Positions 1-64,000 of a stretch of 64,000 bases of DNA are shown piece after piece (position 1 is the stretch's first letter; each line of letters starts with the position of its first letter). Location of the stretch: positions 3,469,001 through 3,533,000 of the forward strand of contig NZ_CP116967.1 in assembly GCF_032050975.1 (NCBI RefSeq), written 5' to 3'. The stretch is from Candidatus Nitrospira allomarina (GTDB lineage Bacteria; Nitrospirota; Nitrospiria; Nitrospirales; UBA8639). Below the pieces are notes generated by a model that saw only the letters and a program-made list of their open reading frames with translations, was not told the origin of the DNA and did not search any database. The translations under genes were made by a program, and so were the position numbers.

Positions 1-1
1 T

Positions 2-1675
2 CCCGGCTTTAAGGCCATAGGCATTTTGGCGGGAGATGTCTACGATAAACTGCTCCTCCTCCAAGCCTTGCGAAAGGAATTTCCCGGGGTCCTTTTCTTT
101 ACCACCGATCTTGATGCCCGACTCTTACATCCGGGCCAATACCAATGGACTCGAAATCTGCTCATTGCCTCCCATTTCGGCCTTCGTCTTGATGACAAGG
201 TGCAAGGGTCGATTCCCCCGTTTCGTGATGCCTATCAAACCTCATTGTTCCTGTCCACGTTGCTGGCCATTGACCCCGACGCCGTGTGTCACACGGCCTC
301 AGGATTGTTTGCTCATGGGATATGCGACAACTCACCAGACCAACCCTCCCTTTATCGAGCGCCAAGAGTCTTTGAGGTCGGACTCACGGGCGCGTACGAC
401 CTGAGTGACGGCACCCGCTCTATCCATGTCTCACGGCCGGACTTTGAACATGGGGAGCCCGCGCCTCCCATAGGTTTACGAACATTGATCCTGCTGGGAT
501 GTATTCTGTTGGGTAGTTGGCTGATTTATGCGGCCATGAGCCGGAAAGCGGTGTTTCTTGCCGGAGCGGCGGCCAAATCTCCCATGTTCTGGGCCTTCTT
601 GTTAGCCGTCGTCGGTAGCTATTCCTGGCTGTTTGTGTCCATCACCAACCAGCTCGAGGATGGAGAACCCTTTGTCTGGCTGGAAGGTATCAGTGTCTGG
701 CCAACTGAAATTCTCAGATTGGCGGCATTCTTTTTGAGTCTTTGCTTTCTTTGCCGGGGATACAGAACCCTTCAGGCCAAATTTCGTCAACTCGAGGCAG
801 ATTTCGATCTTTCTCCAGGAGAATGTTCCGGATGCTTCGAATGGAAAAAGTGGATGGAATTCGGTCCTGACTTTTCAAGTGGCGGCGCGCCCCCCAAACA
901 TACGATGCGTGAAACATGGCGCATCTATACATCATTAATGGGCTTACGGTGCGCAGGATCCCGTGTTGTCGTCCAGACGGCTGTCTACCTGATTCTGTTT
1001 GCCTTCCCTATCTTCATCCTCATCGGATTTCCCACCACCCCCTGCCGGGGTGGGACGTGCTTCATTTTGGATAAGGCGATTCTTATTCTGAGTGTGGTCA
1101 CCATGTGGCTCCTGGTGTTTTTTGTGGTGTATGTCACACGGCTTTGTGCCAGGATGGTGAAGTGGGTGTTACAACCAGGGGTTGAATGGCCCCCTCGGAG
1201 TAGGCCGCGCGAACCTTGGTTCCATAGTTCTACGAAGGATGCTCTGGACAACATTCAACATGGTCTGTGGTTTTGTGGTCAGCTCACCGAAGTGGTCGGG
1301 ACCCTGATCTATTATCCCTTTATCATTGTATTGGTCATGATTGTGTCACGTTCCTCATTTTTTGATGACTGGGATCTTCCGATCAGTCTTCTTATCGTGA
1401 TAGGGAGCAACATCGGGCTGGCCGTGTTTTCAGCCTTCCATTTCCGGCAAACGGCTGAAAACGCCCGGGGACGCGTTCTCAATGAGCTGACGTCCATGTT
1501 GAGCACGAGTTCAGGCTCTACACGAAAAACTCAAATACAGAAGGTCATCAGCGAGGTGCAGAACTTTAGGAAAGGGGCGTTTTGCCCGTTTGCCGAACAA
1601 CCCATTCTGAAGGCCTTTGCCATTCCGTCCGGTGGCTATTTCCTCATGCTGTTCATTGAATATCTTGGCAGGTGA
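2..1675 (+). CDS. Multi-pass membrane protein, C-terminal part (5' end outside window)
   Basis: The reading frame is open from base 2, so the gene begins upstream of the window; the TTG at 26 is only an internal codon. The first ~120 residues are soluble and contain a stretch reading FFTTDLDARLLHP and PPFRDAYQTS, which resembles a ligand-binding or Rossmann-type fold, but I cannot name the family. Roughly seven hydrophobic segments follow (about residues 150-170, 185-205, 228-248, 318-338, 350-372, 425-445 and 455-475 counted from base 26). The product is therefore probably an inner-membrane protein with a large soluble N-terminus. It converges on clpB. Function unknown. Confidence 0.7.
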   Translation, partial: PGFKAIGILAGDVYDKLLLLQALRKEFPGVLFFTTDLDARLLHPGQYQWTRNLLIASHFGLRLDDKVQGSIPPFRDAYQTSLFLSTLLAIDPDAVCHTASGLFAHGICDNSPDQPSLYRAPRVFEVGLTGAYDLSDGTRSIHVSRPDFEHGEPAPPIGLRTLILLGCILLGSWLIYAAMSRKAVFLAGAAAKSPMFWAFLLAVVGSYSWLFVSITNQLEDGEPFVWLEGISVWPTEILRLAAFFLSLCFLCRGYRTLQAKFRQLEADFDLSPGECSGCFEWKKWMEFGPDFSSGGAPPKHTMRETWRIYTSLMGLRCAGSRVVVQTAVYLILFAFPIFILIGFPTTPCRGGTCFILDKAILILSVVTMWLLVFFVVYVTRLCARMVKWVLQPGVEWPPRSRPREPWFHSSTKDALDNIQHGLWFCGQLTEVVGTLIYYPFIIVLVMIVSRSSFFDDWDLPISLLIVIGSNIGLAVFSAFHFRQTAENARGRVLNELTSMLSTSSGSTRKTQIQKVISEVQNFRKGAFCPFAEQPILKAFAIPSGGYFLMLFIEYLGR

Positions 1676-1701
1676 TTGGACGGGAAACCGTTGGGGAAAA
1701 C

Positions 1702-1742
1702 AATTTCACGGGGAGCACCACGATCATACTCCCCGTGGAATT
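1702..1742. terminator. Bidirectional hairpin between the membrane-protein gene and clpB
   Basis: Inverted repeat AATTTCACGGGGAG (1702-1715) pairs with CTCCCCGTGGAATT (1729-1742) with a single G-T wobble and a 13-nt loop. It lies exactly between two convergent stop codons (1675 and 1755). There is no long T run, so it is a stem-loop likely to end or protect both transcripts rather than a textbook intrinsic terminator. Confidence 0.6.
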
Positions 1743-1754
1743 GGTGGAGTGACA

Positions 1755-4355
1755 TTAGGCCTCTACATTATCCTGGGCGGTGAGGACGAATTTGCTGTCG
1801 ACCAGATCGCCCACAATGCGTTGGCCATCCACCGCTTTGCCCTGAATGATCAACCGGGAGAGCGGCGTTTCAATTTCCTGTTGAAGCAGGCGTTTCAAAG
1901 GACGTGCTCCATAGACCTGGTCATAGCCACGCGCCGCCAGATCGGCCACGGCCGCCGGCGAGAGTTCCAGGGACATCCGCCGGTCCGCTAATCTGACCCT
2001 GAGCCGTTCCAATTGAATTTCGACGATTTGCGCCAGTTCCTCCCGTTTTAAGGGATGGAAGACCACAATTTCATCCACCCGGTTTAAAAATTCCGGACGG
2101 AAATGCTGTTGAATTTCTTTAAGCACTAAGGCCCGAATGGCTTCATAGTCCATATTCCGTTGCTGGGCTTCCAAAATATCCTGACTGCCCAGATTCGAGG
2201 TCATGATAAGCACGGTGTTTTTGAAGTCCACGGTTCGGCCTTGTGAATCGGTCAATCGCCCGTCATCCAGGACTTGGAGGAGGACATTAAAGACATCATG
2301 ATGCGCCTTTTCGATTTCATCGAAGAGGATGACCGAGAAGGGTCTGCGTCTCACCGCTTCGGTTAACTGCCCGCCTTCTTCATAGCCCACATACCCTGGC
2401 GGGGCGCCGATCAATCGAGCCACGGTATGTTTTTCCATATATTCCGACATATCGATACGCACCATGTTGGCTTCGTTATCGAAAAGGGTATGTGCCAGCG
2501 CCCGCGCCAATTCGGTTTTGCCCACGCCGGTCGGTCCCAGAAAGAGGAACGACCCGATGGGGCGATTGGGATCTTTGATGCCGGACCGGGCACGCAATAC
2601 GGCTTCGGCCACCGCTTTGACCGCTTCATCCTGACCGATCACACGTTTGTGTAACCATTCATCGAGGTGCAGAAGTTTTTCCACTTCGCCTTGGAGTAAC
2701 CGGCTCACGGGAATGCCTGTCCACCGGCTGACGACCTCGGCAATGTCATCTTCATCGACCTCTTCTTTGAGCAGACGGCTGGTGCCTTGTTGATTGGCCA
2801 GTCGCTCTTCCTCATCCTTCATGGATTTTTCCAGTTTGGGCAAGGTGCCATAGCGCAACTCCGCCACGCGATTCAGGTCATACTGCCGCTCGGCCTGTTC
2901 GATTTGCTGTTTGACGCCTTCGATCTCCTGCCGGATTGTTTGTAATTTCCCGACAGACGATTTCTCCGCATCCCATTGGGTTTTTAAATCATTCAGCGCG
3001 GCCTGCTTGGCTTTCAATTCTTCCTCAATATGGGTTAACCGGGTGCGGCTGGCCGCATCGGTTTCTTTCTTCAAGGCTTCCCGTTCAATTTCCAACTGCA
3101 GGACTTTTCGGGAAATCTCATCCATTTCAGCGGGCATGCTGTCGATTTCGGTACGCAATCGCGCGCTGGCTTCGTCGATGAGGTCAATCGCTTTATCAGG
3201 CAGAAACCGGTCCCCGATGTAGCGATTGGACAGGCGTGAGGCTGCCACTAATGCCGAGTCTTTGATGCGCACACCATGATGGACTTCATACCGTTCTTTT
3301 AATCCGCGCAGAATGGAAATGGTATCTTCCACCGACGGCTGATCAACTACCACCGGTTGGAACCGCCGCTCCAAGGCCGCATCTTTTTCAATATGTTTCC
3401 GGTATTCATCCAGCGTGGTGGCACCGATCAAATGAAGTTCCCCTCTGGCCAACATCGGCTTCAGCAAGTTGGCGGCATCCATCGACCCCTCCGCCGCTCC
3501 CGCCCCCACGACCGTGTGCAATTCATCGATAAACAGAAGGATCTGTCCCTGGGAGGATTGAATTTCTTTTAAGACGGCTTTTAACCGCTCTTCAAATTCC
3601 CCGCGAAATTTGGCACCCGCCACCAGGGCACCCATATCAAGCACGATCAAGCGTTTATTTTTAAGTCCATCCGGCACATCCCCTTTAATGATTCGTTGTG
3701 CCAGACCTTCGACAATGGCCGTTTTCCCCACACCCGGTTCTCCGATCAGGACCGGATTATTCTTGGTGCGGCGGGACAGGATCTGCACCACACGACGAAT
3801 TTCTTCGTCACGGCCGATCACCGGATCCAATTTTCCCTGGCTGGCCAACCGGGTCAGATCCCGACCATATTTTTCTAATGCCTGATATGTGCCCTCGGGA
3901 TCCTGGCTGGTCACGCGTTGATTGCCCCGCACTTCCTGAAGGCCGGAGAGGACTTTATCCCGCTTGAGTCCCATGGAGGTAAACACGCCGCCTTCGGCCA
4001 CCATGGCCAGGATGACATGCTCGACACTCAAGTATTCATCCCGAAGCTCCTTCATTTCCGCTTCCGCCTGATTGAGCACTTTGGCCAGACGCGGAGAGAG
4101 ATGCACCTGACCCGGAGGCGCCCCACTCCCCTGAACCTGAGGCACCTTCTGCAGGGCTTGTTCTGCGGCATTTTTGACGGCGGTCGGAGAGACTCCCGTA
4201 TGCTCTAAAATCGGGTGAGCCAATCCACCGGATTGCTCCAGTAACGCCAGCAGGAGATGTTCCACATCAATCCCTTGATGGCTACGTCGCATCGCGATCC
4301 CCGAGGCAGCCTGCAAGGCTTCCTGTAATTTGATCGTCATTCGGTTAAGGTCCAT
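1755..4355 (-). CDS. clpB: ATP-dependent disaggregase ClpB
   Basis: ClpB is the cytoplasmic Hsp100 ring ATPase that, with DnaK, pulls proteins out of aggregates. The 866-residue product has the full family layout: Clp_N repeats (about 1-150), AAA module 1 with Walker A GEPGVGKT near residue 206, the long coiled-coil middle domain (about 400-525) that separates ClpB from ClpA/ClpC, and AAA module 2 with GPTGVGKT near residue 606 followed by the ClpB C-terminal domain. The pore loop motif GYVGYEEGG is present. Length is normal for the family. It is a single gene, with 185 bases before it holding no clear CIRCE element. Confidence 0.98.
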
Positions 4356-4540
4356 TGGCTTCCCCCTTAATCAAAAATGTATTCGTCCGGAATTTGTCTC
4401 GCACTATAAAGATAATAATCCCCGGCGGGAATTCAACCCCTTCGCACGATTCGCACTCGACATTCGTCCTTTTCTCTGTAACACGACGGTTTAACGGATG
4501 GCGAAAAAATGGATATCTTGAAAAGTAAAGCGTGGAGCAG

Positions 4541-6175
4541 CTAGGACGATGACGAACACATGATGCGTTCGTATAACTGATGTACAGTGGTGGTATGCCG
4601 GCGATAGTCGTTCAGGAATTTTTCCGTGGCCTGCCCCACGGTTCCCCGTTTGAGGTAACCCATTCTAACAGCACATTTGGCAATTTCGTCCGTCTTACTC
4701 GGGAGCAGATGCGTTTGAAATTCATGGACCATTTGAAGTTTGTGCTCAAGATTTCTCAAAAACACATACGACTTTTTTAGGAGGCGCGCCTCCTGAGCCG
4801 TGAGTTTTTCAATGTGCCTCAACTTCACCAACGCTTTGAGTGTTTGCCGGTCACGGATTTTAGGATACGCCTGTCCCCAACGCAGTTGAAGAGCTTGAAC
4901 AATAAATTCGATTTCCCGAATCCCTCCGATGCCCAGTTTGACATGCCGGTCGACTTCCCCTCGTCGAATCATCTTGGCCAGAATTTGTGACCGGAGGGAA
5001 TGTATAGCCTGAAAGACCTGCCCTTCGTCTTCTTCATGCCCATACACAAAGTTTGTCAGCCCCTTGATTAAAGCCTCCCCCACACGGAGATTCCCGGCAA
5101 TAGGCTTGGCTTTGAGAAAGGCCAGACGTTCCCAGGTACGTCCCCGGCCCGCATAATAATGAAGCGCGTCTTCAAGGGACGAAGCCAAGGGTCCGACCAT
5201 TCCTTCCGGACGGAGACGGAGATCGACTCGAAACAAAGCTCCTTCCGCTGTGGGCGCCGTTAAGACCGCCGTGAGTTCCCTGGCCAGCGTTTCACAATAC
5301 AGGGCTCGCGAAATACTGGTTTGTCCCCTCCCCGCTCTGGTCATTCCTTCGGGGGCATGGTACACATAAATCAGATCGACATCCGAGCTATAATTCAGCT
5401 CCCATCCCCCGAGTTTCCCCATCGCCAGCACGGAGAAACCGTCTCCCATTTTCCCGGTCGATGTCCCCTCTCCAAAATCGCCAAACCGCAGCGTTAACTC
5501 CCGGTTCACCAGTTCATAGACCGCTTGAATCACAGCCGAGGCCAGATCCGATAACACCGTATAGGTTTCGACCGGCGTCGCAATGCCCAAGAGATCGCGA
5601 ATCCCGATCCGGAGCATTTCGCGCCGTTTCAGCCGTCGTAATGCTTCACATTTTGCCTCAAAACTCGTCACCGTACTGAGCGCAGCCTGCACGTGGGCCT
5701 CCAGAGCTACCCGCGTCATCCGCCGTCGCAGAACCCCATCATCTTCAATCCAATACACGAGTAACGGATCACGGATAAAGGTTTGCGCCATGGCGGGACT
5801 ATTCCCGAACGCCGCGCCCAACACTTCAACCACATGCGGAACCATCGCTAAATATTGAAACAGTTGGAGCCGCTGGATCCCGGAATCGACATACCGTTCC
5901 CATTCATTGATGGCCTGATCCGGGTCGGCCGTTCGCCCCACGCTACTTAAGACCGCAGGCAGAATGGTTGCCAGGGCTTTCCGTGTGACCGGTTCCCCGG
6001 CCATGGCCTGCAGATTCTGGTCGGCCCGTTTCCAATCCTGCAGGCTATAGGCCTCAAGAATGTGGGCCACGTCCCGGGAGGGAAGTCCTGAAGCCAGAAG
6101 TAAGGGCGTCGGATCGGGAAGGGAAGCAGCGGAAGGATCACCCTCGGAAGCTGTGTGTGGTGTAAAAGCGCTCAT
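4541..6175 (-). CDS. GlnE-type glutamine synthetase adenylyltransferase, N-terminal-half homologue
   Basis: GlnE adds AMP to, or removes it from, a Tyr of glutamine synthetase and normally has two nucleotidyltransferase halves in one ~950-residue chain. This protein has only one half (about 544 residues): a GlnE domain with GMGKLGGWELNYSSDVDLI, where the metal-binding D-x-D is intact, then VDLRLRPEG, then a GlnD_UR_UTase-type helical domain (from about residue 400, GIGGIREIEFIVQALQL). ELN-SSD resembles the adenylyl-removing half of E. coli GlnE. The other half is on the opposite strand next door. ATG at 6175 is taken as the start; a TTG at 6181 is possible. No Shine-Dalgarno is visible. Confidence 0.88.
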   Translation of the reverse strand: MSAFTPHTASEGDPSAASLPDPTPLLLASGLPSRDVAHILEAYSLQDWKRADQNLQAMAGEPVTRKALATILPAVLSSVGRTADPDQAINEWERYVDSGIQRLQLFQYLAMVPHVVEVLGAAFGNSPAMAQTFIRDPLLVYWIEDDGVLRRRMTRVALEAHVQAALSTVTSFEAKCEALRRLKRREMLRIGIRDLLGIATPVETYTVLSDLASAVIQAVYELVNRELTLRFGDFGEGTSTGKMGDGFSVLAMGKLGGWELNYSSDVDLIYVYHAPEGMTRAGRGQTSISRALYCETLARELTAVLTAPTAEGALFRVDLRLRPEGMVGPLASSLEDALHYYAGRGRTWERLAFLKAKPIAGNLRVGEALIKGLTNFVYGHEEDEGQVFQAIHSLRSQILAKMIRRGEVDRHVKLGIGGIREIEFIVQALQLRWGQAYPKIRDRQTLKALVKLRHIEKLTAQEARLLKKSYVFLRNLEHKLQMVHEFQTHLLPSKTDEIAKCAVRMGYLKRGTVGQATEKFLNDYRRHTTTVHQLYERIMCSSSS

Positions 6176-6188
6176 CGTCAAAGGGAAA

Positions 6189-6217
6189 ATTATACGGAAG
6201 CGCGGCAGACCTTACAA
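6189..6217 (-). promoter_or_regulatory. Sigma-70-type promoter of the minus-strand glnE-like gene
   Basis: Read on the minus strand, TTGTAA (6217-6212) and a perfect TATAAT (6194-6189) are separated by exactly 17 bases. The expected start of transcription, about 7 bases further, falls at about 6182, directly at the start codon (6175 or 6181). The message would then be leaderless, in agreement with the missing ribosome binding site. Confidence 0.6.
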
Positions 6218-6239
6218 TGCAACAATTTTTCAGTATACT
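6212..6239 (+). promoter_or_regulatory. Divergent promoter of the plus-strand GlnD/GlnE hybrid gene
   Basis: A good -10 box TATACT sits at 6234-6239, with a weak -35 TTACAA at 6212-6217 and a 16-base spacer. The -35 hexamer is the same six base pairs used, on the other strand, by the divergent promoter. Transcription would begin near 6246, next to the ATG at 6248, again leaving no leader. Confidence 0.45.
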
Positions 6240-6247
6240 CGGACACC

Positions 6248-8494
6248 ATGAACGAAGCCGAGCGGATCCAGTCGTATCAAACCCAATGTCCTGATCTTCG
6301 TCCGGCCTTGATCAGAGATTTTGTCCGGCAGATGGACCCGGATTATTTTGACAGCTTTCCTCCCGCCGCGATCCTGGAACATTTAGCTCTGGCAAACCAG
6401 CTCACGTTTGAACGACCCTGTGCGATCTCGATCAAGACTCTCCCCGCCCGGCAATACCAACTGACTCTCGTGGGGTATGACTATTTTTCAGAATTTGCCA
6501 TGTTCTGTGGCGTCTTATCGTCCTTTGGGTTGGACATTCGCGAGGCCACGATTTTCACCTCGCTGGAGACCACATCCCCCACTTCCCTTTCCAGGAAATC
6601 CATTCCGGGACACGCGCCCATGGGTGGATCTTCACAAGGGACTCGAGGGTTGACCCGAAAAATTGTGGTGGATGTCTTTCACGTGCAGGCTCTTGAAGAC
6701 GTGAAATTTGAGGAACCTGAACAACGTGAGCTTCAAGAAATGGTGACGGCCCTCCTCATCCTTCTTCAAAAGAATCAAATCCGGCAAGCTCGTCGCCAGG
6801 TCAATCGACGACTGATTGAAAATCTAGAGAACATGCGGCAAAAACCAACGGAGATGGTCCATCCGGTACACATCAGCTTTTCCAACCCGCGTGGCAGTCA
6901 TGAAACCATCCTGGATATTAGCTCAACCGATACGCCGGCGTTTCTCTACACCTTTGCCAATGCCCTGGCCATGCGCGGCATCTATATTGTGAAAGCCAAG
7001 ATTGAAGTCGCCAAGCATCGCGTCCGCAACCGTCTCTACGTTCGCGGGCGGCAAGGCGAAAAAATTCAGGGGAAAGCCGAACAACAGGAACTGCGAACGG
7101 CGGCCACCTTACTGAAAGAATTCACCCATTACCTGAGGTGGGCACCGGACCCCGGGAAAGCGCTCGACCATTTTGATCAATTCCTGGATCAATGGTTAGA
7201 GCAGGCGAATACCTCATCGCATCTCACCAAGCTGAGCCAGGCTTCCACTTTGGAACGACTGGCGCAACTCTTCGGCAGCAGTGATTACCTGTGGGAGGAC
7301 TTACTTCGCCGGCAGCATAACAATTTATTGCCGATGATGAATCAGTACCAAAAGGGTCCCCTGATCCGGTCAAAAGCCATCCTCAGCAAAGCCATCGAGC
7401 CGTTATTGCTCAAAGCCAAAACTCCCGCCGACAAAAAACAGCGCTTGAATCAATGGAAAGATGAAGAACTGTTTCGAATCGATATGCGTCATCTCCTGGA
7501 GAATAGTCCGCTCCCGCAGTTTTCTCAGGCCCTGACCAATCTCGCTGACGTCATTCTCAATCAGGCCCTGTTGCATTCTCAACAGGCGATCAATCCAAAA
7601 GCCTCCCTCACCGCTCCGCCGTCGATGGCCATCTTTGGATTAGGGAAACTCGGGGGAGGCGAATTAGGGTATGCCTCCGATATCGAGATTCTGTTCGTCT
7701 ATCACATGCCGGGCACACCACCGCGCGGTCAGACCGCGCGGGTATCCTCGGATTATTTTGAACGCTGGGCCCAGGAATTTCTCCAATGGATTGAAGCCAA
7801 ACAGGAAGGCATTTTTCACCTGGATACCCGCCTTCGGCCGCATGGAGAGAAAGGGCTCCTCGCCAATTCCCTGGAAGAGATTCAGCACTATTATACGTCA
7901 GAGGGCGGAGCCGCTCCATTTGAACGACAAGCCCTTATCAAGCTTCGATTTCTTGCCGGCAATCGTGCCGTCGGAAAAGCCGTTGAACAACATCGTGACC
8001 TATTTGTCTATGCCCCCGACCCATGGGACCTGCAGACCGCCCTCCACCTTCGTGAACGGCAGATCAAGGAATTGGTCCGGCCGGGAACCACACATGTAAA
8101 ATACGGAGCGGGAGGCCTCCTTGATGTGGAGTATACGGTGCAATACCTTCAACTCATGCACGGACACGACCTTCCTTCCATTCGTACTCCCAATACGCTC
8201 GAAGCCATCGATCATCTAAGCGGGGAAGGCCTGTTCAGTCTAGAGGAGGGGGCCCAACTCAAAGACCACTATGTGTATTTCCGACAACTCATTGATGGAC
8301 TGAGAATTGTCCGTGGCCATGCCCAGGACCTTGTCCTGCCCCCATCCGGTTCTGATGAAATGGTTTTTCTCGCCCGCCGGCTCGGAATGCTCACCACAAA
8401 CTGGCTTCAGGGGGCCGACGATCTGGAGCATGCGATCCACTCCAGGATGAGAAAGATTCACGAACAATTTCTTCGACGGTTTCCCAAACGCTAA
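6248..8494 (+). CDS. GlnD/GlnE hybrid: tandem ACT domains fused to a GlnE-type adenylyltransferase half
   Basis: The 748-residue product starts with two ACT-like domains. The first (about 60-155) reads YQLTLVGYDYFSEF then DVFHVQ; the second (about 207-290) reads ISSTDTPAFLYTFANAL then RNRLYVRG. Their order and spacing copy the C-terminal amino-acid-sensing pair of GlnD. A GlnE nucleotidyltransferase domain follows (FGLGKLGGGELGYASDIEIL near 461-480, LDTRLRPHG, FERQALIKLR) and then a GlnD_UR_UTase-type domain (about 590-730). ELGY-SD resembles the adenylylating half of E. coli GlnE, but the second metal Asp is Glu. An upstream in-frame start at 6155 would run into the divergent gene, so ATG 6248 is preferred. 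It converges on glnA. Confidence 0.85.
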   Translation: MNEAERIQSYQTQCPDLRPALIRDFVRQMDPDYFDSFPPAAILEHLALANQLTFERPCAISIKTLPARQYQLTLVGYDYFSEFAMFCGVLSSFGLDIREATIFTSLETTSPTSLSRKSIPGHAPMGGSSQGTRGLTRKIVVDVFHVQALEDVKFEEPEQRELQEMVTALLILLQKNQIRQARRQVNRRLIENLENMRQKPTEMVHPVHISFSNPRGSHETILDISSTDTPAFLYTFANALAMRGIYIVKAKIEVAKHRVRNRLYVRGRQGEKIQGKAEQQELRTAATLLKEFTHYLRWAPDPGKALDHFDQFLDQWLEQANTSSHLTKLSQASTLERLAQLFGSSDYLWEDLLRRQHNNLLPMMNQYQKGPLIRSKAILSKAIEPLLLKAKTPADKKQRLNQWKDEELFRIDMRHLLENSPLPQFSQALTNLADVILNQALLHSQQAINPKASLTAPPSMAIFGLGKLGGGELGYASDIEILFVYHMPGTPPRGQTARVSSDYFERWAQEFLQWIEAKQEGIFHLDTRLRPHGEKGLLANSLEEIQHYYTSEGGAAPFERQALIKLRFLAGNRAVGKAVEQHRDLFVYAPDPWDLQTALHLRERQIKELVRPGTTHVKYGAGGLLDVEYTVQYLQLMHGHDLPSIRTPNTLEAIDHLSGEGLFSLEEGAQLKDHYVYFRQLIDGLRIVRGHAQDLVLPPSGSDEMVFLARRLGMLTTNWLQGADDLEHAIHSRMRKIHEQFLRRFPKR

Positions 8495-8547
8495 CGCCCG
8501 GGCATCAGAAGGCATGACGTCGCCTTCATGGAATACCCGGGCGTTAG
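8491..8547. terminator. Large hairpin between the hybrid glnE-like gene and glnA
   Basis: CTAACGCCCGGG (8491-8502) pairs perfectly with CCCGGGCGTTAG (8536-8547), and inside it GAAGGC (8508-8513) pairs with GCCTTC (8522-8527). The left arm overlaps the stop codon of the plus-strand gene. Only a short run of A/T follows, so it is a strong stem-loop with probable terminator or mRNA-end function. Confidence 0.7.
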
Positions 8548-8559
8548 AAAACCCACCGA

Positions 8560-8584
8560 CCTTTCCCGCAGACAGGCGGAAAGG
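8560..8584 (-). terminator. Hairpin downstream of glnA
   Basis: CCTTTCC (8560-8566) and GGAAAGG (8578-8584) form a 7-bp stem just past the glnA stop (8602). On the minus strand a GTGGGTTTTC stretch follows a few bases later, giving a modest T tract. Confidence 0.45.
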
Positions 8585-8601
8585 TTGACGCTTAACGTTG
8601 T

Positions 8602-10011
8602 TTACACATCATAGTACATAAAGTATTCATACGGGTGTGGCCTGACTCGAATGGCATCGATTTCATTGGACCGTTTATAGGCAATCCAGGCTTCAAGCAG
8701 GTCTTCGGAAAACACTCCGCCTTTCAAGAGAAATTCATGGTCATCCTCAAGCGCCTTTAAGGCCTGTTCCAGACTCGAAGGCAATGAGGGAATATTCCCT
8801 AATTCCTCAGGTTCTAAATCATAAAGATTTTTATCCATGGCTTCCCCTGGATGGATTTTATTTTGAATCCCGTCCAATCCGGCCATCAGCATGGCACTGA
8901 AGGCCAAATACATGTTGCAGGAAGGATCAGGGAATCGAACCTCAATGCGCTTGGCCTTGGGACTCGGCGAATACATGGGAATCCGGATGCCCGCCGATCG
9001 GTTCCGGCTGGAATAGGCCAGCAGCACGGGTGCTTCAAAGCCCGGGGTCAAGCGTTTGTACGAATTCGTAATCGGATTGGTGAGCGCGGCCAGGGCCGGA
9101 CCATGCTTGAGTATCCCGCCGATATAATATAAGCACATCTGTGAGACACCCGCGTATTCCTTTCCGGCAAACAGAGGCTTCCCGTCCTTCCAAATGCTCT
9201 GATGCGTATGCATGCCGGTGCCGTTATCCCCATAGAGCGGCTTGGGCATAAAGGTCACGGTTTTGTTATGTCGCCGCGCGACATTGCGCACAATATATTT
9301 GTACATCATCATCTGATCGGCCATCTTGACCAGAGTATCGAATCGAAGATCGATTTCGGCTTGGCCCGCTGTGGCCACTTCATGATGATGCTTCTCCACC
9401 TTGATTCCGACTTTTTCCATTTCCCGGCACATTTCCGACCGGATATCCTGTTGCGAGTCGACGGGGGACACGGGGAAATAGCCCTCCTTGTGGCGCGGGC
9501 GTGATCCGAGGTTGACTCCGTCTTTTCCGGAATTCCAGATGCCTTCTTCTGAATCAACAAAGTAGTAACCGGAGTGGCTGTTTTGATCAAACGACACATG
9601 GTCAAAAATAAAAAATTCGGCTTCCGGGCCCCAGTAGGAGATGTCTCCGATTTTCGTGCTCTTGAGATATTGTTCCGCGCGAAGCGCCACTCCACGGGGA
9701 TCCCGCTCATAGATGGTCCGGGTAATCGGATCTTGCACGTCTCCAATCAGGCTTAACGTGGGAATTTCCATGAATGGATCCAGGCAGGCGGTATTCGGAT
9801 CAGGCACGATCAACATGTCGCTATTTTGGATCATGCGCCAGCCACGAATAGACGATCCATCAAAACCAGAGCCTTCTTTAAAGAGATCCAACGTTAACTC
9901 TGAGGTCGGAATCGAAAAATGCTGCCAGGTCCCCATGAGATCGACAAACTTCACGTCGACCATTTCCACCTTGTTCTTTTTCGCAAAATCCAACACTTCT
10001 TTCGCGGTCAT
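8602..10011 (-). CDS. glnA: Glutamine synthetase, type I
   Basis: GlnA makes glutamine from glutamate, ammonia and ATP in the cytoplasm. The 469-residue product has the same length as the E. coli enzyme and the same landmarks: beta-grasp N-domain, [10 protein letters not shown], the catalytic [10 protein letters not shown] signature near residue 265 and [19 protein letters not shown] near residue 395 is the adenylylation loop with its target Tyr, so control by the two GlnE-like proteins next door is expected. A strong ribosome site AGGAGG precedes the ATG. It ends a minus-strand row porin-amt-glnK-amt-glnA, with 102 bases separating it from amt. Confidence 0.98.
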
Positions 10012-10080
10012 TCAATACCTCCTTCGCCGGCACAGCTGTTTATAAAAGTAACAACCCCCTCATCTCCTCACCTGTTCGCA

Positions 10081-10097
10081 CGCATGCATCATGCCCC
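10081..10097 (-). promoter_or_regulatory. Possible sigma-54 promoter before glnA
   Basis: On the minus strand the bases GGGGCATGATGCATGCG contain the invariant GG-N10-GC spacing of a -24/-12 promoter (consensus TGGCACG...TTGC). Matches are 5 of 7 in the -24 box and 3 of 4 in the -12 box. Transcription would start about 60 bases before glnA. The site is imperfect and rests on spacing plus context. Confidence 0.3.
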
Positions 10098-10113
10098 ATC
10101 CCACACCTCCATG

Positions 10114-11427
10114 TTAGGAATAGGCCCGTTCGTTGTGTTGACTAAGATCCAACCCCATTTCCTCGTCCTGGGCGGTGACTCTCAGCCCCACGGTCACATC
10201 CACGATTTTAAGAATGAGATAGGTCCCGATGACAGAAAACGCCAAGGTTACCAAAGCCAATACGACTTGTATACCAAACTGTCCGGGGTTTCCAAAAAAG
10301 AAACCCTGGGCCCCGATGGAGGCAAACAACCCTGTCGCTAATATGCCCATAAACCCGCCCACGCCATGAATGCCCACGACATCCAGCGAATCATCATAAC
10401 CGAACCGCATTTTCCACACGACCGCGATATAACACACGGTGCCGGCAACCAGACCAATCAGAAGTGCTGCCATCGGCCCGATAAATCCTGCGGCCGGCGT
10501 CACCGTGGCCAACCCCGCGACCACTCCACTGGCGACCCCTAACACGGTGGGTTTTCCCCTATGAACCCATTCGGCCACCATCCAACTGAGCCCCCCGGCC
10601 GAGGCGGCCGTATGAGTGGCCAGAAACGCCGCCGCGGCCACCCCATTGGCTCCTAGCGCACTCCCCGCGTTAAAGCCGAACCACCCGAACCAGAGGAGGC
10701 CCGCACCCAGGACGGTCATTGGCAAATCATGTGGAGGCATCGGCTCTGCACCAAATCCCTTGCGCTTCCCAAGCATCACGGCACAGACCAGGGCTCCGAA
10801 CCCGGAAGAGATATGGACGACCGCACCTCCGGCAAAATCCAACGCGCCAAGCTTGGCCAACCACCCCCCACCCCATACCCAATGGGCCAACGGGGTATAG
10901 ATCAGAAGGGACCATAAGACGGCAAATAAGAGTAAGGCTTTAAATTTCATCCGCTCGGCCACACTGCCGGTAATCAGGGCGACGGTGATGGCGGCAAACA
11001 TGAGCTGGAAGAACATAAAGACTTGATGGGGCACTGTCGACGCATACAGCGGACTCGGATCCAATCCCACACCATTCAGACCCACCCATGCCAGGCTGCC
11101 AATAATTCCTCCAACATCAGGACCGAAGGCTAAACTGTATCCGCCTAGCACCCAGACCAGGCTAATGACACACAGAATCACCATCGTATGCATGATAGTT
11201 CCGAGCACATTTTTTTTGCGAACCAGCCCGCCGTAGAATAAGGCCAGACCGGGAAGCGTCATACACAACACCAGCGCCGAAGACATTAAGAGCCAGGCCG
11301 TATCGCCCGTATCAATTTTCGGCAACCCTTCTTCACCTGCCCAAACGGCAACGGGTTGAGTCAAACTCAGGCCGAGCACCAGTCCGGTCAATTTCCCCAT
11401 CGTTGAGCGTAGAATCATCAGATTCAT
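10114..11427 (-). CDS. amt: Ammonium transporter Amt (copy nearest glnA)
   Basis: Amt proteins are trimeric inner-membrane channels that bring in ammonium and are blocked by PII. The product of about 437 residues has an N-terminal signal-like segment ending near VWAG, then about eleven membrane helices with family hallmarks GDTAWLLMSSALVL, PGLALFYGGLVR, APLAHWVWGGGWL and DFAGGAVVHISSG, and DSLDVVGIHGVGG near the C-terminus. The C-terminal tail ends LDLSQHNERAYS. ATG at 11427 is chosen because GGAGG lies just before it; an ATG seven codons earlier has no such site. It follows glnK by 44 bases, the usual glnK-amt pairing. Confidence 0.96.
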   Translation of the reverse strand: MNLMILRSTMGKLTGLVLGLSLTQPVAVWAGEEGLPKIDTGDTAWLLMSSALVLCMTLPGLALFYGGLVRKKNVLGTIMHTMVILCVISLVWVLGGYSLAFGPDVGGIIGSLAWVGLNGVGLDPSPLYASTVPHQVFMFFQLMFAAITVALITGSVAERMKFKALLLFAVLWSLLIYTPLAHWVWGGGWLAKLGALDFAGGAVVHISSGFGALVCAVMLGKRKGFGAEPMPPHDLPMTVLGAGLLWFGWFGFNAGSALGANGVAAAAFLATHTAASAGGLSWMVAEWVHRGKPTVLGVASGVVAGLATVTPAAGFIGPMAALLIGLVAGTVCYIAVVWKMRFGYDDSLDVVGIHGVGGFMGILATGLFASIGAQGFFFGNPGQFGIQVVLALVTLAFSVIGTYLILKIVDVTVGLRVTAQDEEMGLDLSQHNERAYS

Positions 11428-11471
11428 TTCCCCTCCTCGAGTCAACACGTGATGTGGTCGGGTGCCAATGG

Positions 11472-11831
<360 letters not shown>

Positions 11832-11925
11832 TTAAGACACCTGAATATCGCCTTCCGCCGTCGCAGGCAACGGACTCTACCCGACCGCCCTTGCTCTTGA
11901 AACCATGACATTTCATTTGTCTGAA

Positions 11926-13239
11926 TTACCCATAGGCCCGTTCCCGGTGTTGGGTCAGATCACATCCAAGCACCTCCTCTTCTCGAGTGACACGTAATCC
12001 GATCGTGCCGTCAACAAGTTTGAGGATGAGATAGGTGCCGACAAAGGAGAACGCCCATGTTGCACCCACTCCAATCACTTGGATGACAACCTGCGAGGGG
12101 TTTCCGAAAAAGAGCCCGGTGCCTCCACCCATGCTCGCAAATAATCCGGTGGCCACGGCCCCCCAGGTTCCTCCGATTCCATGGATCCCAAGCACATCCA
12201 AGGCATCATCATAGCCCAGTTTATTCTTTAAAAATACACCGAGATAACACACCACGCCTCCTCCAAAACCAATCACAAGCGCCCCGATGGGCCCCACATA
12301 CCCGGCAGCTGGTGTAATGGACACCAGACCCGCGACGGCACCGCTGGCCGCGCCCAACACGGTCGCTCTTCCTCGATAGAGTCCCTCCACCCCGACCCAG
12401 GCCAGCGCTCCGGCGGCCGTCGCCACGTGAGTCGCCACAAAGGCACTCGCCGCAATCCCATTGGCTGCCAACGCACTTCCTGCGTTAAATCCAAACCATC
12501 CGACCCACAACAAACTGGCCCCGATGACCGTAAAGGGCAGGTTATGGGGGCTCATATTGTCGGTACCATATCCGTGGCGTTTTCCTAAGACAAGCGCGCA
12601 GGCTAACGCAGCCACCCCCGAACTGATGTGGACCACCGTCCCACCGGCAAAATCCAAGTCACCCAATTCTGCGAGCCAGCCACCTCCCCACACCCAATGA
12701 GCCAGAGGCGCATAAATGAACGTGACCCACAACACGGCAAACAAGGCAAAGGCACTAAATTTCATTCGCTCGGCAATGGCTCCACTAATGAGCGCCACGG
12801 TAATGGCCGCAAACATGAGTTGAAAGACCATGAAGGCCAAATGGGGAATCGTGGAACCTTGAAGCGGTTCGGGTCCCACCCCTACCAATCCCAACCAGTC
12901 GAGTCCGCCAATGACGCCTCCCACATCCGGCGCAAACGCAAAACTATAACCCCAAAACACCCACACCACACTGACGAGACAGACGGCAATAAAACTATGC
13001 ATCATGGTGCTTAACACATTTTTACTTCTGACCATCCCCCCATAAAACAGCGCCAATCCCGGTATGATCATGGCCAACACCAAGGCTGAGGACATCAACA
13101 CCCAAGCCGTGTCGCCGGCATTGAGTTCCGAGGCTCCTCCATCCTGAGCCCACACGAATGAGCCCAACCCGTTCAAGACCAAAACAGACATGACTGCCGA
13201 CAATATCGCTCTACTGGCTTTGTGAATATAGACCTTCAT
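11926..13239 (-). CDS. amt: Ammonium transporter Amt (second copy, with signal peptide)
   Basis: About 437 residues. It opens with a signal peptide (hydrophobic stretch then FVWAQDGGA), followed by the Amt core: GDTAWVLMSSALVL, PGLALFYGGMVRSKNVL, APLAHWVWGGGWL, DFAGGTVVHISSG and DALDVLGIHGIGG. It closely resembles the neighbouring Amt, so the two look like a gene duplication that kept glnK between them. ATG 13239 has AAGGAG nine bases upstream; a longer frame starting at 13287 would overlap the porin stop. The C-terminus ends LTQHRERAYG, matching the other copy. Confidence 0.96.
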   Translation of the reverse strand: MKVYIHKASRAILSAVMSVLVLNGLGSFVWAQDGGASELNAGDTAWVLMSSALVLAMIIPGLALFYGGMVRSKNVLSTMMHSFIAVCLVSVVWVFWGYSFAFAPDVGGVIGGLDWLGLVGVGPEPLQGSTIPHLAFMVFQLMFAAITVALISGAIAERMKFSAFALFAVLWVTFIYAPLAHWVWGGGWLAELGDLDFAGGTVVHISSGVAALACALVLGKRHGYGTDNMSPHNLPFTVIGASLLWVGWFGFNAGSALAANGIAASAFVATHVATAAGALAWVGVEGLYRGRATVLGAASGAVAGLVSITPAAGYVGPIGALVIGFGGGVVCYLGVFLKNKLGYDDALDVLGIHGIGGTWGAVATGLFASMGGGTGLFFGNPSQVVIQVIGVGATWAFSFVGTYLILKLVDGTIGLRVTREEEVLGCDLTQHRERAYG

Positions 13240-13264
13240 CGTCTTTTGCTCCTTGGACCTCTTC

Positions 13265-14485
13265 TTAAAAGAGGAAAATGGCTTCAACCGCCAGTGTCTG
13301 TTGGTTATTAGTCAACGTATTTTTTCCATCTAGAAAAACATTTTGATTTGATTTGTCATATCGAAATTCCAATCGGGTGATCAGCGACGGGGTCGGCTTA
13401 TATTGAAGAGTCACCGTGTTCTCCCAAAGGGTTTGTGCGATCGGAGCTGACACGGCACAGACATTCGCATTTCCACCGGATCCGGCCGTTCCCAAACAAC
13501 TCTGATCGCCTCCGGCGTCCTCCCAAATTTCTCCACGAAACCGAAGACCCCATTGTTCATTGAAATCATAAATGGCATACCCCGCGACACCATCCCAACG
13601 GGCATTGCGTCCCGAGCTGATGGCACTTCCATTTTCTTGATTGGCATAATACCCTTCCACCACAAAACCCAATTGATCCGTGGCCTGGTAGGTCGCATAC
13701 CCGCCGATCAGAACCCGTGTGCCTGACCCCGATCTCGTATTCGAACTCTCTTTTCCAACAATGCCATACACATTCAATCCAAGCGCTTCAGTAGGGCGAT
13801 ACGACACTAAGCCTTCCACAGATTTCGGCGTATTATTATCCTCCGTCAAACCCGTATAAGAATTGAGAACACTCATTAACACTGAAAGCTGTTCGTTGAC
13901 GGCATAGGCCAGACGAAGGCCGGTGATCGTAAAGGGCTGACCCAAACCAAACAACCAGGATCGGGAAAAATTGTTGTTGTAGGGACTCTCAATGACTTCA
14001 TAGCCCACCAAGGAATTCATTCGTCCAATCCGAATATCCAATCCATTGCCGAGCGGGGCGACATACTGAACATACATTTCCTGAAAATCTATATCATCCC
14101 CGGTTCGCCCACCCGTAAATTGCGCATCCTCACCAACATCTAATTTCAGTCGAAAGCCCGCACGCTCGACGGCATTGCTGCCGTTGGTCGCTTCCTTTTC
14201 AAAGACCAATTGAGCCATATTGGGTCTGAATGAATTGGCATCCCCGTCAAAAATCCGTAAATCATTAGCATTGGCCCCGGAATTTTTAGGGAAGTTGAAA
14301 TTTTGCGTATAGGAGGCCTCCACATACCCATAGAGTTTGAAATCCTCCTTGGTTAACACCGCCGCCTCACTCACGCTCGTTCCGCCAACCACTACAAGCA
14401 ACACAAGACTAAGGCCCAATAGCCCGCTACGCCGACAAGCCTTCTGTGAGTGAAAGGTGATTTCAGGTATTAGGTCTCCAATCAT
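13265..14485 (-). CDS. Outer-membrane porin, OmpL/BBP2-like beta-barrel
   Basis: The product is 406 residues with an N-terminal export signal (hydrophobic stretch from about residue 20, cleavage near VSEAA). The mature start LYGYVEASYTQNFN, the many alternating-hydrophobicity strands and the final LAVEAIFLF ending in Phe are typical of an outer-membrane barrel of the BBP2 (OmpL-like) family. Such proteins form diffusion pores for small solutes. It stands first in the row before amt, with only 25 bases to amt, so a role in letting ammonium or other nitrogen compounds into the periplasm is likely. Substrate specificity cannot be read from the sequence. Confidence 0.85.
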   Translation of the reverse strand: MIGDLIPEITFHSQKACRRSGLLGLSLVLLVVVGGTSVSEAAVLTKEDFKLYGYVEASYTQNFNFPKNSGANANDLRIFDGDANSFRPNMAQLVFEKEATNGSNAVERAGFRLKLDVGEDAQFTGGRTGDDIDFQEMYVQYVAPLGNGLDIRIGRMNSLVGYEVIESPYNNNFSRSWLFGLGQPFTITGLRLAYAVNEQLSVLMSVLNSYTGLTEDNNTPKSVEGLVSYRPTEALGLNVYGIVGKESSNTRSGSGTRVLIGGYATYQATDQLGFVVEGYYANQENGSAISSGRNARWDGVAGYAIYDFNEQWGLRFRGEIWEDAGGDQSCLGTAGSGGNANVCAVSAPIAQTLWENTVTLQYKPTPSLITRLEFRYDKSNQNVFLDGKNTLTNNQQTLAVEAIFLF

Positions 14486-15023
14486 GTAGCCCTCCGTGTT
14501 TTTGAGGTCGCACTCGCCATACCACGACCAGGATTTTCCGACGCCACCTTCCCCCGATAATGATCAGCCACGCTTCATTGACGAGACTCTATGGGTTTCC
14601 CAAGGACAACAAACGGGCAAAAGGGTCAAAAGGCAAAAAAAAATCCCCAACCAATTTCCTTGGCTGAGGACTTCATTGTCCGCGTTCTATTGTATGGGAG
14701 GTCGACCATAGACTTCGTTGTCTTCGGCGACCTATTTTGGATTTTTTACCACCCGAGATACCATGTGTCAAGGGAGAGACATCAAAATAGGCCCTCGGTT
14801 GATGAAAAAACGGCACCTCGCAAAATTCATTTAGCTGATTTCTTTCTCACATACCTCAGCCGGGATATGAGAAACATGCCAACTCTCTCCCTTCCCTGCT
14901 TGCCAATACTCCAATCCCTTGAAAGAATAGGCATTCTACTCTGGCTCAGCTCCTTAATTCCCCTGGGGTGAAGACGGGCTTTCAAGGAGCTGACTCTTCT
15001 TTTTCTCTTGAAGGAGGTCATAG
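14486..15023. other. Intergenic region between the porin gene and mscS (538 bases)
   Basis: This gap lies between two divergently read genes and should hold the promoters of both. Frames across it (the longest is about 126 codons on the plus strand) have no ribosome site and no family resemblance. A ribosome site GGAGG for mscS is at its right end. The left part has an A-tract with a possible sigma-54 site listed separately. Nothing else was recognised. Confidence 0.6.
14633..14648 (-). promoter_or_regulatory. Possible sigma-54 promoter for the porin-amt-glnK row
   Basis: On the minus strand the sequence GGGGATTTTTTTTTGC has GG and GC exactly ten bases apart, with a T-rich stretch leading into TTGC as in good -12 boxes. 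The -24 box beyond GG is poor. It would leave a leader of about 135 bases before the porin start. Confidence 0.3.
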
Positions 15024-15953
15024 ATGGAATCTTTTGGTTTTGAAAAGCTTACTCCCTTTCTTGCAGCCAAGTCGGTGGTGATGATGGAAGCCGGCTTGCG
15101 GCTTCTCCTTATCCTGGTGGTTACCTATGTCGGGATACGTGCCGTTCGGTTCGGGCTGCACAAACTCGAGATCTTTTTACTTAGAATAAGGGAAAACGAT
15201 GATAAGAACCGGGTGGCCGCTGAAAAGCGGGTTAAAACTCTCATCGGCTTGCTTCTGACAATCTGCCTTACCTTGGTCTGGGTCATTGCCGTCGTGATGG
15301 GGTTGGATCAAATCGGGTTGGACATCACACCCATTATCGCCAGTGCCGGCATCGTGGGTCTGGCCGTCGGCTTTGGCGCACAAAATCTGGTCCGGGATGT
15401 CATTAACGGATTTTTTATGATTTTAGAAAACCAGGTACGGGTTGGAGATGTGGCTGTGGTCAATGGAACCGGGGGCTTGGTCGAAGGCATCAGTTTTAGA
15501 ACCATTACCCTTCGCGACCAGGCAGGAACCGTCCACATTTTTCCGAATGGCACCGTCACGACTCTTGCCAACATGACCAAAGATTGGTCTGCCTATGTCA
15601 TGAATATCGGCGTAGCCTACAAAGAGGACACTGACCGCGTGACGGCCATCATGCGAGAGGTCGGAAAGGACTTACAGCAAGATGAGCAATTGGGCAGAAA
15701 AATCCTGGAGCCCATTGAAATTATGGGTGTCGATGCCTTTGGAGAATCAGAAGTCGTGATTAAAGCCCGGATCAAAACACTTCCCATCGAGCAATGGGGA
15801 GTCGGGCGGGAGTACCGGCGGCGCCTGAAAAAAGCCTTTGATCAAAATGGAATTGAAATTCCCTTTCCGCATCGCACGCTCTATATGGGAGAAGCCAGCC
15901 CCCCATTCGTCGTCAAAAACATGTTGCCTGAGGCGGAAAGGTCAACGTCTTAA
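15024..15953 (+). CDS. Small-conductance mechanosensitive channel, MscS family
   Basis: MscS channels open under membrane tension to release solutes on osmotic downshock. The 309-residue protein has membrane helices near residues 20-40, 75-95 and 98-125. The third is the Gly/Ala-rich pore helix running into VGFGAQNLVRDVINGFFMI, the family signature. The beta domain follows (FPNGTVTTLANMTKDWS) and then the cytosolic alpha/beta domain with an IEIPFPHRTLYMGE end. AGGAGGT precedes the ATG. It has no obvious operon partner on its strand. Confidence 0.93.
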   Translation: MESFGFEKLTPFLAAKSVVMMEAGLRLLLILVVTYVGIRAVRFGLHKLEIFLLRIRENDDKNRVAAEKRVKTLIGLLLTICLTLVWVIAVVMGLDQIGLDITPIIASAGIVGLAVGFGAQNLVRDVINGFFMILENQVRVGDVAVVNGTGGLVEGISFRTITLRDQAGTVHIFPNGTVTTLANMTKDWSAYVMNIGVAYKEDTDRVTAIMREVGKDLQQDEQLGRKILEPIEIMGVDAFGESEVVIKARIKTLPIEQWGVGREYRRRLKKAFDQNGIEIPFPHRTLYMGEASPPFVVKNMLPEAERSTS

Positions 15954-15963
15954 TCATGTGACA

Positions 15964-16386
15964 TTAAGGACTCGGCTCCTTACTCTCTGGTGGAGAGAAT
16001 GGAGCCTTCTGGTGGGGAAAGGCTTTCCAATAACCTCTCGCCAACAGGCCCCATCCCACAAGAAAGCACAGCCCTCCAAAAGGAGTGATCATCCCCAACC
16101 CCCGTGTACCTGATAGGGACAGGACATACAGGCTTCCTGCAAACAACACGATGCCCAGGAAAAAAGCCCAACCGGCCAACCTGAACTGACGAAGGGGAGC
16201 ATAAACCAGACTCAATCCGGCAATGAGCATCCCCAGGGCATGGATCAGATGATACCGCACACCGGTTTCAAAGACCCCCAACATCTGTTCAGAAAGAAAT
16301 GGCTTGAGTCCATGTGCCCCAAAGGCGCCAATCGCCACGCCAAGGAAAGCCATCAGCGCCCCACTCGTCAAAATTTGCCGTGCCAT
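15964..16386 (-). CDS. DUF423 small membrane protein (YgdD-like)
   Basis: A 140-residue protein with four hydrophobic helices. The start MARQILTSGALMAFLGVAIG, GAFGAHGLK and the middle YHLIHALGMLI match the DUF423 family (YgdD in E. coli), an inner-membrane family of unknown role. ATG 16386 is chosen because an AAAGGA site lies before it and the longer frame to 16455 would overlap the DUF2061 gene upstream. It converges on mscS, 10 bases from its stop. Confidence 0.85.
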   Translation of the reverse strand: MARQILTSGALMAFLGVAIGAFGAHGLKPFLSEQMLGVFETGVRYHLIHALGMLIAGLSLVYAPLRQFRLAGWAFFLGIVLFAGSLYVLSLSGTRGLGMITPFGGLCFLVGWGLLARGYWKAFPHQKAPFSPPESKEPSP

Positions 16387-16418
16387 AATTGTAATCCTTT
16401 TGGTGAAGGGGGCGTCAT

Positions 16419-16640
16419 TTATGGTGAACTGGTTGTGGGATAGATCCGTCCCCATTGAATTTTTTGCCAGACTCGCTCATGAAGCCAATATAAAAAAATT
16501 TTCGTGACCAATTCCGTTAATCCCACCGAAGCGGCAAGAAGGAGTTCTCCAGAAAAAATGAACACCAAAAGGGTGGTATCCAACGTCCCAACCGCCCGCC
16601 AACTCACACCCTTCACTACACTACGCCAATGAGTTTCCAT
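16419..16640 (-). CDS. DUF2061 small membrane protein
   Basis: 73 residues with two hydrophobic segments. The opening RSVVKGVSWRAVGTLDTTLL is the DUF2061 signature, and a second conserved part reads KIFLYWLHERVW. The family is found next to sulfur and assimilation genes in some bacteria, but its role is not established. It lies 33 bases upstream of the DUF423 gene and probably shares its transcript. Confidence 0.8.
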   Translation of the reverse strand: METHWRSVVKGVSWRAVGTLDTTLLVFIFSGELLLAASVGLTELVTKIFLYWLHERVWQKIQWGRIYPTTSSP

Positions 16641-16690
16641 AGGTTCCTCTTATCGTTGACCTTGCCGCATGAGAACAGCAAAAAGATTGA

Positions 16691-17200
16691 CTACGATGAA
16701 TGTTCCGACGACTTTTTTTTCTTCTGCCTTCCACCTGGTACCGGTTGTGTTTTCATATTGGGGACTCCCCCTCCCGGTTGGGGGAATACAAAATCTTCAA
16801 GAGTGTAATGATCAAGGACCGATGCAATGGCGTTCCGCACATCCAGCATGATGCGCTGAATGGGACATGTCGTCGTTGCCGCATGAGGACAATCCTGGCA
16901 TTTTTGATACGCCGTCTGACTCACACAGGCAATCGGGGCGAGAGGGCCATCCAGAAGGCGAATAATCTGCCCCAAGGTGACTTCACGGGGCGACTTAATT
17001 AAATACACCCCGCCATGGGTGCCCCGACGACTCCCAATCAGTCCTGCATTTTTTAAGGACAACAAAATCATTTCCAGAAAGCCCAATGGAATATTCTGCC
17101 GCGCCGCCAGGGATTTCCGTTGCACGAGTCCCTTCCCGAACTCCTGAGTCAGCTCCATCATGGCCCGCAAGGCGTATTCGCTTTTTTTAGAAAATCGCAT
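16691..17200 (-). CDS. Rrf2-family transcriptional regulator with a four-Cys iron-sulfur motif
   Basis: Rrf2 proteins are dimeric winged-helix repressors, often sensing iron-sulfur status, redox state or nitric oxide (IscR, NsrR, CymR). The 169-residue protein starts MRFSKKSEYALRAM and has the recognition helix and wing RRGTHGGVYLIKSP. Cysteines at 92, 101, 104 and 112 make a C-x8-C-x2-C-x7-C cluster consistent with an Fe-S cluster. The last ~35 residues are a Lys/Ser-rich tail not needed by the family. Direct repeats just before the start may be its own operator. The target pathway cannot be told from the neighbours. Confidence 0.9.
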   Translation of the reverse strand: MRFSKKSEYALRAMMELTQEFGKGLVQRKSLAARQNIPLGFLEMILLSLKNAGLIGSRRGTHGGVYLIKSPREVTLGQIIRLLDGPLAPIACVSQTAYQKCQDCPHAATTTCPIQRIMLDVRNAIASVLDHYTLEDFVFPQPGGGVPNMKTQPVPGGRQKKKKSSEHSS

Positions 17201-17214
17201 AATACTACATAAAG

Positions 17215-17246
17215 TTAACTAATATTATGCACAATTAACATATATT
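17215..17246. promoter_or_regulatory. Direct-repeat operator candidate before the Rrf2 gene
   Basis: Two 12-mers, TTAACTAATATT (17215-17226) and TTAACATATATT (17235-17246), agree at 10 of 12 positions and start 20 bases apart, about two helical turns. They lie 15-46 bases upstream of the Rrf2 start in an AT-rich block, a usual place for autoregulation. Confidence 0.4.
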
Positions 17247-17394
17247 GGGTTAGGTTGCTAGACAACACTCCGGGATTTTACGAGGGATATGGGAAAGCGG
17301 GGGGAGAATTTTCGATGGCCTCACTGGCATCGACCCAAGGCCATCGCTAGTAAAGGTTTTCTATCTTTAAATCACACTCCGCGAGGTATGGAGG

Positions 17395-19050
17395 TCAGGC
17401 CCGCTTCCGGTGGATCACATAATTCAGATCTCCTACTCTGAACCAACGGTATCCGTACGATTCAAGTGCCATTTTATGGATGCCGGAAGAAGGACTGTGA
17501 CTTTCTTCCTCTGCCAGAAGATTGACTAACCGATCTCCACCCTCCACGCCGGGACGAATTCGCACTTCTTGCGGTTTTTCATCAAAATTATGCAGGACCA
17601 CCAGGGAATTGCCCCGCCAATCATATCGCATGCCCAGCACTTTCGAAGAACCTGTATGAAGGATTTTCCACGAGCCCCAGCCGATTTCCGGACATTCCTT
17701 GCGGACACGGATCATCCGTGCTGTCCAATTCAGTAAGGAACCGGGATCCCGTCGTTGCGCTTCAACATTAATCTGTTTGTAACTATAAATACCGGATTCA
17801 ATGACAGGAAGAATTGTGCGTTCAGCTGTGGAAAACCCAGCCTGGGCCTCATCCGACCATTGCATTGGCGTGCGCACAGCCGCACGTTCTTTTAAGGTCA
17901 AATCATCGCCCATACCAATCTCATCCCCGTATCGAATCACGGGCGTGCCAGGTAGAGAAAAAAGCAAGCTATTGGCCAATTCGATATGCCGTCGGTCCCC
18001 CAGCATGGGCGCTAAACGTCGCCGGATACCACGATCGTACAGTTGCATACGTTTTTCAGGTCCGAACCTCGCATACACCTTCGCTCTCTGCTCAGAAGTC
18101 AGCCGGCCTAAATCAAGTTCGTCATGATTGCGGAGAAACTGTCCCCATTGTGCGGTGGGCGGAAGATCTTGTGTGGCTTTCAGCGCGTGAACAAGAGGGG
18201 CAATATCCGATGTCGCCAACGCATAAAACAGGTGTTGGTTTACGAAGAAATTGAACATCATATGGATGCCCTCAGCATTCTCCCCGAAATATTTCCGATT
18301 CTGCTTGGGCAGGACATTGGCCTCACCCAAGAGGATGGCGTCACCACAGCGCCACTGTAGAAAATTCCGCATCTCACTGAGGAATTCGTACCGCATCACC
18401 GGTTTCTTTTTTCCGGGTGCCGGTGTTTCAATGATGAACGGCACCGCATCGACACGGAATCCCGCCACGCCTAATTCCAACCAATAACCCATAATCCGCC
18501 TGATCTCCGTACGGACTTCTGGATTTCCCATATTCAAATCAGGTTGAAAATCATAAAAACGATGAAAGTAGTATTCATGGACCTTCTTCTCATAGGTCCA
18601 GGTTCCTTTTTGGACTCCGGGGAAAACCATGCCTTGATTCCAGTCCGACGGACGCTTTTTGGACCATACATACCAGTCAAAATAAGAGGAGTTCGTATTT
18701 TTACACGCATGCTGAAACCACCGATGTTGTTTCGATGTGTGATTCACCACAAGGTCCATGATGACCTTGATTCCCCGTTTTTGCGCCTGGTGCATAAACT
18801 CCACAAAGTCGCCGCTCGACCCATGTCGGGGATCCACACCATAATAATCCGAGATGTCATACCCGTTGTCCCGATTTGGTGAAGGCTGAAACGGGGAAAG
18901 CCAAATCGTCCCGATTCCCAAGGCATGCAAATAGTCCAATCGCCGCGTCAGGCCTTCGAAATCTCCCACCCCATCCCCGTCAGAATCCATAAACGTTTCG
19001 AGGTCGAGACTATAGATCACATTATTTTTATACCAAAGATCTTCAATCAT
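17395..19050 (-). CDS. treS: GH13 enzyme, trehalose synthase (TreS) type
   Basis: TreS interconverts maltose and trehalose in the cytoplasm. The 551-residue protein has the (beta/alpha)8 amylase barrel with all three catalytic acids: nucleophile Asp in GFRVDAVPF (~201), acid Glu in LLGEANV (~243) and Asp in FLRNHDELDL (~307). IYSLDLETFMDSDGDGVGD near the N-terminus, DNGYDISDY and RTPMQWSDEAQAGFS are typical of TreS and close GH13 relatives. The length suits a stand-alone TreS without the maltokinase fusion. An amylase or oligo-glucosidase activity is the alternative. Confidence 0.8.
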   Translation of the reverse strand: MIEDLWYKNNVIYSLDLETFMDSDGDGVGDFEGLTRRLDYLHALGIGTIWLSPFQPSPNRDNGYDISDYYGVDPRHGSSGDFVEFMHQAQKRGIKVIMDLVVNHTSKQHRWFQHACKNTNSSYFDWYVWSKKRPSDWNQGMVFPGVQKGTWTYEKKVHEYYFHRFYDFQPDLNMGNPEVRTEIRRIMGYWLELGVAGFRVDAVPFIIETPAPGKKKPVMRYEFLSEMRNFLQWRCGDAILLGEANVLPKQNRKYFGENAEGIHMMFNFFVNQHLFYALATSDIAPLVHALKATQDLPPTAQWGQFLRNHDELDLGRLTSEQRAKVYARFGPEKRMQLYDRGIRRRLAPMLGDRRHIELANSLLFSLPGTPVIRYGDEIGMGDDLTLKERAAVRTPMQWSDEAQAGFSTAERTILPVIESGIYSYKQINVEAQRRDPGSLLNWTARMIRVRKECPEIGWGSWKILHTGSSKVLGMRYDWRGNSLVVLHNFDEKPQEVRIRPGVEGGDRLVNLLAEEESHSPSSGIHKMALESYGYRWFRVGDLNYVIHRKRA

Positions 19051-19263
19051 GATGCTTGACTCATATTGCTTGACGTGTCATCTTCCGTGATGAAGTCCCG
19101 CCTACTGAAAGGACCCTTTGGAGTAACCGCTTCGAATGCAAAAAAAGCAAGATATATTCTGATTGGGAAGTACATACACATCATTGTAGTATGACTTGTC
19201 AATTTTTCGTCGATGTGAAAGTCATTGAATCCGGAATAAAATAATTATTCTAAGGAGACATGT

Positions 19264-21870
19264 ATGGCAAATTTCGACCTTGTAGTCGGCGCTGACGTTG
19301 ACGGATTGAATACTATTTCCAAACAAGCCTTCAAGGCATTCTATCCAAAATACTTTACAGGATCGGAAAAGCCTAAAAACACGAAATATGTTCGCGTCGA
19401 ATATTATATCGACAAACCACCAACCTTTTCATTGCAATCAAAGGCAACCCAACCCTGGCAAGCTGAATTCGCATTGAATTTTTCATCTATAAAAATAAGA
19501 GGGTATTTTGTTCAAGCGGGAGCGAATCGTGACCAAAAACTTCACCACGACGACTTTGAGTGCACGTGTGTAGTGGACATTGGACTACGTAGCATCGGCA
19601 CCAAGACTACCATCAAAATGATAAAATTGACACCCAACGCCACCATTCCTGCTTCAGCTAAGACGCTTTTGACAAACGGTATAAATAAATTTTTAATTGG
19701 TTTTAAGGTACCGCCCATCACAATCCCCGGAATTAAATTTGCCGACCAGAAATATGCGGTGGTCGGGAACTGTCTCCTTGTAGCAGCTGCCATGAAAGGT
19801 GTGGCGACGTTCCCGGCTTCTTTCCGGAACCTTCAACCGGGCAGGCAATTCGCCTATATCGGTGCACCAATTCTCAATTCCGTCATCGGGGCAGGTATCA
19901 AAAAGTTTCATATTACATTTCGGCCTAAATCAGGGAAATTAAAAAGCATCGCCCTTGCCGTAGAAAGCGCCCGGATAAGTATACCAACCAAAGGGGTACA
20001 AGCTGCTACGAACTTGAAACTCGCAATGAAGACGACAATACCGCTTTTGCACAATATAAGATTAAATGTATCGTGTAGAGTTGTGGGATCTGTCGTTGGA
20101 AAGAACAAACAAGTGTTGTATAAGGTGGTAGATGTTAGAAATATAACCATAAACGGTTTACCTACTGATTGGTTGCCCCTAATATCCAAACCTATCATAA
20201 ATGCGATAAAACACATCTTCCTAAAACTTCTACCTCCAATTCCAATTGCGAATATCCCTGAGCAAGCCATTAATTTCAATGACCTGGTCAATGTTGTTGT
20301 TCAACCAACAAAATTAAAATTTAATAATGGGAAAATCTCCAAAATAAAGACCATTAACGTGTTCAGTGACCTGACGATCACTCAGGGGGTGAAGCCGGGG
20401 AAAATCGGTTCAGCGGATGTTAAGCATGTCGTGGTTTTAATGCTGGAAAATCGGTCGTTTGATAATTTGTTGGGCTGGCTCTACGAGAAAGAGCACAACC
20501 AACCATCACGAAATATTCCTGAATCCACTCCTCCTACCTTTGCCGGTTTAGTAGCCAATACATACTACAACAAGGACGGTACGAAAAAACATTATGTTAC
20601 ACCGCAAACAAAGAGTTTTTGCACCCCCAATCCCGATCCCGAAGAGCAATTTCGTTTCATGAATGAACAGATTTTCGGGTCCAAAGATATGCCGAAGGAA
20701 AACGAACCGGCAACGATGATTGGATTTGTACAGGATTACAAAAACAAATCGAACAAGCCTGAGGATATTATGTCCTGTTATTCTCCGGCTCAAACGCCCG
20801 TATTGAGCGGACTCGCGCGAAACTTTGCCGTGTGTGACCGATGGTTCGCGTCGGCGCCATGTCAGACCTGGCCAAATAGATCATTTGTCCATGCCGGCAC
20901 TTCATGTGGCCGAATTAATAACCTGGATAAAAGCCAAGACGACAATACACCTCCGAACCCGATGTATTATAAAAATGCGAAACCGATCTTCGAGGTATTT
21001 CAACACATTGGCGTTTCATGGAAGATTTATACTGATACATTACTTCCCTCTTTAACCCGTTATCAGTTTGCCGTGCAATTGCTGAATCCTGCCCTCCAGC
21101 CCAACTTCCGTCATATTGAAGATTTTGAAAATGATGCGCATAAGGGAACTCTACCGCTGTATTCTTTTGTTGAACCGAAATTTATGGAGGTTGGAGACCA
21201 GAAATCTAAAAAAGTAAATTCGTATCATCCCCCCTATAATGTCGCTCATGGCGAGGCCTTTGTCGAACGTATTTATAAGGCTCTCCAAAAGAATGAAGAC
21301 ACGTGGAAAAATACGCTATTCATAATCACCTTTGACGAGCACGGAGGCTGTTATGACCATGAGCCACCACCATGGGGAGCTATTCGACCCGATGCGAGCC
21401 CCGCTCAAAAAGAAAAGTATCCTTTTACCTTTAACCGCTATGGGGTCCGAGTACCAACCATTTTAGTCTCACCCTTTATTGAACCTGGAACAGTCTTTAG
21501 AGCTCCGGCCAGGGGGGCAGAATATGATCACACCTCCATACTTACGACACTGTTACATTGGGTCGACAAAAAAGGAGTAACCAAAAAGGACTGGATGAAC
21601 TCAAAACGTGTACAACAGGCTCCGAGGCTAGACCCTGTCCTAACAAGGTCATCACCACGAACCGATAAGCCACAAGTGGCACCACCAAAAAACCCTGGTA
21701 GTTGCCCTGAGGGCAATCTCCCATTAGATGATATACAGCGAGGTCTTTTAGCGGCGCAGCTGATGGAACAGGGCGTAGACTACGAAACAGCCGCCAAAGC
21801 GATCAGCTCTATTCACACAACGGCAGAAATACCTGATTTCCTGCGGTGTATTCCAAATCTTGCGCTATAG
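19264..21870 (+). CDS. Phospholipase C/acid phosphatase-family phosphoesterase with a TULIP-like N-terminal half
   Basis: The second half (about 380-790 of 868) is a PF04185 phosphoesterase, the family of phospholipase C and AcpA. It carries HVVVLMLENRSFDNLLGW, RWFASAPCQTWPNRSF, FIITFDEHGGCYDHEPPP and YDHTSILTTLLHW, so the metal and nucleophile motifs are kept. The first ~370 residues are unlike known PLC N-termini: two similar beta-rich blocks opening FDLVVGADVDGLNTISKQAF, rich in Ile/Lys and poor in Cys. They suggest a tubular lipid-binding (TULIP/BPI-like) fold, which is inference. No signal peptide is evident. The gene is clearly more AT-rich than its neighbours, a hint of transfer. AAGGAG precedes the ATG. 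Confidence 0.88.
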   Translation: MANFDLVVGADVDGLNTISKQAFKAFYPKYFTGSEKPKNTKYVRVEYYIDKPPTFSLQSKATQPWQAEFALNFSSIKIRGYFVQAGANRDQKLHHDDFECTCVVDIGLRSIGTKTTIKMIKLTPNATIPASAKTLLTNGINKFLIGFKVPPITIPGIKFADQKYAVVGNCLLVAAAMKGVATFPASFRNLQPGRQFAYIGAPILNSVIGAGIKKFHITFRPKSGKLKSIALAVESARISIPTKGVQAATNLKLAMKTTIPLLHNIRLNVSCRVVGSVVGKNKQVLYKVVDVRNITINGLPTDWLPLISKPIINAIKHIFLKLLPPIPIANIPEQAINFNDLVNVVVQPTKLKFNNGKISKIKTINVFSDLTITQGVKPGKIGSADVKHVVVLMLENRSFDNLLGWLYEKEHNQPSRNIPESTPPTFAGLVANTYYNKDGTKKHYVTPQTKSFCTPNPDPEEQFRFMNEQIFGSKDMPKENEPATMIGFVQDYKNKSNKPEDIMSCYSPAQTPVLSGLARNFAVCDRWFASAPCQTWPNRSFVHAGTSCGRINNLDKSQDDNTPPNPMYYKNAKPIFEVFQHIGVSWKIYTDTLLPSLTRYQFAVQLLNPALQPNFRHIEDFENDAHKGTLPLYSFVEPKFMEVGDQKSKKVNSYHPPYNVAHGEAFVERIYKALQKNEDTWKNTLFIITFDEHGGCYDHEPPPWGAIRPDASPAQKEKYPFTFNRYGVRVPTILVSPFIEPGTVFRAPARGAEYDHTSILTTLLHWVDKKGVTKKDWMNSKRVQQAPRLDPVLTRSSPRTDKPQVAPPKNPGSCPEGNLPLDDIQRGLLAAQLMEQGVDYETAAKAISSIHTTAEIPDFLRCIPNLAL

Positions 21871-21977
21871 CCAAAAAGTTCAATTGGCTTTTTCTCATTT
21901 TGGGCGAACTCGGACGGTCCGGTATCGGTGTTTCTAGATGGCTCTGAGGATTTGAATAGGCAGGAAAAAGAAAAAAC

Positions 21978-22053
21978 TGGTGGAGGGCACGGGAGTTGAA
22001 CCCGCGACCCCTACGTTGCGAACGTAGTGCTCTCCCAACTGAGCTAGCCCCCC
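21978..22053 (-). tRNA. tRNA-Ala (anticodon CGC)
   Basis: Reading the minus strand, the acceptor stem GGGGGGC pairs with GCCCTCC, followed by an encoded ACCA. The D arm is GCTC...GAGC, and the anticodon stem CTACG/CGTAG encloses the loop TTCGCAA, giving CGC (Ala codon GCG). The T arm is GCGGG-TTCAACT-CCCGT. The rest of the 354-base gap between the phospholipase and purN genes shows nothing recognisable. Confidence 0.95.
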
Positions 22054-22224
22054 ACACTTGAGATTCGTGCGATGTAATGCGTTGGAAAAAAGAAGACCTT
22101 ATGAATTGAAAAATCTCACAGGATTATAACTGACTGTTAGTCGAGTTGCCATCGCTGAAACATTTTTTTGCCTGCCCGCAGTCCCCTCCCGCGCCCAGCA
22201 ATCGTTCAAGTCTGATAATTCGTT

Positions 22225-22846
22225 CTATGAAAGAATGTGAACCTTGCGCCCTTCCAGATGTACCCGTTTTTGTGCCATTAATTGAAGAGCCTGCGGATAG
22301 CATTCGTGCTCTTTTTCCAAAATGCGAGCGGACAGGGATTCAACCGTATCCCCCTCAAGGATGGGCACAGCCGCCTGCACAATTATCGGTCCTTCATCGA
22401 CCCCTTCCGTCACCAGATGCACCGTGCAACCGCTGACTTTTGCGCCCCACTCCAAAGCTTGACGTTGGGCATCGAGTCCTGGAAACGCCGGTAGAAGCGA
22501 GGGATGGATATTAAAGATCTTTGATGGGTACATTTGAATTAAGGCGGGGGTCACAATCCGCATATATCCCGCCAAGGCCACATATTACCACTCCATGTTG
22601 CTGAAGAAGGGCACCCATTGCCAGATCATAGGCTTCACGTGGTTTGGCGTCCTGGGCAAAAGGCTTTGGATCCAGATAGATCGTGGGAAGCCCTCGTTCC
22701 TTTGCACGCTCTAAGCCCGCGGCATTGGGCTTGTTACTGGCTACGACCTTAAGAGTCGCATCCAACAAGCCACAATCAATGGCATCCAGAATGGCCACCA
22801 GATTTGATCCGCGGCCTGAAATTAAGACCCCAAGGGCAAGCGACAC
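22225..22846 (-). pseudogene. purN: Phosphoribosylglycinamide formyltransferase PurN, split by a one-base frameshift
   Basis: PurN transfers a formyl group from 10-formyl-THF to GAR in purine synthesis. The first ~90 codons (from 22846) read LGVLISGRGSNLVAILDAI, the family start. The rest lies in another frame (from about 22581) and reads LAGYMRIVTP, then FNIHPSLLPAFPG with the catalytic Asn-His, then VHLVTEGVDEGPII. Removing one base in TGTGGCC (22576-22582) gives continuous VVICALAGYMRIV, matching the family. All other parts are intact, so this is either a recent mutation or a sequence error. It lies 12 bases after purM in a purM-purN operon. Confidence 0.85.
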
Positions 22847-22858
22847 AGTTTGAACCTT

Positions 22859-23896
22859 CTAATGGGAATAACAAAGCTTTGGTTCGGAAGACGGACGATT
22901 TCGAACTTCTCCAATGACACAGCCCGTCATCCCTTGTTCCTGAATAATGTCCAATATCCGGCTGGTTTCTTCAGAGGGGGCCACCACGACCAGACCAATT
23001 CCCATATTAAACACGCGAAACATTTCGTCTTGATCAATGCCACCTGCTTCTTGAAGAACGGTGAACAACAAGAGTGGCGCCCATGACCTTCGATCGATGA
23101 CCGCTTGGCAGGACTCCGGAATGACTCGCGGCACATTCCCGGTAATTCCACCACCAGTGATATGCGCCAGGCCGTGTACTCGGCTCTTGGACAGCAAAGC
23201 TTTGACCAGTTTCACATAAATAAGCGTCGGTTTCAGTAACGCCTCCCCGACTGTGCCCGGCAACCCGGGTACCCGGGTTTCAGGAGACCACTCCTTCAGC
23301 TCAAGCGCGACTTTCCGCGCCAGGGAGTAGCCATTACTATGAAGCCCACTCGATCCGACTCCAATCAACACATCCCCGTGTGTAATTTTTTCCGGGCCCA
23401 ACATCTCGGACCGTTCCACCACCCCTACCGCAAAACCCGCCAGATCGTATTCACCCTGCGGGTAACAGGACGGCATTTCTGCGGTTTCTCCACCGATCAA
23501 GGCACACCCGGCTTGCCGGCATCCCTCGGCAATTCCCTGAATAATCGCTTCTCCGACTTCCACTTCCAGATGACCCGTCGCGAGATAATCCAGGAAAAAG
23601 AGCGGCTCCGCTCCGCTCACAATGATGTCGTTGACGCACATCGCGACCAAATCAATTCCGATCGAATCATGTCGATTCATCAAGGTGGCCATCTTGACCT
23701 TGGTCCCGACGCCATCCGTCCCGGACACCAGAACCGGCTCACGATAGCGGTCGGAAGGAAATCGAAAGAGCCCGCCGAACCCTCCGATGTCTCCCAAGAC
23801 TTCAGGACGGAAGGTGGACCGAACCATGGGACCGATTCGTTTGACAAACTCATCGCCTCGCTGAATATCAACTCCCGCTTCCCGATAGGTGGCCAT
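22859..23896 (-). CDS. purM: Phosphoribosylformylglycinamidine cyclo-ligase (AIR synthetase)
   Basis: PurM closes the imidazole ring of AIR using ATP in purine synthesis. The 345-residue protein has the normal length and the family landmarks: YREAGVDIQRGDEFV at the start, GTDGVGTKVKMA (ATP site), ALIGGETAEMP, GSSGLHSNGYSLAR and HITGGGITGNVPRV. It is followed at 12 bases by the disrupted purN and preceded at 9 bases by the rRNA methyltransferase gene, so all are probably co-transcribed. Confidence 0.97.
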   Translation of the reverse strand: MATYREAGVDIQRGDEFVKRIGPMVRSTFRPEVLGDIGGFGGLFRFPSDRYREPVLVSGTDGVGTKVKMATLMNRHDSIGIDLVAMCVNDIIVSGAEPLFFLDYLATGHLEVEVGEAIIQGIAEGCRQAGCALIGGETAEMPSCYPQGEYDLAGFAVGVVERSEMLGPEKITHGDVLIGVGSSGLHSNGYSLARKVALELKEWSPETRVPGLPGTVGEALLKPTLIYVKLVKALLSKSRVHGLAHITGGGITGNVPRVIPESCQAVIDRRSWAPLLLFTVLQEAGGIDQDEMFRVFNMGIGLVVVAPSEETSRILDIIQEQGMTGCVIGEVRNRPSSEPKLCYSH

Positions 23897-23905
23897 GGCG
23901 TATCC

Positions 23906-25321
23906 TTAATCTCCGTCGTTCGGTTCAATTGCTGAAAACGTCAACTCGACTAATGTTTCAAGATGTGCCGTCTGGGGAAACATATCAAATGGTTGCATGC
24001 GCTGAACGGTATAGCCCTTTTCACATAACGACTTCATATCCCGGGCCAATGACGGAGCGTCGCAAGAAAGATAGAACAGTTTCGGGACTTGCAAGATTCC
24101 CAAGCGGTCTATGATTTTTGGATTGAGCCCCGCACGTGGAGGATCCAGAAGGATAACATCGTAGGCGCCGGATTTGACAGTCATGAGATAGGATTCGACT
24201 GAACTGATCCGCACACGGCACCCTGTAATTGCATTCATGCGTAACGACTCGCGGGCATCGTGGATGGCAAACGGATTCCCCTCCACACAGGTTACCTGGG
24301 CACCCTGACTCGCGAGACTGAGACCCAGAGGGCCGGTTCCGGCATACAATTCCAAAATCCGTTGCCCTTTCAAATTTCCCAGCCATTCCTCAACCCTCTT
24401 TCCCAACAATTGAAAAACGTCCCAGTTGGCCTGCATGAATGATCGAAACCCCATTTTCAAGCGCAACCCTCCAAAGGCTTCCCATACATGATCCGCTCCT
24501 CGCACAATCGGCTCATGCCGCACGCGACGTCGCGAATCATGTTCCGGTGCATCCGCGCGCTCATAAATCAACCCTTTGATGTTGGCGATCTTAGAACAGG
24601 CATGCATCAGACGTTCGACGTGTTCTTTGGTTACGGCCCGGCCACGGAATACCAACAGGCCGCCTTCCTCCAGTTGGGACCATCGGATTTCCACACTCTC
24701 CAGATTCATCCCCTCCATGACCAAGGAGCGAAGGCTGGAACGGACAGCGTCAATCACCGACCGCAATCTGTCGTCCACCAGAAAACACGTGTCAACCGGC
24801 AGCAGTTGTTGCGTTCCTGATTCGAAAAAACCCAGAAAGAATCCGTCGGGCCCTTCCCCGATTCCCATTCGAAGGACTTGCCGATAGCCATAGGGCCTTG
24901 GAGACGGGATCACCGGAGAAATCAGCACATTGGAAATTTTTCCAATCCGACGGAGGGTATCCTCCAGAATCAATCGTTTTTGAGACAGTTGGGCTTCGTA
25001 TTGGATATGCTGAAGCTGGCATCCTCCACATCGCCCGACGACCGGGCAGAGAGGAACAACCCGGCTGTCACCCGGATCGTGGACCTGGAGGATTTTCCCT
25101 TGGCTCACGCCTTTGCGCCGACTGAGAATCTCCACCTGAAGAGCTTCCCCGGGAATGCCGCCGCCACACAACACCACCTGACCATCCACTCGTCCGAGAC
25201 TGAATCCGCCGGCCACCAATTTTTCAATGTGGAGGGGATGGGAAGATCCGGGAGATAAGGTTTCAGTAGAAGAGGGAGAAGGAGTCCTGCGAGACTTAAT
25301 GTTCGGGCCGGAGTTCAACAT
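23906..25321 (-). CDS. 23S rRNA (uracil-5-)-methyltransferase, RlmD/RumA-like
   Basis: These SAM enzymes methylate C5 of uracil in 23S rRNA or tRNA. The 471-residue protein has a TRAM domain (about 28-85) and an iron-sulfur set CPVVGRCGGCQ with a fourth Cys in VDTCFLVDD. The SAM site is LELYAGTGPLGLSLA, followed by DPPRAGL and the nucleophile Cys in YLSCDAPSLARD. The start overlaps the end of ntrX by 26 bases, suggesting translational coupling. RlmD and RlmCD cannot be told apart from sequence. Confidence 0.92.
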   Translation of the reverse strand: MLNSGPNIKSRRTPSPSSTETLSPGSSHPLHIEKLVAGGFSLGRVDGQVVLCGGGIPGEALQVEILSRRKGVSQGKILQVHDPGDSRVVPLCPVVGRCGGCQLQHIQYEAQLSQKRLILEDTLRRIGKISNVLISPVIPSPRPYGYRQVLRMGIGEGPDGFFLGFFESGTQQLLPVDTCFLVDDRLRSVIDAVRSSLRSLVMEGMNLESVEIRWSQLEEGGLLVFRGRAVTKEHVERLMHACSKIANIKGLIYERADAPEHDSRRRVRHEPIVRGADHVWEAFGGLRLKMGFRSFMQANWDVFQLLGKRVEEWLGNLKGQRILELYAGTGPLGLSLASQGAQVTCVEGNPFAIHDARESLRMNAITGCRVRISSVESYLMTVKSGAYDVILLDPPRAGLNPKIIDRLGILQVPKLFYLSCDAPSLARDMKSLCEKGYTVQRMQPFDMFPQTAHLETLVELTFSAIEPNDGD

Positions 25322-26669
25322 GAAGTAACTTAATCTTTCTGTGTAAATGACTACGCTCGATTTTCAGTTCATCAGCGGTTTTGGAAACATTCCAATTATT
25401 TTCCCGGAGTTTGAGAGATATGACTTCCCGCTCAAATGCATTCCGGGCTTCCCGGAGCGAATCATAGTTGGTGCCCACGGCGAGGGAAGGCACCCCGCTT
25501 GGGGCCCGACCCTGAAGAAACATCTCAACATCGGCCGCATCAATGATGGTCTTCGGCACCATGATTAATAAGCGTTCAATCAAATTCCGCAGTTCACGAA
25601 TATTGCCCGGCCAATCATGCCGCTGCAACGCCTCCATGCCTTGCGGACTAAACTCTTTAGGTTTCATGCCCTGTTCTTCAGAATGCAGTCGCAAAAAATG
25701 CTGCGCGAGTTCAGGGATATCGTCTCGACGCTCCTTGAGTGTCGGAACCACAATCGGCAACACATTTAGCCGGTAATACAGATCTTCACGGAACGTCCCT
25801 TTCCCAATCTCTTCCGCCAAATCTTTATTGGATGCGGCAATGACCCGGACCTGGACATTGATGAGTTTTGTTCCCCCAACCCGCGTAAATTGTTGCTCTT
25901 GCAGGGCACGCAACACTTTGGCTTGCGTGGCCAGACTCATGTCCCCGATTTCATCCAAAAACAGGGTTCCTCCGTCCGCCAGCTCGAACTTGCCACGTTT
26001 CATGGAGCTGGCCCCACTGAAGGCCCCTTTTTCATGCCCAAATAACTCACTCTCGATTAATGTTTCCGGAATCGCCGCACAATTAATTTCCACAAAGGAA
26101 CGATTATGCCGGGGACTCTGCAAATGTATCGCGCGGGCGACCAGTTCTTTCCCTGTCCCATTTGCCCCGGCAATCAGCACACGACTATTGGCTGGAGCCG
26201 CCATCGCGATCAGTTCGCGAAGCCGCTCCATAGGAGGAGATGAGCCCACCAGTTCAAATCGTCGTTCCACCTGAATTCGGAGATTCAGGTTTTCCTCTTC
26301 CAGCTTGCGTTGGTGCAACGCATTGCGCACTAATATGGTGACTTTTTCCAGGTCTAAGGGCTTTTCCAAATAATCATAGGCGCCCAATTTTGTAGATTTG
26401 ACGGCGGTTTCAATGGATCCGTGACCCGACATCATCACGACCAGGATATTGGGAAATTGGGTGCGCAATCGTTTCAATGTTTCCAGCCCGTCCATTTCCG
26501 GCATCCAGATATCCAAAATGACTAAATCCGGCACCTCACTCCGGACAAGCTTGAGCGCCTCAAGTCCGCTCTTGGCTACCAACACTTGATAGCCTTCATC
26601 CTCAAGAATGCTACTTAAGGTATTAAGGATGGCTGGTTCGTCATCAATCAGGCAAATGGTCTCGGCCAC
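25296..26669 (-). CDS. ntrX: Sigma-54-dependent response regulator NtrX
   Basis: The 457-residue protein has a receiver domain (1-120, phospho-acceptor Asp53 in LVILDIWMP), a sigma-54-activating AAA domain (about 140-380; Walker A GANGTGKE, DEIGD) and a Fis-type helix-turn-helix at the C-terminus (NVSKTADELKIERSHLHRKI). The GAFTGA loop that touches sigma-54 reads GAFSGA, a conservative change. The start is a GTG behind GGAGG. It directly follows a NtrY-type kinase, which identifies it as NtrX rather than NtrC. Likely targets include nitrogen genes, as for known NtrYX pairs. Confidence 0.9.
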   Translation of the reverse strand: MAETICLIDDEPAILNTLSSILEDEGYQVLVAKSGLEALKLVRSEVPDLVILDIWMPEMDGLETLKRLRTQFPNILVVMMSGHGSIETAVKSTKLGAYDYLEKPLDLEKVTILVRNALHQRKLEEENLNLRIQVERRFELVGSSPPMERLRELIAMAAPANSRVLIAGANGTGKELVARAIHLQSPRHNRSFVEINCAAIPETLIESELFGHEKGAFSGASSMKRGKFELADGGTLFLDEIGDMSLATQAKVLRALQEQQFTRVGGTKLINVQVRVIAASNKDLAEEIGKGTFREDLYYRLNVLPIVVPTLKERRDDIPELAQHFLRLHSEEQGMKPKEFSPQGMEALQRHDWPGNIRELRNLIERLLIMVPKTIIDAADVEMFLQGRAPSGVPSLAVGTNYDSLREARNAFEREVISLKLRENNWNVSKTADELKIERSHLHRKIKLLHVELRPEH

Positions 26670-26772
26670 AATACTCCCTCCATCAGGTATGGAATGAATG
26701 GTCCCTCACGTGTGTCATACGAGACAACTCCTCCGGAGAAAAGAACCGTCCAGCCACTGACGCTCCCCTCCC

Positions 26773-29091
26773 CTACAACGGCAATTCGAATGTAAATAAC
26801 GCACCTTTTGGATGATGATTTTCCGCATGAATGGTCCCATTGTGATCGGAGATTATACGATGCACAATGGCTAATCCCAACCCTGTTCCCGTTCGCTTTT
26901 TTGAAAAATACGGCACGAACAACATTTTGTGATCATCCGGCTGAATCCCCATCCCTTCATCCGCCACCCTGACCACGGCCCGATGCCGCCGCCAATCGCA
27001 CTCCGTCGTCACCCAGAGACGCCCGTGATCGTTCATGGCCTGGATCGCGTTATCAAACAAATTGACCAACACCCGGTGCATCTGCTCCGGATCACAATTT
27101 AATGAGGGAAGGTCTTCATCAAATTTGACAAGAAATTCAATGTCACGATGAGCCCCTGTATAGAGTGAGATTACTTTCTCGATAATGTCATGCAGGGATG
27201 CTTTCCGCATCTGGGGGAGCGGCATTCTGGCATATTTGGAAAACTCATCGACCATCCCTTTTAAGCGGGTGACTTCGCTAATAATGACGCTGGTAGCCTG
27301 ATCGAATATTTCATCAAATCCTGTAGATTTTTCTGCGAATTTTTTTCGCAACCGTTGGGCCGACAATTGAATCGGGGTTAGGGGATTCTTAATTTCATGA
27401 GCAATGCGTTGCGCCACTTCCTGCCAGGCCGCCGTTTTTTGCGCCTTAATGAATTCCGTCCGATCTTCAAACACAAATACAAAACCCAGGTCCAAACCGG
27501 CATCGTTCTGCATTCTGGAAATATTCAGGCCTACGGTCAAGAGCCGCCCATTGGGTGTTTCCATCTGGCCATCCATGGACACGCTCTCCGTTTGCTCCTG
27601 GAGCATCTGGTCATAGGCTTTCTGAAATAATTGCAGGTTGAAGGACTTGAACGCGTCGTGGACCGGTCGTCCACGCAAGTCGTCACCCTTCACTCCGATA
27701 ATCCGTTCAGCGGATGGATTGAAGGTGGAAATCAGACCGGCCATATCGATCGATAACACTCCGGCGGCAATGGTTTCCACCACCGCTTCGGTGTAGGCCC
27801 GACGTTGATCGATTTCCACATTGGATCGTACGAGCGACATATTCACTTCTTCCAAACTGGATTTACTGGTGCGCAGATCGGCGGTCATGCGATTGAAAGA
27901 CTGAACCAGGGTTCCGATTTCATCCGTGGCCTTGACGTCGATATTCACATCTAAATTACCTTTGGCTACCGCTTCGGTTCCTTCAGCCAGTCGTTGAATG
28001 GGGACCGTAATCCCTCGGGCCACATAAAATCCGAACCAGGTGGCGCCGAATAAAATCAGCACCGTTACCACGGCCACAAACAAATAGGCTCCACCCTTGA
28101 TCGGGTTTTTCATGGAGATGATCTGCCGGTATTCCTCAAATTGTTTGGCAATCCCATCCATTTTCATGACCAAGACTTCCGGCACGTAGGACGACACCAC
28201 CACCACGCCAAACACTCGGTCAGTTTGACCATTTCCCCGGATCGGCGCCGCTGCCCGAATAAGTTTCCCCACCGGAGCCTCCTGGGCCGAGGACATGGGC
28301 TGACCCGTATCCAAGACATGGAGCACCAATTGACCCACAGGAAGGCTCAATACCGCATCAGACAGCCTGGGATCCATCATGCGGGCCAGGGTTTCCATTT
28401 TTGGGGAAAAGACCTCTACGCCCGCTAAATGATATTCCTGTTGCATGCGGGCCATAATGGCTTTCAATAATTCCCGATGCTCCGGCTTTAATATATCTTC
28501 TCGAAAAATTTCCTTGCTAATGGCGCGCGCCGTATCCGCTGTTAATGATTCGCGTTCCTCTTGATAGAGATGGGCGACTTCTTCCGAGTCCCGTAAGACT
28601 TGCATAATCTGATCATTAAACCACACGTCGATGACTTCACTGATGACCCCGCTGGCCACCAAGGCCAGCAGCACAGTGGGAATCAGGGCAAAGCCGATAA
28701 AGGCCGCGACCAACTTTGACCGGAACCCCTTCCCCAACAGCTTATGCCGCTTTTCGAAAAAGGCCCGAATTAAATTTCGAGACAACAGAAGGGTGAGCGC
28801 CACCAATCCAACGCTATCCAGGTACACCAGAAAAAGCACCAGGGCATAGCTGGGACTTGGAAGTATCGAATCCGGTTGAAGGGGTCCTGATAAGCCATAC
28901 CGGGCGTAATAGAGGGTAAGGGCCAGGCAGGGCAACAACAAAACCAATACAATCCAGACGGGCCGATAATGATGCCGTTTCTGCTTCGAGACGGAACTGT
29001 GGGAGGGAACACCCGGCTCGCTCGACGTGGACGGCAACCCCGTTCGAGGAAATTTCCGGGATTCAGTGAGCGGTTCTGAGAGAAGGTTCAC
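26773..29091 (-). CDS. ntrY: NtrY-type membrane sensor histidine kinase
   Basis: 772 residues. The N-terminal part has about three to four membrane segments (from residue 45, 75 and 125) and a long extracytoplasmic sensor region (about 150-330). After another helix near 340 come a HAMP domain (VARGITVPIQRLAEGTEAVA), a PAS domain (about 430-530) and the HisKA box AHEIKNPLTPIQLSAQRLRKKF with His near 560. An HATPase domain follows with GMGIQPDDHKMLFVPYFSKK and GTGLGLAIVHRI. The domain order is that of NtrY. It lies about 100 bases upstream of ntrX and is probably co-transcribed. Confidence 0.92.
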   Translation of the reverse strand: MNLLSEPLTESRKFPRTGLPSTSSEPGVPSHSSVSKQKRHHYRPVWIVLVLLLPCLALTLYYARYGLSGPLQPDSILPSPSYALVLFLVYLDSVGLVALTLLLSRNLIRAFFEKRHKLLGKGFRSKLVAAFIGFALIPTVLLALVASGVISEVIDVWFNDQIMQVLRDSEEVAHLYQEERESLTADTARAISKEIFREDILKPEHRELLKAIMARMQQEYHLAGVEVFSPKMETLARMMDPRLSDAVLSLPVGQLVLHVLDTGQPMSSAQEAPVGKLIRAAAPIRGNGQTDRVFGVVVVSSYVPEVLVMKMDGIAKQFEEYRQIISMKNPIKGGAYLFVAVVTVLILFGATWFGFYVARGITVPIQRLAEGTEAVAKGNLDVNIDVKATDEIGTLVQSFNRMTADLRTSKSSLEEVNMSLVRSNVEIDQRRAYTEAVVETIAAGVLSIDMAGLISTFNPSAERIIGVKGDDLRGRPVHDAFKSFNLQLFQKAYDQMLQEQTESVSMDGQMETPNGRLLTVGLNISRMQNDAGLDLGFVFVFEDRTEFIKAQKTAAWQEVAQRIAHEIKNPLTPIQLSAQRLRKKFAEKSTGFDEIFDQATSVIISEVTRLKGMVDEFSKYARMPLPQMRKASLHDIIEKVISLYTGAHRDIEFLVKFDEDLPSLNCDPEQMHRVLVNLFDNAIQAMNDHGRLWVTTECDWRRHRAVVRVADEGMGIQPDDHKMLFVPYFSKKRTGTGLGLAIVHRIISDHNGTIHAENHHPKGALFTFELPL

Positions 29092-29269
29092 GGCATGTCA
29101 GTGGGAGAAAATCATCCTAAGGGCCAGTCAACTATGATCATTATTGATCAAGAACAGGAACAGCGCAAGGCGCGACCATATCCCCACTATCGATTCGTCT
29201 GTCTGCCTAGGGGCGAAATGAGAAGCACTCGCCTGGACGCTTGCGGGAAGGAAGAGGGTTCGCCAGAAA

Positions 29270-29671
29270 TCAGGGAGAAACCGTACTGCCCTTCCCTGAC
29301 GTGACGCTGACATATTTCATCCGCAGGGTATAGAGCATGTCTCCTAAGACGGACGCTTCTTCAGACGTAAGATTCCCTTTGGTCTTCTCTTCCAGCAAAG
29401 ATAAGATATCCACAATTTCCTTGGCCTGGGGAAGATTCATGGGCGGTGCGGGCTGTTGAGGATCCAAAGATTCTCCCATCAGCATGAGAGATGAGGTTCC
29501 AAGGGAAAAAACAAACGATGAAAATGACAAGGGAGGATGAGGCGCATGAGATGATTCTGCCGATGAATGGGGTTGCGCCATAGAGGACTCTGGCGGTGGT
29601 GGAGTAAAGGCTTCTGGCTCCGAACGCCCTCGTTTATCCCGAATCACAAACCCTGGTTCTTCGTCGCTCAT
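29270..29671 (-). CDS. DUF1844 protein
   Basis: A small soluble protein of 133 residues. Its second half (SFSSFVFSLGTSSLMLMGE, then AKEIVDILSLLEEKTKGNL and LRMKYVSVT) matches the DUF1844 family; the first 55 residues are Pro/Ser-rich and look disordered. ATG 29671 has AGGAGGT at a good distance, so a longer frame to 29773 is rejected. It is divergent from mazG. The role of the family is unknown. Confidence 0.82.
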   Translation of the reverse strand: MSDEEPGFVIRDKRGRSEPEAFTPPPPESSMAQPHSSAESSHAPHPPLSFSSFVFSLGTSSLMLMGESLDPQQPAPPMNLPQAKEIVDILSLLEEKTKGNLTSEEASVLGDMLYTLRMKYVSVTSGKGSTVSP

Positions 29672-29734
29672 CGGACACCTCCTGTAGTGGGAAAACACTA
29701 GCACTAACCGATGGTCTCTATCAAGAATCCAGGA

Positions 29735-29763
29735 CTTACACTGAGGGAGAAAACGGGTATAAT
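29735..29763 (+). promoter_or_regulatory. Sigma-70 promoter of mazG
   Basis: CTTACA (29735-29740) and a perfect TATAAT (29758-29763) are 17 bases apart; transcription would begin near 29770, about 29 bases before the mazG ATG at 29799. Confidence 0.6.
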
Positions 29764-29798
29764 GCCCTCGCACTTAACTCAAAATTGTTGGCAGATTC

Positions 29799-30719
29799 AT
29801 GACACAACCATCTCCGGAAAATTCCTCCTCCGCTTCTCCGACCACATGTTTGTCGGATTTACTGGCGATCATGTCCAGATTGCGTGGACCCGACGGTTGC
29901 CCTTGGGATCGTGAACAAACGAGCCAGTCCCTCAAACCCCATCTTCTTGAGGAAACGTATGAGGTGCTGGAAGCCATAGATGCCGGAAAGCCTTCCGCCC
30001 TCAAGGAAGAATTGGGGGATCTCCTGCTTCAGATTATGTTTCACACACAAATTGCCTCAGAACACAATCAATTTTCATTCAATGACGTGGCTAGGGGGTT
30101 AGCCGAAAAACTGATTCGACGGCACCCCCATGTTTTTCAACAAACCACCGATGCTTCACCTGTCCCAACAGCCCAAGATGTGAGCCGGCAATGGGATCGA
30201 CTCAAACAACAAGAACAAGCCACTCAACCGGGACCCCAGTCACTTTTACAAGGGATTCCCAAAATTGCTCCAGCTCTTCAGCGTGCCTTTCAAGTCCAAA
30301 AACGCGCCTCGCGTGCAGGATTTGATTGGGAGACCATTGAGCCTGCATTGGAAAAATTTAAAGAAGAATTGAATGAATTATATGCTGCCGCTGCGGAAAG
30401 TATTCCGTCGTCTTCGGAAGGGACTCTTCGACCGGAAAACCCGACGGTTCAAAACACCATTGAAGAAGAATTGGGGGATGTATTCTTTGCGTTAGTCAAT
30501 GTCTCCCGGTTCCTTCGAGTCAATCCTGAAGAGGCGTTACGCCGTGCCACCAACAAATTTATCTCCAGGTTTCATTTCGTTGAATCACAAGCTGCGTTGG
30601 AAGGGAAGGATCTTCGCGACTATACGCTTCCGCAACTCGACAAATGGTGGGATGCAGCCAAACATCTGGAGCGGCAAGCACCTCAGACTTCCGAAAGCAT
30701 CAAAGGAGCCACAACGTGA
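29799..30719 (+). CDS. mazG: Nucleoside triphosphate pyrophosphohydrolase MazG
   Basis: MazG hydrolyses NTPs or dNTPs to monophosphates and diphosphate, cleaning the pool and lowering ppGpp in E. coli. The 306-residue product has two MazG domains. The first has GCPWDREQTSQSLKPHLLEE and EELGDLLLQIMFH (metal-binding E-E-x-x-D); the second has GFDWETIEPALEKFKEEL and EEELGDVFFALVNVSRFL. The length is a little above the E. coli enzyme because of a variable stretch near 205-225. The stop overlaps the next start (GTGA), so the two genes form an operon. Confidence 0.95.
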   Translation: MTQPSPENSSSASPTTCLSDLLAIMSRLRGPDGCPWDREQTSQSLKPHLLEETYEVLEAIDAGKPSALKEELGDLLLQIMFHTQIASEHNQFSFNDVARGLAEKLIRRHPHVFQQTTDASPVPTAQDVSRQWDRLKQQEQATQPGPQSLLQGIPKIAPALQRAFQVQKRASRAGFDWETIEPALEKFKEELNELYAAAAESIPSSSEGTLRPENPTVQNTIEEELGDVFFALVNVSRFLRVNPEEALRRATNKFISRFHFVESQAALEGKDLRDYTLPQLDKWWDAAKHLERQAPQTSESIKGATT

Positions 30720-31345
30720 GCCAGGAAGAAGAACCAACAGAGGGTCGACGGGTAGGCATCCACCCACTTATCGTAGTGTTTGGCGTCATTTTTGGATTAT
30801 GGCTGTTCATCACGCTCATCATTCCTAAATCCAAAAATTTACCTAATCAAGGACCGGGAACCACCCCCAAGACCCCCGTGGGTCTCCACAACATCGTATC
30901 GACTGACCTCATTCCGACATATGAGGCGACCGGAACCGTCGCGGATATGAAAGCCATCACTATTCTGGTTCCTCCGGCCACCACAGATAGTCAGGTGGTC
31001 GCGCTGTTGCAATATTTCCAAAAAGCCCGTCTGGATAATACGCTGGACACCCTTTTGCCACCCACCACACCGGGAGACAAACTCGGAGAATTCGCCATTG
31101 CCGATATCTATATTTTTTCAGAAGCCCAGTACGGCGTGACCGAATCAGCCAAGGCCTTGGGCCGGGGGGCTCATGCCCCTGGGGAATTTTATCCCAGCTC
31201 CATTCCATACGAAGTGGCTATGGAAAACGTCCGCGGCCACTATGCTATTGACCTGTATAATAAAAACTCGCCGGAACATGCGTCCCTGGGATTTGGTGAG
31301 GATGAGACAGGGGTGTATTCAAAACGTTATCAACGCGTCTTCTAA
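30716..31345 (+). CDS. Membrane-anchored protein of unknown function behind mazG
   Basis: About 209 residues from a GTG that overlaps the mazG stop by four bases. One hydrophobic segment (about residues 18-40, IHPLIVVFGVIFGLWLFITL) would anchor it in the inner membrane, with the remaining ~165 residues outside. The soluble part has no motif I recognise. ITILVPPATTDSQVVALLQYF and the pattern of alternating strands and helices suggest a compact alpha/beta domain. Translational coupling to mazG is the only functional hint. Confidence 0.75.
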   Translation: MSQEEEPTEGRRVGIHPLIVVFGVIFGLWLFITLIIPKSKNLPNQGPGTTPKTPVGLHNIVSTDLIPTYEATGTVADMKAITILVPPATTDSQVVALLQYFQKARLDNTLDTLLPPTTPGDKLGEFAIADIYIFSEAQYGVTESAKALGRGAHAPGEFYPSSIPYEVAMENVRGHYAIDLYNKNSPEHASLGFGEDETGVYSKRYQRVF

Positions 31346-31364
31346 TACATTCGAGATGTGCAAA

Positions 31365-31405
31365 GCGGAGAAGAGCCTCAGGCCTCCTGCTGAGATTCCC
31401 TCCGC
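31365..31405. terminator. Hairpin between convergent genes
   Basis: GCGGAG (31365-31370) pairs with CTCCGC (31400-31405), and inside it CTCAG pairs with CTGAG. It lies between the stops at 31345 and 31422, on opposite strands, and could end both transcripts. Confidence 0.5.
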
Positions 31406-31421
31406 AAAGTTTCTGTGGCCC

Positions 31422-31829
31422 TCAGAGTCCCGTCTGATCGTGGATAGATTTCCGCAGTACAGCCTGTTCAGCCTTCATCCACTGATCCAGTTCAGCAAAC
31501 AGAGAAATGGAATCGCCTGTGAAAGGTCCGATCATCACATCCAGACGATCAGCCAGCAATCCATCCGCGTCGGCAATCTCAAGTTTTTTATCTGCAATGG
31601 CCCGCGAAAGGATTTGATTAATCCGAAGCTGTTGCCCAACTGATCCGCCCACGATTCCCAGAATCGAGTTTTTCAAATAGTCCAGCTCCAGTTCAATCGA
31701 GACCTTCACTCTGACTCCCTGTGCGGTTGCCCAATCAGGTCGCTGAACGGAATAATCATAGGAAAAGGCCGGCTCGCGTGGTTCCCGATATGGACCCATC
31801 ACATTCAAGACAATTAAATCTGACTGCAT
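31422..31829 (-). CDS. Small hypothetical protein
   Basis: 135 residues from ATG 31829, where AAGGGA stands just upstream; the frame is open further to 31949 but that part would overlap the rhodanese gene. No family is recognised. The region VKVSIELELDYLKNSILGIVGG followed by helices looks like a soluble, mostly helical domain without signal peptide. It follows the rhodanese gene by 32 bases on the same strand and is probably co-transcribed with it. Confidence 0.6.
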   Translation of the reverse strand: MQSDLIVLNVMGPYREPREPAFSYDYSVQRPDWATAQGVRVKVSIELELDYLKNSILGIVGGSVGQQLRINQILSRAIADKKLEIADADGLLADRLDVMIGPFTGDSISLFAELDQWMKAEQAVLRKSIHDQTGL

Positions 31830-31861
31830 AATTCCATCCCTTAAACGATGAAAACGTGGAT

Positions 31862-32485
31862 CTATTCTACAGAAGGTGAAGAAACCCGTGACTTTGACGA
31901 TATTTGAATGAGAGCACCGCTCGAATTCCCTTCGAGGGGGCCCGTCCACCCTTGTAATCCATTTTTCAGAAGATAAATATTGGGATAACTATGTCGACTC
32001 AGAAAATCGCAGGCAAGACGACTCCGGTCACCACCCGCGCAATACACCAGGATTTTTTCAGATTCAATCGGAAGTTCCGCCTGGTAGCGTATTTCTAAAT
32101 CCTCAACAGGAATCAATCTAGCACCAGGAATCCGCTGTTTGGCATATTCGGCTTTGGTGCGGACATCCAACACGAAAACATTCGATGAAGAGGAAGATGG
32201 CGCCAGCCATTGGGCTGCATCCACGCCGGAAACCTCATGATACAGCAGGCCATTTCTAATCAACGTATCGGAGACGCGCTGTCCTCGAGCTAAAAGTGCC
32301 GTCTGGATGCGTAAAGGCTCTACGGCTGATTCAATTTTTCCAGAAAGTGCGCCCACCTTTTGCTCAAGGTTATATTGCTCACGTTTGAGGCGTATAAGAT
32401 CCTGATGGAGTCGCCTAACAGACCAGAGCGCCACACTCGCGAGACACAAACCGAGACCGCCGAAAATTATTCCTAGGCTATCCAT
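31862..32485 (-). CDS. Membrane-anchored rhodanese-domain protein
   Basis: About 207 residues. A hydrophobic helix at the N-terminus (MDSLGIIFGGLGLCLASVAL) is followed by a coiled-coil-like stretch (about 25-60) and a C-terminal rhodanese domain (about 95-195). The rhodanese part has FVLDVRTKAEYAKQRIPGAR and the active-site loop YCAGGDRS with the catalytic Cys. Such domains carry persulfide sulfur or serve as sulfurtransferase partners. The start could also be a GTG at 32539; neither has a clear ribosome site. A short membrane anchor with a cytoplasmic domain is the likely topology. Confidence 0.82.
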   Translation of the reverse strand: MDSLGIIFGGLGLCLASVALWSVRRLHQDLIRLKREQYNLEQKVGALSGKIESAVEPLRIQTALLARGQRVSDTLIRNGLLYHEVSGVDAAQWLAPSSSSSNVFVLDVRTKAEYAKQRIPGARLIPVEDLEIRYQAELPIESEKILVYCAGGDRSRLACDFLSRHSYPNIYLLKNGLQGWTGPLEGNSSGALIQISSKSRVSSPSVE

Positions 32486-32700
32486 CTGACCAATTCGTCT
32501 CTTTTCCTCAGAGACAGCCCTTCTCCATTCACGATTCACCCATCGGTCATGTTGCGGTTTTACCGCCCTAAAGGAATTTGTGCTTTACAGGACGAATGTC
32601 TCCCAAATATGTTTGGCGTGAGACACTCTCGCTGTTGATAGAATATGTAAAAAACAGAAAACCACTGTAGGAGAAAAACATTCAGTGGAATATTGATAAC

Positions 32701-32777
<77 letters not shown>

Positions 32778-32796
32778 ATCATTACGAGTCTACCGA

Positions 32797-33903
32797 TCAA
32801 GAAGGAAAAGGCTCATACGGAAATCCATGAGCATCGGCAACGGCTTGACATGTTACACGACTACTGAACACGTTCAATCCATTTCGTAAGCCAGGATGGT
32901 TGCGCAGGGAACCTTCCAACCCTTCTTCGACCAGCTGGACTATAAAAGGTAAAGTGGCGTTGGTCAAGGCTAAAGTCGATGTATACGGCACAATTCCAGG
33001 AATATTTGCGACGGCATAATGCAGGACTCCATCGACAACATAGACCGGATCGCTATGCGTGGTCGGACGGGTCGTCTCCGCACACCCACCCTGATCAACC
33101 GAAACATCGACCACCACTGATCCCGGTTTCATGTCAGCAATCATGGGTCTTGTGATCACCCGAGGCGTTCGTGCCGCAGGAAGATACACGGCTCCAATCA
33201 CAAGATCGGCACGAGAGAGAAAGTGGTGAATCATGGACTGGGTGGAAGCCACTGTGACGAGGCGTCCGGGATAGTGATCCTCCAAAGTGCGTAACTGCCA
33301 TAGATCCAGACTTAACACCGTAACGTTGGCTCCCATCCCCACCGCAATTTTGACGGCAGAGGTACCCACGACCCCCGAGCCCAATACCACGACCTCCCCT
33401 GGCGGAACTCCGGGCACCCCACCTAACAAGACCCCGGAACCTCCACGTTGCTTTTCCAAATAATGTGCCCCAATTTGTACCGACATTCGTCCGGCAATTT
33501 CACTCATGGGACGCAAAAGAGGAAATTGTCCCTTTGCATCCTCAGTCGTTTCGTAGGCGATGGCTGCGCACCCGATCCTGAGCAAAGCCTCTGTCAAGGC
33601 TTTAGAGGCCGCCAGGTGCAGGTAAGTAAAGACCACATGATCTTTCCTCAGCAACATCCACTCTTCAGATTGCGGCTCCTTGACCTTCACAATGAGTTGA
33701 GCCTCTCCATACGTCGCTTTCATGGTTTGGGCCAGAACGGCACCTGCTTGCCGATAGAGGTCATCACTGAACCCACTCCCCTCTCCGGCTCCCTGTTGAA
33801 TGACGACCCGATGCCCGCGACCACACAATTCCTTCACCCCATGAGGAGTCAGTGCCACACGAAATTCATGATCCTTAATTTCTTTTGGGACCCCAATCAC
33901 CAT
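32797..33903 (-). CDS. ald: Alanine dehydrogenase
   Basis: Ald converts alanine reversibly to pyruvate and ammonia with NAD. From ATG 33903 the product is 368 residues, typical for the family. [37 protein letters not shown]-like text and LFTYLHLA-type region are the substrate half (Lys in KVKEPQ, His in YLHLAA). [18 protein letters not shown] is the NAD site. The C-terminal half ends with [21 protein letters not shown]. An AAAGGGG site supports this start over the longer frame to 33948. It could assist ammonia assimilation or alanine use. Confidence 0.95.
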
Positions 33904-34105
33904 ATTCTTAACCCCTTTCACCTCTTTGTGGCTCTGATGCCGGCCCACATCCTATTCACCAACCATCTACCATTTATCCAATAAATACGAGGACTTTCCA
34001 GCCGACCTGTTCCCGTGACCTGGACAGGTTCCTGAATCCTCAGGTAAGATCGGCTCTTTATTTTCCCTTTGCTTTTTCGGCTATTTTCATGAGACTTTAA
34101 CAAGT

Positions 34106-34450
34106 ATGAGTAAATTCACCCATCATATTTTTGTGTGCATCAATGAACGGCCCAAGGGAGATCCACGAGGATGTTGCTCAGCCTTAGGATCTGTCGGATT
34201 ACATGCGTTTTTTAAAAAAGAAGTCGAGCGGTTAGGGTTAAAAGGAATTGTCCGCGCAAACAAAGCCGGATGTCTGGACCAATGTGAGTACGGACCAAGC
34301 GTCGTCATTTATCCCGAAGGCGTTTGGTATTGGGTTGGCCAGGAAGCTGATGTCACCGAAATCATGGAGCGACATATCGGTAAAGGGGAAATTGTGGAAC
34401 GGCTCCTGATGCCAGGGAAAAATGGTTCCTTACCCACAGTCAACTCCTAA
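34106..34450 (+). CDS. Thioredoxin-fold [2Fe-2S] ferredoxin
   Basis: 114 residues. The pattern Cys11, Cys23 (or 24), Cys56 and Cys60 within FVCINERPKGDPRGCC and NKAGCLDQCEYGPSVVIYPEGVWY is that of the small thioredoxin-like [2Fe-2S] ferredoxins. These act as electron carriers. It is first in a plus-strand row with a hypothetical protein and a 4Fe-4S protein, suggesting a local electron-transfer unit. Confidence 0.88.
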   Translation: MSKFTHHIFVCINERPKGDPRGCCSALGSVGLHAFFKKEVERLGLKGIVRANKAGCLDQCEYGPSVVIYPEGVWYWVGQEADVTEIMERHIGKGEIVERLLMPGKNGSLPTVNS

Positions 34451-34524
34451 TGCCTTGTCCCTTCACACACGGACCACTGGTCCCCTAAACCTGTCGCCAC
34501 AATCTGGCGCATGGCCTTCATCTT

Positions 34525-34959
34525 ATGGGCAATGAAGACAAATGGAAAGCCAACTTACGAAAAGTGGCCTTTTTGAAGTCCTTTCCCGGTTGGCTCTCCT
34601 CCTGGGAACAGGGGATAGGAGCCTCCCTTGAACAAGTCCTCCCTATCCCCGGACATGCTCCTCATACCGTCCTGCTTCTATCTGAGGGCCGCTTTGTTGT
34701 CACCCCGCCCGTTCATGACGAACCGCAAATGGTGACAGCGGGACTCCTGGCCGCTCGTCCACATCTTGAATCCATTCATGCCGGTGCATTTACGGAATAC
34801 GATCATCTGACACGCCTGGATCAGGAATTGGGACGCATGGCCAGGTTGGAAAATATTCTGAATGCCATTGATAACAACCTTGATCGTATTCCTGAACTCA
34901 AATCGCGCATTCAGGATTTAGTCAAACAATGGGAAAGGGAGAATCATCATTCACAATGA
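34525..34959 (+). CDS. Hypothetical protein between two ferredoxin genes
   Basis: 144 residues, no family recognised, no signal peptide or membrane segment. The C-terminal third (about 90-140) is strongly helical and charged (LDQELGRMARLENILNAI, then LKSRIQDLVKQWERE), a likely coiled coil. The ribosome site is weak. The end overlaps the next gene by four bases (ATGA), so its job is probably tied to the ferredoxin that follows. Confidence 0.7.
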   Translation: MGNEDKWKANLRKVAFLKSFPGWLSSWEQGIGASLEQVLPIPGHAPHTVLLLSEGRFVVTPPVHDEPQMVTAGLLAARPHLESIHAGAFTEYDHLTRLDQELGRMARLENILNAIDNNLDRIPELKSRIQDLVKQWERENHHSQ

Positions 34960-35234
34960 ATATGCTTGAAATGTTTTCCGGAGCCCTTTTTGAAGGAGTA
35001 AGCCCTATGATGGTGAGAAGAGACCACTTGGTTCGACATCCGGACCGTTGCACCCATAATGCGATCTGCATTCCAGTTTGTCCGACAGGAGCCTGGCTTT
35101 CGACTCCTCCCTACAAATTCGATTCGTCACGGTGCATGGAATCGTGCCGTCTCTGTCTGGATGCCTGCCCGTCTCAGGCCATTTACGGAGTCTTCCGCAA
35201 AGGCGAAAAACTTCTCGTACCGAAGCAAGAGTAA
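34956..35234 (+). CDS. Small double-cluster ferredoxin with an atypical first motif
   Basis: About 92 residues from the ATG that overlaps the preceding stop. The second cluster motif is Cys60-x3-Cys64-x2-Cys67-x3-Cys71-Pro. The first reads Cys32-x5-Cys38-x3-Cys42-Pro, with Asn35 where the usual second Cys stands. A [4Fe-4S] plus a [3Fe-4S] or a non-Cys-ligated cluster is therefore possible. It sits with a [2Fe-2S] ferredoxin two genes upstream. It converges on the squalene synthase gene with only one base between the stops. Confidence 0.82.
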   Translation: MNMLEMFSGALFEGVSPMMVRRDHLVRHPDRCTHNAICIPVCPTGAWLSTPPYKFDSSRCMESCRLCLDACPSQAIYGVFRKGEKLLVPKQE

Positions 35235-35235
35235 A

Positions 35236-36279
35236 TTAAATAATCCGCTTCCTCCAATATCCCCAATAGGCCGTGCCCACAGTACCACAGCCACCGGTGA
35301 GTCCGGTTGACGCCACGATTTGATAGACATCGCTCCGTGCAATTTTGACGGGTGAATGCGGACTCAGCACAAGCGGTGACACCGACAACTGTTGCAATGT
35401 ACGAATCCCGATCAAAATCGGCCACATGCAGGCCAGCCGCAGGCGAATCTCCAGGCGGGGTATGGCCATGGTATAGCGCCATCCCTGATCTAAATGATCT
35501 CGCGCCTCCTGTATCAATTTTCTGAAGAGCGGGCGAAATGCGGGTGCAGAGGTTTCATCGAGCAGTTGCTGGGGAGTCAGAGATACCTGATCCAGCAACA
35601 TTGTCGGGATATAACACCGCCCATTCCTCAAATCCAGTGGCAAATCCCGCAGAATATTGACCATTTGCAACCCCTTCCCATAGCGAATGGCAAGAGGAAT
35701 CATACAGGCCTGATCCCACCCTCGAAATCCCGGAAGGTGGCTGCATACCATCTTCGTCCAAAACTCTCCCACACATCCTGCAACCGCATAGGTGTAATAT
35801 TCAAAATCATAAATCGCCTGTAAGGCGCGAACCGCCTGCCTTTCCGTTTTTTGGGGAAACTGATGGAGGTCAAATTCCATTCCTCCAATCAGCACCGACA
35901 GAACCTGCGCAATCTGAGACCGGTCGGTTGGACTAAATTTTTCGTAAATTCGGAAACACCCCTCTAATTCTTCCAACAAGCGACGCTCATCAGGATTACT
36001 TTGTTTCGTGAGAACCTGCGTCTGGATTTTTTTTATTTGTGCCAAATCGGTGGTACTTCCCCATACCTGCCCTTTTAACAAACGTAAACATTCCAGGCGG
36101 ACCCCATCCTCTATTTCTCCCGTATCGGCGATGGTATCCGCAGCTCTGGCCAACAAATAGGCCAAACCAATTTGCGCACGAACCGCGCGAGGCAGGATAG
36201 CCAGAGTTAAATAAAAGGAGCGGGAAACCCGCTTGAGGACCTTACCGAGAAGGTGTTGATCCGGTGGAGAAAGGCGCAT
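35236..36279 (-). CDS. Squalene synthase-like enzyme (squalene/phytoene synthase family)
   Basis: The enzyme joins two farnesyl diphosphates, giving squalene for hopanoids or sterols. The 347-residue protein has the first Asp-rich motif LLARAADTIADT (about residue 43-54), YTYAVAGCVGEFW and the second Asp-rich motif QMVNILRDLPLDLRNGRCYIP (about 205-225). The overall style is nearer to single-enzyme squalene synthase than to the HpnC/HpnD pair, because both motifs and a longer C-terminus with a hydrophobic end are present. It overlaps in transcription with the cupredoxin gene (3-base gap). Confidence 0.85.
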   Translation of the reverse strand: MRLSPPDQHLLGKVLKRVSRSFYLTLAILPRAVRAQIGLAYLLARAADTIADTGEIEDGVRLECLRLLKGQVWGSTTDLAQIKKIQTQVLTKQSNPDERRLLEELEGCFRIYEKFSPTDRSQIAQVLSVLIGGMEFDLHQFPQKTERQAVRALQAIYDFEYYTYAVAGCVGEFWTKMVCSHLPGFRGWDQACMIPLAIRYGKGLQMVNILRDLPLDLRNGRCYIPTMLLDQVSLTPQQLLDETSAPAFRPLFRKLIQEARDHLDQGWRYTMAIPRLEIRLRLACMWPILIGIRTLQQLSVSPLVLSPHSPVKIARSDVYQIVASTGLTGGCGTVGTAYWGYWRKRII

Positions 36280-36282
36280 AAT

Positions 36283-36741
36283 CTAGTGAACGATGAGACG
36301 GCCTTCCATCCCTTGCTCACGATGCGTGGGAAAGAACAGAAGCTGTTTATCGCAATAAAAAGTATAGATGCCGGGCTCGGTCAACGTGAGGGTGACAGCT
36401 TTCGTATCGCCGCTGGAAATATCCACATCCACCAGACGAGTGCCGCTGGAGTCATCCAGCAAAAAATTGTGAGGAACCAGAAAAGACTGATTACTCAGAG
36501 TCAGGGTCAGCGGTTTACCCGCTTTCACCACCACTTCCGATGGCGTAAAGGCATAACTTTCCATACTGATCATTACCTGTTGTCCGAAAGGTTCCTCTAC
36601 TATTGGAGGCAAGGAGGACTCCGCCGATTGGGCGTATGGACGGTCGGAAAAACTCCAATAGCCCGTCACCACGACAAGACTCAATATCAATCGTGTATAA
36701 TGTTTTACAGAAAAAATGTCTAGAATAAATGATTTCCTCAT
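36283..36741 (-). CDS. Secreted cupredoxin-like copper protein
   Basis: 152 residues with an N-terminal hydrophobic export segment (about 15-32) and cleavage probably near YAQSA. The mature domain has the type-1 copper ligands His91 (PHNF), Cys130 (FYCDK), His140 and Met145 in the order H...C-x9-H-x4-M. The role would be periplasmic electron transfer. It directly precedes the squalene synthase gene, and the two are likely co-transcribed. Confidence 0.85.
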   Translation of the reverse strand: MRKSFILDIFSVKHYTRLILSLVVVTGYWSFSDRPYAQSAESSLPPIVEEPFGQQVMISMESYAFTPSEVVVKAGKPLTLTLSNQSFLVPHNFLLDDSSGTRLVDVDISSGDTKAVTLTLTEPGIYTFYCDKQLLFFPTHREQGMEGRLIVH

Positions 36742-36875
36742 CAGTCACGATATCATAACCGTTTTCCAGACAAGGGTCACGCCTTTCCCTCTCTTGACTC
36801 TCAAGAAAAAGGTGTTATCTTCCAACAAGTTGAAACCTTAAGCCGCTTTTTAAGATACTGGTAAAGGGATCATTT

Positions 36876-36926
36876 ATGAAGTCGAACAAATTAGCGTGTT
36901 TCCACAAGCAGATGTGGAACAATTAA
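36876..36926 (+). CDS. Candidate 16-codon leader peptide before htpX
   Basis: An ATG at 36876 has AAAGGGA six bases upstream, a better ribosome site than that of most genes here. The frame encodes MKSNKLACFHKQMWNN and ends with TAA at 36924-36926; this stop overlaps the AAGGGAG site that serves htpX. The geometry suggests translational coupling or attenuation, but the ORF is short and the evidence is positional only. A weak promoter, TTGACT-N16-TATCTT, lies at 36795-36822. Confidence 0.35.
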   Translation: MKSNKLACFHKQMWNN

Positions 36927-36938
36927 GGGAGATTGTCT

Positions 36939-37823
36939 ATGAAAAAACTTAAAGGAATTGGTCTATTACTGATTGCCAATATCCTCATCTTTATCACCCT
37001 CTCAATCTCGTTCACCGTGTTGTCTGAGATGATTCTCCCGGCCTTCGGAATCGATCTCCGTGGATCAATCGCTCAAATGGATCTGTTATGGGCATTTGTC
37101 ATTGGGTTTGGTGGCGCATTTATCAGTTTGGCCTTTTCCAAACAAATGGCCAGGGCCTTTATAGACTGCACGCAAATCACAGAACCGCGAAACCAGGCGG
37201 AAAGAATCGTATTTGACACCGTCCAAAAAATATCTGAAAAGTTAGGCATTTCCATGCCGGAAGTATGGATATATGAATCCCCGGACCCTAACGCGTTTGC
37301 CACCGGGCCCACAAAAAATAACTCGATGGTGGCCGTCTCAACCGGCCTGCTCAACAACCTGAATGAAGGTGAAGTGCGAGCCGTCCTGGCTCATGAAATG
37401 GGCCATGTCTACAACGGCGATATGTTTACCACAACCGTGTTGGCAGGGCTGATGAATACATTTGTCTACTTTATTAGCCGGTTTATCTACCGGCAGGTAG
37501 CCGAACGCAATGAGGCATTAGGATTCGGAGTATATATCGTTCTGCAAATCGTTCTCTCCGTACTAGCGATGATTCCCATTAGCTGGTGGTCCCGCCGACG
37601 GGAATTTGCAGCCGACCGGTTCGCAGCCAACACCGTAGGCAAAGAACACATGATCTCGGCTCTGGAGGGGATTGATCGTTGGGTGCAACGCACCCAATTT
37701 GAATATAGCTCCCAAGACGCGCTGGCGACGATGAAAATATCCGGGAAATCGCACAGCTTCATGCAGATATTTGCGACTCACCCGCCGATTGAAGCGAGAG
37801 TGAATGCATTACGGCAACTCTAA
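36939..37823 (+). CDS. htpX: Membrane zinc protease HtpX
   Basis: HtpX is an inner-membrane metalloprotease that removes damaged membrane proteins under stress. The 294-residue protein (ATG 36939, GGGAG site) has two N-terminal membrane helices (about 5-27 and 45-65) and the catalytic HEMGH near residue 150 (LAHEMGHVYNGD). Two further hydrophobic segments follow (about 160-180 and 185-215), then RRREFAADRFAA with the third zinc ligand Glu. FATHPPIEARVNALR closes it. Upstream is a small leader ORF; downstream is a strong terminator, so it is monocistronic. Confidence 0.97.
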   Translation: MKKLKGIGLLLIANILIFITLSISFTVLSEMILPAFGIDLRGSIAQMDLLWAFVIGFGGAFISLAFSKQMARAFIDCTQITEPRNQAERIVFDTVQKISEKLGISMPEVWIYESPDPNAFATGPTKNNSMVAVSTGLLNNLNEGEVRAVLAHEMGHVYNGDMFTTTVLAGLMNTFVYFISRFIYRQVAERNEALGFGVYIVLQIVLSVLAMIPISWWSRRREFAADRFAANTVGKEHMISALEGIDRWVQRTQFEYSSQDALATMKISGKSHSFMQIFATHPPIEARVNALRQL

Positions 37824-37845
37824 CTCGAAAAATTGGCGTAATTCG

Positions 37846-37878
37846 AAAAAGGGACTTGGTCATGCCAAGTCCCTTTTT
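37846..37878 (+). terminator. Intrinsic terminator of htpX
   Basis: AAAAAGGGACTTGG (37846-37859) pairs perfectly with CCAAGTCCCTTTTT (37865-37878) around a short loop and runs into seven T residues, a textbook rho-independent terminator 23 bases after the stop. Confidence 0.93.
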
Positions 37879-37964
37879 TTATCGTCTTTCTGTCAATCCG
37901 GATTGTTTCAGAACTTTTGGGGCTGCAATGAGCGATTGCTTCCCATGGCAGGAGAGAATGCGAA

Positions 37965-38297
37965 TTAATTCAGCGTTCTGACATCATATTCATGGGAAAG
38001 GACTGATGGAAACTCTTTTATCCCATGCCGGCAAAGAACAGGAAGGAGCGAGGCCGGAGGTTGAATCAGTGCGACAGGAATATGTAATTGCTGAAGGTGA
38101 TAGAGTCCATACCCACAAAAAGTCAGGCCCATCGGGCCCATGGATTCCACATCGGAAAAATCAACGAGGACTTTTCGATAGTCCAGACTTATCGCTCGCG
38201 CTGCAGCCTTTTCAAACATCTCCCCGAGAGAATGATCCGGCAAACCCAATATGCGAATAACAACGGCATCCGGTAAAATCTGAATTCCACATTGCAT
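37965..38297 (-). CDS. STAS-domain protein (anti-sigma factor antagonist-like)
   Basis: 110 residues from ATG 38297, which has GGGAGG ahead of it; the longer frame to 38342 lacks such a site. The whole protein is one STAS-like domain: PDAVVIRILGLPDHSL, then the core KVLVDFSDVESMGPMGLTF where a phosphorylatable Ser in the canonical D-x-S position is present (ESMG), and a helical end. STAS proteins bind anti-sigma factors or kinases. No such partner gene lies nearby. Confidence 0.7.
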   Translation of the reverse strand: MQCGIQILPDAVVIRILGLPDHSLGEMFEKAAARAISLDYRKVLVDFSDVESMGPMGLTFCGYGLYHLQQLHIPVALIQPPASLLPVLCRHGIKEFPSVLSHEYDVRTLN

Positions 38298-38789
38298 AAG
38301 GAAATCCTCCCAAGCCTGAATAATCGTTGTTGACGCACCCACGCTCGTTGCGCCACCTATTCATACAGGATTGAGTGAACCCCTTGAGCCATACCCCTAC
38401 AATTCCCTATTTGAACTAGCATCGCCTTTTTGGACCCTGTCCCTCGCCAAGCCCACCTACGATGACCGCCAGTATTGCCCTGATCAGGAAGTTCAACTGT
38501 GAGGGAAAAGAGTGGTTGGGCGTGCAGCAATGGTCGGCGTCATGAATAACAAAACTTTGAGTGACTGACAAAAAGCCGAGACAGATCGCCTTGGAACCAT
38601 TAGATATCACAATGAGAGGGGAAGGCTGGTTGGGCTATTTCGAGCACAGAGGATTATTTCCCATGACAGCCTGGGTTGATCCTGGACCAAGTCCCCGTCC
38701 AAGACTTACCTGAATTTCCTACCGTGACCAAAACCGGAAATGTTCGAACTCTGAGCCCGAAGAAGATGAAAGAAGTGGTGGAATAAATT
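38298..38789. other. Gap between the STAS gene and tRNA-Gly (492 bases)
   Basis: A minus-strand frame of 64 codons at 38416-38610 has no ribosome site and no family resemblance. Near 38700-38786 the plus strand carries an open stretch reading PEFPTVTKTGNVRTLSPKKM and ending KEVVE-stop, with no start in sight. It could be the remnant C-terminus of a lost gene (faintly MazF/PemK-like) but is too short to call. Nothing else is recognised. Confidence 0.45.
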
Positions 38790-38864
38790 GGAGCGGGCGA
38801 GGGGATTTGAACCCCCGACAACTTGCTTGGGAAGCAAGGACTCTACCACTGAGCTACGCCCGCT
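38790..38864 (-). tRNA. tRNA-Gly (anticodon CCC)
   Basis: On the minus strand the acceptor stem GCGGGCG pairs with CGCCCGC, followed by TCCA. The anticodon stem CTTGC/GCAAG encloses TTCCCAA, giving CCC (Gly codon GGG). The D arm contains GCTCAGTGGTAGAGT and the T arm GGGGGTTCAAATCCCC. Confidence 0.95.
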
Positions 38865-38985
38865 CACGAGATCAGGATTCGCATTCTAGGTGTGAGCTGA
38901 GTCGTAGTCAAGGTACAAAAAATTTGAGAGTGGCTGATGGGCTCTGCCGTTGAAGTCAGTCACTCCCGAATTTATCTGGATCAAT

Positions 38986-40209
38986 CTATTCCCTGAATTC
39001 AATGATCGCAAATTTTCGCTTGCCGATTTTCATCGGATAGGATCGGCCAGGCTCGAAGGTCATCATCCCGTTTGGGTCCGCAAGCTTTTCTCCGTCCACC
39101 TGGACCCCACCCTGGGAAACGAGTCGTCTGGCTTCAGATTTACTGGGCACTAAGCCCGTCCGCATCAGGAGGTCAACCACAGGCATGGAATAATCTTGGG
39201 GGTTGTTAAAATCCGTGAGAGTCAGTTTCACACGGGCATCCGGCTCATCGGGAAAATCCCGCTTTTGAAAACGCTGCTGAAAATCGGCCTTGGCCTCTTC
39301 CACTGCATCGCTTCCATGATATTGACGAACAATCTGTTCGGCCAGGGCCATTTTGGCCTCCATCGGATGTTGATGCTTGACCTCATCTAAATTGCGGACC
39401 GTCAACAGTTCGTAATAGCGCAGCATCAGGACATCGCTAATAGACATCAGCTTCCCGAACATGTCTGCCGGACGATCTTCCAAGGCGATATAATTTCCAA
39501 AGCTTTTACTCATTTTTCGGACCCCATCCGTGCCTTCTAACAACGGCATGGTGAGCACCACCTGCGGTTTTTGGCCGTAATCCCGCTGCAAGTCACGCCC
39601 GACGAGGAGGTTAAATTTTTGATCGGTTCCACCCAACTCCACATCGGCTTCCAACACGACCGAGTCGTACCCCTGCACCAAAGGATAAAGAAATTCATGC
39701 ACACTAATATGCTTTTGCTCCCGGTATCGTTTTGAGAAATCGTCCCGCTCCAACATGCGTGCCACGCTATAATGTGAACACAACTCCACCATCTTTTCCA
39801 CCCGCATGCCACTCATCCAATGACTATTGAATTCAATACGGGTTTTCTGTGGGTCCAGAGTTTTGAAAATCTGTTGTTCATAGGTTTTCGCATTGGCCAG
39901 CACTTGCTCTTTCGTCAGCGCCACCCGGGTTTCCGACACCCCGGTCGGATCGCCGATCATGCCAGTAAAATCCCCGATAAGAAAAATGACTTGATGGCCC
40001 AACTCCTGAAAGTGCTTAAGTTTTTGGATTAACACGGTATGGCCCAGATGCAGGTCCGGCGCCGTAGGATCAAACCCGGCTTTAATTTTGAGAGGACGCT
40101 GTTCTTTCAAAGACTCCGCTAATTTGCTTTTTAATTCGTCGAGTTGAATGACTTCCACGGTTCCCCGAAGAATAAGGTCCAGCTGCCGGTTGATTTCTGA
40201 AGGTGTCAT
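38986..40209 (-). CDS. tyrS: Tyrosyl-tRNA synthetase
   Basis: The enzyme charges tRNA-Tyr. About 407 residues: class I Rossmann core with HLGHTVLI (HIGH motif, near residue 50), the Tyr site [21 protein letters not shown], and [10 protein letters not shown] (KMSKS, near 230). A C-terminal S4 RNA-binding domain (about 345-405) reads [18 protein letters not shown]. This layout is the TyrZ type. ATG 40209 is preferred; a GTG four codons earlier is possible. No T-box leader is visible. Confidence 0.97.
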
Positions 40210-40240
40210 CTTGTAAGCCACGCTGTGTGAAAGTGAAAAA

Positions 40241-40804
40241 TTAACTCCCGATCCCTATCGCTATGGTTGAGGCGCGAACACCAACAAGGGGGCGCAGTTG
40301 CTCCAACCGTTTTTTTCCAATACCCGGCACCAGAGCCAAATCGTCAATGCGTCTAAATGCTCCATGAGACGTTCGATGGGCCACGATTCGTCCTGCCAGG
40401 ATTGGTCCAATACCAGGAAGATGCTCTAATTCAGCTAATGTGCCGTCATTCAAGTCAACGGGAAACGCCGCGACTTCCCTGGATTGCCCGCCTTCTCCCT
40501 CCACCCCATCCTGAAGAGGCTGAACCACATTTCTCCCCGCAAACGGTACCACGCTCACAACCTCGTCAGGATCACCTGCTGAACCGGAAGCAAGGGTGTG
40601 TGATGGCTGAACACCTGAATGTTCGATCGAAACAACTGGAGAAAGAGACGGTTGCGGCCAACCGACCCAATAGACAAACAAGACCCCCATTCCCAACAAG
40701 ACCAATTTCAAGAGGAGCGAACTTGCCCAGGAAATTTGGCCTGCATGCCTATCAGATACTTGCAGCGGGCTGGCAAGCGACCTCTGCGGTTCGATGTCTT
40801 TCAT
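40241..40804 (-). CDS. Membrane-anchored ComEA-like helix-hairpin-helix protein
   Basis: 187 residues. A single hydrophobic helix (about 32-50, [17 protein letters not shown]) is followed by a Ser/Pro-rich linker (about 55-115). Two helix-hairpin-helix motifs follow ([17 protein letters not shown] and [15 protein letters not shown]), the DNA-binding unit of ComEA. In transformable bacteria ComEA binds incoming DNA at the membrane. No other competence gene is near, so uptake is not proven. It lies 18 bases behind tyrS. Confidence 0.82.
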
Positions 40805-40835
40805 GTTGAATCAATGAATTTCCGTCATAGGATTA

Positions 40836-42236
40836 TCAGCGCTTTCGCGCCTGGTGAATGGCCATGCCCTCCACATCCTCGGCTGCCTCCATCAACCCTT
40901 CCGAAAAAGTCGGATGCGCATGGATCATGTTGGCGAGATCTTCAACAGTCAACCCACCCTGCATGGCCATGGCGGCTTCATGAATAAGGTCCGCCGCATG
41001 AGCACCGATAATATGGACGCCAAGAATTTTCTTGGTCTGTTCATCCGAAATTACTTTGAAATGTCCAAACGGCTCCCCAACGGCCTGTGCTTTTCCGAGA
41101 CCGGCATATTTAAATCGCCCGACCGCGACCGCCAACCCACGTTCCCGGGCCTGGGCCTCAGTCAGTCCGACACGCCCGATTTCCGGTAAGGTAAAAATCC
41201 CTGCAGGAATGACATCATAGTTAATGGCCTGCGGCCGGCCCATCGCGTTTGAAACTGCCACTTTTCCTTGAGCCGAGGCGACATGCGCCAACATGTATTT
41301 TCCCGTCACATCTCCGATCGCATAAACACCGGGGACGGAGGTTTCCATTTTTTCATTGATCAGAATCTCACCCCTGGTTCCCACCTGCACGCCAACCTGA
41401 TCCAGCCCTAACCGGCCGGAGTTCAGACGACGCCCGACCGAAACTAGCAGGTGGTCTGTAACCAGTTCTTCCCCCGACGCCAGCGTTGCTTGCACTCCCT
41501 CATCAAGAGCCACCCAATCCGTAATCTGCGTATTGAGATAGAGGTGAATCTTGCGTTTTTTCAACTCACGCGTCATGGTGGAAATCGTATCTTCATCCTC
41601 AAGTGGCAGCACGGACGGCATCATTTCGACAAGACTCACTTCCGATCCCAGCCCGCTCAACAAGCAGGCAAACTCACATCCTTCCACCCCACCACCGACA
41701 ATCACCATGCTCCGGGGAATCACCGTCAGATCCAGAGCCTCCTTACTAGTCAACACGCGTTGGCCATCAATGGGAAACTGAGGCAGTTGAGGCCAGGAAG
41801 AACCTGTGGCAAGAATAATGGCATCGGCATCAATGGTGGATGAAGACCCATCAAGATGGGTAACCCGCACCTGCCGGTCATTCACCAATTCTCCTCGTCC
41901 CGGCACGTGGGTAATTTTCCACTGCTTCAACAAGGTGCCGATCCCCTTTACAAGCCCACGAACCACCTCCTCCTTACGTGCAACCATCCGGGCAAGGTCA
42001 TAGCTCACAGGCCCCTCAATGTTGAGGCCAAACGGCTGGGCATGCCGAACACGTTCGCCAAGATCAATAAAGCCCAACAGGGTTTTACTGGGAATACAGC
42101 CCCAATTCAGGCACACCCCTCCAAGCACCTGTTCCTCAAGGATCGTCACCCTGGCCCCTAATTGGGCGGCGCGAATAGCCGCCACATACCCACCAGGACC
42201 TGATCCAATAATGACAATGTGGGGCGAGGTGGTCAT
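40836..42236 (-). CDS. lpdA: Dihydrolipoyl dehydrogenase
   Basis: The flavoenzyme reoxidises lipoyl groups of 2-oxoacid dehydrogenases and the glycine cleavage system. The 466 residues hold the FAD site IIGSGPGGYVAAIRAAQLG, the redox Cys42/Cys47 in GGVCLNWGCIPSK, the NAD site VIVGGGVEGCEFACLLSGLG and the dimerisation domain ending with HAHPTFSEGLMEAAED (the catalytic His-Glu pair). The start overlaps the stop of gcvH by four bases, so the two are translationally coupled, which points to glycine cleavage. Confidence 0.97.
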   Translation of the reverse strand: MTTSPHIVIIGSGPGGYVAAIRAAQLGARVTILEEQVLGGVCLNWGCIPSKTLLGFIDLGERVRHAQPFGLNIEGPVSYDLARMVARKEEVVRGLVKGIGTLLKQWKITHVPGRGELVNDRQVRVTHLDGSSSTIDADAIILATGSSWPQLPQFPIDGQRVLTSKEALDLTVIPRSMVIVGGGVEGCEFACLLSGLGSEVSLVEMMPSVLPLEDEDTISTMTRELKKRKIHLYLNTQITDWVALDEGVQATLASGEELVTDHLLVSVGRRLNSGRLGLDQVGVQVGTRGEILINEKMETSVPGVYAIGDVTGKYMLAHVASAQGKVAVSNAMGRPQAINYDVIPAGIFTLPEIGRVGLTEAQARERGLAVAVGRFKYAGLGKAQAVGEPFGHFKVISDEQTKKILGVHIIGAHAADLIHEAAMAMQGGLTVEDLANMIHAHPTFSEGLMEAAEDVEGMAIHQARKR

Positions 42237-42619
42237 GATTCCTGTGAGGCTAAAAATGCCGTGTATTGCTCCGGCGTCATCAACCCATCCACCTCACCAG
42301 GATCGGCTAATTCCAGCACCGCGATCCACCCCTTGCCATAGGGATCCTGATTGAGCAATTCGGGATGGTCCTCAAGTTCTGTATTCACTTGAAGTATTTT
42401 TCCGGTAACCGGCGTGTAAATCGTCGAAGTGGCTTTGGTCGACTCCACTTCTCCCAATTGATCTTCAGCTTGCAGCGAGGTTCCGACTTTAGGAACGTCC
42501 ACAAAGACCACATCGCCCAGGGCATCCTGAGCAAAATTGCTAATACCTAAGGTCGCCTTTTTCCCTTCAACGCGAATCCATTCGTGTTCCTTGTGAAATC
42601 GTAAATCCTGTGGCTCCAT
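42233..42619 (-). CDS. gcvH: Glycine cleavage system H protein
   Basis: GcvH carries the aminomethyl group on a lipoyl arm. The 128-residue protein has the normal length and the lipoyl-lysine Lys62 in GEVESTKATSTIYTP, plus the family opening RFHKEHEWIRVEGKKATLGIS. It is coupled to lpdA; gcvT and gcvP are not in the window. H-like proteins may also serve lipoyl relay in organisms without the full system. Confidence 0.97.
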   Translation of the reverse strand: MEPQDLRFHKEHEWIRVEGKKATLGISNFAQDALGDVVFVDVPKVGTSLQAEDQLGEVESTKATSTIYTPVTGKILQVNTELEDHPELLNQDPYGKGWIAVLELADPGEVDGLMTPEQYTAFLASQES

Positions 42620-42733
42620 TCCTACCCCCTTTTGTTCAAAACAATGATGGCATTCATAGTTGTATGATGTCTCCCATGCACCTCATGAAACGAGCGACCC
42701 CAGCTCAATGTGAGGGGGACAGTACCGGACCAA

Positions 42734-44290
42734 TCAAGAAAATGCGCGAAGATCGTGCACGACACCAATTCCCGAAGGAAACTCACCGAGCAGTGAGGGA
42801 CTGCTCCCGGCTGTTCCCGGCACAATGCGCTTTCCTCTCTCCGCCGGCATACTCACCCAAACCCGTCGCGGATCGTCAAGGACGGGAAGCAAGCGGGTTA
42901 ATACCGCCTTCGTCGAAATGCGCCTGAGCTTCTCAATCGCCGACACTTGGTCGGACGAGGAGTGACGGTCAATTTCCGGCCGCACAAAGAAAAAGGAAAA
43001 CGGTCGCCGGATGGCTTCCATTGCGTCCTGAGCATAGTCCACCAGAGCCCGAACCGGATCGGTCAATCCATGGGGGTGGAGCTCCAGACCGCATTGAACC
43101 GTCAAGTGGCGTTTGCGAAGCTGGCCCATCAACTGCTCAACAACAGTCAATCGCTCACGAGCCTTCCACCCCGCCCAGCGCCAAAACACGGAATCTTCAT
43201 TAGGAACGCCTGAAGGCTGGGTTGATCGACTCGCCCCTTTCGAGGCCCTGAGGGGATCAAACCCAGGGTGGAAGGTCCGTGCAGGATCAAAACTCACTCC
43301 GAAGGCGGTTTGAAAACGGGTCAATCCCGACCGTGACAGCCCGTCATACCTCCCCATAGGATAATCGTCGAGAAACACAAGACCGTCCACGCCTTCCTCG
43401 GAAAGATGCGTGAGAAATTGATCGAGAAATCGTTGATACTCCGGATGAAAAATATCAAAAAACCTGGAGTCCTGAACCTGGCGGGTGGTCGTATTATACC
43501 TGCCGTCACGCCATTCAGGCAGAGGGGAATCATGCCAATTGCCAATACAACGGAGATTCACTCCCACATACACCAACAGATGCAACTGATGACTGCGTTC
43601 CACATAGGAACGCAGGAGCGTCTGGAGATCAAGCAGATGGCGAGGCGCCCGCGACGTCTGCTGTAGATCGGTGTGGAATCCGGCTCCCTCACAACCCAAA
43701 TCAATCAACAGGGTGGTGATTCCATCAGCCTTCATCTTTTTAATTCCCTGGTCAAACCCTCCACTGGCCGGCAATTGTTCAAGAGTTAACCGGATGGCCT
43801 GAGTATCGAGAGGAGGCATCGTAAATTGTTCAAGTAACCGTTGAAGTTCATTGAACTGCAATTGAGCACCGTCCTGATAAGGATTGGCGTTCCCCGCAAC
43901 GGTGAGTATGCGGTACTGATCCCTGGCGGCTTCCCATTCCCCAACCTGACGATAGGCCTGAGCCAACAACCATCGGCTTTGGACTTCAAGGGGCTCCCCA
44001 GGAAGAAGCGCCAGCAAGCGCGTCAGTCCCCTGATGGCCTGCGGATAGTCTTTTTCCTCAAATTGTTCCTTGGACCGTTGAAAGAGTTGCACGTGAACCT
44101 GTTGAATTTCAGGAGGAACTTCAGATGGGGACGACACGATTCCTTTATTGGGATCATCCGGAACGGATTCCACGGTAGGGGGAGGAATGGCATCACTCAC
44201 CGGTGGTCCATGGGGAGGCCGTGTACGCCCGCATCCGGCTAAGATCCCCAGACACACCAGCAAACTACATATTTTCAACCATGTTGTCAT
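42734..44290 (-). CDS. Lipoprotein with a TPR-like region and a PgaB-type (GHL13) domain
   Basis: 518 residues with a type II signal: hydrophobic stretch then LAGC, with lipidation at about Cys20. Residues ~60-145 look like TPR helices (QLFQRSKEQFEEKDYPQAIRG). From ~165 the sequence reads as a glycoside-hydrolase-like barrel resembling the C-terminal half of PgaB (IKKMKADGITTLLIDLGCEG, then FLDDYPMGRYDGLSRSGLT with a DDY acid pair). PgaB acts on poly-beta-1,6-GlcNAc. The polysaccharide deacetylase half of PgaB is missing, so it may be a hydrolase or a binding lipoprotein. The family match is by eye. Confidence 0.68.
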   Translation of the reverse strand: MTTWLKICSLLVCLGILAGCGRTRPPHGPPVSDAIPPPTVESVPDDPNKGIVSSPSEVPPEIQQVHVQLFQRSKEQFEEKDYPQAIRGLTRLLALLPGEPLEVQSRWLLAQAYRQVGEWEAARDQYRILTVAGNANPYQDGAQLQFNELQRLLEQFTMPPLDTQAIRLTLEQLPASGGFDQGIKKMKADGITTLLIDLGCEGAGFHTDLQQTSRAPRHLLDLQTLLRSYVERSHQLHLLVYVGVNLRCIGNWHDSPLPEWRDGRYNTTTRQVQDSRFFDIFHPEYQRFLDQFLTHLSEEGVDGLVFLDDYPMGRYDGLSRSGLTRFQTAFGVSFDPARTFHPGFDPLRASKGASRSTQPSGVPNEDSVFWRWAGWKARERLTVVEQLMGQLRKRHLTVQCGLELHPHGLTDPVRALVDYAQDAMEAIRRPFSFFFVRPEIDRHSSSDQVSAIEKLRRISTKAVLTRLLPVLDDPRRVWVSMPAERGKRIVPGTAGSSPSLLGEFPSGIGVVHDLRAFS

Positions 44291-44356
44291 ACGGCAATAC
44301 GTGCGTAGAGGTAAATGAACTTAAACCCATACACTAGATTTATGAGGAGAAAACAT

Positions 44357-44376
44357 GCCCGCCATTTTTGGCGGGC
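44357..44376 (-). terminator. Intrinsic terminator of ndk
   Basis: GCCCGCCA (44357-44364) and TGGCGGGC (44369-44376) form an 8-bp GC-rich stem around a 4-base loop. It lies about 50 bases after the ndk stop, and on the minus strand ATGTTTTCTC follows it. Confidence 0.75.
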
Positions 44377-44427
44377 AACATGCCGAAGTCAGTGGGTTTT
44401 AAAATACAGGCTCAGTAGGGTCTTCCA

Positions 44428-44844
44428 CTAGCCCAGATTGGATTCTGCGAAAAAGTAGCGAATCTCAATTTGCGCATTCTCCGTGGAATCGGACCCATGC
44501 ACCGCATTGGCCTCAATAGAAGCCCCATGCGCAGCCCGAATGGTACCCGGAGCGGCTTTCTTGGGATCGGTCGCGCCCATCAGGTCACGGTGTGTTTTGA
44601 CCGCGTCCTTCCCTTCCAACACCATAACCACCACCGGCCCCGAACTCATATAGGTCGTCAAGTCATTAAAGAAGGGGCGTTCTCGATGCACAGCATAAAA
44701 CCCTTCCGCCACCCCTTTGGATAACCGCATCATTTTCATAGCAACCGGAAACAACCCGGCTTCTTCATAGCGGCGGATAATATCACCAATCGCATGTTTG
44801 GCCACCGCATCAGGCTTAATAATCGCTAACGTCCGCTCTGACAT
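44428..44844 (-). CDS. ndk: Nucleoside diphosphate kinase
   Basis: Ndk moves phosphate among nucleoside di- and triphosphates through a His intermediate. From ATG 44844 (GAAAGGA site) the protein is 138 residues, the usual size. It starts [20 protein letters not shown] and has the active-site HGSDSTENA near residue 115. A longer frame to 44940 adds residues without family match. It is followed by its own terminator. Confidence 0.97.
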
Positions 44845-44942
44845 ACTTCTCGTCCTTTCCAAAAAATCCCATAATAAAACCCTGTGAACAAGAAGGAGCA
44901 TTTTACGGCCCCTTCTATTCAGTTGCAATCTCAAGGCCACAC

Positions 44943-46238
44943 TTAAAAGGCTGTAATCACAATGACTTCGGCAGGCTGAAACAGGACCCGCTCAGGGATG
45001 GAATGGGAACCAGGGTGCTGATCCAGCGAGCTGACACGCCACATTCCGGGAGAAGACGGTAGAGGGCCCAATTCGCCGATTGCCACCTCAACCGTCTCAT
45101 GAGCATTGCTATTGAGGCAGAGAAGTGCCCAACTGTGTGGGTTTTCCAACGACCGCCGCTCCAAAACGCACAGGTTGGGGTTGGTCATCGACCGTTGAAG
45201 CAGATCCCCCTCCCCTTGCCAGAGCGGCACCTCCAATTTCCAGTGATTCACCGCACGGATAAAACTCTGCAAATCCCATCGAGGGGATTCCCAATCATCA
45301 GGAGTGGTCTCCACCACATGCAGCGACCGCTGAAATCCAAATTCATACCCCATCGGGATCATGAGGCCGGTGGAGAACAGCGCGGCAAAGGCATAGCGTT
45401 GGCGTTGAACCGCCTCATTCCCTCCCGACTCAGCAGCCAGACGCGGGGTATCATGCGATTCAGGAAACCCTATAGACGGCATAGCCTGAAATTCCCGATG
45501 CTGGTTCAAACACCAGGCATCCTTGAAATTCCACCATTTGGAGCTGTTACAAAAAAGGTGAAATCCCGCTTCTCCCAGCGCGCGCGTCTGCTCCAAGGTA
45601 CAACCAAGATTCTCCGCCCAAAAGACGGCCTGCGGATTCAGGCGTTGCGCCCGGTGAATAAGAAAGCGCCACAACTCACTGGGAACTTTATAGGCCGCGT
45701 CACACCGGAATCCCTGAAACCCCAATTCAAGATACCGGTCAACCAATTGCCCCCAATACTCCCAAAGATGCTCCCGGTCCGGAGAATGCCGATTATCAAT
45801 TTCGGCTAAATCGCCCCACACCGTTCTCTTGCCGGGGTCATCCGGATCAACCGCATACGGATGTTCAACTTTTCCCTCACCATCCCGCATGTACCAGTCG
45901 GGATGCCGGGACACTAAGGAGGAATCGATGGCCGTGTGGTTTAATACGAGATCCACCATTGGCGCCAGGCCACATTGGGCAATACGTTGAAGCGTGGGAC
46001 GTAACACATCAAGTCGCTGGTCCTGAGTCCCTTCCGGTAGAAATGCCGGATTCAGGAGATCATATTCTTTGATCGCGTATAAACTTCCCGAGAATCCCGG
46101 GAGATGAATGGGATTTACAAAGAGCCAATTAAACCCCATGCCTGCGGCCCGTTCCGCGTGCGAGATCCAGCGATCACAAGGACCGGCCAGGCGAGGGAAC
46201 AAATTGTAGATGAGAGGAACCTGGTGCGAAGTCTGCAT
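44943..46238 (-). CDS. GH13 alpha-amylase-family enzyme
   Basis: 431 residues forming the amylase barrel with nucleophile Asp in [10 protein letters not shown], acid Glu in FWAENLGCT and Asp in [11 protein letters not shown]; a C-terminal beta domain follows from about 355. [16 protein letters not shown] and [14 protein letters not shown] are distinctive, and the barrel text resembles GlgE-like maltosyltransferases without their N-terminal domains. Specific activity (amylase, maltosyltransferase or other) cannot be assigned. Another GH13 gene, treS, is 26 kb away. It lies next to the PanE-like gene on the same strand with a 5-base gap. Confidence 0.78.
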
Positions 46239-46243
46239 TACAT

Positions 46244-47602
46244 TTATTCTTTCTCTGGACAGACTTGAGGTGGACGGCTATCCGAAATCAGACCCTTGGA
46301 AAAGATGATTTTGCCAACCTGTTTCACATTGGCGCACATATCACCCAATCCCGGAGTGACCAGGCGAAACGGCCCGCCTCGTTCGGAAGGAAACGGCGCG
46401 CCATTCTGTTCATACACCAGAATGCCGAATTCTGCAGCTTGCTTGATGGTCAGACTGGCTGAGAATTTTCCGTCCTGCGATTCGAAGGTCACATGATCGG
46501 TTCCCACATTAAGCGTTACAACATCAAGTATTGCTTGAAGTTTGACGCCACGCACATTCATTCCCGGCATCAACGTGGGCAGTTCAGACACCTGATGCGT
46601 GGCAGGAAGTTGTGCCAGCGTCGTTCGCGTGAAGTCGAGAGTCTGCAAAATGGCTCCGTCCACCTGTATCATGGCCTCAGTGGAAGGCCTGGATACGGTC
46701 ATGGCCTTTATGAACGCCGTCAACATATCATTCATGGGAGTGGGCACTCCAAACGCCTTGCCTTGTTCGGTGATAAAACCATTCAGTTCATCAATCTCGG
46801 TAGGCCGTCCGGCCAACCAATCATCATACATCGACGTATGGATATCTCGAAGTTCTTGAGCCCATTTGACGACCTTCTCCGGCATATCCTCATCCAGCGG
46901 TACACGGTGCACCGCCATGGCCACGGCCGAAACTTCCCGCACGACGGTTGCGATGACCGGTTGAAACTCCGGATGATCCAAGGCTTTTGCTACCCGATCG
47001 TTCAGCAACACCGTCAACGGATTAAACACACAATTCCAACACATTTTCTCCCACTTGGCCCGCCGGATATCAGGATTAATGAAACAGGGAATCCCTCCCC
47101 TTTTCAATAACGCCAGGATGGCTTGGAGTCTGGGAGTTTCCATCCCCAACGGTTCCCCAATAGTCACCATGCCTTTCTTATAATGGTTGATCACCCCCGG
47201 CTCGGCGATCTTCGAATAGATAAATGCCACCCCGCCCACAATCCGCTCCCGGCCAAAGCGGACCATCAGGGTATCCTCAATCGTCACCCCATTTTGCAAG
47301 GTCAGAATAATGGTATCCGGTTTCAGTACCGGTTCAATCTGGTTCATAACCTCATCCAGGTCATAAGCTTTGATCCCGAGCACGATTAAATCCGGGCGGG
47401 GCAGTTCCTCGGGATCGGAAGCGACGGGGGGATGCACGGTAAAGCTCTCACCAATTGCGCTCCGGATGGTCAGCCCGTTTTTAGCCACGGCCTCCCTGGT
47501 ACGCGGTCGCAGGAGGAACGACACATTCGGATTGTGGCGAGCCAGGTGAGCCCCAAAATATCCCCCAACGGACCCCGCCCCCACAAATAAAATCTCCTTC
47601 AT
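46244..47602 (-). CDS. 2-dehydropantoate 2-reductase (ApbA/PanE) fused to a sulfite-oxidase-fold-like domain
   Basis: From ATG 47602 (AAAGGT site) the protein is 452 residues. The first ~310 are PanE/ApbA: NADPH site LFVGAGSVGGYFGAHLA, LGIKAYDLDEV, LQNGVTIED and the C-terminal helices with KWEKMCWNCVFNPLT. The last ~125 residues have no place in the family. They read VRGVKLQAIL, VTFESQDG, IKQAAEFGILVYEQNGAPFP and GGPFRLVTPGLG, followed by KQVGKIIF, the pattern of the oxidoreductase molybdopterin-binding (sulfite-oxidase) fold. The canonical Cys ligand is not seen there, so cofactor binding is uncertain. Confidence 0.78.
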   Translation of the reverse strand: MKEILFVGAGSVGGYFGAHLARHNPNVSFLLRPRTREAVAKNGLTIRSAIGESFTVHPPVASDPEELPRPDLIVLGIKAYDLDEVMNQIEPVLKPDTIILTLQNGVTIEDTLMVRFGRERIVGGVAFIYSKIAEPGVINHYKKGMVTIGEPLGMETPRLQAILALLKRGGIPCFINPDIRRAKWEKMCWNCVFNPLTVLLNDRVAKALDHPEFQPVIATVVREVSAVAMAVHRVPLDEDMPEKVVKWAQELRDIHTSMYDDWLAGRPTEIDELNGFITEQGKAFGVPTPMNDMLTAFIKAMTVSRPSTEAMIQVDGAILQTLDFTRTTLAQLPATHQVSELPTLMPGMNVRGVKLQAILDVVTLNVGTDHVTFESQDGKFSASLTIKQAAEFGILVYEQNGAPFPSERGGPFRLVTPGLGDMCANVKQVGKIIFSKGLISDSRPPQVCPEKE

Positions 47603-47700
47603 CCGATGACCTTTGGTTACCTTTCCTTTTTTATCTACTAAAATTTCGCGTAATGGTTTAAATATCAGCAAGCCAAATCATGATGAAACTTGAACATTGC

Positions 47701-47730
47701 TGTCATCCTGAGCTTTTGCGAAGGATCTGC
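47701..47730. repeat. Remnant of a short interspersed repeat
   Basis: The bases TGTCATCCTGAG, then a variant stretch, then GCGAAGGATCTGC resemble the widespread palindromic element GTCATCCTGAGCG...GCGAAGGATCT seen between genes of many genomes. Only this copy was noticed in the window, and it is imperfect. It lies in the gap between the PanE-like gene and trmL. Confidence 0.5.
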
Positions 47731-47825
47731 GCCCCAAGCAACAGGCACCGGATTCAATGCATTCACGCCAAAACAGAATCCCTCACTCTACCAGAATTAC
47801 CACCGCTCGCCTACGGATCGTTGCC

Positions 47826-48290
47826 TTATTTGGCACCATGAAACTGCAGCTGCCGCCATGCCTCATAGACCACCACAGCAACCGCATTGCTCAAGTTTAA
47901 ACTACGAGAATCAGGCCGCATCGGAATGCGTAACCGGTGGTCTGGAGGAAGCGCTTCTAAAATATGGGCAGGTAAGCCTCTCGTCTCGGGACCAAAGTAC
48001 AAGGCATCGCCAAGCTGAAAAGCCACGTCGTGATAGGGCCGCTTCCCTTTTGTGGTGATCGCAAAAATACGTGAGGGCTTTTGAGCATTCAGATAGTCTT
48101 GGAGGGTGGGATAATCCTTCATCCGGGCCAATTCATGATAATCCAATCCGGCCCGACGGGCCCGCTTGTCATCCAATTCAAATCCCAACGGATGAATCAG
48201 ATGCAAACCGAACCCGGTATTGGCACACAGACGAATAATATTCCCGGTGTTCGGCGGAATTTCCGGTTCGTAGAGGACAACATCCAACAT
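47826..48290 (-). CDS. trmL: tRNA (cytidine/uridine-34-2'-O)-methyltransferase TrmL
   Basis: TrmL is a SPOUT-family enzyme that methylates the wobble ribose of some leucine tRNAs. The 154-residue protein has family text throughout: [50 protein letters not shown] and [26 protein letters not shown]. The last motif is the SAM-binding knot. Length is normal. The 293 bases beyond its start up to the next gene carry overlapping frames of 60-108 codons with no recognisable content. Confidence 0.95.
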
Positions 48291-48583
48291 GGTATCGCTT
48301 AAGAGGTTCGTGTCAGGGCTTCCTTGAAAAGGCAGTGTTATTTGGCCAAGATTAAAACATCCATCGATATTGTTCGACGTGGACTTCTCGCAGGCTCCGG
48401 GTGTTGGGGGAGGTAAAGATGTGTGGCTTCGGTTTAAAGAGAATCCTCACCAACAAAGACTTCAACGAGATTATTGTAGCCGACAACACGACCCCATCTT
48501 GCAGTGGAGCAGAATACCAATCCACCATGAAAACCGATACTGGGTGCCCTTCATTCTCATGGCGCTTTCGCGCATCGAGGTGA

Positions 48584-50872
48584 TCAATCCCGATCATATG
48601 CCTGGTGAGGTAAGTGGCTACGGTGACCTTTTCGGTGATCTCTCCTGTGGCCTCGCTGGTCAAATGATTGCGGTGGTCCGATCAATGGTGTCTTGACGGG
48701 TCCAGCCGCGCCGGGAACGATCACGAACGAGTTGCCACCCGGATTGGTGTTATAGACCGGCCCATAGGGGCCGGTCTTTTTCCAGTTGTTCAAGAGCCAG
48801 ACATTGCCCGACGGATCGATACCGCCGCCCGTGACCCGGTCCAACGCATCACTCACATACCCGGTGGGTGGCGAGATGGGATCACCCATGCCTTTACCCG
48901 AAGGGCATTTGCCTGGATCCGCACCGCAAAAATGCGAGAGCGGTGTATCGGGCCACACCGTATTCTCGTCGACATTGCGGGTAGGTTTCTGACCAAAATT
49001 GAATACCCACAGCGTGTCGTTCCCGTCGACCGCGTTGCCCCAGGGAATCGTAAGACCGCCGCCGGTATACACAGATGGAGGACTGTCATCGGCGGGATAC
49101 AGTGTGATGGAGGGACCCTGCTCTCCGTCTTGAGGATCGAGTGGGTCGACACAGGGCACTTTCACCGAATTCGAGTTCGAGACCCACATGTTTCCCTGGC
49201 TATCGCCGGAAATGCCCATCGGCCAGGACAACACCGGGACGTTGTTTGCGTCAAGGTTCGATAAGGTTTCCACGGTGCCATCGGAAGAAACACGGTACAC
49301 CCCGCCAATCGCCTCGCTTGGATCATCCGTACCTGGATGGACATATTCTACCTGGTTGGCGGTTACCCACGCGCGGCCCTTCGGATCGATCGCGATGGCA
49401 AACGGTTTGAGAAGTGGCGCGTCCGAATCCGGCTCGGTATCCGGGATAGTGGGGGCGTAGATGCCTTCTGCTCCTCGTCCACCCGGGAACGCGATGTTCC
49501 TCGCATGGCCAGGTTTACCTTTTGGAATGAATGTGACCGTGTCGTTTCCGCAGTTGGCAATCCAGATGTTCCCCTTTTTGTCTGAGACGGTGGCCTGGGG
49601 CCACCAGATATGGCCTTCAGTGAAGCCATCGAAGCCGGAGGTCGGGCTGCCATCGGGACGAAACACGGAAACACTGTCATGCGCGGCCGGTATTTTTAAT
49701 GCTGGATCGGGCATGGGGTCGACTGTGGTATCCGCACAGGCCGGCGCCTCAAATCCGAAATTGCCAACCCAGACCTTGCCGTGCGGATCCAGCCCGATTC
49801 CAAACCCCGCCCCGCTAAGGCCGCCGCCGAAGTACGGCGATCCGGGGAAGGTCTCACCCCAGGGATACGTTTTAATCAGGCGCTGCCCGGCGCAGGCAAT
49901 TTCATCTGGGAATGTGGGACGATAGTTGTTGTTGATCCAGGCGAATCCGCCTTCGTCAAAGGCGATTTGCCCGGGGCCGCTCATGAGGTTGAATGGATCA
50001 TAGATGTTGTGCTGCCCACCGTTGAATTTGATGAACAACAACCAGCTGGTCGGACGTGATGTCAGGGCCGGCTGATTGACCGGGTCTATTAGCGACAGCT
50101 GATAGAGCGGATCGTCCGTATCTGTCGGATACCCTGGATACGACGGATATTTCGCGATGTTGGCGACGGCTTGCAACACCGTGGTCGGCGCGGGTCCTCC
50201 CTTCGTTGTCGTCGCCATGAACAGGGAGTAACAGTTGGTGTCATCCGCGACGCAACTCGCAATTACGTTGGTGAGGGAATTGAAGGTCGGGTATGTCGAT
50301 GTCTCGGTCCCGTTTGGTGTATTGAAGAGCACTTCACCAATGTCTCCGTTTTCCGGATTGGCCATGTTCTCCGCCATCTTCACCGCGTTAATCATGCCGT
50401 AGGTATTACCGTGAATTTTCCAGCCGTCGACGAACTGAGCGAAAGCGGTTCCCGTGGCAACCGTCGTGCGTTCGTTGACCACCACGGCGTCGTAAACATG
50501 GTGGGCCGAGCCCACGACACCGGCCAGCATAACCGGGCCGTATTCGGCGATGACGAAGAGGACGAATTGCTGACCATGGGGCGTCCGATAGTGAACGTTG
50601 AACTTCCCGTCGCGATCGGTCTTTGCCCTTCCAAGCACGTGACCCTTTGAATGGCTGCCCAATTCGCTGGCATAGAGCGACACCGCATATCCCTGCTGCG
50701 CGTGCCCATTTCCTTCCACGATGCCCCTCAGCGTCTGGAAATGCGGATTCTTGTGGGCATTGGCAGATGGCACTCCTACAGTGCAGACCAGTACCACCAT
50801 GATCATTGCAGTGATGGCCAATTGAATGTTCTGTACATAGACCGATCGCGCACGTCCAAAGATGGTGGTCAT
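48584..50872 (-). CDS. Secreted NHL/Vgb-type beta-propeller protein
   Basis: 762 residues with a signal peptide (hydrophobic segment ~18-36, cleavage near SANA). Residues ~48-90 look like a carboxypeptidase-regulatory-type beta domain (QGYAVSLYASELGSHSKGHVLG). The rest has at least six similar blade units, among them GIGLDPHGKVWVGNFG, ATVSDKKGNIWIANCG, AIAIDPKGRAWVTAN, GISGDSQGNMWVSNS and GGIDPSGNVWLLNN, consistent with a six-bladed propeller. The end is rich in His/Arg. Likely periplasmic or surface; substrate unknown. It is more GC-rich than its neighbours. A GGAGG site precedes the ATG. Confidence 0.8.
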   Translation of the reverse strand: MTTIFGRARSVYVQNIQLAITAMIMVVLVCTVGVPSANAHKNPHFQTLRGIVEGNGHAQQGYAVSLYASELGSHSKGHVLGRAKTDRDGKFNVHYRTPHGQQFVLFVIAEYGPVMLAGVVGSAHHVYDAVVVNERTTVATGTAFAQFVDGWKIHGNTYGMINAVKMAENMANPENGDIGEVLFNTPNGTETSTYPTFNSLTNVIASCVADDTNCYSLFMATTTKGGPAPTTVLQAVANIAKYPSYPGYPTDTDDPLYQLSLIDPVNQPALTSRPTSWLLFIKFNGGQHNIYDPFNLMSGPGQIAFDEGGFAWINNNYRPTFPDEIACAGQRLIKTYPWGETFPGSPYFGGGLSGAGFGIGLDPHGKVWVGNFGFEAPACADTTVDPMPDPALKIPAAHDSVSVFRPDGSPTSGFDGFTEGHIWWPQATVSDKKGNIWIANCGNDTVTFIPKGKPGHARNIAFPGGRGAEGIYAPTIPDTEPDSDAPLLKPFAIAIDPKGRAWVTANQVEYVHPGTDDPSEAIGGVYRVSSDGTVETLSNLDANNVPVLSWPMGISGDSQGNMWVSNSNSVKVPCVDPLDPQDGEQGPSITLYPADDSPPSVYTGGGLTIPWGNAVDGNDTLWVFNFGQKPTRNVDENTVWPDTPLSHFCGADPGKCPSGKGMGDPISPPTGYVSDALDRVTGGGIDPSGNVWLLNNWKKTGPYGPVYNTNPGGNSFVIVPGAAGPVKTPLIGPPQSFDQRGHRRDHRKGHRSHLPHQAYDRD

Positions 50873-51221
50873 GGTTGCACCTCCCTATTTTCTTTTCTGC
50901 AAATCCGGAATAATCAGTAAATGATGCTCGTTACCGAGGGTAGGAAATGACCGCTTGAAGGTCAAGATTTTTGAAAGAAAAAAGGTCCGATTATAGAAAA
51001 CTCACCCTGAAAATAGTCATTAACAAAAAGACTCTTTGGTGAGGGGTCACGGGCCTGCTGTTCCAGCTCATTAAGTCCGGCTGGTCCCACATTCGTGCTG
51101 GCACAGCAACACAGAAGAGGTCCTACAAAGGAGTTCTCAAAAAAATGTAAATATTAGCTACAGATTTTATTGAGAAATTTGAGTGGCTAATGACAGGTAT
51201 GAAGCTTCAGGCAATTTATTG
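50873..51221. other. Gap between the propeller gene and the DoxX gene (349 bases)
   Basis: AT-rich toward its middle. No frame has a ribosome site plus a recognisable product, and no strong hairpin or tRNA was seen. It should hold the promoter of the propeller gene near 50880-50990. Confidence 0.5.
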
Positions 51222-51593
51222 TTAGGAAGACCAGTGATTGGCTCCATTCTTTCTGGGAGGTTCCCGGATCATCCAAGCCAATAGAAACAAAAGACCAAGA
51301 AGCACAAGTGGAACCGGCACAGCACCCATTTCTCCAGCCATCAGGTGTGTCAGCGCGGCACCCACCATGGTGATGCTCAAGACCACAATGCCATACCACT
51401 GCGTCTTCGGTATAAATAAACAGATCCCGCCTCCGACTTCAATCATTCCGGTCAAATACAAAAACCAAATCGGATACCCCCATTGCGCAAAATGTTCAAC
51501 CTGGGACTCACTGCCCATGAGCTTGGCTCCCCCTGCCGCAATAAAAAAAATCCCTAACAACACACACAGGATAATGTTCATCACACGCTTCAT
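51222..51593 (-). CDS. DoxX-family membrane protein
   Basis: 123 residues with four membrane helices (about 4-22, 45-62, 68-86 and 92-112). The opening LLGIFFIAAGGAKLMG and GMIEVGGGICLFIP match the DoxX/DoxX-like family, whose members are small inner-membrane proteins sometimes tied to quinone or thiol oxidation. No partner gene is adjacent. The C-terminal 12 residues are polar. Confidence 0.85.
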   Translation of the reverse strand: MKRVMNIILCVLLGIFFIAAGGAKLMGSESQVEHFAQWGYPIWFLYLTGMIEVGGGICLFIPKTQWYGIVVLSITMVGAALTHLMAGEMGAVPVPLVLLGLLFLLAWMIREPPRKNGANHWSS

Positions 51594-51961
51594 GGCACCT
51601 TCAATCTATGCCGGGAAAAAGCAATAAGGAAAGATCTAAATTATTTCATCCAATTGTCACTCTAAACCAATTTCAATATGGCTGAACAACAGAGGGCAAT
51701 ATCTCGCAGAAGCCTTTAAATTTTCCCGACACGCCACGGTTCGAGAATTTTCTCGAGTTCGCTCTCGGTAACAGTTGAGTGACACTTAGCTGTTGCATGC
51801 TGATCGCGGGCCTAACAAAGATTAGGAAGACCACTTAAGCTAGGGATATTCAATTTCCAATCCGTAAAAAACTCCATCGATAGTCCTAAAAACATCCCGA
51901 CAATCAGTATGAACAATGGTTTCCATTCTGCAGAGTGTAGCCTATTTGGTTTCTCAGCCAC
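51594..51961. other. Gap between the DoxX gene and the lipase-like gene (368 bases)
   Basis: AT-rich, no supported frame. A small inverted motif with TTCTCGAG near 51753 was seen but is too short to interpret. Confidence 0.4.
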
Positions 51962-53548
51962 TCATTTCCATGGCCGGGCTTCAATGCGTAAAGTTCCAAC
52001 CAGGCCAGGCCGAACGTTCTGCTCGATGGGGATATCGAACGCAATGCCGGCATTCGGTTTCCCCTTGATAAGGGGACGGGTGTCCACATCTTTGCCGGGT
52101 TTGCCGGGATTGATGTCCTGATAGCCATACTTGATGCGCCAGCCAGCCAGGGCCGCCTCATCAGGAAAGGCCTCGACCAGAATCAACTCACGATAGATGA
52201 ACCCACCCTCATAGTGGCGTTTCATGAACAGCAAGCCATCCACGACGTAATCGGGTACCAGGACCTTGATGTCGAAAGCAAAGCTGACCGATTTGGATGC
52301 TTTGACGCTCTTACTTGGATCCAGAAAAATGGAGAAGAGGTGTGGACTCTTCGTGCGGTCGGGTTTGCGCTTGCTGCGATCCTTCCCCGGGAACAGGTCA
52401 TCATAGCTGCGGAAGATGGCGGAATTCTCGCGCACCTCGCGCCGCGTCATCTGCCACTGACAGCCGCGCACACTGGCGGCAATTTCAAACTGATACGACG
52501 CCCGCACCATCTTTCCGTCGTCAAGTGCCCTTTGAACCTCCACCGGCAAAGTGATGTCGTCGATGTCCAGAATGCCATCCACGCGCAATTTACCGAACAG
52601 GAACCGCGTGAGGTTCTGGTAGCCTTCTTCGGAGTTCACAATACCGTAATGGCCCGAATGGCTCCTGTGCACAAAAGCGCGAGGGGAACTCACATCTTTG
52701 CCGTCGGGACCGGCGCCATGCGTGGTGGCATTCTCGATGCGCACCAGCCCGTCGCTGGCATCGCCCGCCGCCCACGACGAAATGCCGCCGGCCACGGTGT
52801 AATCGCGTGCATCGGTGCCGACCAGGTTGAAGATGCGCTCGGGCGGAAAGTTTTTCACGACCGAGACGTCATCACCCTTGGGCACCGCCAGGTATGAGGC
52901 CATCTTCTCTCGATTGAAGTTATTGATATCGCCGAACGAGAGCCAGCCCGGCACATTACGCACGATCCGCATATCAATGCCATTATGCGGCGTGGCATAG
53001 GTAAAGACTTTGTCCACCGCACCTCGCGCCTCCGCTGAGCCGAGTTTCGTATTCTGTAGAAAGGCCCGGCAGATCAGACCTCCCATAGAGTGAGCCACGA
53101 GATACACGCGAAAGTCTTTGAACATGACCTTGTTGGCCTTATTCGCGCAGACCTTTTCGCGCAGGCGCAGAATGAGAGTGCCCAGGCCTTTGGCGAAATG
53201 CTCAATAGGCGGCGTCTTGCCGTCCCCAAAGTCCTTCGAGGCTTCATCGTAATATCGGTAGATGATAATCGAGCGGTATGGGACGGGATAGTCGGTACGC
53301 TCGGCTAACACGAGATCGTCTCCATCCACGAAGACATCCTCATATTCATGATCGCTCATTAACCGCACGAGCGGCGACTCAAAATAAAAACGCTTCACGT
53401 CGCCGGTCCAGGCCGTGCGCGATTTGGTCGATCCGATATTAAACCCCATGTAGGGGTCGGACACCGTTTCCTCAATCTCGCTCTGTGTCGCTGCGAAGCC
53501 CCGGACATAGATAATCGGGTGGTAGGGATGCTGCGCGGATGTCGTCAT
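51962..53548 (-). CDS. Alpha/beta-hydrolase, PGAP1/lipase-like esterase
   Basis: 528 residues without a signal peptide. The nucleophile elbow is VAHSMGGLICRAF with Ser154, followed by FTYATPHNGIDMR, the usual HG-type lipase follow-up. VHRSHSGHYGIVN near residue 295 probably carries the catalytic His. The start FAATQSEIEETVSDPYMGF is not typical of any named lipase. The last ~200 residues form a separate, beta-rich region of unknown role. It is GC-richer than the local average. A substrate cannot be named. Confidence 0.75.
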   Translation of the reverse strand: MTTSAQHPYHPIIYVRGFAATQSEIEETVSDPYMGFNIGSTKSRTAWTGDVKRFYFESPLVRLMSDHEYEDVFVDGDDLVLAERTDYPVPYRSIIIYRYYDEASKDFGDGKTPPIEHFAKGLGTLILRLREKVCANKANKVMFKDFRVYLVAHSMGGLICRAFLQNTKLGSAEARGAVDKVFTYATPHNGIDMRIVRNVPGWLSFGDINNFNREKMASYLAVPKGDDVSVVKNFPPERIFNLVGTDARDYTVAGGISSWAAGDASDGLVRIENATTHGAGPDGKDVSSPRAFVHRSHSGHYGIVNSEEGYQNLTRFLFGKLRVDGILDIDDITLPVEVQRALDDGKMVRASYQFEIAASVRGCQWQMTRREVRENSAIFRSYDDLFPGKDRSKRKPDRTKSPHLFSIFLDPSKSVKASKSVSFAFDIKVLVPDYVVDGLLFMKRHYEGGFIYRELILVEAFPDEAALAGWRIKYGYQDINPGKPGKDVDTRPLIKGKPNAGIAFDIPIEQNVRPGLVGTLRIEARPWK

Positions 53549-53676
53549 GAAGGTACCTCCGAATTACGATTGCACGAATGTCAGTGTGAGCAAGCCTTCT
53601 TCTTATTCAAATTTATTTCCTAGTGCAGATGCTGGGACCGGGTGAGAAAAAATTTTTGGTCAATTCAGGAAATTAG

Positions 53677-54657
53677 TCAAGGTATGAATCTATCGAGGCC
53701 AATACCATATTGGACCTGAAATCCAGTTCGCAGCATCTCAAAACGATTGTCATGATACAAAACTTTAGCCGCTCGACGAGACGCCCGTTTTACCAGATTC
53801 GCAGAGATCGCGTCACGCCCCTCAGAGACACTTCGTTGCCCGGCAGCTGTGAGATAGCCGGAGAGAAAGGCCAGCAATTCGCTACGTTCACCCAGTCCAA
53901 TTCGATACATTCCCTTGGCCCAGATATCCCCCAAACGAATTCCGCATTGCTCTATTGAGAGTCCCATCAAATACGGTCGCCCATGTTCGCGGTCAATCAC
54001 CACAAAACAATTTCGAAAATCTTTATAGTTATCGGAAACACAAATGAGATCTTCGGGTCGAACCTTGGAATCAATTCCTATTCGATGGAGCGTCCCCATC
54101 AATTCACCGTACAGGCGAAACAGGCGCCGACGAACTCGCAGAGATGCTCCTCGGTAGACGTCCACAAACTCCCTACCCACCACCTCTTCAACTAAAATAA
54201 AACCCCTCACAGGCCAGCCCAGAACCGTATGTTCTCCCCAGGCGACGGCATTCATCACCGGAATGCCCTGGTCTCGAAATAACTCAAGAAGCAAAAGCTC
54301 TCGGGCCGTGCCCGAAAGAGGCACCTGGAGCCGGCACCATGATTTCAAAAACAGATGAAATGATAGAAAACCGCTTTGCTTGAGAAAGAACTTCTTTTTC
54401 TGTCCTGCGACCTCAAGAGAAAGTTTGCGGACATGTCGTTTGGCAGGGCGGGACACGAGCGTTCCAGCAGAGTACTCGACAAAACCTTGAAATTGAGAGA
54501 TACCAGCATTGGCCAGGAACGGCTTTATGCTTTGGTCAATATGGAGACTCTTATGAAAAACTTGCGAGGGAGAGAGGCGAGCAATTGTTTTGAGGCAATT
54601 CAGTGGGAATGTTGAAAATGGCCTCCAGCGGAATTTTTGCCAATTTGCGGTGCTCAC
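53677..54657 (-). CDS. Lipopolysaccharide kinase (WaaP/Kdo kinase)-like protein
   Basis: 326 residues. RKLSLEVAGQKKKFFLKQSGF resembles a kinase glycine-loop/Lys region, GTARELLLLELFRDQGIPV the alpha-C helix and GFILVEEV the hinge, as in WaaP-type kinases that phosphorylate lipid A-core heptose. Catalytic-loop text is divergent: LHRIGIDSKVRPEDLICVSD then FVVIDREHG rather than HxD...N with a DxD. It may be an inactive or altered member. No LPS-biosynthesis genes adjoin it. Confidence 0.65.
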   Translation of the reverse strand: MSTANWQKFRWRPFSTFPLNCLKTIARLSPSQVFHKSLHIDQSIKPFLANAGISQFQGFVEYSAGTLVSRPAKRHVRKLSLEVAGQKKKFFLKQSGFLSFHLFLKSWCRLQVPLSGTARELLLLELFRDQGIPVMNAVAWGEHTVLGWPVRGFILVEEVVGREFVDVYRGASLRVRRRLFRLYGELMGTLHRIGIDSKVRPEDLICVSDNYKDFRNCFVVIDREHGRPYLMGLSIEQCGIRLGDIWAKGMYRIGLGERSELLAFLSGYLTAAGQRSVSEGRDAISANLVKRASRRAAKVLYHDNRFEMLRTGFQVQYGIGLDRFIP

Positions 54658-55167
54658 GGACTTAATATACGCCCTGCGCGTTATTATGGCTACAGTTTTA
54701 TTGTACGGACTTTTGTTGAACGTTGCCCGCTAAAATGAGACTGCTATCTTTTCTTGGGTCTGTATTGGCAATGAGAATAATTTTTTTAACAGCACTATAT
54801 TCCAAAACTACAAAAGCAAATTTTGGCATTTTCTTCCGATTCTATAATATGAATGTATCCCGTCCATAGCCCCAGTCATATTCATGGGCGGAGTTCAAAA
54901 AAAAAGCTCATTCACGCGATCATATAGAGTCTATATGTACGAAATCATAGCCGTCCCTTTTTCTCAGTCTTTCAAAATGTTCCCACAATAGCCTGCAAGA
55001 GAGGCTCTGTTTTCGATTGATTGCATGAGATTGCCTTATGGAAGTGGAAAAACCGGAACATCAGAATCAGAAAGATTTTGAATTCCGCATCAACTCTTGA
55101 TAGGGTATACTCAATACCTCATTGGTGGCCGGAGAGACCAGATTTGTCCAACCTAACGGAGCGTTCT
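54658..55167. other. AT-rich gap before the HEAT-type protein gene (510 bases)
   Basis: The region between the kinase-like gene and the ATG at 55168 is AT-rich in its middle (about 54700-54900). An in-frame extension of the downstream gene back to 55021 exists but has no ribosome site. No RNA gene or clear hairpin is seen. Confidence 0.5.
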
Positions 55168-56163
55168 ATGCTTCACCGTCTCAGCCGATGGAATTTGATC
55201 AAACTTCTTTCCTTATTCTCTCCACGAAACAAACATACACGAAATGCCGAGCAGCCACGGCAGCGATTAGCGATCGGATATCTAAGGCCCGCGTGGAGGG
55301 CTTCATTCCTTTTAATCACTCTGGCCCTGACGATTTCTCTCACGGATAGACTGTGGGCAAATGAGGAGTCACTGACCAAACCCTCATGGTCTCAGGAGGA
55401 TCAAAAGATCCTACAAAACATTCACACCATCCTCGTCGCCGGCACCGTCCAAACCTGGCTGAATGTGCCGAGTCCACCTTACAATGTGGGGGTGACCCTG
55501 AAACTCAAACTGGAAGATGCCGGGTTTCAAGTGGTCTTTGATCCCAAGCAACCACATGATGCGATGCTATACATTCAATATGAGGAAATACCCAGTGGAC
55601 AGTTTCAGGTGTTGGAACAAGCGACAGCTATCCGCTACGACATGAAGCTGGTGCATGACCGTTTAGGCAAAATCTTTTCACATCACTTTGAAGCAGAACC
55701 CAATGCGATTCCCCTCGGAAGTCTGTATTGGGACGCGATTGGTAATCTAGAGGAGGATCCTTATTACTGTTTTGTTGGAGATCTCATTCGGGGACATATT
55801 GATCGGGACCAGAATGAACAGGAGATGTTAATGGAGGTGTTGGTAAGGCCCTTTACCCAACAAGAGTTGGTCAATGCGGCCGGAGCCCGTGGAGCGACTC
55901 AGGCCATTGTACAACAACGCGCCAGGTTGAATATCATTCAGGAACTAGGACAGGGGGCGTTTCAAACTCCTGAAGCTCAGGCAGTCTTATGGACGGTTGC
56001 CAAAAAAGCGCAGCCCACTGAACGAGGGGCGGCCATGACCCAACTTGGCGAGATTGGGGACACCACGTTTCTCTCTCCACTCACAACATTATTGGAAAAA
56101 GAAACCGATCCGGAAGTCCGGTCTGCCGCGGAGCATGCGATCCAACTCATTGAATCCCGGTAA
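55168..56163 (+). CDS. Secreted or membrane-anchored protein with a HEAT-type C-terminus
   Basis: About 332 residues from ATG 55168, which has a GGAG site. A hydrophobic helix near 45-65 (ASFLLITLALTISLTD, then LWANEES) acts as signal or anchor. The middle ~170 residues have no recognised family. The last ~75 residues read GAAMTQLGEIGDTTFLSPLTTLLEKETDPEVRSAAEHA, the shape of HEAT/PBS repeats that form a protein-binding surface. Isolated between two gaps. Confidence 0.7.
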   Translation: MLHRLSRWNLIKLLSLFSPRNKHTRNAEQPRQRLAIGYLRPAWRASFLLITLALTISLTDRLWANEESLTKPSWSQEDQKILQNIHTILVAGTVQTWLNVPSPPYNVGVTLKLKLEDAGFQVVFDPKQPHDAMLYIQYEEIPSGQFQVLEQATAIRYDMKLVHDRLGKIFSHHFEAEPNAIPLGSLYWDAIGNLEEDPYYCFVGDLIRGHIDRDQNEQEMLMEVLVRPFTQQELVNAAGARGATQAIVQQRARLNIIQELGQGAFQTPEAQAVLWTVAKKAQPTERGAAMTQLGEIGDTTFLSPLTTLLEKETDPEVRSAAEHAIQLIESR

Positions 56164-56302
56164 CGCAGGCTAGAGAAAATATCGAATGTACTTACCGGTC
56201 CTATAGCCCTCGCAAAAAATCTTACTAAAGCATTCCAGTCTCTGGTTGTATCCTGTTTGTAACTTTCCGCACTACGCATTCCACAGCCTTCTATTGAGGA
56301 AA

Positions 56303-57610
56303 TCATCCTGCCCGCCGCAGCAGATAGTATCCCGAAATTCCACCTATCAACGAGGCCAGCAGGATGCCCAACTTGGCTTGGAGGATCAATACGTCATCGT
56401 TGAAAGCCAGTCCGGTGATAAACAACGACATCGTGAAACCCACCGAGGCAAGCATCGCAGCACCAAAGAGGTGCCGCCAGCCTGTCTGTTCCGGAAAGGA
56501 GGCCCACCGAAAATGGATCAGGATATAGCACATGGCCATGATGCCCAACACCTTACCCCCCAGCAGCCCCGCTCCCACTCCTAAGGTGACCGGACTCGCC
56601 AACTGATTCAGGAAGTCAGCCGGAAAGCTGATTCCGGCATTCGCCAACGCAAAGACCGGCATCACCACAAACGCCACGAAGGGGTGCATGCCATGTTCCA
56701 ACCGTTGGAGCGGAGTCAAGGCCTCCCTGGCCACCGCGCGGATGTCTTCAAGCACATGGAGCTGCTCATCCGTCACCAGGGTCAGGTCATTGCTTTTGGC
56801 CATCTCAAACCGGTCCCCCAAGGCCTTAATGCGTGAAACGAATCCCTTGTCTGAGATCTTCACGTTGGCAGGAATCGTGAACGCGGCCAGCACCGCGGCA
56901 ATGGTGGCATGCACTCCTGATAAGAGGAACGCCAGCCACAGGCCGCCGATTCCCAGCAGTCCATACCACAGAATGTTGCGTACACCCAGGAGATTGGACG
57001 TCACCAGCAGGATCATGAATCCTGCACCGGCTGCCAGATTGATGAGGTCAATGTGTGATGTATAAAAAACCGCAATGACCAGCACCGCGCCAAGGTCATC
57101 CGCGATGGCCAGAGCGGTAAGAAATACTTTAAGCGATAATGGGACCCTGTTGCCCAATAGGGAGATAATGCCGAGCGCGAAGGCGATATCGGTCGCCATG
57201 GGTATGCCCCATCCGGCACTGGCGTCGCCCGACGAATTGAACGCGAGGTAGATCAACGCCGGCACAACCATGCCGCCTACCCCCGCAGCGATAGGGAGCA
57301 GCGCATCACGGGGATTGCTTAGTTCACCCGCCATGATCTCACGCTTCAGCTCCAACCCGATCACGAAGAAGAAGACGGCCATCAGCCCATCATTGATCCA
57401 ATGATGCAGGGTCTTGCTGACAAGAAAATCATTGAAACCGACCGATATTTCATTATCCCAAAGATGGTGGTAGGCATCCGCAAAGGGAGAATTGGCCAGA
57501 ACCAAAGCCACCAGGGCGGCAACGAACAGCACAATGCCACTGGTGGTCTGCCTGGCAAGAAAGCTGTTAAGGGGATCGGTCAGCCAAATATCGACTGGGG
57601 TTTTCTTCAT
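56303..57610 (-). CDS. nhaA: Na+/H+ antiporter NhaA
   Basis: NhaA expels sodium in exchange for protons across the inner membrane, helping with salt and alkaline pH. The 435-residue protein has about twelve membrane helices and family text: WINDGLMAVFFFVIGLELKREIM, GGMVVPALIY, GWGIPMATDIAFALGIISLLG with the ion-binding Asp pair in FLTALAIADDLGAVLVIA, and LANAGISF. The chain is slightly longer than E. coli NhaA. In line with a marine or brackish lifestyle, but not proof of it. Confidence 0.97.
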   Translation of the reverse strand: MKKTPVDIWLTDPLNSFLARQTTSGIVLFVAALVALVLANSPFADAYHHLWDNEISVGFNDFLVSKTLHHWINDGLMAVFFFVIGLELKREIMAGELSNPRDALLPIAAGVGGMVVPALIYLAFNSSGDASAGWGIPMATDIAFALGIISLLGNRVPLSLKVFLTALAIADDLGAVLVIAVFYTSHIDLINLAAGAGFMILLVTSNLLGVRNILWYGLLGIGGLWLAFLLSGVHATIAAVLAAFTIPANVKISDKGFVSRIKALGDRFEMAKSNDLTLVTDEQLHVLEDIRAVAREALTPLQRLEHGMHPFVAFVVMPVFALANAGISFPADFLNQLASPVTLGVGAGLLGGKVLGIMAMCYILIHFRWASFPEQTGWRHLFGAAMLASVGFTMSLFITGLAFNDDVLILQAKLGILLASLIGGISGYYLLRRAG

Positions 57611-58054
57611 GCTTCGAAACTACCATGAAGAGGGGGATTGCGAAACCGAATGCCAGATCGATTTCTTATGGCACGGAACCCGCGTCCCGCAACTTCCTGA
57701 TTCCCTTGAGCGGAATGCCCAATATCATCTGGGGGCAATGCCATCACCTCCCCTATCTTTCGCATTGGGACAGGAGCCACCACACGTACCACCGCACGGG
57801 GGGCATTCAAATCAAGGTGAGGCTCATGAAGGATTAACGAGGGAGATAATGAAATTCTCTGTAATAGAAAATTCGATCAGACCACGCAGACCGTGAACGA
57901 AGACCGTAAGCTTCTTGTTGCCCTCATCCACCTGTATCCACCCGGCATTCTGAGCCGGATGCGAAGGATCAGATTCCAGGTCGAAAAACCTGAGACTCCA
58001 CAAGACTCATTGTTTCTCTCAGGTTGTCTCTATTAACGTCCACGTTCTTCTTTC
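57611..58054. other. Gap between nhaA and the DUF4412 gene (444 bases)
   Basis: Frames of 60-134 codons overlap each other on both strands here without ribosome sites or family resemblance, so no gene is called. The right end holds a terminator (listed separately). Confidence 0.5.
57984..58025 (-). terminator. Terminator of the DUF4412 gene
   Basis: AACCTGAG (57987-57994) pairs with CTCAGGTT (58018-58025), 30 bases past the stop at 58055. On the minus strand the stem is followed directly by a T tract (TTTTTCG). Confidence 0.6.
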
Positions 58055-58888
58055 CTATTGCCCCATGGGAGAGGAAAGATTTTTCGGCAAGAATTCTTTT
58101 TTGACATAATCGTTGGGAGGGTCAAATTCCTTCGCTTCGACCGACTTCTCCTCCACCCCGGTCAACCGGCTTTCTGTGACTATGGTTCCATTGGAGAAAA
58201 TTCTCGTGAAGACCGGGTAGCCTTCAATCTTTCCTAGGGATTCAAAAAACGACGCTGGACCTCCACCACCTTTAAATGCCCCTTGCCATACCTCTTGAGA
58301 AAAGGCTGCCATATCTTGAAACACGCCTCGGGCTTCCTGGCTGCCGGGAACCTGCTTCCAATCACTCACGCAATGTTCTGCAACTTTTTCGTTTTCCCGC
58401 CAGGTTTCATATTTCACACAGGGATAGCCATTGATGGTCTGCCTTTCGCCGGTTTTTTTGACCTGCATCTCGACCTTCCCGCCCAACATGGCGGGATTGA
58501 TCCCCTGCCCGGCAAACATCTTTTCCATCATGGCCCGTCGTTCCGGGGGCATATTCTTTAACATTTCCTGCATCTTTTCCAAGGCCGGATTGATCTGTTG
58601 GCCAAGACTGACCATCGTGGCCTTGTCCATAGCACGCCAGGTGTGATCTCCATGATTGATCAGCAGAATTTCCTCCCGATCGCCTCGATAAATAACCGTG
58701 GATTGACTGGTCCCGGCGTCATTCAACGTCATTTTCAAATTCTTCCCGTCAACCGTCATCGCGTCGGTTCTGGAAGGCACCGCTGTCCGATTGGGAAAAA
58801 TGGTCTCGACATGAAAAACCACGCCTGCACAGACCGTCGTCTGAATGCCCAGCACCAACCCGCCCACAAGGCCCAGAACCTTCACCAT
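58055..58888 (-). CDS. Exported DUF4412 protein
   Basis: 277 residues from ATG 58888, which has AGGAGGT; a longer frame begins at 58918. The N-terminus MVKVLGLVGGLVLGIQTTVCAG is a signal peptide. The mature part is beta-rich with a stretch of Met-rich helices (KMQEMLKNMPPERRAMMEKM, about residues 105-130) and TINGYPCVKYETWRE, the DUF4412 pattern. Proteins of this family lie in the periplasm or outer envelope; their function is not known. Confidence 0.8.
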   Translation of the reverse strand: MVKVLGLVGGLVLGIQTTVCAGVVFHVETIFPNRTAVPSRTDAMTVDGKNLKMTLNDAGTSQSTVIYRGDREEILLINHGDHTWRAMDKATMVSLGQQINPALEKMQEMLKNMPPERRAMMEKMFAGQGINPAMLGGKVEMQVKKTGERQTINGYPCVKYETWRENEKVAEHCVSDWKQVPGSQEARGVFQDMAAFSQEVWQGAFKGGGGPASFFESLGKIEGYPVFTRIFSNGTIVTESRLTGVEEKSVEAKEFDPPNDYVKKEFLPKNLSSPMGQ

Positions 58889-59434
58889 ATCAACCTCCTG
58901 ACGCGTAATAGATGACACTGCCTGCTGCTTGACATATGGTAAACACCGAGACCCGTCAATTTCTCAAAATTCAACCCGATTCACAAGTCATTTCATGCGG
59001 AAAAGCCATAATGAACTCTTCTCCCACCTGCCATTTTGATCCCACCAAGAACCATTTTTCATGCAGAGAGCTAGGAATTGGTTTCCCCTTCCTGGTAAAA
59101 GGAGTTTAGACAGGTAAGGCTCGTTAGACGACCACCCCACATAACCGACAGGCAGACATCCCTTAAAAGAGGTCACGAGTTGTTGTGACCTTTCACGGTT
59201 TCGTCATCATGGTCAGGGACCATACGCTGCCCGGCGCGACACGACCATCGGGTCGCGGGGTAGGACAACGGTAAGAAGGCCCAGGCTCTAAAAGGTGAGG
59301 CCAACCAGCCCAAGGAAGACGGTTTAAACCGTCCCTTCTTTTCGTCTTTAACGAACATCACATATCGACAGACCGGCTCAACGTCGGCTGGCACACAATA
59401 TCAGGACCTCATCCAGAAAGGTTGCAAAACCGTC
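58889..59434. other. Long leader-type gap upstream of deaD (546 bases)
   Basis: No supported gene. It has a perfect 16-bp palindrome GACGGTTTAAACCGTC at 59318-59333, followed by pyrimidine-rich CCCTTCTTTTCGTC, and a hairpin GGTCAC...GTGACC at 59171-59190 followed by TTTC. These may be regulatory structures in a long deaD 5' leader. Frames of 62-73 codons on the minus strand look random. Confidence 0.45.
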
Positions 59435-61195
59435 ATGAAACACGATGCCTCCAACTCACCCACGGCTCCAACGATGAAGGGCTTTTCACCCGGCTTTGCC
59501 GCTCTCGGCCTTGAGGCGGCGCTGCTGACCACGCTTGAAGCATTAGGATATGAAGAGCCCACCCCCATTCAACGCGAAGCCATTCCTCCGCTATTGGCGG
59601 GAAACGACCTTCTGGGGCGGGCCGCAACCGGAACTGGAAAAACTGCTGCATTCACGCTTCCCCTGCTCCAGCGTCTTGCCCATTCGCCCAAGCAGCCACA
59701 TCCTTCAGCCCTTATTCTCGTGCCCACCCGCGAATTGGCCATACAAGTTTGCGAGGCTGTGCAGCGTTATGGGAAGCAGCAGGCCATCGCCATCCTCGCG
59801 GTTTATGGAGGTCAAGCCATCCGACCCCAGCTCATCGCGTTGAAACGCGGAGTGGATATCGTCGTGGCGACGCCAGGACGGGCACTGGACCATATACGGC
59901 GTAAAACCCTTCATCTCAAGGACCTGCAGATTGTGGTGCTGGATGAAGCTGATGAGATGCTGAATATGGGGTTCGCGGAAGATCTGGATGCCATTCTGAA
60001 ACAAACCCCGACGACCAGGCAGACCGCACTGTTTTCAGCAACCATGCCTCCACGCATCGCATCAATCGCCCGACATCATCTGCGCAACCCCATCGAGATT
60101 CAGATCATCAAGGAACCGGTAAAGGCCGGTGTGGCCCCTCGGGTGCACCAGACGGCCTACCTTGTGGCCAGGCCACATAAAGTGGCGGCCCTGGCCAGAA
60201 TCCTGGATATGTCCAGTCCAAAGTCCGCCTTGGTGTTTTGCCGAACACGATTGGAAGTCGATGAGCTGACCTCCATGCTCAACGGCCGCGGATACCGGGG
60301 AGAAGGCCTGCATGGCGGGATGAACCAGGCTCAACGGGATCGGGTGATGCAATCGTTCCGTGCCGGGAAAACCGAGCTGCTTGTTGCAACCGACGTGGCG
60401 GCCCGGGGTCTGGATATTCCTCACGTATCACACGTAGTGAATTACGATGTCCCGTCCTCTCCCGAAGCCTACGTCCATCGTATCGGACGAACCGGACGCG
60501 CAGGACGCGCCGGTGAAGCTATTACCCTTGTGGAATCCCGGGAACGCTGGCTGCTGCAAAATATAGAACGCTTGACCAAATCCAAAGTCGAGATGGGCAC
60601 CCTCCCGACGGGGGCCGACCTTCAAGCTAAGCGCCTTGAACAGATTGGCGTTTCCATTCAAGAGATTCTCAAGACCAACGACTTTGAGCAATTCCGAGCC
60701 GTGGTCAACACCCTCACCGAAAAATATGACCCCGCGGATGTCGCCGCAGCCGCCCTTCAATTGGCCTATGGGTCAAAGACAGGTAATCGGGTTGAAGAGG
60801 ATATTCCTGCAATACGGGACCGGACACCTGACACATCCCAGACGGCCAGACGGCCAAGGCGAGGGTCATCGGATTTCCCCGATTCCGGAAGGGCTTTCAG
60901 GGGAGGAGGAGGCGGTGGTAGGCCCTCCGTCAGGCGGGAACGGCACAGTCAATCTACAAGCATGGCGACCTTGCATGTGAACGCCGGTCGAATGGCCGGG
61001 GTCCGCACAGGGGATCTGGTCGGTGCCATCGCCAATGAGGCCGGAATTCATTCGAATGTGATTGGCCCAATTAAAGTTTCCGATCAATTCTCTCTGGTCA
61101 AAGTACCGGAAGAGCATGTCCATGGCATTATCAAGGCTCTAGGGCGGACACGAATTAAAGGGCAAAAAGTCACCATCCGCCTCTATAAGGAATAA
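59435..61195 (+). CDS. deaD: DEAD-box RNA helicase, DeaD/CsdA type with DbpA-like C-terminus
   Basis: The ATP-dependent helicase remodels RNA in ribosome assembly and cold adaptation. The 586 residues contain the Q motif region, ATGTGKT (Walker A, about 65), PTRELA, VLDEADEMLNMG, the SAT motif and the second RecA domain with VATDVAARGLDIP and HRIGRTGRAGR. After an Arg/Gly-rich linker (about 450-510) comes a DbpA/CsdA RNA-binding domain ending KGQKVTIRLYKE. ATG 59435 has AAAGG upstream. It has a long upstream gap with palindromes, typical of genes with a regulated leader. Confidence 0.95.
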   Translation: MKHDASNSPTAPTMKGFSPGFAALGLEAALLTTLEALGYEEPTPIQREAIPPLLAGNDLLGRAATGTGKTAAFTLPLLQRLAHSPKQPHPSALILVPTRELAIQVCEAVQRYGKQQAIAILAVYGGQAIRPQLIALKRGVDIVVATPGRALDHIRRKTLHLKDLQIVVLDEADEMLNMGFAEDLDAILKQTPTTRQTALFSATMPPRIASIARHHLRNPIEIQIIKEPVKAGVAPRVHQTAYLVARPHKVAALARILDMSSPKSALVFCRTRLEVDELTSMLNGRGYRGEGLHGGMNQAQRDRVMQSFRAGKTELLVATDVAARGLDIPHVSHVVNYDVPSSPEAYVHRIGRTGRAGRAGEAITLVESRERWLLQNIERLTKSKVEMGTLPTGADLQAKRLEQIGVSIQEILKTNDFEQFRAVVNTLTEKYDPADVAAAALQLAYGSKTGNRVEEDIPAIRDRTPDTSQTARRPRRGSSDFPDSGRAFRGGGGGGRPSVRRERHSQSTSMATLHVNAGRMAGVRTGDLVGAIANEAGIHSNVIGPIKVSDQFSLVKVPEEHVHGIIKALGRTRIKGQKVTIRLYKE

Positions 61196-61333
61196 GGGAA
61201 TTCCTGACACCGGCAGTGATGCAATGTTCTCAATACTGTGCTTGTTGGGCCGTACATCATAACGAGGATTAAAAATAGCCATGAGAACCTGACATGGCGT
61301 CTGTCTCTCTCACTCTGAAATTGGATTTAGGTT

Positions 61334-62068
61334 ATGCCTAGTGCTCTGACGATTCTTGATGTGCGTGACCGTCTTACCAAAGCCCGGTCGGTCACGGTCC
61401 TTACCGGTGCGGGAATTTCCGCGGATAGCGGCGTGCCGACTTTTCGCGGACCCGAAGGCTTGTGGAAAAATTACCGGCCGGAAGAACTGGCATCACCCGA
61501 GGCCTTTGCCCGGGACCCGAAACTTGTTTGGGAGTGGTATAACTGGCGGCGTGAATTGGTCGCAACCAAACACCCGAATGCGGCACACAAAACCCTCGTT
61601 GAATTGGAACGACGGAATGAACACTTTTGGCTCATCACGCAGAACGTCGATGGACTTCATGCCCTGGCCGGCTCGCAACGTCTTTCCGAAATCCATGGCA
61701 ACATCTGGAAAGTGCGTTGTACGCAATGCAACCGGATTTCGCCGAACCGCGACCTGCCTTTGGTCTATCCACCCCTCTGCACGGACTGTTCGGGGTTATT
61801 ACGTCCTCATATTGTGTGGTTTGGAGAATCATTGGATCAGGAAGATATGAACCGCAGTTATCAGGCATTGCGAACTTGTGATATCCTTCTGATTATTGGC
61901 ACGTCAGGCGTGGTCTATCCGGCTGCATCCTTTGCTTCCATTGCCAAAGACGGTGGCGCATTAGTGGTCGAGCTGAATTTGGACCCGACGCCAAACTCCT
62001 CTGTTGTGGACGTAGCCTTTCAAGGCCGTGCCAAAGACCTGGTGCCGCTGTTGTGCGAAGTCACCTAA
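61334..62068 (+). CDS. cobB: NAD-dependent protein deacylase (sirtuin CobB)
   Basis: Sirtuins remove acyl groups from Lys using NAD. The 244-residue protein has GAGISADSGVPTFRG (NAD site), TQNVDGLHALAG, HGNIWKVRCTQCNR with the catalytic His and the zinc Cys pair, a second pair in LCTDCSG, and PHIVWFGESLD. No N-terminal extension is present. It precedes the thiS-cysK-moeB set on the same strand, 84 bases from the carrier gene; a link is not evident. Confidence 0.96.
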   Translation: MPSALTILDVRDRLTKARSVTVLTGAGISADSGVPTFRGPEGLWKNYRPEELASPEAFARDPKLVWEWYNWRRELVATKHPNAAHKTLVELERRNEHFWLITQNVDGLHALAGSQRLSEIHGNIWKVRCTQCNRISPNRDLPLVYPPLCTDCSGLLRPHIVWFGESLDQEDMNRSYQALRTCDILLIIGTSGVVYPAASFASIAKDGGALVVELNLDPTPNSSVVDVAFQGRAKDLVPLLCEVT

Positions 62069-62152
62069 TCGCGCCATTTCTTGACTCCCTTCGTGGGGGT
62101 TTGTTACGTTTTTTTGTTTAGGGATTCCCAGTACTTACGTTTGGAGCACGGT

Positions 62153-62353
62153 ATGCAATTGACGATCAATGGTAAACCTGAAACCCTGGAGGTTTCGACG
62201 GTGCTAGACGTCTTGAAAACCAAAGACATTGACCCGCAACTCGTCGCGGTAGAACTGAATACGCAGATGGTTGATCAGGAGCAACTAGGAACCACCTCCA
62301 TTAAAGATGGCGATAAACTAGAGTTTTTGTTTTTCATGGGCGGTGGCGCGTGA
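62153..62353 (+). CDS. ThiS/MoaD-like sulfur carrier protein (CysO-type)
   Basis: 66 residues of beta-grasp fold: MQLTINGKPETLEVSTVLDV, then GDKLEFLFFMGGGA. Sulfur carriers end in Gly-Gly; this one reads GGGA, so one Ala must come off, or the extra residue blocks activation. In CysO-like systems and in QbsE a protease trims such tails. ATG 62153 with GGAG just upstream is preferred over the frame start at 62081. The stop overlaps the cysteine synthase start (GTGA), pointing to sulfur delivery for cysteine rather than thiamine. Confidence 0.85.
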   Translation: MQLTINGKPETLEVSTVLDVLKTKDIDPQLVAVELNTQMVDQEQLGTTSIKDGDKLEFLFFMGGGA

Positions 62354-63279
62354 GTGCCGGATTTCTTCGGAATATTACGGATGGCATTGGGCATACTCCG
62401 TTAGTACGATTAAACCGGCTTTCCCCTCCAGGCGGAGCCACAATTTATGGGAAGGCGGAATTTTACAATCCCGGCGGCAGCGTGAAAGACCGCATCTGCC
62501 TCAATATGATTGATGAGGCAGAGCAAAAGGGACTGCTCAAGCCGGGCGGCACCATAGTGGAACCGACCAGCGGCAATACCGGCATTGGATTAGCCTTGGT
62601 GTCTGCCGTTCGGGGTTACAAACTGATCCTTGTCATGCCGGAAGGGATGAGCCTGGAACGGGCCAGCCTGCTCTCCTCGTATGGCGCGCAATTGGTATTG
62701 ACTCCTGCTCGGGAAGGGATGCGTGGATCAATTAAAGAAGCAGAGAGTATTTTGGACCAAAATCCCGAATACTTCATGCCCAACCAGTTTTCTAATCCGG
62801 CCAATCCAGCCATGCATCGTAAGACCACGGCGTTGGAAATCTGGGAGGCATTGGATGGCAAGGTGGATGCATTTGTGGCTGCAGTGGGCACCGGCGGAAC
62901 AATTACCGGCTGCGGAGAATTGTTTAAAGAAAAAAATCCCTCGGTCAAGGTGATTGCGCTAGAGCCAGCCGGCTCTCCCGTTTTATCCGGAGGAGAACCC
63001 GGACCACACAGAATCCAAGGGATCGGCGCAGGCTTCGTTCCCAAGGTGCTGAATCGCTCACTCATTGATGAAATTATGACTGTGACTGATGAAGAGGCTT
63101 ACCAAACCACGAAGCAACTCGCCAGAAAGGAAGGGCTCCTGGTGGGAATATCTGCTGGGGCCAATGTGTTTGCCGCTCAAAAGGTCGCAGAATCCTTAGG
63201 GCCGCATAAGAATGTGGTGACGATTCTTTGCGATACAGGTGAACGATATCTGAGCATTGAGAAATATTTCAATATTTAG
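62350..63279 (+). CDS. Cysteine synthase (PLP, CysK/CysM family)
   Basis: 309 residues from a GTG. The PLP Lys46 is in NPGGSVKDR, the phosphate loop in EPTSGNTGIGLAL, and GTGGTITGCGELFKEKNP and GISAGANVFAA are further family motifs. The enzyme makes cysteine from an acetyl- or phospho-serine plus a sulfur donor. Because it is fused in translation with a ThiS-like protein and followed by a ThiF/MoeB-like gene, the donor is probably a protein thiocarboxylate (the CysO-CysM type pathway) rather than free sulfide. O-acetylserine sulfhydrylase activity is an alternative. Confidence 0.9.
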   Translation: MSAGFLRNITDGIGHTPLVRLNRLSPPGGATIYGKAEFYNPGGSVKDRICLNMIDEAEQKGLLKPGGTIVEPTSGNTGIGLALVSAVRGYKLILVMPEGMSLERASLLSSYGAQLVLTPAREGMRGSIKEAESILDQNPEYFMPNQFSNPANPAMHRKTTALEIWEALDGKVDAFVAAVGTGGTITGCGELFKEKNPSVKVIALEPAGSPVLSGGEPGPHRIQGIGAGFVPKVLNRSLIDEIMTVTDEEAYQTTKQLARKEGLLVGISAGANVFAAQKVAESLGPHKNVVTILCDTGERYLSIEKYFNI

Positions 63280-63497
63280 CGGATTTTCACTGAACCCTTT
63301 CCATGAAGGAAGAGCCGAGATGAGAGGAGCACACAACATCCCTCTCTCAAGCAAGATAAGAAAATTTAAGTTATGCCAGAGCATATCGGCTTTCTGAGAA
63401 AAATTCTCATGGCCAAGAATTATTTTTGAATATCAACACGCCTCATTCTCCTCTAATATGGGGAAGACCCCATACACCGTAAAAGGTCAGAGATCAT

Positions 63498-64000
63498 ATG
63501 AGTTTCACAGAAGATCAGATTACCCGTTATAGCCGACACATTTTATTACCCGAAATGGGCGGCAAGGGACAAAAAAAATTATCACAAGCCAAAGTCTTTA
63601 TTGTTGGAGCTGGAGGTCTGGGATGCCCTGTCGCCTATTACCTTGCCGCAGCCGGCATTGGTACCATTGGATTGATTGATAGCGATGTGGTGGATCTTTC
63701 CAACCTCCAACGACAAATCCTTCACCATACTCCGGATGTAGGACGGTCCAAGGTACTTTCGGCCAAGGAAAAAATTCTGGCGTTAAACCCTGATGTTCAG
63801 GTCAACATGCATGAAGAGCGATTGACGTCTCGCAATGCTCGAGACCTGATCAGCCAATACGATATCGTTATCGATGGCGTCGACAACTTCCCGGCCAAAT
63901 TTTTGATCAATGACGCCTGTTATATGGAGAATAAGCCCCTCGTCCATGGCGGAATCCTCCGGTTCGAAGGACGGGTCTTCACGATTATTCCCAATCAATC
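63498..64000 (+). CDS. ThiF/MoeB-like E1-type adenylyltransferase (partial, runs off the window)
   Basis: The first ~167 residues are seen. Opening ITRYSRHILLPEMGGKGQKKL, ATP site VFIVGAGGLGCPVAYYLAAAG and DSDVVDLSNLQRQILH are the MoeB/ThiF hallmarks, followed by VIDGVDNFPAKFLINDACY. Such enzymes adenylate the C-terminal Gly of carrier proteins. A GGTCAG site lies before ATG 63498. Whether it has a C-terminal rhodanese domain like MoeZ cannot be seen. The 218 bases separating it from the cysteine synthase have no gene. Confidence 0.92.
   Translation, partial: MSFTEDQITRYSRHILLPEMGGKGQKKLSQAKVFIVGAGGLGCPVAYYLAAAGIGTIGLIDSDVVDLSNLQRQILHHTPDVGRSKVLSAKEKILALNPDVQVNMHEERLTSRNARDLISQYDIVIDGVDNFPAKFLINDACYMENKPLVHGGILRFEGRVFTIIPNQ

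Follow-up and report, generated by a model that had tools for sequence, protein, structure and literature searches.

A GlnE split between two opposed genes, one half joined to a GlnD-type ACT module, in the Nitrospira class

GlnE is a textbook bifunctional enzyme with opposing activities on one chain. In the window analysed here, a stretch of 64,000 nucleotides from Candidatus Nitrospira allomarina, two GlnE halves lie on opposite strands, and one of them begins with a region resembling the C-terminus of GlnD. This arrangement raises the question of whether the locus encodes an ordinary GlnE in two pieces or a nitrogen switch that has been rewired. An earlier note on this DNA had favoured the second possibility, proposing that the fused protein could sense glutamine directly and set GlnA adenylylation without the full GlnD-PII-GlnE cascade.

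Two GlnE halves beside glnA, amtB and glnK

P1, the GlnE N-terminal half as a gene of its own, occupies 4541..6175 on the minus strand (544 aa; ATG at 6175, stop codon at 4541-4543). P2, in which a tandem GlnD-type ACT module precedes the GlnE C-terminal half, occupies 6248..8494 on the plus strand (748 aa) and starts at ATG 6248 (+), not at GTG 6155, leaving the start codons of the head-to-head genes 73 bases apart. Next to the pair, in order and all on the minus strand, lie glnA (8602..10011), encoding a type I glutamine synthetase whose adenylylation-site motif NLYDLEPEE makes it the presumed target; amtB (10114..11448), the ammonium transporter; glnK (11472..11819), encoding a PII protein with Tyr51 in YRGTEY; and a second amtB (11926..13287). 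Both the separation of the GlnE halves onto opposite strands and this neighbourhood had been described correctly in the earlier note. The pair adjoins glnA in four members of its own family, the window's species counted among them.

Both proteins contain the PF03710 nucleotidyltransferase domain and the PF08335 helical domain above the Pfam cut-offs, at 5075..5821 (2.5e-61) and 4562..4984 (1.3e-25) on the minus strand in P1, and at 7253..7990 (7.3e-39) and 8090..8470 (2.2e-11) on the plus strand in P2. Comparison of the AlphaFold2 models (mean pLDDT 89.5 for P1 and 80.8 for P2) with solved structures placed the E. coli GlnE halves 1v4a and 3k7d on top for both proteins (Foldseek; 4.8e-24 for P1, 4.5e-16 and 3.8e-15 for P2). 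P1 aligned with the N half of one-chain relatives and formed one group with these N halves in a maximum-likelihood tree (support 100/99). P2 aligned mostly with the C half and fell outside the N-half clade, on the C-half side of the tree, on a long branch whose position among the C halves was weakly supported (88/45). Its phmmer score, slightly higher for 1v4a (N half) than for 3k7d (C half), counts against the C-half assignment.

The halves differ in their catalytic motifs. The motif described for GlnE is GX11DxD (PMC12894286), and P1 has it in canonical form (GKLGGWELNYSSDVD, 5375..5419, minus strand), with the G and both D residues invariant in 20 class members. In contrast, P2 has GX11DxE (GKLGGGELGYASDIE, 7643..7687, plus strand), and the Glu was found in 20 of the 20 fusions compared. 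The earlier reading of the second catalytic acid of the fused copy as Glu (SDIE) thus holds and, judged by this invariance, the Glu is a fixed trait of the fusions. The catalytic carboxylates and RLRP are invariant in both P1 and P2 of the class members compared, and in P2 these include the third carboxylate, D526, as well as all other catalytic positions.

A GlnD-type module ahead of the P2 transferase

The region preceding the P2 transferase (6311..7099, plus strand; residues 22-284 by TIGR01693) comprises a pre-ACT helix, ACT1 (6419..6691) and ACT2 (6866..7045). TIGR01693 matched P2 at 5.4e-15 (residues 48-315 of the 779-aa frame, profile positions 615-843), and the GlnD model PRK05092 matched it at 1.3e-22. 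The check for an ACT score suggested in the earlier note gave a divided answer, with matches to both GlnD models but none to the Pfam ACT models for the window's P2 at the Pfam cut-off; the TIGR01693 and PRK05092 matches override the Pfam-only negative for this region. Among the P2 members of the class that were scanned, TIGR01693 matched 11 of 11 (best 3.4e-21) and an ACT-like Pfam model 10 of 11 (best 5.8e-7).

Residue alignment extended the likeness to GlnD upstream of ACT1 into the short pre-ACT helix and, together with the GlnD models, upheld the claim of two N-terminal ACT-like domains in the order of the GlnD C-terminus. The structure predicted for the fused protein with AlphaFold2 agreed, showing the strand and helix order of two ACT domains before the GlnE half, and ACT chains were among the structural matches to P2, with weak E-values. 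The P2 ACT domains formed a single clade (100/100) on a long branch separate from the GlnD ACT domains, so that the donor lineage of the module is not readable from the tree.

ACT1 contains the loop D-Y-F-S/A-E-F and a disordered insert of ~30 residues, and ACT2 the loop D-T/S-P-A-F-L. Within these loops D78, Y79 and F83, and D228 and P230-L233, are invariant across the class. The Gly that is near-invariant in the beta1-alpha1 ligand loop of ACT and GlnD domains (PMC3173338) is absent from P2, being replaced by Ser or Ala in ACT1 and by Ala in ACT2 in 20/20 sequences. Invariant residues around a replaced Gly are what one would expect of a functional site in which the ligand geometry has changed, though the role of the loops may be purely structural. 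The ACT domains of GlnD are considered a glutamine sensor (PMC3173338), and it is only by descent from GlnD that glutamine becomes the leading candidate ligand here. Glutamine binding by the P2 ACT pair is plausible from the sequence; that glutamine is the ligand gating the module is a tentative proposal, to which we give slightly under an even chance.

Distribution and arrangement of the pair

The PF03710 matches in the window's own genome, a single 4.55-Mb contig, were P1, P2 and one GlnD only. The earlier note had proposed a whole-genome search for a full-length glnE and a separate glnD; by the PF03710 search the first is absent and the second is present. In this assembly the glnD gene (C1:1625984-1628690; L053, about 8500-8700) has a single frameshift inside ACT2, the 891-aa frame covering TIGR01693 positions 1-803 and the last 48 positions lying in another frame. 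The glnD genes of the same genus with a full-length match read through, with frames of about 900-947 aa. The frameshift may be a sequencing error or a real loss.

We looked for P1 and for the ACT region of P2 in each of 197 genomes of the class, and used PF03710 to re-examine those lacking a strong match to P2. Both genes were present in 167 genomes and neither in 26. P1 was found without P2 in three (beside a run of N in G185 and at contig ends in G195 and G246) and P2 without P1 in one (G107, with an in-frame stop close to a contig end). Joint presence gave a Fisher p of 5e-28, a value that is no measure of functional coupling, as the genomes are related and the genes adjacent; moreover, one deletion or one missing contig would remove both genes, so that joint absence proves less. 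An assembly artefact or frameshift as the source of the arrangement was rejected, as almost every genome sampled has P2 in a single open frame. The sampled class genomes showed no one-chain GlnE; in the genomes of the phylum sampled outside the class GlnE, where present, is one chain, mostly of 930-1080 aa, bar frames cut at contig ends. The split GlnE with its ACT fusion is class-wide and not a local oddity.

Genomes that keep the pair and genomes that lack it occur together in eight families (f1, f2, f3, f4, f5, f7, f30 and f31), which suggests that it has been lost repeatedly within the class. Several genomes without the pair are >95% complete, and the reported absence of glnE from freshwater lake Nitrospira (PMC9239080) fits this pattern of loss. 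A number of small, fairly complete genomes (G137, G236, G154, G161, G207, G248 and others) have lost P1 and P2 and kept glnA and glnD-like matches. The adenylylation Tyr of GlnA was uninformative as a test of co-evolution, being kept in 21 of the 22 readable genomes without the pair (Phe in G149).

A scan of genome contigs with one divergent P2 returned three close relatives only, and among the matches listed for plasmid records all were GlnE-like, fell on the C half and lacked an ACT part. Long GlnE frames of 1173-1311 aa in other groups (L054, L060, L061) were considered as ACT fusions and set aside, their N-terminal excess looking domainless.

Among the loci read, the pair was divergent in f1, f2, f5, f30, f31 and f34, convergent in f3, f4, f6, f7 and f32, and never codirectional. 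Its convergence in five families indicates that the divergent arrangement is not essential; the features that persist are opposite strands and adjacency. In f34 (G168, G171, G158 and G175) the gap between the divergent genes is apparently ~1.5 kb, compared to the usual 60-100 bases. In the window, back-to-back overlapping sigma70-like promoters are predicted from sequence only at 6189..6239, TTGTAA-17-TATAAT on the minus strand for P1 and CTTACA-17-TATACT on the plus strand for P2, with both start codons 8-13 nt past the -10 elements. The gap in f1 and f2 is mostly 63-78 bases, with back-to-back -10 elements (ATTATA for P1, TATACT for P2), and a TATACT-like element upstream of P2 is kept in most divergent relatives and in same-genus loci. 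Overlapping promoters are suggested by these features, as are near-leaderless divergent transcripts, which the few bases between -10 element and start codon would imply.

Proposed roles and comparison with known systems

We propose, with a probability of about 0.7, that GlnE was split and that its adenylylating half, while acting on GlnA, lost the half to which it had been covalently joined and took up a GlnD-type regulatory module instead. The homology, split, fusion, conservation and joint presence behind this proposal are observations, and the roles of the halves and their target are taken from E. coli, where AMPylation is the work of the C-terminal domain of GlnE and deAMPylation that of the N-terminal domain (PMC12409994). 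By that mapping, P1 would remove and P2 would add AMP on GlnA, both at the NLYDL tyrosine, which the window's GlnA keeps; P2, the half with the sensor-type module, would be the one that turns glutamine synthetase off. One ancestral GlnE would have split into P1 and P2 before the class diversified, and the position of the N half ahead of P2 would have been taken by a homologue of the GlnD C-terminus, from pre-ACT helix to ACT2. The ACT module would most likely gate P2 adenylylation by nitrogen status, and at least one of P1 and P2 probably remains a target of PII or PII-UMP, given that GlnK and GlnD are encoded.

The same two proteins weaken the earlier idea of a bypass: with GlnD encoded elsewhere and Tyr51 retained in the YRGTEY loop of the adjacent GlnK, the cascade is not absent. 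We regard as rather doubtful a short circuit in which the ACT pair of P2 would sense glutamine, or some other nitrogen metabolite, and P2 would adenylylate GlnA directly, with a separate P1 deadenylylating it. If it were true, the opposing activities would be controlled and expressed as separate proteins in a whole class that includes nitrifiers. GlnD and the GlnK tyrosine favour a rival account, in which the pair is an ordinary GlnE under GlnD and PII and the ACT module, purely structural or dimerising, replaces the missing N half and binds no ligand. The loss of the ligand-loop Gly from both ACT domains and the disordered insert in the ACT1 hairpin speak for this account, but the class-wide invariance of the ACT loop residues exceeds the needs of scaffolding, and we consider it a real possibility that nevertheless falls well below even odds.

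The DxE motif could alternatively mean that P2 is catalytically impaired and serves as a sensing regulatory subunit of P1, which would carry out the remaining chemistry; every P2 has DxE instead of DxD, and P1 keeps the canonical motif. However, the other catalytic positions of P2, D526 and RLRP included, are invariant, and Glu at the second acid position is tolerated in the wider superfamily, where the general pattern is Dh[DE]h. Since Glu is tolerated there, P2 is probably active as a transferase, perhaps with a changed metal preference, and impairment appears unlikely. Of the earlier suggestion that the Glu alters catalysis, the residue itself stands, as a conserved family trait that is not, taken alone, a sign that catalysis has been lost. 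We consider it very improbable that the target of P2 is a protein other than GlnA, such as GlnK, with P2 being in effect a GlnE catalytic half turned into a modifier of the GlnD kind. The GlnD-type regulatory module and the nearby amt-glnK-amt genes would suit such a role, but P2 is without an HD domain, its transferase and helical domains are of the GlnE type, and a separate GlnD is encoded.

On the proposal of a split GlnE with an exchanged partner, a textbook enzyme has been taken apart class-wide and a GlnD-type regulatory module joined to one half, which hints at a rewired nitrogen switch in the Nitrospira class. With such a pair nature would provide a system for investigating adenylylation and its sensor apart from deadenylylation and its own. 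Bacteria of the Nitrospira group rank among the major nitrifiers, and the way they control the activity of glutamine synthetase is relevant to how they manage ammonium.

Two glnE genes in Nitrospira are already present in annotation, where the adjacent locus tags NITMOv2_1289 and NITMOv2_1290 of Nitrospira moscoviensis are named GlnEB (PMC6131200). Judged by name and adjacency, these are very likely the same pair as P1 and P2; that paper counts reads only, and its passages on the two genes report no domain analysis or ACT fusion. A search of the openly accessible literature found no published description of the ACT fusion, the class-wide split or the DxE motif. P2 shares with the C-terminal region of GlnD the order of pre-ACT helix, ACT1 and ACT2 (TIGR01693 615-843) but differs from GlnD in having neither its transferase nor its HD domain, the transferase being of the GlnE type, in the ACT1 insert and the replaced ligand-loop Gly, and in existing beside a separate GlnD. 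With E. coli GlnE the pair has in common PF03710 and PF08335 in both halves, the folds of 1v4a and 3k7d and the presumed GlnA target, whereas its halves are two genes on opposite strands and its C half, P2, carries GX11DxE and an N-terminal ACT pair.
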